The notes beneath the pieces were generated by a model that worked only from the letters and a program-made list of their open reading frames with translations, had not been told where the DNA came from and did no database searches. Position numbers and translations under genes: made by a program. A stretch of DNA of 28,941 bases. Source: a virus. The stretch spans positions 76,163-105,103 of the IMG/VR virus record IMGVR_UViG_3300049595_003752; one strand, given 5' to 3'. Shown one piece after another: positions 1 through 28,941 of this stretch (its first letter is position 1; the number at the start of each line of letters is the position of its first letter).

Positions 1-498
1 TACCGAAGATAAGGGTGTGATATAATCTATATCCCAACCGTAATTTAACTCACCGTTATATAAACCGTAATTATCCCAAGACATCCAATCTTCAAATTTA
101 GATTCTAAATGTCTTTTAAAATCTTCAAATGAACAACCTAAAATTTGATTTGCTTTTACTTGTGAAGTGTATTTTTTTCTTTTAAGACTTTGTTTAACCT
201 GATTTTTTATTTTAATGGATAATTTAAACAAGGGATTATTTTTTCTTTTTAGTTTTTGATACTCTACACTATTTTTTACTATTTTTTCTTTATTACTTGA
301 ATAATACTTTTCCCAGTAATTTGAATTATTGTCCTTCCATAACTTATTATATTCAGTCAACTTATCTTTATTTATTTTTTTATAAGTTTTTTGGTAATTT
401 TTTCTTTTTTCTTTATATTCAGGGTCATTTTTTTTACTAAGATAATGTTGTTTTCTTTTTTCTAAAATATCTTTTTTATTTCTTTCGTAGTAAGTCAT
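1..498 (-). CDS. HNH-type endonuclease, partial (runs off window start)
   Basis: I translated this by hand from the complement of bases 498-1. The frame stays open for 166 codons and leaves the window before any stop. The N-terminal half is very Lys/Asn/Tyr-rich and helical, as in the spacer of phage HNH homing endonucleases. Near the visible end come the motifs MSWDNYG and GWDIDYITPLSS, which match the family pattern GWDIDHIxPLSS. The position that is normally the first catalytic His is Tyr here (codon TAT), so this copy may be inactive. ATG at 498-496 is chosen because it is the first in-frame ATG of the open frame and lies 26 nt after an ATATTTATTA motif on the same strand. Its likely role would be a mobile homing nuclease. 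The missing C-terminus prevents a check of the rest of the HNH site. A second HNH gene lies at 26561-27493. Confidence 0.72.
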   Translation of the reverse strand, partial: MTYYERNKKDILEKRKQHYLSKKNDPEYKEKRKNYQKTYKKINKDKLTEYNKLWKDNNSNYWEKYYSSNKEKIVKNSVEYQKLKRKNNPLFKLSIKIKNQVKQSLKRKKYTSQVKANQILGCSFEDFKRHLESKFEDWMSWDNYGLYNGELNYGWDIDYITPLSSV

Positions 499-524
499 AA
501 AATAATCTTCTTTTTCATTCTTTT

Positions 525-534
525 TAATAAATAT
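525..534 (-). promoter_or_regulatory. ATATTTATTA motif, putative phage promoter
   Basis: On the minus strand this reads ATATTTATTA and points into the HNH-like gene, 26 nt before its ATG. It forms a divergent pair with the + strand copy at 540-549. This is inferred from recurrence of the motif across the window. Confidence 0.4.
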
Positions 535-539
535 CTCGA

Positions 540-549
540 ATATTTATAA
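540..549 (+). promoter_or_regulatory. ATATTTATAA motif, putative phage promoter
   Basis: ATATTTATAA ends 5 nt before the ATG at 555. If it acts as a -10 element, the transcript would start at or next to the ATG, giving a leaderless or nearly leaderless mRNA. Confidence 0.45.
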
Positions 550-554
550 TGTAG

Positions 555-1376
555 ATGAAAAAGGCTACACAAATAAAAGAAATTAGTAAAGTTACTAAAA
601 GTGATAGGTATGTAGATTTAACAGGTTTTAAAATGCAAGATGATTTAAATCCTAAAATTTGGGATAAAAATCAAAAATTACGTCCTGAAATTAGAAAAAA
701 CTTACTTAAAATTGCTGACGATTATATTGAAAGTTTAGAAATTGAAAATCTTGACATTGATGACGTTACTTTTACAGGTAGTTTAGCGAATTATAATTGG
801 TCACAATACTCTGATGTTGATTTACACATTCTTATTGATTATAAGGAAATCCCTGTCGATGAGACCTTAGTTCAAGATTTTTTAAAATCTAAAAGTACGG
901 CATGGAATCAAAATCATGATATAAAAATTTATGGTTATGATGTTGAACTTTACGTTCAGGATATATCAGAAGAACATGTTTCAACTGGTGTTTATTCCAT
1001 TTTAAAAAATGAATGGATAGTACAACCTGAAAAAAAAGTTATCACTGTTGATGATAAAAACGTAAGGCTAAAAGCTAATCGTATAATGGATTCAATTGAT
1101 GATTTATACGATGAAATGAAAAAATCAAAAAATTACGACGATGTTGTAATTAAATCAGATAAAATAAAAGATAAAATTAAAAAAATGCGTCAAGCTGGTT
1201 TAGATGAGGCAGGTGAATTTTCAGTAGAAAACATGGTCTTTAAAGTATTAAGACGTAATGGTATGTTGGAAAGACTTTCTGATATCAAAACTGTGGCTTA
1301 CGATAAATCTGTTACGTTAGAAAATAACAGATATTTATATAAAAAAATATTAAAAAATGGCATGTCGTTGTTATAA
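555..1376 (+). CDS. Pol beta-superfamily nucleotidyltransferase-like protein
   Basis: This 273-aa protein has the nucleotidyltransferase signature around residues 75-92: GSLANYNW followed by SDVDLHI. That is the G-S plus D-x-D metal-binding pattern. A later YDVELYVQD could supply the third acidic position. Such GS..SDxDLH proteins recur in T4-like phages, but the substrate is unknown. They could act on tRNA, protein or nucleotides. The N-terminus contains IKE at residues 7-9, weakly resembling the (I/L)xE processing sites seen elsewhere in this window. The start sits 5 nt after an ATATTTATAA motif. The 3' end overlaps the next gene by 20 bases in another frame, and that gene's own putative promoter (1331-1340) lies inside this coding region. 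The fold is well supported; the role is not. Confidence 0.8.
   Translation: MKKATQIKEISKVTKSDRYVDLTGFKMQDDLNPKIWDKNQKLRPEIRKNLLKIADDYIESLEIENLDIDDVTFTGSLANYNWSQYSDVDLHILIDYKEIPVDETLVQDFLKSKSTAWNQNHDIKIYGYDVELYVQDISEEHVSTGVYSILKNEWIVQPEKKVITVDDKNVRLKANRIMDSIDDLYDEMKKSKNYDDVVIKSDKIKDKIKKMRQAGLDEAGEFSVENMVFKVLRRNGMLERLSDIKTVAYDKSVTLENNRYLYKKILKNGMSLL
1331..1340 (+). promoter_or_regulatory. ATATTTATAT motif inside the end of the upstream gene
   Basis: An exact ATATTTATAT lies within the last codons of the nucleotidyltransferase gene, 16 nt before the ATG at 1357. It could drive the cysteine-rich genes separately. AT-rich coding sequence makes a chance match possible. Confidence 0.38.
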
Positions 1377-1716
1377 AATAGTTCAAGGTGGCTCAGGAGC
1401 CTGTGACTTTGATTATATAGATTGTAATGGTGTTTCAGGTACAACTAGTTTTCTTGCTGAATCAACAAATTATATTTGTATTAGGTCGGTTACAAGTTCT
1501 ACTTGTGATTCTTATACAGATAACGCACCTTGTTATAATGGTGTTTGTTTAACTGGTACAACTGACCAATTATTATACGGTTTATTAAACACATTGGGAC
1601 CTTGTCCTGATATCTGTGACGGAACAACCCCTGTTGGTGGTCCTGCTGGCATTGGCCTTGTTGATATTAAAACAGGTCGAGCTTTAAAACCTAACGGTGA
1701 ATCTTACTTACCTTAA
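1357..1716 (+). CDS. Small cysteine-rich single-module protein
   Basis: This 119-aa protein begins MACRCYKI and contains one copy of a module that occurs about ten times in the next gene: CxCYxI, then YIDCNG, then an ICIRS segment, then PCYNGVC. After the module comes a C-terminal tail with DQLLYGLLNTLGPCPDIC, nearly matched in the next gene (DQLLYDILTTYGPCPDIC). The two genes are therefore paralogs of different module number, 8 nt apart and probably co-transcribed. I do not recognise a named family. The repeated extracellular-looking module suggests a virion surface, decoration or fibre component, possibly with the two proteins sharing one attachment tail. No signal peptide or membrane segment is visible. 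The start overlaps the upstream gene by 20 bases. Confidence 0.8.
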   Translation: MACRCYKIVQGGSGACDFDYIDCNGVSGTTSFLAESTNYICIRSVTSSTCDSYTDNAPCYNGVCLTGTTDQLLYGLLNTLGPCPDICDGTTPVGGPAGIGLVDIKTGRALKPNGESYLP

Positions 1717-1724
1717 TTTAAAAT

Positions 1725-3900
1725 ATGGCCTGTAATCTCTATTCAGTTATACTACCACCCTCCAGTACTAATCAATACAACATTTTAGATTGTTCTGGTA
1801 ATACACAATCAAAATTATATTTACCATTCGGTGGTGGTGAAATTAAATTTTGTGCTAACGAAATTGTAGAATTTACAGGAGCCACACCTTCTGTAACTTC
1901 AGGGGCTTGTCAAAGTAATTGTACATGTTTTACAACTAATTTATTAACAAATGAAAGTAATTTAACTAATTTAACTTATGTAGATTGTAACAACAATTAT
2001 TATGTTGATAAGGGACCTGCGTTTGCTCCTGATAAACAAATCTTAAATGCTCAACCAGGTGAATTTTTTGATTTTTGTGCTTTATATGTTTCTGTAAACA
2101 CCAGAGGTTGGTCTGTTACTAATAATGGTGATTGTGAAACTGGTTGTACTTTTTGTCGATGTATAATTGTTAGTAATACAACCAGCGAACTGACCGAAAA
2201 TTTTACTTATACTGATTGTAACGGTAGCCCAAATTTAGTCACACTTAATCCTAAAGAAACAATCACTTTTTGTGGGTTAGATACAGATATTACTGTTGCA
2301 CAGTCTACCAACAATTTAGCGGTTAACTACGGTAATCAATGTGTTGATGATCCAGGTGCTGATTATCCTTTTAAATGCCCTTGTAAGTGTACAACATTTT
2401 CTAATGACACACAAGCGTATAATGATGATGTTTATTTACTTTATACTGACTGTGATAACAACACCAACACAATACAACCAAATATAAGTACAAAATTTGA
2501 AACTATTACTTGTGTTCAAAATTTTGTGTCCATAATTCCTGGAATTCCGAATGATAGACCAGAACCAAATGCTTGGTCTGCAACATATCAATCAGATTGT
2601 ACAGATGGTTCGTGCCCTTGTTATTGTTATAGTATTTTCAACGATGGACCTGAATTTTCACTTGGTTATGTAGATTGTGGTGCGACTGGAACAACAATTC
2701 ATACTATTTACAATTCCTTTTTCGGTATAAATACTTCTTTTTGTAGTCCTTCAATTATTACTCAACAAGACATAACTGAATTATCAACCAACAGCAAATT
2801 ATACACAGGTAATACTTGTTCTAGTGGTAGTTGTGTTTGTAATTGTTATAGTTTGACAAATAATAATGGTTTTAGAACACAACCTAAATATATCGATTGT
2901 AACGGTAATTTACAAACTATATCATTAGAAGATGGGGAAACACAAAAAGTTTGTAGCATTGGTTTAAGTTATAGTGATACTGAAAATATAGATATAATAA
3001 ATGAAGGTCCTTGTATTGATGGTGAATGTCCATCCACACCAATAACTGGTGATTGTACTTGTTATTATGTTATATCAACAAATGGTCTTGAAACTATAGA
3101 TGTTTCAATAGTAGATTGTGACAATATTCCCAATGTTTTAACTTTAACAGAAGGTAAAGGTTTTTGTGCGAAAAGTTATATTTCAGCTAGTGAAGTGGGT
3201 AGTTTAATAGGTAGGAGTAATGGTTTATGTACAGGGGGTGAATGCCCTCAAAATGTTAATTGTTACAATATAGATGCTGGTGGAAGTTCAGATGTTCAAA
3301 CATATTATATTGATCCCGAAGGAATTGTTAGTTTAATATCAGAACCTGGTCCCGTTAGTTTTTGTGCAAAAGTTGTTTTAACTGAATATGATAGTACGGG
3401 AAATCCTGTCGGTAATGAACTGGGTACTGTTACAAATACAGGTGATTGTATTTTTAACGAAACTGAAGGTCTTTATAACTGTCCGGCACCTTGTTATTGT
3501 CTTTATTCATTCAATTCTACGTTTGTTGATTACATTAACTGTAATTACGAATCTGTAACTTTATCTTTAAGTCCAGGATTTAATAAAATTTGTGCACAAT
3601 CCGTGATTAGTTCTGATGGTACTTTTTTTGATAGTGGGTTACTTTGTGATAATAATAGATGTCCTAATTACTGTTGTAATTGTTATACTATTACTAATTT
3701 AGGGTCAAGACCATTTATCGGTTTTACTTATTTAACATGTGATTTAACTATGTCAGAACCGTATGATATTCCGGCAAGTGAATCTTTAACAGTTTGTGCA
3801 TTAAACGTACCTCCTGATGCTAATGGAGGGGCAGCCAGATATAGCGTGACTTTAAACGGACCTTGTTACAATGGACAATGTGTAGATACAATGTCAATTC
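1725..3900 (+). repeat. Tandem cysteine-rich protein modules (diverged)
   Basis: About ten modules are recognisable in translation through the recurring CxCY / YxDCNG / FCA / GxCxxGxC framework. DNA identity between modules is low, so the expansion is old or under diversifying selection. Boundaries are approximate. Confidence 0.75.
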
Positions 3901-4031
3901 AAGATCAATTATTATATGACATTTTAACAACATACGGACCTTGTCCTGATATATGTTGTGGTAAAAACGAAGGTTTTGGTGGTCCAGTTGGTATCGATAT
4001 CAACGACATCAAATCTGGTAAAGTTCTATAA
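1725..4031 (+). CDS. Cysteine-rich modular virion-like protein (about ten modules)
   Basis: This 768-aa protein is built of about ten tandem modules of roughly 65-85 residues. Each reads approximately CxCYxxxN, then Y(I/V)DCNG or a variant, then an (F/V/I)CA segment, then GxCxxGxCP. Modules 8-10 are more diverged; module 8 has YIDPEG in place of YIDC. The composition is rich in Cys, Asn, Thr and Ser with few charged residues. The C-terminus (DQLLYDILTTYGPCPDIC) nearly repeats that of the preceding 119-aa protein. No signal peptide or transmembrane segment is visible. I infer a virion appendage or decoration whose modules may be held by disulfides formed after release, or may bind metal. The position before the head genes fits a structural role. 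The exact function is unknown. Confidence 0.82.
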   Translation: MACNLYSVILPPSSTNQYNILDCSGNTQSKLYLPFGGGEIKFCANEIVEFTGATPSVTSGACQSNCTCFTTNLLTNESNLTNLTYVDCNNNYYVDKGPAFAPDKQILNAQPGEFFDFCALYVSVNTRGWSVTNNGDCETGCTFCRCIIVSNTTSELTENFTYTDCNGSPNLVTLNPKETITFCGLDTDITVAQSTNNLAVNYGNQCVDDPGADYPFKCPCKCTTFSNDTQAYNDDVYLLYTDCDNNTNTIQPNISTKFETITCVQNFVSIIPGIPNDRPEPNAWSATYQSDCTDGSCPCYCYSIFNDGPEFSLGYVDCGATGTTIHTIYNSFFGINTSFCSPSIITQQDITELSTNSKLYTGNTCSSGSCVCNCYSLTNNNGFRTQPKYIDCNGNLQTISLEDGETQKVCSIGLSYSDTENIDIINEGPCIDGECPSTPITGDCTCYYVISTNGLETIDVSIVDCDNIPNVLTLTEGKGFCAKSYISASEVGSLIGRSNGLCTGGECPQNVNCYNIDAGGSSDVQTYYIDPEGIVSLISEPGPVSFCAKVVLTEYDSTGNPVGNELGTVTNTGDCIFNETEGLYNCPAPCYCLYSFNSTFVDYINCNYESVTLSLSPGFNKICAQSVISSDGTFFDSGLLCDNNRCPNYCCNCYTITNLGSRPFIGFTYLTCDLTMSEPYDIPASESLTVCALNVPPDANGGAARYSVTLNGPCYNGQCVDTMSIQDQLLYDILTTYGPCPDICCGKNEGFGGPVGIDINDIKSGKVL

Positions 4032-4076
4032 TCCTATTTATCTTAACTATAATGGTATAATTACCGCATTTAGTGC

Positions 4077-4086
4077 ATATTTATTA
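4077..4086 (+). promoter_or_regulatory. ATATTTATTA motif, putative phage promoter
   Basis: It lies in the 102-base gap before the gene at 4134, 47 nt upstream of its ATG. A weaker CTATTTATCT lies at about 4034. Confidence 0.4.
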
Positions 4087-4133
4087 AGAAATAATGGAAA
4101 TATGCCAGTAACTCATTTTAATTATATAAAAAT

Positions 4134-6668
4134 ATGAAAAATATAACAAATAAAGATTTACAAAGAATGATAAGTTTAATGGGTAATAAAAAACCTATTA
4201 CTGAAAATAAAATTCATTCATCTCTTGAATTAATCAAAAAATCTCCAAACGGCAAATATTATGGTGTTGTTAGAGAAACAAAAAAATACTATATAAAAGA
4301 ATCTAATGATGGTTCTAATTTTGATTTTATCGGCGGTGTTGCTAATAAAATTAAAAATCAGTTTGAATCTTACGAACAAGCTGTTAGAAAACTTAATTTA
4401 ATGTTAGAAGATACTGATGTATTAACTCCAGACATTATTCAAGAAAAAAAGTTTGTTATTAAAACAAAAAAGAAAAAATCTGTTGAGCCTAAAGCTGAAG
4501 AAACACCTGAAGGTGGGGGTGATTTTAGTTTTGGTGGTGAGGAAACTGAAAGTGAAGAAGAAGGTGGTGATTTTGGCAGTGAAGAAGGTGGTGAAGATTT
4601 TAATTTTGGTGGTGAAGAAGAAACAGAAGAAAGTGATGAGTTTGGTGGTGAAGAAGAAACAGAAGGTGGAGAAGATTTTGAATTTGGTGGTGAAGAAGAA
4701 GAAAGTACTGAGGATACTGAAGAAGAAACCGACGAAGATTTAGATTTAGAAGACGAGGGTGAAGATTCTATTAAATACATTCAAAAAATGACTGGTAAAT
4801 TAGGTCAAAAACTTAGAGATACTGAAGATTTATCATCGGATACAATGAAATGGGTTGCTAAAAGTGTTCTTTCAGCATTAGACCTTGACCAAATGGATTC
4901 TGAAGATAAAAAAGATATTATTCGTACTGTTAAAAAGAAAAAAGAAGAAAGTTCTGACGAAGAATTTGATTTCATGAACGACAAACAAGTTATGTCAACA
5001 CCAATCATGACTTATATGTCTAATGACGATATGGTCGATTGGAATAAATTGTCTGACCAAGAAAAGGCTCAAATTGTTAATAACGGTGATGATGATTTAA
5101 TGGATATGGAAGAAACAAACACTTGTTCACACTGTAATGGTTTAGGTCTTGATGATATGACAGGTGAAGAATGTGAGTGGTGTATGGGAACTGGTGTTGA
5201 AGACATGGAAGATTATATGATGGATTCAAAAGAAGAAGATGATATGTACGGACCTGGTGAAGATAAAATTGAAAGTGGTGAAGAAATATTATCTGATGAT
5301 AATTGTTCTTATGGTAGTGACCGTAATCAACCTTACTATGGTGAAACTGAAATGGAAGGTTATCCAGGTATGGAAGAAGACTGGATGTCTGATAAAAAAG
5401 ACTACATGTCAAGATTCGCTAAAAACGTTAAACGTTCAGTCCAAGGTAAAAAAATGGATGAAGAAGAACTTGATTCTCATTTAAGAAAAATTAAAAATAA
5501 ATTAGGTGGTTCAGATATTAGTATAGATGACAATAAAGTTGTAGGTAGATTTGGTTACGTTGACGTAAAGTCTAATGGTTATACAGTTCATTTAGAAGGT
5601 CAAAAATTTGGTAAAACTTTTCAATTCAATGAATTAGGTAAATTACACGATTATGTTAGAGAAATGGGTGAAGATTATATGGATGACCCATATATGATGC
5701 CTCAACCAGCTCCAGCAAGACCTCAGACAAGACCTGATACACCTACAAAACCTGCTAAACCAGGTACCGATAAACCAAGTCCTTCAAAACGTCCTTTTAC
5801 ACCTCCGCCTCATATTACACCTGGTGAAGAACCAAATCCTAAAGCAGGGTATGATGAATATGGTATGGAAAGTTACGGACCAACTGAAGGTATGGATTAT
5901 ATGGAAGATGATACTATAGAAATGTGTTCAGCCTGTGAAGGTAGAGGACATGAATATGGTCGTATAGGTTTTAATCGTCAAACAAACTTTTGTATTACTT
6001 GTGCAGGTACTGGTATGGTTCCTAGAATGGAAATTAATGGTGAGGTTGATGAGCCTTATACGGACGATGCTAACCCTATGTACGGTAATCAAACAAATAC
6101 TTTACCAAAAGGTATGGGTACTAGATACCAATACAAAGAAAAATTTACTTTTCCATTTGGTATGGGTGAAAATAGTAAACGTAACAAAAAAACTATTAAA
6201 GAAGACCATTTAAACAATAAAATGGCTTCTTATGAACAGGATATGGCTTACGAAGATGTTGAAGATATGGCTAGACAACACGGTATGGATGTTGAATTTT
6301 GTCACAAAGATATGGCTAAAGACCCTGAAGAACAAACCATTTATTTGGATTTAATGAAAAAGGGTAAGGTTGTGGCTAAGATTAGAATTAACACGGCAGG
6401 TGATATTGAAATGGGTGGTATGAAAGGTAAAGTTTTTAAAGGTGAACCAGTTGACTCTCATTCAGATTTTGACGAAGTTTTAGATGAAAAAGGAATAAAA
6501 ATGATGCCTCAACCAGCTCCAGCAAGACCACAAACAAGACCTGAAACACCTGTTAAACCGGCAAAACCGGGAACAGATAAACCATCTCCATCTAAGAGAC
6601 CGTTTACACCTCCGCCTCATATTACACCTGGTGAAGAACCAAATCCTAAGGCAAGATATAGAAGATAA
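4134..6668 (+). CDS. Large acidic protein with two zinc-finger pairs and duplicated proline-rich tail
   Basis: This 844-aa protein has a clear order of parts. The N-terminus is MKNITNKDLQRMISLMG followed by PITEN, resembling a capsid-targeting peptide ending in IxE. A small domain (about 28-100) contains KYYGVVRE and KYYIKE. Residues 123-211 are almost all Glu, Gly and Asp. Two DnaJ-like cysteine pairs follow: CSHCNGLG with CEWCMGTG (about 329-352) and CSACEGRG with CITCAGTG (about 597-628). Each pair could hold one zinc. A proline-rich segment starting MMPQPAPARPQTRP occurs twice, at about 521-570 and at the very C-terminus. It lacks a J-domain, so it is not a DnaJ. A packaged internal or structural protein is plausible. 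The stop overlaps the next start as TAATG. Confidence 0.72.
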   Translation: MKNITNKDLQRMISLMGNKKPITENKIHSSLELIKKSPNGKYYGVVRETKKYYIKESNDGSNFDFIGGVANKIKNQFESYEQAVRKLNLMLEDTDVLTPDIIQEKKFVIKTKKKKSVEPKAEETPEGGGDFSFGGEETESEEEGGDFGSEEGGEDFNFGGEEETEESDEFGGEEETEGGEDFEFGGEEEESTEDTEEETDEDLDLEDEGEDSIKYIQKMTGKLGQKLRDTEDLSSDTMKWVAKSVLSALDLDQMDSEDKKDIIRTVKKKKEESSDEEFDFMNDKQVMSTPIMTYMSNDDMVDWNKLSDQEKAQIVNNGDDDLMDMEETNTCSHCNGLGLDDMTGEECEWCMGTGVEDMEDYMMDSKEEDDMYGPGEDKIESGEEILSDDNCSYGSDRNQPYYGETEMEGYPGMEEDWMSDKKDYMSRFAKNVKRSVQGKKMDEEELDSHLRKIKNKLGGSDISIDDNKVVGRFGYVDVKSNGYTVHLEGQKFGKTFQFNELGKLHDYVREMGEDYMDDPYMMPQPAPARPQTRPDTPTKPAKPGTDKPSPSKRPFTPPPHITPGEEPNPKAGYDEYGMESYGPTEGMDYMEDDTIEMCSACEGRGHEYGRIGFNRQTNFCITCAGTGMVPRMEINGEVDEPYTDDANPMYGNQTNTLPKGMGTRYQYKEKFTFPFGMGENSKRNKKTIKEDHLNNKMASYEQDMAYEDVEDMARQHGMDVEFCHKDMAKDPEEQTIYLDLMKKGKVVAKIRINTAGDIEMGGMKGKVFKGEPVDSHSDFDEVLDEKGIKMMPQPAPARPQTRPETPVKPAKPGTDKPSPSKRPFTPPPHITPGEEPNPKARYRR
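5694..5844 (+). repeat. Proline-rich direct repeat, copy 1
   Basis: This is colinear, without gaps, with 6501-6651. The first 29 bases and last 47 bases are identical between copies. The middle 70-odd bases differ mostly at synonymous sites. Confidence 0.9.
6501..6651 (+). repeat. Proline-rich direct repeat, copy 2
   Basis: This is the second copy of the 151-base repeat, ending the coding region of the 844-aa protein. It encodes MMPQPAPARPQTRP to GEEPNPKA with only two or so amino-acid changes from copy 1. Confidence 0.9.
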
Positions 6669-7084
6669 TGAAAGAATTGTATTTAATATACATAAATAAA
6701 ATCGGAACGAACTTTAGAGGGGAGCACATTTTTGAGTTCCTCTTTTCAGATCGAACTAATTACGATTGGGATGAAACTTGGTATGAATCTTCTGTTGTTA
6801 CCGATAAAAATGATTTGACTCCAGACCCAAGTTTTATTAAACTTGTTGGTGGTTTAAAAACTCCTGAATTAGATTTAGAATTAATTCAAAATTCGGGTGT
6901 ATTTCAAATTTATAATGCAGTAGAAGGTATTATTGCATTAGGTTGGGAAAAACTACAAGACGACCAAGACTACCCTGAAGAAAGGTTGGTTTTTAGATTT
7001 GGTGAAACCAAAGAATCAGTAGAAGAAAAGTTATATTCTCTTGATTTGGTTTTAAATTATGATGAAAGTAAAGTTAAAAATTAA
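6668..7084 (+). CDS. Conserved-looking phage protein of unknown function
   Basis: This 138-aa acidic protein matches no family I can name. It begins MKELYLIYINKIGTNFRGEHIFEFLFSD, reading as an alternating hydrophobic beta-rich start. It is rich in Trp, Tyr and Asp (YDWDETWYESS). Both ends are locked to neighbours: TAATG overlaps join it to the acidic zinc-finger gene before it and to the coiled-coil gene after it, so the three are probably translationally coupled and made together. No signal peptide, membrane segment or cysteine motif is seen. The coupling suggests it works with the two flanking proteins, perhaps in virion assembly. Confidence 0.7.
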   Translation: MKELYLIYINKIGTNFRGEHIFEFLFSDRTNYDWDETWYESSVVTDKNDLTPDPSFIKLVGGLKTPELDLELIQNSGVFQIYNAVEGIIALGWEKLQDDQDYPEERLVFRFGETKESVEEKLYSLDLVLNYDESKVKN

Positions 7085-8826
7085 TGTCTAAAAAATACAT
7101 AAAAGAGGCTGACGAAAATTTTGATAGTAAAGTTGCTGCCGTAGATGAAAAACTTAAAAACTTAAACGAAAAATTGATAGAACTTAATAAAAGAATATCT
7201 AACAGTAAAACAGAAGCGACGGCAGCAAATTCTCAAGCTAATAAAGCGGTAGGTGTTAATCCTGAGGCTCAAACACAGGATAAAAAAATGAAAATGGCAC
7301 AAGCAGCAAAGTCAATAGCTGATTCAAGGTATTATCAAGAAGAACTTAAAAAAATTAAAAATGAGATTAGTTTGGTAAACCAAGAAAAATCTGATTTATT
7401 AAAAAATAAAAATACTCAAACAGAAAATATAATGGCAAAATTAACAAAAAAAGATATTCTTAAAATGGTTGAATCCAGTGAACCCGCTAGAATGACAAAA
7501 AGAGAATTAGTAGAATCTGTTACTAACAGATTGTTACTATCTGAAGATATGAATGACGATTTAAGACGTAAAATTGAACGTGGTGAACACGATTATTCGG
7601 AACATATAGATCCTGAAACTGTTAAAAGAATGTCTGACGAAATTGTTAGAGCTGCCAAAGAAAATATTGAATCAAGAGGTGGTAGAGCTAACCTTGAGGG
7701 GGCTCAAGAATTAATGTCCCGTGGTTTAATGGGTGCGTTACAAAAAGAAGCACGTCACAAAAGAGAATTAGAACAATTAGCTATTAAATTAGTTAGTGAA
7801 GAATACGGTGTACCCCAAGACGCGGTTGATTTTGAGGCAAAAATTACTGGTCACCCACAGTTAGGTGGAGAAGAAATCCGTAAAACAGGTTTAAAAATGA
7901 GAAAAGGTGATAAGAGACCACCACAAGGTAAAACCGCTGAAGAATTAAAACCTAATGTTACAAAACGTAGATTAATGAATGCGATGATGCATGGTGCAGC
8001 ACGTAAAGGGCAAAATCTTTTCCATATGGCATCAGATGATTTACGTAGAATAGACCCAAGTTTAGCTCAAGATTATAGTAAACTTATGGCTGGTAATGAT
8101 TTTATGTATTGGGCATTAAGTGATGATACAATTGCACAAGAAAGTGAAAGTGGTGTACATGCTGGACAAGTAAAAGTTAGTCTTGCCGGACCAAAACCAA
8201 AAATTATTGCTCAAGGTATGACATTCCCTTTCTTACTTCATGAATTAACAAAAGGTGTGTTAGAATTAATTTCTTTACATGGCCTTGATGTTGATAAAGA
8301 AACAAGAGATTATGTTTTAGACAAAACCGATAATCTTGAATCTGAACCAATGGATATTCGTTTAGGTGTTAAAATTTGGGAAAAACTTTTAGAAACTATG
8401 GATGTTGACGCTTTACCTTATAAGGCTCAAATTTTTACTAGAATGTCTGAATTATCTCCTTCTGAATTTAATAACATTGTTAACGGATTGTTAAATGATT
8501 CTGAACAAGCAAAAGAAAAAGTTAGAGAGATTGTTTATGATGTTATTAGAGAAAATAATGAAGATGATGTTGAACAGGCTATGAAACAATTCCGTGAACC
8601 AGAAGGCCCAAGTCCTGATGATGAAGGCCCAGTAGCACCTGAAGGTCCAGATGATGAAGATGATGAATTAGCAAAACTTTTAGGTAAAAAAGGTGGTGAA
8701 GAAGAAGTTGACGACCCAAGAACTTGGTCTAAACGTGAACTTGAAAATGCTAGAGATGAGGCTTTAGATAATGAAGATTATAAAATGGTGGCTTTTTATC
8801 AAACTATTTTAGATGAAAAGTATTAA
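7084..8826 (+). CDS. Coiled-coil, putative virion-associated protein
   Basis: This is a 580-aa protein. Residues 9-115 form a long coiled coil (heptad-like KLKNLNEKLIELNKRI). Residue 117 starts a segment with two helices of the type found in the candidate capsid-targeting peptides: LTKKDILKMVESSE and MTKRELVESVTNRLLLSED. The central region (about 180-500) looks globular and helical, with FLLHELTKGVLELI. HELTK is not a full HExxH zinc site, so I do not call a protease. The C-terminus is acidic and proline-containing. The N-terminus MSKKYIKEAD has an IxE site. An internal in-frame ATG at 7432 (MAKLTKKD) is an alternative start, but the TAATG overlap with the gene before supports 7084. A terminator follows. 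The specific function is unknown. Confidence 0.7.
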   Translation: MSKKYIKEADENFDSKVAAVDEKLKNLNEKLIELNKRISNSKTEATAANSQANKAVGVNPEAQTQDKKMKMAQAAKSIADSRYYQEELKKIKNEISLVNQEKSDLLKNKNTQTENIMAKLTKKDILKMVESSEPARMTKRELVESVTNRLLLSEDMNDDLRRKIERGEHDYSEHIDPETVKRMSDEIVRAAKENIESRGGRANLEGAQELMSRGLMGALQKEARHKRELEQLAIKLVSEEYGVPQDAVDFEAKITGHPQLGGEEIRKTGLKMRKGDKRPPQGKTAEELKPNVTKRRLMNAMMHGAARKGQNLFHMASDDLRRIDPSLAQDYSKLMAGNDFMYWALSDDTIAQESESGVHAGQVKVSLAGPKPKIIAQGMTFPFLLHELTKGVLELISLHGLDVDKETRDYVLDKTDNLESEPMDIRLGVKIWEKLLETMDVDALPYKAQIFTRMSELSPSEFNNIVNGLLNDSEQAKEKVREIVYDVIRENNEDDVEQAMKQFREPEGPSPDDEGPVAPEGPDDEDDELAKLLGKKGGEEEVDDPRTWSKRELENARDEALDNEDYKMVAFYQTILDEKY

Positions 8827-8879
8827 AAATCTTAGCGTTAGGACCGTTAAGTTATGAAGGTGAAAGCCCTCAAATTAAA

Positions 8880-8908
8880 ACCCATCTTTCGCTCAGATGG
8901 GTTTTTTT
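8880..8908 (+). terminator. Rho-independent terminator
   Basis: The stem ACCCATCT/AGATGGGT has a 7-base loop and is followed by a run of seven T. It ends the 4134-8826 gene group. Confidence 0.9.
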
Positions 8909-8935
8909 ATGCTTTAGTTTCTAATTTAAATTCAG

Positions 8936-8945
8936 ATATTTATTT
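8936..8945 (+). promoter_or_regulatory. ATATTTATTT motif, putative phage promoter
   Basis: It ends 3 nt before the ATG at 8949. The local sequence GATATTTATTT-NNN-ATGAGAAATA is shared with the minus-strand gene starting at 22944. It must restart transcription after the terminator at 8880-8908. Confidence 0.55.
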
Positions 8946-8948
8946 GAT

Positions 8949-11720
8949 ATGAGAAATATATTTTTGTTAGAAGAATTACTTTTAGAAAATAGAATAGATG
9001 ATGTTAAAAAGAAATATCCTAACGTACCTTCTGAAGTTATAGAAGAGTTTGCTAGTAATGACCCTTCTGGTACCAACAAATATTTGGATTGGATGGTTTA
9101 TACCAAGTCTATAGGTTTTCCCGGTATTGGTACGTCAAATGTTATTAAAAATATAAATTTATTTCATAAAAACATTAACAAATTAACCAAAGAATTTTTT
9201 GATGAATTTATTAAAGAAAATAAATTTGAATGGTTACTTACTGATAACTCACCTGTAGCCAAAACTTTTCAAAATATTTATAAAAGTCCTAAAGATATTA
9301 ATACTTACAAAGATTACGGTATTGCTTCAGTAATTTTTAAATCTGTTGATAACGTGTTATCTAAATCTGAGGTTAAAAAATTAGAAGCAAATGTTTTATA
9401 CAACTCTGATGATTTATTAATCATGATTCCTAAATCACATAGAGCATCTTGTTACTACGGAGCTGGAACTAAATGGTGTACAACAAATAAAGAAAGTGAT
9501 AATTATTTTAAAAATTATACTAATAAAGGTACTTTAATTTATGTTATAAATAAAAAAGAACCTGAAACAAACCCTTGGTATAAAACTGCCTTTTTAATTG
9601 AAAAAGAAAATGGTAAAGTTCAAGCCTATGATGCTCCAGACCATCCGACCGATATAAATATTGCGGCAGAAAAATTAGGTGATAATTGGGGAATTATCAG
9701 AGACGTTATTGTAGAATATCTTTATAAAAATGAATTAAAAGGTATTGAAAACCTTTATTTTGGACAAGATTTGATTGCTTGGTTAGAATCCAAAGATATT
9801 GATCCACTTAAAACTTTAAATTCAAATCAATTAATTGAAAAATTGGGTCACAATACTTTAATATCTTATTTAAATAAAAGGGGTATTAATATATACGAAT
9901 ATCTACCGTATAGACAAATATTAGAAATTTATTCGATTCAAAAAATATGGGAAGGTTATAAAAATATCGGTATTAACCCGTTAACCAAAATGTTTATCAA
10001 ACGTAATGACGCAGACGATTTAATTCAGGCAATAAAAAATAAAACCATTTCTTTAGATGAGTTTTTACATTTAAGTTCTGACCCAAAATTTTTAGAATCT
10101 GTTTCAGGTGGTGAAGTACAAGGAACTAAAAACATTTTTACAATAATGAATTTGTTTTTTGGAAGTAGTAGACCGGACGATTGGATGAGTTCTAGAATAG
10201 CACCAGCCTTAATAGAATTATTTAACAATGATGTTGATTTGATATTTGGTTACGCTAAAAACATAGGAGTAAACTTATTCCAAGCTTTAGATGTTAGGGG
10301 TATGAACCATCTTTTAAATAAAAAATTTGATTTTGAAAATGCTTTAAAATATACCTTACAAAATAAAGATTATTTAAAAAGTACTTTAGTTAATTACGGT
10401 TTCCCTAAAAAAGAAGTTATTGAGTATCTTTCTAAACAACCCAACGGAATAGAGTTATTTAAAGAATTAGTTGACAAGGACTTAATAAAAGATTTAAGGA
10501 TAGAAGAAGTTTTACCGTTTTTTAAAGATGACAGAAAAGAAGTTTTTTTATTTTGGTTAAAATCTAAATTTAGAGGCAGGTTTGATGTTGAGGATGTTTT
10601 GGATGCTGCAGGTCCCGAAATAGGTAAAGTTTTTTCAAACATAGAATCTTTTGAAGCTTTTATAAGTGAAAATTATTTACACAAAGATTACGATATTTTA
10701 AAATCTGTTTCCATAAAATCTTTATGGAAAAGTTTTTTCAACAAAGATTTTTATCAATTATATAAAACGTTTTTAGAAAAAGGTAGAGCTAATGAACTAG
10801 ATACTTTGATGTTGATAAAGGCTTATGAAGATGCTCCTGTTGAAGAGGGTACTGGGTTAAAAAATATTGTTTTAGAAAGAGCTCATTATGAATTAAAAGG
10901 CGATAACAGATGTAAATTAGAAACTAGAGACGGTGTTGATTATATCATTTTTGAAGATTTGGACCGTGTTTTAGGGTTATTTGATGATAATGCTGATTAT
11001 TACAGTGTCCTATCAAGTAGTTTTAACCCTGATACTTATGAAAATTTTTCTGATATAAGTTATTTTTTAGACAATGAAATCACAATTAAAGTAATTAAAG
11101 ATTACCTAATGGATAATTTTAGAGAAAAAAAGGTGGGTTTAAATTTAGACTGGTTGGAAGATTTTGATGATTTAGGTGATAGAATTAAAATAGACGACAT
11201 CAACGATAAATTTTATTTTAAATTATATGATGAATTAATTCAGGGGATGTCTGGTTATAATATATTAGTATTAGTTGAAAACTCACCTGAATTAAAAAAA
11301 CTTAAAGAAGTAATTGAATCGTCTTACAGTATTGTTTATAAAGATTTACTTAGGAAAGAACTTAAAGATGAGTTGACATCGAAAATGGAAGGTATTTTTG
11401 GTGATGATTTTATGCGAACTAAAAAAATTCAAAATAAATATAAAGAACCGAAAACTGTTTATGAATTTAGGTATGATTATTTAATGGATGATATTATCAC
11501 TTTTGCTGATGATTTTGTTTTTTATGAAGAAGAACTACCCAATTCGGTTTATGATTTAATTGTATCGTTAATGGAGAATAATAAAGGTAGGTTTGACGGT
11601 ACTGTTAGTTTAGATTTAGAATATGTTATGGAAATTTGGTCCCCGTATGAAAATCAGGAATTGTTTTTAGAAACTTTTACCAATGAACTATATCAAACCC
11701 TAAGTAAATCCGAAGATTAG
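8949..11720 (+). CDS. Large GxGTKWC-motif phage protein (paralog of 28155-28913)
   Basis: This is a 923-aa protein. The first ~230 residues are related to the 252-aa minus-strand protein at the right end of the window: both have NDPSxTNKYLxxMV, then a KSxVKKxE helix, then Y(G)xxTKWC (YGAGTKWC at about 170-177 here), then a YFxxYTxxG(T/V)L segment. This TKWC module is widespread in phages but has no function that I know. The remaining ~690 residues are helical and acidic, possibly repeats, with no motif I can name. The N-terminus MRNIFLLEELLLENR carries LLE-type processing sites. The start is fixed by an ATATTTATTT motif 3 nt upstream and by the homology. It stands alone between a terminator and the terminase promoter motif. 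A role as an internal or tail-associated protein is a guess. Confidence 0.75.
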   Translation: MRNIFLLEELLLENRIDDVKKKYPNVPSEVIEEFASNDPSGTNKYLDWMVYTKSIGFPGIGTSNVIKNINLFHKNINKLTKEFFDEFIKENKFEWLLTDNSPVAKTFQNIYKSPKDINTYKDYGIASVIFKSVDNVLSKSEVKKLEANVLYNSDDLLIMIPKSHRASCYYGAGTKWCTTNKESDNYFKNYTNKGTLIYVINKKEPETNPWYKTAFLIEKENGKVQAYDAPDHPTDINIAAEKLGDNWGIIRDVIVEYLYKNELKGIENLYFGQDLIAWLESKDIDPLKTLNSNQLIEKLGHNTLISYLNKRGINIYEYLPYRQILEIYSIQKIWEGYKNIGINPLTKMFIKRNDADDLIQAIKNKTISLDEFLHLSSDPKFLESVSGGEVQGTKNIFTIMNLFFGSSRPDDWMSSRIAPALIELFNNDVDLIFGYAKNIGVNLFQALDVRGMNHLLNKKFDFENALKYTLQNKDYLKSTLVNYGFPKKEVIEYLSKQPNGIELFKELVDKDLIKDLRIEEVLPFFKDDRKEVFLFWLKSKFRGRFDVEDVLDAAGPEIGKVFSNIESFEAFISENYLHKDYDILKSVSIKSLWKSFFNKDFYQLYKTFLEKGRANELDTLMLIKAYEDAPVEEGTGLKNIVLERAHYELKGDNRCKLETRDGVDYIIFEDLDRVLGLFDDNADYYSVLSSSFNPDTYENFSDISYFLDNEITIKVIKDYLMDNFREKKVGLNLDWLEDFDDLGDRIKIDDINDKFYFKLYDELIQGMSGYNILVLVENSPELKKLKEVIESSYSIVYKDLLRKELKDELTSKMEGIFGDDFMRTKKIQNKYKEPKTVYEFRYDYLMDDIITFADDFVFYEEELPNSVYDLIVSLMENNKGRFDGTVSLDLEYVMEIWSPYENQELFLETFTNELYQTLSKSED

Positions 11721-11739
11721 GACTTAAATAATGTTCTTG

Positions 11740-11749
11740 ATATTTATAT
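11740..11749 (+). promoter_or_regulatory. ATATTTATAT motif before terminase gene
   Basis: It lies 19 nt upstream of the terminase ATG. It is inside an imperfect inverted repeat (11733-11760: GTTCTTGATAT ... ATATCAAAAGAAC with a two-base bulge), so the site could also be an operator or a 5' hairpin. Confidence 0.5.
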
Positions 11750-11768
11750 ATCAAAAGAACGTTATATT

Positions 11769-13598
11769 ATGTCAAATGTACCACAAAATAAGGCTCAAAA
11801 ATTAATGGAGATTGGAAAGTCCATGAAGGACCCAATTTATGCCATTGAGAACTATCTTGAGACTTTTGATCAAACACAAAAAAGTTTTGTCAGATTTAAA
11901 TTATTTCCCAAACAAAAAGAATTAATAACGGCGTATAAAAACAACCGTTTTAATATAGTGATGAAACCCCGTCAGGCTGGTGTTTCTACTACAACAGCAG
12001 CTTATATAGCTGTTATGACAGCATTAGCTGACCCAAACAATCCACAAAGGGTTCTTATTTTAGCCAATAAACAAGAAACAGCGATTGAGTTTCTTAAAAA
12101 AATTAAAGATTTTACTTCACAAATACCAACATGGATGAATGTTTGGACATCAGGAAATGATGATTCTTGGTACGATGCTGAAAAAAACTCTGCAAAACAT
12201 TATCGTTTAAAAAATGGTTCTGAAATTAAAGCAGTGGCAACTTCTTTAGATGCGTTACGTGGTTATACACCTACGTTACTTGTTATGGATGAGGCGGCTT
12301 ATATTGAGGGTGGTGAAGAAGTTTACGCGGCAGCTCAACCAGCTTTATCGACGGGTGGTGGAGCCATTCTTATTAGTACACCTAATGGTATGGACCCATT
12401 ATACTATAAAACTTACATGTCAGCTAAAACTAAAGATAAAACAAACAATCCTTTTAATATCGTTGAAATGAGATGGTTCCAAGACCCACGTTATAATAAG
12501 GGTATGGTTTGGCAGAAAAAAGATGAAGTGGGTGAAGTAATAGAAGAAAAGGTTGACATGGACTACGCAAATTTTGAACAGTTAGAGTCTGAAGGTTGGC
12601 AACCAACTGCCCCTTGGTTTGAGATGATGTGTGGTCAGTTAAATAATAACCCAAGAACTATTGCACAAGAGTTATTATGTGCATTTAACGGTTCGGGTGA
12701 TAATGTTATAAACTCAAAATACGTTGAGTATCAAAAGAAAAATAACGTCAAAGACCCTATTAGAACTGAATGGTTAGACGGTAACATGTGGATATGGGAA
12801 GACCCACAATTAGGTCACGAATATATTTTATCTGTCGATGCCGCTTCTGGTTCGGCTGATGACTTCGCATCTATTTGTGTTATGGATTTTACTACAGGTC
12901 ACCAAGTTGCTGAATATCACGGTAAAATTGCACCCGATACTTTGGGTGAAATCGCGGTAGAATATGGTAATCGATATGAGGCATTTGTGGTTGTTGATAT
13001 TACGGGTGGTTATGGTGTGTCTTCAGTTTTAAAAATGATTGAGATGGGTTATTCTTCTAAAAAAATGTATTATGACGTTGTTTTAGGTATTGATTCTGTT
13101 ACAAACAATAAAAATTTAGAAAGACATATGAGAGATGGTAAATTACCTGGTCTAAACTTTCAAAAAAATAGAAATACTATTATTACTAAATTAGAAGAGG
13201 CTGTTAGATTAGATTCTTTTAAAGTACGTTCTATTAGGTCTATTGCTGAAATGGATACATTTGTATTTAAAAACGGTCGTCCTGACCATATGAAAGGTTA
13301 CCACGATGATTTATTAATGGCAATAGCGATGTGTTGTTTTGTATCTCAAACTTCTTTTAAAGATTTTGAAAAAAGTAAGGGTCAAACTAAAGCGATGTTA
13401 GATTCTTGGGTTGTTTCAACCAACACTAGTGAAACAGTTGACGCATTAAATACTTCAGAATATAACGCAGTAGTTAATAGAGAAGCGACAGCAAAACAAG
13501 TACAACATGCTTTATCTGAACATAATTGGGTTTTTGCTGGTATGAAAGGTTTTAAGGACATGGATAAAAACAAAAAAATAATAAATAGAAGAAGTTAA
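11769..13598 (+). CDS. terL: Terminase large subunit (T4 gp17-like)
   Basis: This 609-aa protein is almost exactly the length of T4 gp17 (610). It is the ATP-driven DNA-packaging motor and headful nuclease that docks on the portal. The ATPase domain shows Walker A KPRQAGVST (66-74), Walker B LLVMDEAA (about 170-177, with the catalytic Glu) and the coupling motif ISTPNG. The RNase H-like nuclease domain shows SVDAASG (about 357), VVVDITGG (about 407) and HDDLLMAIA (about 512), which supply the three acidic metal ligands. All key residues look intact. It is followed 86 bases later by the portal gene. T4 tail genes 18 and 19, which separate the two in T4, are absent here. No small terminase is recognisable in the window. 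Confidence 0.97.
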   Translation: MSNVPQNKAQKLMEIGKSMKDPIYAIENYLETFDQTQKSFVRFKLFPKQKELITAYKNNRFNIVMKPRQAGVSTTTAAYIAVMTALADPNNPQRVLILANKQETAIEFLKKIKDFTSQIPTWMNVWTSGNDDSWYDAEKNSAKHYRLKNGSEIKAVATSLDALRGYTPTLLVMDEAAYIEGGEEVYAAAQPALSTGGGAILISTPNGMDPLYYKTYMSAKTKDKTNNPFNIVEMRWFQDPRYNKGMVWQKKDEVGEVIEEKVDMDYANFEQLESEGWQPTAPWFEMMCGQLNNNPRTIAQELLCAFNGSGDNVINSKYVEYQKKNNVKDPIRTEWLDGNMWIWEDPQLGHEYILSVDAASGSADDFASICVMDFTTGHQVAEYHGKIAPDTLGEIAVEYGNRYEAFVVVDITGGYGVSSVLKMIEMGYSSKKMYYDVVLGIDSVTNNKNLERHMRDGKLPGLNFQKNRNTIITKLEEAVRLDSFKVRSIRSIAEMDTFVFKNGRPDHMKGYHDDLLMAIAMCCFVSQTSFKDFEKSKGQTKAMLDSWVVSTNTSETVDALNTSEYNAVVNREATAKQVQHALSEHNWVFAGMKGFKDMDKNKKIINRRS

Positions 13599-13639
13599 TA
13601 CATTCACATTTAAAGATAGATGGTTTACTTTTAGTATGA

Positions 13640-13649
13640 ATATTTATTT
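13640..13649 (+). promoter_or_regulatory. ATATTTATTT motif before portal gene
   Basis: It lies in the terminase-portal gap, 35 nt upstream of the portal ATG. Confidence 0.45.
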
Positions 13650-13684
13650 CTAAATATAATATAACAAGGTTTGAAAATTAATTA

Positions 13685-15610
13685 ATGGCCGACAATAAAG
13701 ATTTAACAGTATATCAGAAATTATTTTACCTTTTTGGTCAAAATAAAAAACCTGAAAGAACTACCCCAAAATATAGTTTTGGTGACGGTGATTTAATCAC
13801 CATGCAATCAAAACAAGATTACGATAAACAAAAATTAGAATTACAACAAAAAAGTTATCTTGAGTCGCAATGGCAAAGAGTAGATAATGAACTTTATCAA
13901 AAAGCTGTTTACTATGAGACCTCAAGAATTGCTTCATATATGGATTATGAGGCTATGGAATTTACACCTGAAATTTCTGCCGCTTTAGATATTATGGCAG
14001 AAGAATCTTGTACACCAAGTGAACAAGGTAAAGTACTTACCATACAATCAAACTCTAAAAGAGTTAAAAATGTTTTAGAAGATTTATTTTACAACGTAGT
14101 TGATATTCAAACTAATTTACCAATGTGGACTCGTAATACATGTAAGTATGGTGATAATTTTGTTTTCTTAAAAATTGATAATAAAAGAGGTATTATAGGT
14201 TCTTCACAATTAACTAATATTGAAATAGAACGTAAAGAAGAGGGTATGTTTCCTACACAAAAAGAAGGTAACACAACACCTATGCAAGAACAAAAGAAAA
14301 AACAAGTTATATTTCATTGGCGTGAAAAGGCCATGGATTTTAACCCATGGGAGATTGCACATTTTCGTTTATTAGGTGATGATAGACGTTTACCTTACGG
14401 TACTTCGGTGTTGGAAAAGGCTAGACGTATTTGGAAACAAATGTTATTATCTGAAGATGCGATGTTAGTTTATCGTGTTGTTAGAGCACCTGAAAGACGT
14501 GTATTTAAAATTTATGTCGGTAACATTGATGATAAAGATGTTGATGCTTATGTACAAAAAGTAGCTAATAAATTTAAAAGACAACAAATTGTTGACCAAA
14601 AAACAGGACAGGTTGATTTACGTTACAACACATTAGCTGTAGATCAAGATTATTTCGTTCCTGTTCGTGACCCTAACGCACCAAACCCAATAGATACTTT
14701 GGCGGGTGCTAGTAATTTAGATCAAATTGCTGACATTGAGTATATTCAAAAGAAATTATTAACAGCGCTTAGAGTACCTAAAGCATTTTTAGGTTTTGAT
14801 GAATCTCCTGGTGACGGTAAAAATTTAGCTTTATTAGATATTCGTTTCGCTAGAACAATTAATAGAATTCAACAATCTATGATTCAAGAATTGAATAAAT
14901 TAGCTATTATTCATTTATTTATTTTAGGGTTTACTGATGATTTAAATAATTTTACTTTAAATCTTACTAACCCATCTACTCAGGGTGAAATGTTAAAAGT
15001 TGAACAATGGAAAGAAAAAGTTCTTCTTTATAAAGATTTAGTGACTCAAGTTGATGGTGGTATAGCTCCTTCATCACATACTTGGGCTAAGAAAAATATT
15101 TTTAATTGGACCGATGAGGAAATTAAAACCGACCTTGAACAACAAATGATGGAGAGAGCTGCATCTAAAGAATTAGAAAACACACCTGAAGTTGTTAAGA
15201 AAACAGGTTTCTTTGATAGGGTTACTAAACTTTATGGTGAAATTGGTGGACCTACTCCTGCAGCTGGAGCTGAAGGTGGTGGGGTTGAAGAAGGTGGAGC
15301 TGAAGCTGGCGGTGGATTTGGTGGCGGAGGAGGATTTGGTGGTGGTGGCCTTGAACTAGGTGGTGGTGAAGAAATTGGTGGTGGAGCTGAAGTTGGTGAA
15401 GAAGGTGGTGAAGAAGGTGGTGGGGCTGAAACCGGATTTGGTGAAAGTTTTCGTTATAAAGACAAATCAATTATCGATAAGTTATTAATGGAGGGTAGAA
15501 GAAAAAATGAGGATATTATGATGATGACCGAAGGAATTAAAAATTTAATAGGTGAAGAAGAAGAAAATAGTGACAAAGATTTAGATGACTTTAATTTATT
15601 ACAAGATTAA
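13685..15610 (+). CDS. gp20: Portal vertex protein (T4 gp20-like)
   Basis: This 641-aa protein is longer than T4 gp20 (524). The N-terminal part has the portal-type segments YMDYEAMEFTPEISAALD and LDIMAEE, then MWTRNTCKYGDNFVFL, FRLLGDDRRLPYGTSVLE and LRVPKAFLGFDE, all of which fit the T4-type portal family. It forms the dodecameric ring at the head vertex through which DNA is packaged. The extra length lies at the C-terminus: residues about 520-580 are almost purely Gly/Glu/Ala (GGGFGGGGGFGGGG), followed by a short helical tail. The order terminase-portal-core-protease-scaffold-capsid supports the call. Confidence 0.95.
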   Translation: MADNKDLTVYQKLFYLFGQNKKPERTTPKYSFGDGDLITMQSKQDYDKQKLELQQKSYLESQWQRVDNELYQKAVYYETSRIASYMDYEAMEFTPEISAALDIMAEESCTPSEQGKVLTIQSNSKRVKNVLEDLFYNVVDIQTNLPMWTRNTCKYGDNFVFLKIDNKRGIIGSSQLTNIEIERKEEGMFPTQKEGNTTPMQEQKKKQVIFHWREKAMDFNPWEIAHFRLLGDDRRLPYGTSVLEKARRIWKQMLLSEDAMLVYRVVRAPERRVFKIYVGNIDDKDVDAYVQKVANKFKRQQIVDQKTGQVDLRYNTLAVDQDYFVPVRDPNAPNPIDTLAGASNLDQIADIEYIQKKLLTALRVPKAFLGFDESPGDGKNLALLDIRFARTINRIQQSMIQELNKLAIIHLFILGFTDDLNNFTLNLTNPSTQGEMLKVEQWKEKVLLYKDLVTQVDGGIAPSSHTWAKKNIFNWTDEEIKTDLEQQMMERAASKELENTPEVVKKTGFFDRVTKLYGEIGGPTPAAGAEGGGVEEGGAEAGGGFGGGGGFGGGGLELGGGEEIGGGAEVGEEGGEEGGGAETGFGESFRYKDKSIIDKLLMEGRRKNEDIMMMTEGIKNLIGEEEENSDKDLDDFNLLQD

Positions 15611-15612
15611 TA

Positions 15613-15622
15613 ATATTTATAT
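15613..15622 (+). promoter_or_regulatory. ATATTTATAT motif, putative phage promoter
   Basis: It begins 2 bases after the portal stop codon and lies 14 nt before the ATG at 15637. Confidence 0.45.
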
Positions 15623-15636
15623 ATTAAAAGCTAAAA

Positions 15637-16407
15637 ATGAATTTCGGTATAATTAAAAACACATACGCAAAATCCCTAATAGATTCATACATAAACGAAT
15701 CAAAAGGAGGTAACAAAAAGAAATATAAAGAATTTATTAAAAGTATTTCTGAAAGTCCTATTCTAAGAACACAGTTTATTGTTTATAAAAACATTGAGAA
15801 CGGTTGTTTTGACTCAGAAGTTAATGCCACTGAATATTTAAAAGAAAATATTTCATTATTTAATGAGTTTGGTAAAAAAGATATCATTAAAGAAAATGAA
15901 AAGTTAGGTAATAAAATAAAAATTACTTCTTTTGGTTATGAATTAAAACAGTTACACGAATCTTTAAATGATTTAATTGTTTTAGAAAAAAAGGCTGAAA
16001 CTATTAATAAAATCCACAATTCTTTTGAGTACGTTAAAAAATGGTTACTTTCACCTAAAAAAATTAACGAATCGACAAGTAATGTAAAACCTGTTGATGC
16101 TAATAAATTTTTAGATATTGTAACTAAAAAATATAACGAAAAGTATTCTAATATTTCTGAAGAAGAAAAAAAAGTTTTAAAAACTATTCTTTCTACAAAT
16201 GATATAGAAAAAGAAAGTTTATTAAAAGACATGGTTAAAGAATCTATCACACTTATCAACAACTCTTTAAAACAATTTGGTGATAATTTAGAAATTAAAT
16301 CTAAATTATTAGAGGCTAAAGATGTTGTTTATAATTTAGAGTATAACAAGGACTCTTTTAAAGAAGATATTTTAAAAGTTTACGAACTTAAAACAAATTT
16401 AAGTTAA
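15637..16407 (+). CDS. Putative prohead core/internal protein
   Basis: This is a 256-aa, Lys/Glu/Asn-rich, wholly helical-looking protein with no recognised family. It follows the portal gene directly, where T4 has the small prohead-core genes 67 and 68. Its N-terminus (SLIDSYINESKGG, cleavage possible after INE at about residue 21) fits the T4 prohead-protease site (I/L)xE followed by a small residue. I therefore infer a core or internal protein processed during head maturation. Position and N-terminal motif are the only support. No cysteine motif or membrane segment is visible. Confidence 0.6.
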   Translation: MNFGIIKNTYAKSLIDSYINESKGGNKKKYKEFIKSISESPILRTQFIVYKNIENGCFDSEVNATEYLKENISLFNEFGKKDIIKENEKLGNKIKITSFGYELKQLHESLNDLIVLEKKAETINKIHNSFEYVKKWLLSPKKINESTSNVKPVDANKFLDIVTKKYNEKYSNISEEEKKVLKTILSTNDIEKESLLKDMVKESITLINNSLKQFGDNLEIKSKLLEAKDVVYNLEYNKDSFKEDILKVYELKTNLS

Positions 16408-16432
16408 TAACAAATTTTAAAACCCGTTTCTA

Positions 16433-16678
16433 ATGATTAAAACAGAATCAGAAAATTTAGTAAAGTTACGTCAAATAGTAAAAGAAATCGAATCTAAAGA
16501 ATTTGATTTTGGTGATGATAAAGATTATCAGAGACTTATTGAAAGTGTTGATAGTTTGATACATAATGAAATGGGTAAGATTAATTGTGAAACTAATAAA
16601 GATTGTAAAATAAAATCTTACGAAACTTTATTCACGTCTATTATAACAATTTTAGAAGGTAGTAAACATTTAATTTAA
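16433..16678 (+). CDS. Small hypothetical protein in head-gene cluster
   Basis: This is an 81-aa mostly helical, acidic protein (EIESKEFDFGDDKDYQRLIE) with two cysteines close together (CETNKDC). I recognise no family. It lies 25 bases after the putative core protein and one base before the next start, so it is probably in the same transcript. No signal peptide is seen. Confidence 0.6.
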   Translation: MIKTESENLVKLRQIVKEIESKEFDFGDDKDYQRLIESVDSLIHNEMGKINCETNKDCKIKSYETLFTSIITILEGSKHLI

Positions 16679-16679
16679 A

Positions 16680-17015
16680 ATGTCACAACAAGAAGAAAAT
16701 TTCAAAACACTTTGGGCTGAATATTCTAAGTTGGTCCTTAAAGAACTTGATAGGATGAACAACAACTATGAAAATTTAAGAGAGAATATTGAAAATATTA
16801 ACTCTAAATTAAATGATGTTAAAAACACAGAAAAATCCTTACATGATTTAAAAATTTGGCAAGAAAAAATAAATGATGTGTGGTCACCTTCTCAAATGAA
16901 AGAAGCTAAAGATGAGGTTTATAAACAAAAAAATCGTTGGACAGCGACTATAGCAATTTTATTATTTATACAAATAATAGTCGGAATTATTGTCTCACTA
17001 AAAGTATTTTTTTAA
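16680..17015 (+). CDS. Coiled-coil protein with C-terminal membrane anchor
   Basis: This 111-aa protein has residues about 15-70 that are helical with coiled-coil character (LRENIENINSKLNDV). It ends in a single hydrophobic segment of about 20 residues (about 90-110: TIAILLFIQIIVGIIVSL) and a very short tail KVFF. The topology would be a tail-anchored membrane protein with the coiled coil in the cytoplasm. Possible roles are a spanin- or holin-like protein, or a membrane anchor for prohead assembly. T4 proheads are assembled on the inner membrane, so the location among head genes makes the last idea attractive but unproven. A terminator follows directly. Confidence 0.62.
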   Translation: MSQQEENFKTLWAEYSKLVLKELDRMNNNYENLRENIENINSKLNDVKNTEKSLHDLKIWQEKINDVWSPSQMKEAKDEVYKQKNRWTATIAILLFIQIIVGIIVSLKVFF

Positions 17016-17016
17016 T

Positions 17017-17041
17017 AAACCCTCCAATTGGAGGGTTTTTT
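17017..17041 (+). terminator. Rho-independent terminator
   Basis: The perfect 9-bp stem AAACCCTCC/GGAGGGTTT with loop AATT is followed by a T-run. It separates the portal group from the glutamine synthetase cassette. Confidence 0.93.
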
Positions 17042-17117
17042 GTTTATAGCGGTTTTCTAAATGGATTAAATTTAGTATAATTAAAACATATAACAAAAAA
17101 TAAATAATAACAAAATT

Positions 17118-18269
17118 ATGAGTAAAGTTTTTTTAGAATACATTTGGTTAGATGGTAATAGTCCCCAAAATCTAAGAAGTAAAACAAAAGTTGTTGACAG
17201 TACAGATATACTTGAAAGAGATGGTAATTCTAAACAAGGTTACCCTGAATCCTATCCACTTTGGAGTTTCGATGGCAGTTCAACAAAACAAGCCGGTGAG
17301 GAATTTGGTTTTGATGGTACTGATTGTGTTTTAAAACCTGTCTGTGTTGTTAGTGACCCTTTTAGAAGTAAAAGTTCATCTTACCTTCACAAATTAGTTT
17401 TTTGTGAGGTTTTTAACCCTGACGGTAAAACACCACATAAAACAAACACAAGAAGTAAGTTAAGGGATTTATTAGCCGACCTTAAATTCAAAGAGTATGA
17501 CGCAAATCATTCAGAAGTTCCTTGGTTTGGGTGGGAACAAGAATACGTTATAACACACGCTCCAGACCCGAATAACCATTTTAGGTATGGTGGAGGATTT
17601 CCTTTAGGTTTTTTAGCCGGTGATTCAGGTAAACCAAGACCACAAGGTGATTACTACTGTGGTGTCGGTGGACTTAACGTTATTGGTAGAGACATTGTAG
17701 AAGAACATCTTACAAAATGTGCAGAAATAGGGTTAGATATAGGTGGAATTAATGCCGAGGTATTGATAGGTCAATGGGAATATCAAATAGGCCCTGTGAC
17801 TGCTTTAAACGGTTCTGACCAATTATGGATTTCACGTTACATACTTGAAAGAGTTGCTGAGAAAAAAGGTTTAGGAATTTCTTATCACCCAAAACCTGTT
17901 AACGGTGATTGGAATGGTAGTGGTTGTCACGTAAACTTTTCAACCAAAGAAATGAGAGAAAAAGGTGGAATTAAAAAAATTCTTGAATCATGTGATAAAT
18001 TGTCTGAAAGACATAAAGAACATATTGAAGTTTACGGTGAGTTTAATGAAAAACGTTTAACTGGTAAACACGAAACATCTAGTATGGAAAAATTTAGTTT
18101 TGGTAATTCTGATAGAGGTTCAAGTATTAGAATACCTGTACATACATATACCAACGAAAGGGGTTATTTCGAAGATAGAAGGCCAGCGGCTAACTGTGAC
18201 CCATACAAAGTTTCTAACGTAATGATTGAAACAGTATTTGATAAGGCTGGAATAACAGTGGAACAATAA
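17118..18269 (+). CDS. glnII: Glutamine synthetase, type II (eukaryote-like GSII)
   Basis: This 383-aa protein makes glutamine from glutamate, ammonia and ATP. It is the short GSII type rather than the ~470-aa bacterial GSI. The beta-grasp start LEYIWLDG and LRSKTKVVD is present. Catalytic and binding motifs are intact: WFGWEQEY (137-143), GQWEYQIGP (218-226), NGSGCHVNFST (266-276), RLTGKHET (313-320) and FEDRRPAANCDPY (351-363). It appears functional. A terminator lies just upstream and a bidirectional one after the next gene, so this two-gene cassette needs its own promoter in 17042-17117. I see only an A-rich leader there (ATAATAACAAAATT). It is an auxiliary metabolic gene inserted between the portal and protease regions. 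It could raise nitrogen assimilation or glutamine for nucleotide synthesis during infection. Confidence 0.96.
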   Translation: MSKVFLEYIWLDGNSPQNLRSKTKVVDSTDILERDGNSKQGYPESYPLWSFDGSSTKQAGEEFGFDGTDCVLKPVCVVSDPFRSKSSSYLHKLVFCEVFNPDGKTPHKTNTRSKLRDLLADLKFKEYDANHSEVPWFGWEQEYVITHAPDPNNHFRYGGGFPLGFLAGDSGKPRPQGDYYCGVGGLNVIGRDIVEEHLTKCAEIGLDIGGINAEVLIGQWEYQIGPVTALNGSDQLWISRYILERVAEKKGLGISYHPKPVNGDWNGSGCHVNFSTKEMREKGGIKKILESCDKLSERHKEHIEVYGEFNEKRLTGKHETSSMEKFSFGNSDRGSSIRIPVHTYTNERGYFEDRRPAANCDPYKVSNVMIETVFDKAGITVEQ

Positions 18270-18276
18270 CTGTTTT

Positions 18277-18708
18277 ATGAAAAGAGGAAAAGAAATTAAA
18301 CTGAATTTACCTTATGAATATAATGTAATTTCAGGAGCTGTGGACAATAGAAATCCAGAATCAATATACATTCAAATATCAGCTTGGGGTAAACCTAAAA
18401 ATAAAGAAGAAGAAGATTTTGATTCAATAATTAAACAAAAATCTAAAAGAGTTAAAAAGAAATTATTTGAGGTGTTAGATACTGAACAATTTTTACCAAA
18501 AGTGATTGTTGATTTTAACATGGCCTCTTCAGGTGTTTCTTATGAAAAAAGAAGTTACATGTCAGTAGAAATGACACTGTTTCAGAAAAACCCAATACCT
18601 GTAAACTCTGATAAACTATTACCTACTTTAAATAAAATATCGGAAAAAATAATAACCGATATTTTTGAAAAAGATGAGGACTTTAAATTCTTTAAAAGAA
18701 AAGGATAA
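18277..18708 (+). CDS. Hypothetical protein downstream of glutamine synthetase
   Basis: This 143-aa protein is unknown to me. It looks like an alpha/beta domain: LNLPYEYNVISGAV, an IYIQISAWGK strand, a basic helix (KQKSKRVKKKLFEVL) and strands KVIVDFNM and SYMSVEMTLFQK. The start lies 7 bases after the glutamine synthetase stop, and a terminator follows at once, so both belong to one transcript. It need not be functionally tied to glutamine metabolism. No motif points to an enzyme. Confidence 0.65.
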   Translation: MKRGKEIKLNLPYEYNVISGAVDNRNPESIYIQISAWGKPKNKEEEDFDSIIKQKSKRVKKKLFEVLDTEQFLPKVIVDFNMASSGVSYEKRSYMSVEMTLFQKNPIPVNSDKLLPTLNKISEKIITDIFEKDEDFKFFKRKG

Positions 18709-18710
18709 AA

Positions 18711-18736
18711 AAAACCCCGAATAATCGGGGTTTTTT
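18711..18736. terminator. Bidirectional terminator between convergent genes
   Basis: The stem ACCCCGA/TCGGGGT with loop ATAA is flanked by an A-run and a T-run. It can therefore end transcription from both the + strand gene at 18277 and the minus-strand gene at 18740. Confidence 0.92.
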
Positions 18737-18739
18737 ATT

Positions 18740-19378
18740 TTAAGCCTTTGGGGACTTAAGTTGGAGTTGTGGTTCCACTTCGGCTAACAAAGTTGTAACG
18801 TTTACACCTTTATCTTTTGCCACCTTATAGATACTGTCAATCAAACCTTTTTTAACAGAGTACTTAGTTACACCTACAATAAGGGTTTCTTTATCCTTAT
18901 CAGATATTTTATCACAAGTTTCAATTAACTCAGAGATAACTTCTTGGTTACGTTCAAGAACTTCGTTGTTAAACTTAAACTCAGTAGCCTCGTCAACGAT
19001 ATCTTCACCGTAAGTTTCTTTAAGGTAATTGGCTCTTTCTTCGTTGATAGATTTGTACTTATCTTGAACAACCACCATTACTGATGCACCTTGTTCGGAA
19101 GCCATAATGAATGAAGACTCACGTTTACCTGTACGCTCAATTAAATTAGAAAATTCAGACATACCCAATTCACGAACATAACCATCAGCGTCTTTGATTT
19201 CAGCCTCAAGCTTGTCAATTTGTTCTTTAAGGGTTGCTAACTTCACCAATTTAGCGTGGAATTCTGCCATTTCAACAGGTGATTCAAACGCTGGTATAAC
19301 GTGTGATTTGTCTTTTGATTTTGCAGTCTTAGTGTCTGTAGATTTTGCTTTCGCCTTGTTGAAAAGATTTGATGCCAT
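18740..19378 (-). CDS. Hypothetical coiled-coil protein under a host-type promoter
   Basis: This 212-aa protein begins MASNLFNKAKAKSTDTKTAK, a basic low-complexity start. It then has a coiled coil (about 45-68: KLATLKEQIDKLEAEIKDA), a middle with SFIMASEQGASVMVVVQDKYK, and a helical C-terminus with GLIDSIYKVAKDKGVNVTTLLAEV. I do not recognise it. Its regulation is distinctive: it has a full Bacteroidota-type promoter and a long leader, and it lacks the ATATTTAT motif. It therefore probably belongs to an early or middle class read by unmodified host polymerase. Codon use is less A/T-extreme than in some neighbours. Nothing indicates that it is a virion protein. Confidence 0.7.
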   Translation of the reverse strand: MASNLFNKAKAKSTDTKTAKSKDKSHVIPAFESPVEMAEFHAKLVKLATLKEQIDKLEAEIKDADGYVRELGMSEFSNLIERTGKRESSFIMASEQGASVMVVVQDKYKSINEERANYLKETYGEDIVDEATEFKFNNEVLERNQEVISELIETCDKISDKDKETLIVGVTKYSVKKGLIDSIYKVAKDKGVNVTTLLAEVEPQLQLKSPKA

Positions 19379-19410
19379 ATGTATTGTTTTTTAGTGATTG
19401 ATTAACAATA

Positions 19411-19441
19411 CAAAGATATAAAGTTTTTTGACTTAGGCAAA
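19411..19441 (-). promoter_or_regulatory. Bacteroidota-type promoter (TTTG-N19-TATCTTTG)
   Basis: Read on the minus strand: TTTG at 19441-19438, 19-base spacer, TATCTTTG at 19418-19411. This fits the -33 TTTG / -7 TAnnTTTG consensus of the Bacteroidota housekeeping sigma factor. It drives the gene at 18740-19378. Confidence 0.82.
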
Positions 19442-19443
19442 AA

Positions 19444-20976
19444 TTAAATAGAAATTTCTTCTACTTTTCCTTCAACTTCAAAAGGATATATTGGAGACCA
19501 TTCTGTAATATCGTTTGACATTACGGGTTTACCACCTTCCATTCTATTAACAGCAATTGTAATATGTGGGATTTTATTTTGTGTTTTAATTTCGGATTCC
19601 ACCTTAACAGCCACAACTTTGTCTGTTTGTCCTATATGAGTTACTAATAAATCAAAGGGTTGGTCTAAAAGAGGTTTAGACTCTTCTTTAAGTGGGCCCA
19701 TATTGATGGTCATGTGATGCCCAATAAATTCCCAATCTTTTGGGTGCGGAATATATTTTTTTAATAGTTTTCTTGATTCTTCATTAAGAATTACGCCTGA
19801 ATAACTTACCTTTTTTTTAGATTCATTCATAAGTTTTAAAAATTTTTCTTTTTCTATTCTTTCTTTTTCTTGGCCAATTTCACGACCTTTAAAACCTTTT
19901 TTTATTAGGTCATCACCTGAAGTTGTTATTTTATATTCTAAAAAAGTGTCTACAATTTTATTAGGTATTTTCATTAAGTTACTAAATGTTCTTAGTGTTT
20001 CTTCAGATATCCCGATAACTTCAAATCTTTCACGTAATTTATAAACATCTGTCCCGTATTGTAAAAACTTAATTAAGAAACTGATTTCTTTTACTTCATC
20101 AACTGTATACTTAAGCTTGTTAACTAATGTTTTTTCAACCAATGTAGGCTCGTTACTTTGTAGTAAAACAGCTATAAGTACGTTAGCCTCTTTAGTCTCA
20201 ATTAAAGGTTCTGTTGTAACTACAAGTCTACCAAATATCCAGTCCCAAAGATTGTACTTAGTTATTAATTGTGTAAAATACCCTACAGACTGTGCTTGTT
20301 TAATACCTTTAAGAAATTCATCTCTAATACGTTCTTGTGATATTGGAAGTCCGTTACCACTAATAGTGGTTTTATCTTTACTTATAGCACTTTCAATGTC
20401 TTTATCCACATCGGAACCAACACGGGCGGCAAATCTAAGTGCTCTAAGTACACGTAGTTTATCCTCATCGAAACGCTCTACTGCTGAACCAACTGTTCTA
20501 ACCACGTTTCTTTCAATGTCACCAATACCACCAACCAAGTCAACCACTTCACCTTTATCTATATCATAGAAAAGAGCGTTGATGGTTAAATCACGACGCT
20601 TAACATCTTGGTCAATTGTAGTAAACTCTACAGAGTCAGGTCGTCTACCTTTACCAATGTCTTTACGGAAAGTAGCTATTTCATATTGACCATCTTCCGT
20701 GACTACGTTAACAATCCCAAATTGTTCACCCAATTCAATTGTACGGTACATGTTTAGAATAGACTTAATTTCTTCGGGTTTAGCGTTAGTAGCTAAATCA
20801 AAATCTTTAGGTTCATTACCATAAAGTAAATCCCGCACAGCACCACCAACAACATATAACTCATAACCGTTTTCCTTGAAAATTTGGTTCATTTTCAATA
20901 CGGAATTAGGTAGGTCCATGTGTATTTTCTTTCTTACCACTTCTTCTTTTAAGATTTTTCGAATCAGGTTCTTCAT
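19444..20976 (-). CDS. tRNA nucleotidyltransferase (CCA-type) fused to 2H phosphoesterase
   Basis: This is a 510-aa fusion. Residues 21-380 look like a class II CCA-adding enzyme/poly(A) polymerase head and neck: VVGGAVRDLL (42-51), DFDLAT (58-63), RRDLTINAL (127-135) and EDKLRVLRALRFAARVG (171-187). Residues 388-510 carry two HxTx motifs, HMTI (421-424) and HITI (471-474), the mark of 2H phosphoesterases, which open cyclic phosphates at RNA ends. Together they suggest tRNA end repair: clean the 3' end, then restore CCA. The canonical enzyme would start near residue 20. The extra MKNLIRKILKEEVVRKK resembles a capsid-targeting peptide with an LKE cleavage site, so the enzyme may be packaged and injected. 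The first ATG is 3 nt after ATATTTACAT, which supports the long form. Confidence 0.88.
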   Translation of the reverse strand: MKNLIRKILKEEVVRKKIHMDLPNSVLKMNQIFKENGYELYVVGGAVRDLLYGNEPKDFDLATNAKPEEIKSILNMYRTIELGEQFGIVNVVTEDGQYEIATFRKDIGKGRRPDSVEFTTIDQDVKRRDLTINALFYDIDKGEVVDLVGGIGDIERNVVRTVGSAVERFDEDKLRVLRALRFAARVGSDVDKDIESAISKDKTTISGNGLPISQERIRDEFLKGIKQAQSVGYFTQLITKYNLWDWIFGRLVVTTEPLIETKEANVLIAVLLQSNEPTLVEKTLVNKLKYTVDEVKEISFLIKFLQYGTDVYKLRERFEVIGISEETLRTFSNLMKIPNKIVDTFLEYKITTSGDDLIKKGFKGREIGQEKERIEKEKFLKLMNESKKKVSYSGVILNEESRKLLKKYIPHPKDWEFIGHHMTINMGPLKEESKPLLDQPFDLLVTHIGQTDKVVAVKVESEIKTQNKIPHITIAVNRMEGGKPVMSNDITEWSPIYPFEVEGKVEEISI

Positions 20977-20979
20977 ATA

Positions 20980-20989
20980 ATGTAAATAT
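20980..20989 (-). promoter_or_regulatory. ATATTTACAT motif, putative phage promoter
   Basis: The minus strand reads ATATTTACAT, then TAT, then the ATG at 20976. Spacing is the same 3 nt seen at 8949, 22944 and 26561. One base differs from the common form. It is divergent from the motif at 21003-21012. Confidence 0.45.
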
Positions 20990-21002
20990 ATGAATTTATT
21001 GC

Positions 21003-21012
21003 ATATTTATAT
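21003..21012 (+). promoter_or_regulatory. ATATTTATAT motif before prohead protease gene
   Basis: It lies 19 nt upstream of the chosen protease ATG at 21032, the same distance as at the terminase gene. Confidence 0.5.
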
Positions 21013-21031
21013 AGAAAAACTTTTTATAAAA

Positions 21032-21817
21032 ATGAAAATTTTAAAATCTAACGAAACAGGTAAAGGTATCTTAGTCGAATATGACGCGGGTTATATTTCA
21101 CCTGATATATCGTATAAAGGTACAAAAAATGCTGATTTAATTCGTGAATTTAAATCAGGTACAAATATAGGAAAAGACGGTAGTCTACCAGACGTAGTTA
21201 TTGTTTACGCAGTACTTCAAAAATGGGGTATTGAAAATAAAAACGGAAGATTATACCCAAAAGAAATTCTTGAAAGAGAAAATACTAGATACCAAGAATA
21301 TATTAAAATGGGTACATCTCTTGGTGAGTTAAACCACCCTGAATCTTCCATCATTGATGCAGACAGAGTATCTCACAGAATTACTAAAACTTGGTGGGAT
21401 GGTAAAACACTTATGGGTGAGATGGAATTGGATACAACTCCAGGATATCACAAGTTAGGTGTTATTTCTTCGGTTGGTGATAAAGTTGTTAACATGATTA
21501 GAAAAGGTTGGACTGTTGGTATTTCATCTCGTGGTGTTGGATCACTTAAAGTTGAAAACGGTAAAAACGTAGTACAAGATGACTTTGAATTAATTTGTTG
21601 GGATATTGTAACATCTCCGTCAACCCCAGGTTCTTGGATTTCAACTGACGCTGGTGATTTAAAAACATTTACAGAATCAACCCAAGGTTGTAACGGTTAC
21701 TCTTGTCAATGGAACCTAATTGAAGAGGCCCCTAAAAAAGAAACTGTAAGTTTCAAAGATATCACTAACCATAATAGTGATAAATTATTAAACAGTTTAA
21801 ATAAATTTTTAAAATGA
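21032..21817 (+). CDS. gp21: Prohead maturation protease (T4 gp21-like)
   Basis: This 261-aa protein cleaves scaffold, core and capsid proteins at (I/L)xE sites during head maturation. Matches to T4 gp21 are clear: NGRLYPKEIL (71-80), LGELNHP (98-103, catalytic His 102), WWDGKTLMGE and ISSRGVGSL (164-172, catalytic Ser 165 or 166). The C-terminus has NLIEEAPKK, a possible self-cleavage site (IEE then Ala). The frame is open back to an ATG at 20990, but that would place the start before the ATATTTATAT motif. The ATG at 21032 gives a more usual N-terminus and follows the motif by 19 nt, so I prefer it. The stop overlaps the next ATG (ATGA). Confidence 0.94.
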   Translation: MKILKSNETGKGILVEYDAGYISPDISYKGTKNADLIREFKSGTNIGKDGSLPDVVIVYAVLQKWGIENKNGRLYPKEILERENTRYQEYIKMGTSLGELNHPESSIIDADRVSHRITKTWWDGKTLMGEMELDTTPGYHKLGVISSVGDKVVNMIRKGWTVGISSRGVGSLKVENGKNVVQDDFELICWDIVTSPSTPGSWISTDAGDLKTFTESTQGCNGYSCQWNLIEEAPKKETVSFKDITNHNSDKLLNSLNKFLK

Positions 21818-22098
21818 GTAAAGTAGTTAGATTAAACGAAAAAGATATTGAAAGATTGGTTAGAAAAATCATGTCCGAAGATAAACAATCGAAGACGGTT
21901 GATATGAAAGGTAAGAAGTGTACCAATTGTAAAAAAGGTAAATACGGTGAAACATCACAACTTGACGATTTAGAAGGTGTACTTCATTGTACAAATTGTG
22001 GAAAAAAAACCGATAGATATGTAGATAAAACCGTAAAAGAATCTTGGCCAAAAAGAGAATTAGAAAGAAAAGTAATTAATTTCCGTAGAGATATTTAA
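21814..22098 (+). CDS. Zinc-ribbon protein with capsid-targeting-like N-terminus
   Basis: This 94-aa protein is translationally coupled to the protease by an ATGA overlap. The N-terminal helix RLNEKDIERLVRKIMSEDK has the pattern seen in other proteins here and ends in MSE, a plausible prohead-protease site. Residues 36-62 form a four-cysteine zinc ribbon (CTNC at 36-39, CTNC at 59-62). A basic tail follows. A packaged DNA- or RNA-binding internal protein is a reasonable inference. Immediate coupling to the protease that would process it is suggestive. No enzyme motif is seen. Confidence 0.75.
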   Translation: MSKVVRLNEKDIERLVRKIMSEDKQSKTVDMKGKKCTNCKKGKYGETSQLDDLEGVLHCTNCGKKTDRYVDKTVKESWPKRELERKVINFRRDI

Positions 22099-22101
22099 AT
22101 T

Positions 22102-22140
22102 GCGCAGCTGCGCTTTTGCAAAAGCAGCTTAGCAAGCAGC
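22102..22140. repeat. GC-rich island of nested palindromes
   Basis: GCGCAGCTGCGC (22102-22113) is a perfect 12-bp palindrome sharing two bases with the perfect 14-bp palindrome GCTTTTGCAAAAGC (22112-22125). A small hairpin GCTT-AGC-AAGC (22127-22137) follows. GC content is far above the surroundings. Function unknown. Confidence 0.8.
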
Positions 22141-22168
22141 AAAAGATCTAAAAAATTAAAAATGGAAG

Positions 22169-22199
22169 GGGATATGTAGTTTACATATCCCTTTTTTTT
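22169..22199 (+). terminator. Rho-independent terminator
   Basis: The perfect 10-bp stem GGGATATGTA/TACATATCCC with loop GTT is followed by eight T. It ends the protease/zinc-ribbon transcript. Confidence 0.93.
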
Positions 22200-22237
22200 A
22201 TATAAAATTACCGTATAACAATTAAAATAATAAACAA

Positions 22238-22471
22238 ATGGATAATAATGTAGCAAAATACTTTTTAGTAAAGGTAGAATTTGAAACCATTAATGAAAGT
22301 AATGGTAAACAGAAAAAAATTAGAACACAATATCTTGTGGATGCAATGACTTGTACTGAGGCTGAAGCTCGTACTCGTACTTATTTAAAAGATTCTGTAA
22401 TGGATTATGAAATTGTAAGTACAACAAAAAGTCCTATTGAAGACGTTATTGAAGTACTTGTAAAGGCTTAA
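22238..22471 (+). CDS. DUF4494-like small protein
   Basis: This 77-aa protein contains KYFLVKVEFE, then TQYLVDAMTCTEAEARTRTYL. The YLVDAxxxTEAEAR pattern is what I know from DUF4494 proteins of Bacteroidota and their phages. It is shorter than the bacterial members, as I recall them, and lacks their C-terminal half. No function is established for the family. The leader is A-rich (AATAATAAACAAATG) and has no Shine-Dalgarno site. The gene follows a terminator, so it needs its own promoter in 22200-22237, where I cannot identify one. Its stop overlaps the stop of the convergent SprT-like gene in a shared TTAA. Confidence 0.7.
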   Translation: MDNNVAKYFLVKVEFETINESNGKQKKIRTQYLVDAMTCTEAEARTRTYLKDSVMDYEIVSTTKSPIEDVIEVLVKA

Positions 22472-22944
22472 TGACGATATTGTTTTGGTAAACCTACTTT
22501 GTTAGCAACCTTTTGGAAAACCCCACCATGGTTTCTAGCTTCAGTATCTTCCAATCCGTGAGCGGCATGAATTAATTCGTGTTTAATAATATCTTCAACG
22601 TATTCAGTATCATTAAGGGCCTTGGGATGAATCTTCATTATTCCAAGGTCTTTTTTATTTTCAGGATGTTTAAATGAACCTATCTTTCCGGCTTTAATTT
22701 TATCATCCACTTTAACAACAATGTTATCGTCACTAACAGGTTCTTCACCTGTAATTTCTTTATAAGCTTTTTCTACCTTTTTTTTAATACGGTCCTTCAT
22801 GTTGTCAACTTTTTTAGTTTCTTTTGGAAACTTGGAATTCTTTGTTGCCTTTTCCTGAGCATAGTCAACTTTTCTCATAAAATCATTCGATTCTAAATGA
22901 TCCTCAATAAATTCTCGTAATATTTTTCTGATATTATTTCTCAT
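22468..22944 (-). CDS. SprT-like zinc metallopeptidase with capsid-targeting-like N-terminus
   Basis: This 158-aa protein has HELIHAAHG (122-130), a zinc HExxH site, followed by NHGGVF (138-143) whose His is the likely third ligand, as in SprT/WSS1-like peptidases. The N-terminal MRNNIRKILREFIED is near-identical in style to that of the tRNA-repair fusion (MKNLIRKILKEE) and ends in LRE, a candidate prohead-protease site. The frame is open back to 23019, but the ATATTTATTT motif at 22957-22948 lies directly upstream of the tandem ATGATG. The local sequence matches the 8949 start, so I choose ATG 22944 (22947 is equally possible). It may be an injected peptidase acting on host or DNA-bound proteins; the target is unknown. 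Confidence 0.82.
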   Translation of the reverse strand: MRNNIRKILREFIEDHLESNDFMRKVDYAQEKATKNSKFPKETKKVDNMKDRIKKKVEKAYKEITGEEPVSDDNIVVKVDDKIKAGKIGSFKHPENKKDLGIMKIHPKALNDTEYVEDIIKHELIHAAHGLEDTEARNHGGVFQKVANKVGLPKQYRH

Positions 22945-22947
22945 CAT

Positions 22948-22957
22948 AAATAAATAT
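22948..22957 (-). promoter_or_regulatory. ATATTTATTT motif, putative phage promoter
   Basis: The minus strand reads GATATTTATTTATGATGAGAAATA, nearly identical to the 8949 start region. The motif ends 0 or 3 nt before the start codon. It is divergent from the motif at 23022-23031. Confidence 0.55.
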
Positions 22958-23021
22958 CCCAATTTTTTAATAAAAAAATTACTTTTTTCTCTTGACTTGT
23001 TGCACTTTACTGTAGGCAAAC

Positions 23022-23031
23022 ATATTTATTT
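23022..23031 (+). promoter_or_regulatory. ATATTTATTT motif before scaffold/capsid genes
   Basis: It lies 52 nt upstream of the scaffold ATG and just before an 8-bp hairpin at 23036-23057. It is the only candidate promoter I see for the scaffold and major capsid genes. Confidence 0.48.
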
Positions 23032-23035
23032 AAAA

Positions 23036-23057
23036 ATCTTGCATAAGTGTGCAAGAT
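23036..23057 (+). promoter_or_regulatory. Inverted repeat in scaffold-gene leader
   Basis: Perfect ATCTTGCA/TGCAAGAT arms surround loop TAAGTG. It would lie at the 5' end of a transcript from 23022-23031. There is no T-run on the + strand, so it is not a terminator in that direction. It could be a stabilising hairpin or an operator. Confidence 0.6.
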
Positions 23058-23083
23058 AAATTATAATTCGTTAAAAAATAAAA

Positions 23084-24634
23084 ATGAAAATGGCAAACGA
23101 AAAGAAATCAATTATTGAGGAAGCTCTTCTTGAAGCCGAGCAAATCGACGCCGCTTTCAAATCTAACGCAAAAGAAATACTGTCTCAGACAATGAGTTCA
23201 GAAATTGAAGAAATGGTAAAGGAATCATTAACTGGTTCGAAAAAAAGATTGAAGGAGGAAGATGAAGAGGAAGAAATGGATTTAGACCTTGAATTAGACA
23301 CCGAAGAAGGTGAAGAAGAAGGGGAAGAATTCGAAGAAATGGATTTAGATATGGACACCGAAGAAGGTGAAGAATCTGAAGACATGGATTTAGACATGGA
23401 CATGGATACTGAAGACATGGGTATGGACTTAGATTTAGGCGATGAGTCTGAAGAAGGTTCTGAAATGGATTTAGATATGGATATGGACATGGAAAATGAA
23501 CCGTCTGGTGAGGAAATGGAAACAGTAGACCTTACTAACGTTAGTGATGATTCTAAATTAATCTCCGTTTTTAAAAAAATGGGCCCAGAAGATGAAATAG
23601 AAGTTGTTAACGATAACGGAATGGTTACATTAAAAGATAACAAATCTGGTTCTGAGTACAGAATCGAACTTAATTCAACTGGAGGAGTTTCTAACGTTGA
23701 GACTTCTGAAATTGAATTGGGTGAAGGTACTGAAGAATCTGGTCAAATTATTTATGAAATCGTTGTGGATGATGAAGACGAAATGTCTGATTACATGATG
23801 GATTACGCATCTGATGAAGACGAAATGTCTGATTATATGATGGACTACGCATCTGATGAAGATAAAATGATGGACCATATGGATTACGCATCTGATGAAG
23901 ATGAAATGTCTTCTTACATGGATTATAAGAAAAGTGGTTTAAAGAACCCAGGTAAAGCTGATTTAAATAAAGACCATGACATTACCCCTTACGAAAAGAA
24001 AAGAGGAATGGCAATCGAAAAATCTATGGCCGGTAAAGATGATGAAGATGAAATGTCTTATATGTCTAGAAGAGTAACTACTAAAGGTAGATACGCTACT
24101 GGAAATAGAACAAACACTAATGCCATTAACAGAATGGGTGGTGCTGAATCTTATAAGTCTACTTACGGAATGTCTGAATCAAAAACTCCACAGATTACAA
24201 AACTCATCAAAGAAAATACAAATTTAAATACAAAATTAACATCTATTGAAAGTGAAAATACTGAATTAAAAGATACTCAAGAAAAAATGGTTGAGGCTCT
24301 TAAACAATTCAGAAAGAAACTTCAAGAGGTGGCTGTCTTTAACAGCAATCTTACTTACGCTGTAAGATTATTCACTGAAAACTCTACTACAAAAGAAGAA
24401 AAACAAGAAATTTTAAAAAGATTAGATTCGGCTAAAGATTTAAAAGAATCTCAATCAATTTATAAACAACTTGTTAAAGAATACACCAACGGTAAAGCTA
24501 CTATTAAGGAATCTATCGAAGAGAAAATTAACAAGACTGCTTCTAGTGGGGCACAAATTAGTGAATCAAGCGTATTTGTACACCCTGAGTTACAAAACAT
24601 GAAAAAACTTTGGGAGTACTCATATAAAAAATAA
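23084..24634 (+). CDS. gp22: Prohead scaffold protein (T4 gp22-like)
   Basis: This 516-aa protein is roughly twice the length of T4 gp22. The N-terminus IIEEALLEAEQIDAAF resembles gp22 (LIAEAQKIDA), and the gene lies directly before the major capsid gene as in T4. Residues about 60-150 are a Glu/Asp/Met run. Residues about 231-281 hold tandem copies of EDEMSDYMMDYASD. Residues 293-304 read DLNKDHDITPYE, a complete EF-hand calcium loop. The C-terminal 150 residues are a coiled coil (KENTNLNTKLTSIESENTELK) and a helical tail. It would form the inner core around which the capsid assembles, then be degraded by the protease. ATG 23090 (MANEKK) is an alternative start, 2 codons later. Confidence 0.88.
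   Translation: MKMANEKKSIIEEALLEAEQIDAAFKSNAKEILSQTMSSEIEEMVKESLTGSKKRLKEEDEEEEMDLDLELDTEEGEEEGEEFEEMDLDMDTEEGEESEDMDLDMDMDTEDMGMDLDLGDESEEGSEMDLDMDMDMENEPSGEEMETVDLTNVSDDSKLISVFKKMGPEDEIEVVNDNGMVTLKDNKSGSEYRIELNSTGGVSNVETSEIELGEGTEESGQIIYEIVVDDEDEMSDYMMDYASDEDEMSDYMMDYASDEDKMMDHMDYASDEDEMSSYMDYKKSGLKNPGKADLNKDHDITPYEKKRGMAIEKSMAGKDDEDEMSYMSRRVTTKGRYATGNRTNTNAINRMGGAESYKSTYGMSESKTPQITKLIKENTNLNTKLTSIESENTELKDTQEKMVEALKQFRKKLQEVAVFNSNLTYAVRLFTENSTTKEEKQEILKRLDSAKDLKESQSIYKQLVKEYTNGKATIKESIEEKINKTASSGAQISESSVFVHPELQNMKKLWEYSYKK
23774..23926 (+). repeat. Tandem 42-bp repeat within scaffold gene
   Basis: Units 23774-23815 and 23816-23857 are full copies (EDEMSDYMMDYASD). 23858-23896 is a 39-base variant and 23897-23926 a partial fourth. 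Copies 1 and 2 differ by only two bases, so duplication is recent or maintained. Confidence 0.9.
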
Positions 24635-24668
24635 TAATAAAAAATAACAAAAACAAAAACCTATAAAA
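24635..24668 (+). promoter_or_regulatory. A-rich leader of the major capsid gene
   Basis: The gap between scaffold stop and capsid ATG is nearly all A with a few T and C, and no G. A-rich leaders substitute for Shine-Dalgarno sites in highly expressed Bacteroidota genes. No separate promoter is visible here. Confidence 0.55.
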
Positions 24669-26465
24669 ATGGGATATTTATTAAAATCAGGTGAGGTTGG
24701 TAATATCGGATTAAAGCACCAAAAAGCTATCCGTGAGGCAACTGTAAACAAATGGGAATCTTTAGGATTCTTAGAAGGCTTAGAAGGCCATATCAGAGAA
24801 AACATCGCTTTGTTATATGAAAACCAAGCGTCAGTTCTTATCAATGAAACTACCACTGCTGGTGGTGTTGGTACACAAGGAAGTTCTTCTGGTTCTTTCG
24901 AAACAGTTGTATTTCCTATCGTAAGACGTGTGTTCTCTAAATTATTAGCTAACGACATCGTTTCTGTACAAGCATTAAACTTACCTATCGGTAAATTATT
25001 CTACTTCGTACCTAAACGTTCTGAGAGAATTGATGATTCAGCTTTCTTGGCAGGTACAAATGGTGGTACATCTAAACATGGTGAGCCTATCGTTACAACT
25101 TGTGTTGATGCAGCTAGTAACTGTGATTTAACATCATACAGTGCTTGTTTAAAGAATCTTTATGATGCTTTCTACAATGACGGTCTTTTTGATCAATCAA
25201 AAGGTATGATAACTTTAAAAGTTGTTACAGGTTCTACTTGTGTAGTATGGACAGCTTGTACTAATGGATTTGAATTTGGTGCAGGAAAAACTCCAGCAGC
25301 AACTGATGGTTCATTACGTCACCAAATTATTGAAGTTACAGGATTTAATTCAACCGGTGCTGGTCGTTTAATCACTCCAGACGGTAATGAAATGGATACT
25401 GAATCTTTCTTAGCATCTTTAACTGTTTCTGCAACTGCAAACATTCTTGACCCAGCTGGTCAAACAATTTACAGTAACGGTGATTCAATTCCTTTCCGTG
25501 TGGTAACACAAAAATATGGTAAAGGTATTGTTCAGTACGGTGATATCTGTACAGCTGATGGTAAACTTTATATTGAAGTTGACTTAACTCACCCAACTTG
25601 TGTAACTTGTGGTACTAACACATTTGATGGTTACATTGGAGCTGATTATACTGGAACTACTTGTTCTGAAATCGCTGGTTTCATTTCTTGGAGACAATAC
25701 TCTGACCTTGAAGCTGAATCAGAAATGGGAGAAGTTTCTTTCGAACTTCAATCTGTAACTGTATCTGTTACTGAAAGAAAATTAAGAGCTACTTGGACTC
25801 CTGAATTAGCACAAGACGTTAGTGCATTCCACAACATCGATGCTGAAGCTGAATTAACAGCATTATTATCTGAGCAAGTTGCAGCTGAAATTGACCGTGA
25901 AATCTTAATCGATTTACGTAAAGGTGCGGCATGGCAATTACGTTGGGATTACAACGGTTGGAAGCGTTTACCAAACAACAATGGTTACACTCAAAAAGAT
26001 TGGAACCAAACTTTGATGACAGCTATCAACCAAATCTCAGCTCAAATCCATAAATCTACATTAAGAGGTGGAGCTAACTTTATCGTTGTATCTTCTGAGG
26101 TATCAGCAGTATTCGATGATTTAGAATATTTCCACGTATCTAACGCAGCTCCTGAGCAAGATCAGTATAACATGGGTATTGAAAGAGTAGGTTCATTAAG
26201 TGGACGTTACACTGTATACCGTGACCCTTACGCTCCAGCATATTCAGTTATCATTGGACACAAAGGTAAGTCATTGTTAGACACTGGTTACATCTACGCT
26301 CCATACGTACCGATGCAGTTAACACCTACAATGTACAATCCGTTTAACTTCGTACCTGTTAAAGGTATCATGACTCGTTACGCTAAAAAAATGGTGAACA
26401 ACCGCTTTTACGGCCATATCAGAGTTGACGGTTTACGTACTTTTGATGTTAGAGAATTACGTTAA
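24669..26465 (+). CDS. gp23: Major capsid protein (T4 gp23-like)
   Basis: This 598-aa protein is longer than T4 gp23 (521). The best match to gp23 is KLRATWTPELAQDVSAFHNIDAEAEL and the following LSEQVAAEIDREI (about 371-412). Further matches are GRYTVYRDPYAP, YIYAPYVPMQLTP and the C-terminal MTRYAKKMVNNRFYGHIRV. A prohead-protease site fits at INE60 before TTTAGG, close to the T4 site at residue 65. All nine cysteines lie between residues 145 and 332 (145, 152, 160, 191, 197, 294, 311, 314, 332), in the region where gp23 proteins carry a variable insertion domain. Codon use is richer in C-ending codons than neighbours, as expected for high expression. The leader is A-rich without Shine-Dalgarno. 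A strong terminator follows. Confidence 0.96.
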   Translation: MGYLLKSGEVGNIGLKHQKAIREATVNKWESLGFLEGLEGHIRENIALLYENQASVLINETTTAGGVGTQGSSSGSFETVVFPIVRRVFSKLLANDIVSVQALNLPIGKLFYFVPKRSERIDDSAFLAGTNGGTSKHGEPIVTTCVDAASNCDLTSYSACLKNLYDAFYNDGLFDQSKGMITLKVVTGSTCVVWTACTNGFEFGAGKTPAATDGSLRHQIIEVTGFNSTGAGRLITPDGNEMDTESFLASLTVSATANILDPAGQTIYSNGDSIPFRVVTQKYGKGIVQYGDICTADGKLYIEVDLTHPTCVTCGTNTFDGYIGADYTGTTCSEIAGFISWRQYSDLEAESEMGEVSFELQSVTVSVTERKLRATWTPELAQDVSAFHNIDAEAELTALLSEQVAAEIDREILIDLRKGAAWQLRWDYNGWKRLPNNNGYTQKDWNQTLMTAINQISAQIHKSTLRGGANFIVVSSEVSAVFDDLEYFHVSNAAPEQDQYNMGIERVGSLSGRYTVYRDPYAPAYSVIIGHKGKSLLDTGYIYAPYVPMQLTPTMYNPFNFVPVKGIMTRYAKKMVNNRFYGHIRVDGLRTFDVRELR

Positions 26466-26490
26466 TCGTATTATACTCTATAAATTTAAA

Positions 26491-26515
26491 AGGGTGGTTT
26501 TTACCACCCTTTTTT
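26491..26515 (+). terminator. Rho-independent terminator after major capsid gene
   Basis: The stem AGGGTGGT/ACCACCCT with loop TTTT is followed by a T-run. Confidence 0.93.
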
Positions 26516-26547
26516 ATGATCTATTTATAATAAACGTTAATATGGGT

Positions 26548-26557
26548 ATATTTATAT
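26548..26557 (+). promoter_or_regulatory. ATATTTATAT motif before HNH fusion gene
   Basis: It ends 3 nt before the ATG at 26561. A weaker CTATTTATAA lies at 26521-26530. The 16 bases 26548-26563 recur exactly at 27238-27253. Confidence 0.52.
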
Positions 26558-26563
26558 TATATG
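26548..26563 (+). repeat. 16-bp direct repeat flanking the HNH segment, copy 1
   Basis: ATATTTATATTATATG is identical to 27238-27253. Both copies end in an in-frame ATG. Confidence 0.9.
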
Positions 26564-27493
26564 GGAAAGAAAAGAATTGAAATACCTGAAGATGTTTTAT
26601 TAGAAATGGTAAGATTATATAATGAAGAATATGTTGGTACCCCATCATTGTCAGATAGATTTGGTTACCATAAATCTATTATATTAAGAAGTTTTAAAAA
26701 CAAAGGTGTTGTCTTAGGTCCATCTGGTCGTAAATGGACTGGTGGTAGAGAGATTGCTGATAAAAAATGGAGAGAAAAAAATAAAGAAAAATTATCCGAA
26801 TATCATAAAGAATGGTCAGAAAAAAACCGAGAATATTTACGTGAATATCATGCCAAATGGCGTGAAGTAAATCGTGAATCATTAAACGAATATAAAAGAC
26901 ATTACGAAAAAACCAAAAAAGATTCTGACCCAGCTTATAAATTGGCTTGTTACACCAGAACTGCCATCTATACTTGTTTAAAAGAAAGAAATGTTGATAA
27001 ATATAAAAATACTTTTGATTTATTACCTTATACGTTGGAAGAGCTGATTCAACATTTGGAACTTAGATTTCAAGAAGGTATGTCGTGGGATAATTATGGA
27101 AGATGGCATGTTGATCACATTAAACCAATGGTTTCTTTTAATATTAAAGAACCGACTGATAAAGAATTTCAAGATTGTTGGTCTTTAAGTAATTTACAAC
27201 CATTATGGGAACAAGATAATTTATCCAAAGGTGGTAGATATTTATATTATATGCCAAAGAACTATATACCATACGATCTAGCCTTAAAATTGAATGAAAA
27301 GGGTTATAATGTATCCACTCATGCTTATTATAACATCTATAATAAACATATATTTATTCACACACCTGTCAATCATAATGAAGCTATATGGGCACCAACT
27401 TTTGGTGAGACTATTGATTGGTTCAAAGAAAATTACGATATTGATGTACAACCAAATGTAGAATCTATTGAAGAGGCTTTGAATAAAATATGA
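26561..27493 (+). CDS. HNH homing endonuclease fused to a small phage protein domain
   Basis: This is a 310-aa protein. Residues 1-55 look like a helix-turn-helix (TPSLSDRFGYHKSIILRSF). Residues 65-125 are a charged helical spacer of EKNxExxxEYHxxW repeats. Residues about 184-226 are the HNH site: RWHVDHIKPM, then CWSLSNLQPLWEQDN, with catalytic residues intact. From residue 231 (MPKNYIPYDLALKLNEKGYN) the chain changes to what looks like a small stand-alone phage protein ending in WAPTFGETIDWFKENYDI, a pattern I know from many Bacteroidota phages. The internal ATG at 27251 has its own perfect ATATTTATAT motif 3 nt upstream. I infer a mobile HNH cassette that landed in frame ahead of that gene. 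The stop overlaps the next start (ATGA). Confidence 0.85.
   Translation: MGKKRIEIPEDVLLEMVRLYNEEYVGTPSLSDRFGYHKSIILRSFKNKGVVLGPSGRKWTGGREIADKKWREKNKEKLSEYHKEWSEKNREYLREYHAKWREVNRESLNEYKRHYEKTKKDSDPAYKLACYTRTAIYTCLKERNVDKYKNTFDLLPYTLEELIQHLELRFQEGMSWDNYGRWHVDHIKPMVSFNIKEPTDKEFQDCWSLSNLQPLWEQDNLSKGGRYLYYMPKNYIPYDLALKLNEKGYNVSTHAYYNIYNKHIFIHTPVNHNEAIWAPTFGETIDWFKENYDIDVQPNVESIEEALNKI
27238..27253 (+). repeat. 16-bp direct repeat, copy 2; possible internal promoter and start
   Basis: ATATTTATATTATATG, identical to 26548-26563. Its ATG (27251) would start an 80-residue product in the same frame as the HNH fusion. Confidence 0.75.
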
Positions 27494-27807
27494 AAGATTT
27501 AATTCTTAAAATACTAAAAGAATCGGAAGATGAATTTGATTGGATTGAGTCACCTTTCGGTATTGACGATAATCTAATGAACTATCTAATCCAAAATTAC
27601 CGTGTTGGGGAATATAATGACGTGGCAAAAGAGTTCTTAGGCATTAAATACGTGATGGTTGATGATAAAATGTACCCACTTGAAGGCCATAAAAAACAAT
27701 TAACTAATAAAATCTATTGGGAGGTTGTTGATGAATTTCCTAACATGAACCAACCTGTTTTAAGAAGAACAATTAAAACTTTTTTAAACAATATCACTAG
27801 TAACTAA
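27490..27807 (+). CDS. Small hypothetical protein with capsid-targeting-like N-terminus
   Basis: This 105-aa protein begins MKDLILKILKESEDEFDW. The first ten or so residues match the IRKILKE-type peptides of the tRNA-repair fusion and the SprT-like peptidase, with an LKE cleavage site. The rest (DNLMNYLIQNYRVGEYNDVAKEFLG and KKQLTNKIYWEVVDEFP) is a compact alpha/beta sequence I do not recognise. It is coupled to the HNH fusion gene by an ATGA overlap. Its 3' end overlaps the convergent minus-strand gene by 24 bases. It is a candidate packaged protein on the strength of its N-terminus only. Confidence 0.7.
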   Translation: MKDLILKILKESEDEFDWIESPFGIDDNLMNYLIQNYRVGEYNDVAKEFLGIKYVMVDDKMYPLEGHKKQLTNKIYWEVVDEFPNMNQPVLRRTIKTFLNNITSN

Positions 27808-28086
27808 ATGTTGCCACACATTACCGTCCCAAAATTCTAATCTGTTTAATTCTTGATTCCAAATTACAGTTCCGATAGAGTGTAATCTACCCGTAACCCA
27901 CATATCACCATCAGCATCTAAAACAAGTCTTTCTTGACCCCCTAAATTAACTTGCCACATGTTTGGGTATGTATCGTTTGTAAGTGGGCCTCCAATGGTT
28001 ATTACATCACCACCTAAATCAATATCATAATGTAATTCTTCCGAATGTAGTATAAGACGGTGTTTTTTAATTCTTTTTTTAATCAC
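27784..28086 (-). CDS. Tail-fibre-like C-terminal fragment, possibly a remnant
   Basis: About 100 aa. It contains NMWQVNLGGQERLVLDADGDMWVTGRLHSIG and NRLEFWDGNVWQHL. The pattern NxLExxDGxxW is typical of the C-terminal ends of phage tail fibres and of virion proteins of Bacteroidota phages. The frame is open to an ATG at 28131, but that ATG lies inside the terminator stem of the upstream minus-strand gene. GTG at 28086 is therefore preferred, and it is a weak start. No clear promoter is present; TATTTTTG at about 28091-28098 on the minus strand matches TAnnTTTG without a good upstream box. It may be a decayed or displaced fibre-gene end rather than a working gene. Confidence 0.5.
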   Translation of the reverse strand: MIKKRIKKHRLILHSEELHYDIDLGGDVITIGGPLTNDTYPNMWQVNLGGQERLVLDADGDMWVTGRLHSIGTVIWNQELNRLEFWDGNVWQHLVTSDIV

Positions 28087-28091
28087 AAAAC

Positions 28092-28132
28092 AAAAATAAA
28101 AATGGGAAGTACTTTTGTAAATACTTCCCATT
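28092..28132 (-). terminator. Rho-independent terminator of the 28155-28913 gene
   Basis: Arms 28102-28111 and 28122-28131 are a perfect 10-bp inverted repeat (ATGGGAAGTA/TACTTCCCAT). On the minus strand it is followed by TTTTATTTTTG. It lies 23 bases after the stop codon. Confidence 0.88.
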
Positions 28133-28154
28133 CTATTATATATGATTAAAAAAA

Positions 28155-28913
28155 TTAACCTTTATAAGTATCGTCTTTGATGCCTCTTTCTTTAGCTAAT
28201 TCCTTATTGGTCTTACCTTTAAGAGTTGTATTAACCACTTTCATAACATCTTGTGGTATAATCTCCATTAATTCCATCATACCTACAGCTGTAACTGGAA
28301 TATCTTTAGAATCCCAAATTGTGGTTGCTGAATGACCTGTTTTGGTTTTGTCATAGTGAAAAGCCACCTTAGAAAAGATGTTATCACGAGTTTGTTCTTC
28401 TTTGATTGATTTGTCAATCACAAACACAAGAACACCATTCTCAGTGTATTGGTTAAAATACTTTTTAAAGTCATTTTGGTCGGAAGAAACACACCACTTA
28501 GTTGACTTACCGTAAACATTAGAACTACGAGAAGTAAGTGGTTGGAGTACTACAAATCTGTCGTCTTCGTGTACAGTAATAGTTTCAAATTTCTTAACTT
28601 GACTCTTAGTCACTTTTTCACGTGCCAATTTAATTGTGTCAACAATTTCTTGGTTAGAACCATAAGAGTAGATATCTTTATTTTCTAAAAGATTTTTATC
28701 AGAAAGTTCTTCAAATTCTTTTACAATATCAAACATTTCTTTAAATGTATTTGACTTTAATTCTTCTTTAAGCCAATCCACCCAAGATTCTGCTTGTTTA
28801 ACCATAAACGGTAAGTATTTATTAGTACTTGAAGGATCATTTTTAGCCAAAATTTCAACTAAATCAATAACAAATTTTGGGTTCTGTTCTTTAAGGTCTT
28901 TCTTTTTTGCCAT
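28155..28913 (-). CDS. YGxxTKWC-motif phage protein, paralog of the 8949-11720 N-terminal region
   Basis: This is a 252-aa protein. NDPSSTNKYLPFMV (25-38), KSQVKKFE (103-110), YGKSTKWCVSS (134-144) and YFNQYTENGVLVFVIDK (152-168) line up in order with the first ~230 residues of the 923-aa protein. The second half contains a FSKVAFHYD strand and a helical tail. I know of no function for this phage family. Unlike its large paralog, it has a host-type promoter (TATCTTTG at 28941-28934) and a solid terminator. It forms a single-gene unit likely expressed early or middle. The N-terminus MAKKKDLKEQN has an LKE, but it lacks the amphipathic helix of the capsid-targeting-like peptides. Confidence 0.78.
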   Translation of the reverse strand: MAKKKDLKEQNPKFVIDLVEILAKNDPSSTNKYLPFMVKQAESWVDWLKEELKSNTFKEMFDIVKEFEELSDKNLLENKDIYSYGSNQEIVDTIKLAREKVTKSQVKKFETITVHEDDRFVVLQPLTSRSSNVYGKSTKWCVSSDQNDFKKYFNQYTENGVLVFVIDKSIKEEQTRDNIFSKVAFHYDKTKTGHSATTIWDSKDIPVTAVGMMELMEIIPQDVMKVVNTTLKGKTNKELAKERGIKDDTYKG

Positions 28914-28933
28914 ATCTTATTTGTATTACAGTA

Positions 28934-28941
28934 CAAAGATA
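28934..28941 (-). promoter_or_regulatory. Bacteroidota-type -7 box (TATCTTTG)
   Basis: The minus strand reads TATCTTTG 20 nt before the ATG at 28913, the same box as at 19418-19411. The -33 element would lie beyond the window edge. Confidence 0.7.

Follow-up and report, generated by a model that had tools for sequence, protein, structure and literature searches.

The locus studied here raises the question of how an HNH endonuclease came to be joined in frame to a small phage protein, with the same short repeat at the start of both parts. The window, that is, the whole stretch of DNA analysed (28,941 nt), corresponds to positions 76163 to 105103 of the 105,103-base IMG/VR virus record IMGVR_UViG_3300049595_003752 and contains T4-like head genes coding for a terminase, a portal protein, a prohead protease and a gp23-type capsid protein. 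The gene for the T4 gp23-like major capsid protein (24669-26465, plus strand; Pfam PF07068, E 2.7e-69), whose product was used to fetch 80 relatives, invariably adjoins the HNH gene on its left side. Between the two, an intrinsic-terminator-like hairpin, GGGTGG...CCACCC followed by a T run, can be read from the sequence at 26490-26515 (plus strand), and a like hairpin with a T run is also found 3' of the capsid gene in relatives. Further downstream on the plus strand, a single open reading frame of 310 amino acids (26561-27493) runs through an HNH coding part of 230 codons (26561-27250) and an 80-amino acid part (27251-27493). The ATG at 27251 lies in the HNH frame, and the junction reads AGATATTTATATTATATGCC, with no stop left. 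The frame ends in ATATGA, and its TGA shares bases with the start codon of the next gene, which encodes 105 amino acids (27490-27807, plus strand), in the form ATGA.

The HNH part matches phrog_1035, a family of endonuclease VII-like proteins, over residues 77 to 229 (E 6.2e-14). It shares with these proteins the HVDH...N...N core, in which HVDH is encoded at 27107-27118, and the catalytic motif is intact, as H183, D185, H186, N211 and N220 are invariant across 13 aligned relatives. Compared with the phrog_1035 proteins, the window protein additionally carries an N-terminal helical, HTH-like part, which is common to the HNH relatives encoded after capsid genes, and the 80-amino acid part, which is unique to its lineage. 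Two comparison sets were used, one of relatives found by the capsid protein and one of relatives found by the HNH sequence. All 80 loci of the latter set have the HNH gene 3' of the capsid gene, at a distance of 93 to 156 nt, and in 78 of them the protein stops near residue 228, without the 80-amino acid part; the remaining two, L166 and L168, have a different domain. Among the capsid relatives, the presence of the HNH gene is sporadic (16 of 69, plus the window); its distribution over a capsid tree with 70 rows is scattered and requires 12 changes, of which well-supported branches force at least 10. On this tree, L015 and L060 are the two nearest relatives of the window and group with it in a single clade (support 100/99). 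All three possess the HNH gene; within the clade, the 80-amino acid part is restricted to the window lineage. Judged from this distribution, the presence of the HNH gene in the clade is older than the fusion, and the stand-alone form is ancestral. We infer that the HNH gene is a free-standing mobile gene with a recurrent site behind the capsid gene, which would spread by homing.

Other proteins are also encoded at this site. In L060 (5138-6553), the post-capsid protein combines the HNH nuclease with a Mom-like DNA-modification domain (PF25680, E 1e-20; phrog_1384, E 6.5e-22), and L166 and L168 (HNH match 3001-3675) likewise encode such a fusion of nuclease and modification domain. In five of the 69 capsid relatives (L018:7976-9568, L045:8043-9635, L027, L043 and L079), the position is occupied by another nuclease. 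The L018/L045-type nuclease belongs to phrog_3339, which is named homing endonuclease, and shows weak matches to an MTES_1575-type nuclease and to GNAT/Mom-like domains.

The repeat itself, the 16-mer ATATTTATATTATATG, occurs in exact copies at 26548-26563 (copy 1) and 27238-27253 (copy 2), as had been described in a first-pass annotation of this DNA, and the similarity reaches 22 of 24 nt when the copies are extended. An exact direct repeat of at least 16 nt was found between positions 25500 and 28941 in only two of 300 dinucleotide-preserving shuffles; across the whole window, however, repeats of this length often arise by chance (34 of 60 shuffles). Two more near-copies with one to two mismatches are located at 20974-20989 on the minus strand and at 8936-8951 on the plus strand, and each of them ends at the ATG of another gene. 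Both copies share the form (G/T)ATATTTAT, which was further traced across the genome. Of the 132 predicted genes, 33 have ATATTTAT in the 60 nt before their start, compared to a mean of 3.0 and a maximum of 9 in shuffled sequences, and the density of this core on the sense strand is 4.2 per kb upstream of genes versus 0.085 per kb inside genes. The box of copy 1, TATATTTAT, lies at 26547-26555 and that of copy 2, GATATTTAT, at 27237-27245, both on the plus strand; the latter form precedes 15 genes, where 0.3 would be expected. In both copies, the gap between the box and the ATG is 5 nt, which is also the commonest spacing in the genome. Using a matrix built from 30 other sites, with both copies left out, copy 2 ranked 9th and copy 1 37th among 210,742 genome positions. 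The suggestion of the first-pass annotation that the repeat carries a promoter motif and a start thus agrees with the enrichment of the box upstream of genes and the high rank of both copies. On the basis of these motif data, the repeat is best described as two instances of one putative promoter-plus-start pattern, and the copies are non-random because they are instances of a genome-wide upstream box, not because of the repetition itself. The identity over 16 bases is more than the box alone needs, and some recombination between copy 1 and copy 2 may have taken place.

The box, which would presumably be read by a phage factor, is distinct from the host consensus TAnnTTTG, and the latter forms a second, separate class in the genome (19 genes versus 5.7 expected). 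The existence of this class suggests that the phage infects a member of the Bacteroidota. No clear host-type -33 box was detected upstream of copy 1 or copy 2. In Flavobacterium johnsoniae, transcription starts 4 to 5 nt after the -7 element (PMC6847099); if this geometry holds for the phage, transcripts from copy 2 would begin 1 to 2 nt before the ATG at 27251 and would be nearly leaderless. The late box lies 4 to 5 nt before the ATG at many genes of the genome, and with a start-site spacing as in Flavobacterium, many late mRNAs would be nearly leaderless as well.

The relatives provide separate roles for the two copies. Among 55 distinct relatives (counted as HNH 3'-end types), 47 have a TATTTA-type box ahead of the HNH start, and copy 1 is therefore regarded as the putative promoter and start of the HNH gene itself. 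Copy 2, in turn, overlaps the HNH codons for Arg-Tyr-Leu, and in several relatives the HNH protein ends with Arg-Tyr-Leu, whose codons, AGATATTTA, are the box. L163, L164 and L172, which are among the nearest stand-alone HNH relatives, have the junction AGATATTTATTAATATGA, where the box resides in the last HNH codons and the TGA stop overlaps the start codon of the following gene in the same way as the end of the fused frame does in the window. Elsewhere, the box is found in or just past the HNH stop, e.g., as TGATATTTAT in L195, L209 and L211. In total, 20 of 52 distinct ends have a box between positions -25 and +45 relative to the HNH stop, compared to 0 of 54 in each of four control stretches inside the HNH gene and one to three of approximately 50 further downstream. 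These counts indicate that the putative late promoter of the downstream gene regularly sits at the HNH 3' end, and there is strong motif evidence that a putative promoter of the next gene is embedded in the HNH coding sequence.

The 80-amino acid part begins with (M)PKNYIPYDLALK and resembles a stand-alone phrog_12005-like family over residues 1 to 68 (hhalign E 2.1e-11); a search with the family profile recovered it in the open frame of the window (hmmsearch E 8.6e-8). The methionine at 27251 aligns with the start of the family (M-x-x-E-F-I-P-Y-E-x-A-L), in accordance with the earlier proposal that 27251 marks the real N-terminus of a small phage protein. Dozens of phage contigs encode members of this family on their own, and the genome of the window possesses a stand-alone paralogue (G000:46393-46782). 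The window part has the same start and the same YxxAL and AP...WF core as the small phage proteins of phrog_12005 and phrog_25117; however, it is shorter (80 versus around 120 to 150 amino acids) and forms the C-terminus of a nuclease reading frame. It is thus not stand-alone in the window, where a longer frame ends with it, though it has its own start and looks like a complete small gene. The fold of the 80 residues was predicted with high confidence (pLDDT 89); a comparison with solved structures gave no match, and the viral matches were all weak, the best being to unnamed phage proteins (E 1.3e-3). No family was found in a Pfam search, and an NCBIfam match to cas4 (E 0.05) was far below the cutoff and was dismissed as chance. 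In a model of the whole fusion, the C-terminal part was poor (pLDDT 37 to 56), so this model is uninformative on the question of the fusion. Taken from the motif and the family alignment, a putative internal promoter and a genuine N-terminus at 27251 are well supported.

The fusion was found only in the window record and in contigs from two other IMG/VR metagenome records, which are 99.8% identical over 4.3 kb. Searches with the 80-amino acid sequence, the downstream gene and the exact junction revealed no fused relative beyond these three near-identical contigs, and a profile search of the fetched capsid and HNH loci yielded none either. According to the first-pass annotation, a fusion shared by all relatives or a C-terminal region that never occurs alone would speak against its reading, and relatives with the 80-amino acid protein alone directly after the capsid gene would speak for it. 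The fusion is not conserved and the family is found alone, but among the fetched relatives it never lies directly 3' of the capsid gene.

How the two parts were joined can be explained in several ways. The first-pass annotation assumed that the HNH cassette had inserted at the start site of the 80-amino acid gene and duplicated it, thereby generating the direct repeat, and the two 16-nt copies do exactly flank the HNH coding part. However, copy 1 is the conserved putative promoter and start of the HNH gene, which also occurs in relatives without the 80-amino acid gene, and copy 2 begins with the Arg-Tyr-Leu codons of the HNH gene, the same sequence as in stand-alone HNH genes. The HNH gene moreover predates the fusion in the clade of the window, L015 and L060, and none of the fetched relatives has the 80-amino acid gene directly behind the capsid gene. 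The relatives' HNH promoters, HNH ends and the capsid tree thus contradict an insertion with target-site duplication, which is very improbable and was rejected. An artefact of assembly or sequencing, in which a stop was lost or an indel arose at the junction, might be considered since a short indel and substitutions separate the window junction from that of the closest stand-alone relatives; as three assemblies share the same junction, this is exceedingly improbable.

It could also be argued that the 310-amino acid fusion is the selected product, with the 80-residue fold as a captured accessory nuclease domain and the internal box and ATG as leftovers. The frame is open in three assemblies, and the close relatives L060, L166 and L168 have a different, Mom-like C-terminal domain on the same HNH nuclease. 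On the other hand, copy 2 is among the best late-promoter matches of the genome and has the commonest spacing, Met 27251 is the normal start of the family, and one in three frames would be in phase by chance, with about seven codons from the conserved HNH end to the methionine. We consider this explanation unlikely; the Mom-domain fusions in L060, L166 and L168 make the capture of domains worth bearing in mind.

The reading that we favour, with a probability of roughly three in four, is that the 3' end of a mobile HNH gene constitutes the late promoter of the next gene, and that the 80-amino acid gene came to lie there in frame, with no stop between. Accordingly worded as a sequence of steps, a free-standing mobile HNH gene would occupy a recurrent post-capsid site in T4-like phages that probably infect Bacteroidota, with copy 1 as the late-type promoter from which it is read. 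The Arg-Tyr-Leu codons at its end would at the same time serve the next gene as a late promoter (copy 2). In the window lineage, an 80-amino acid gene of a normally stand-alone phage family would presumably have arrived at this promoter. With its ATG in phase with the HNH gene and no intervening stop, the HNH gene would be read on into the 80-amino acid part. Two products would be expected, a 310-amino acid fusion from the HNH start and a free 80-amino acid protein, for which a nearly leaderless late transcript would begin approximately 1 to 2 nt before 27251. A more far-reaching version, in which the HNH 3' end serves as a joint for the repeated capture of phage genes as nuclease domains that are made both fused and free, seems quite unlikely. 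The captured domains would then be the 80-amino acid phage family in the window and the Mom-like DNA-modification domain in the L060 lineage.

Several other genes of the window deserve mention. A phage-encoded glutamine synthetase (17118-18269; PF00120, E 7.6e-18) is located between the portal and protease genes, and L015 contains a gene (549-1628) whose start is similar to that of this enzyme. The protein encoded at 19444-20976 on the minus strand has a poly(A) polymerase/CCA-adding head domain (PF01743) and in another part weakly matches a tRNA-ligase phosphodiesterase domain. At 28155-28913 on the minus strand, a 252-amino acid protein with a weak PcfJ-like match is encoded, which has paralogues at approximately six more places in the same genome (L008, L009, L011, L012). 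A short N-terminal leader, e.g., MKNLIRKILKE(E/S), often followed by (D)EFDW, is common to unrelated proteins, among them those encoded at 27490-27807, 19444-20976 (minus strand) and 22468-23019 (minus strand) of the window and at L015:8588, L015:8937, L255:435 and L256:2501. The pattern [KR][ILVK][ILV]xE is about 10 times denser in residues 1 to 20 than past residue 50, in an unthinned set of homologues that includes the capsid rows. The shared leader might be a capsid-targeting leader that is cut by the T4-like prohead protease.

In phage T4, segD adjoins the capsid gene 23. Downstream promoters are embedded in several free-standing homing endonuclease genes of T4, namely segG/gene 32, segA, segE, mobB and mobC, and such embedded promoters favour the retention of the nuclease (PMC2988022). 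The arrangement of the HNH gene and the 80-amino acid gene resembles the one of T4, as a free-standing nuclease gene lies in an intergenic position beside an essential late gene and a putative downstream promoter is found within the nuclease coding sequence. Unlike in T4, the box of the window is made up of the final codons of a nuclease gene that lacks a stop and continues in frame into the downstream start, so that the fusion joint falls together with the start and the putative promoter. Judged from the sequence, this is a modest new twist on the T4 arrangement. The locus also resembles nuclease genes at boundaries of genetic exchange in having a nuclease gene beside the capsid gene and variable genes beyond, a likeness of gene layout alone, as the study concerned covers nuclease families other than the HNH family of the window (PMC10448857).

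If the favoured reading is true, the mobile nuclease would be hard to delete, since the promoter of its neighbour is carried in the nuclease gene. The welding of the nuclease to its neighbour in one step would represent a simple route by which homing endonucleases may gain new domains. For a large, uncultured group of T4-like phages, it would furthermore define a late-promoter box that can be tested, together with late genes that are nearly leaderless.
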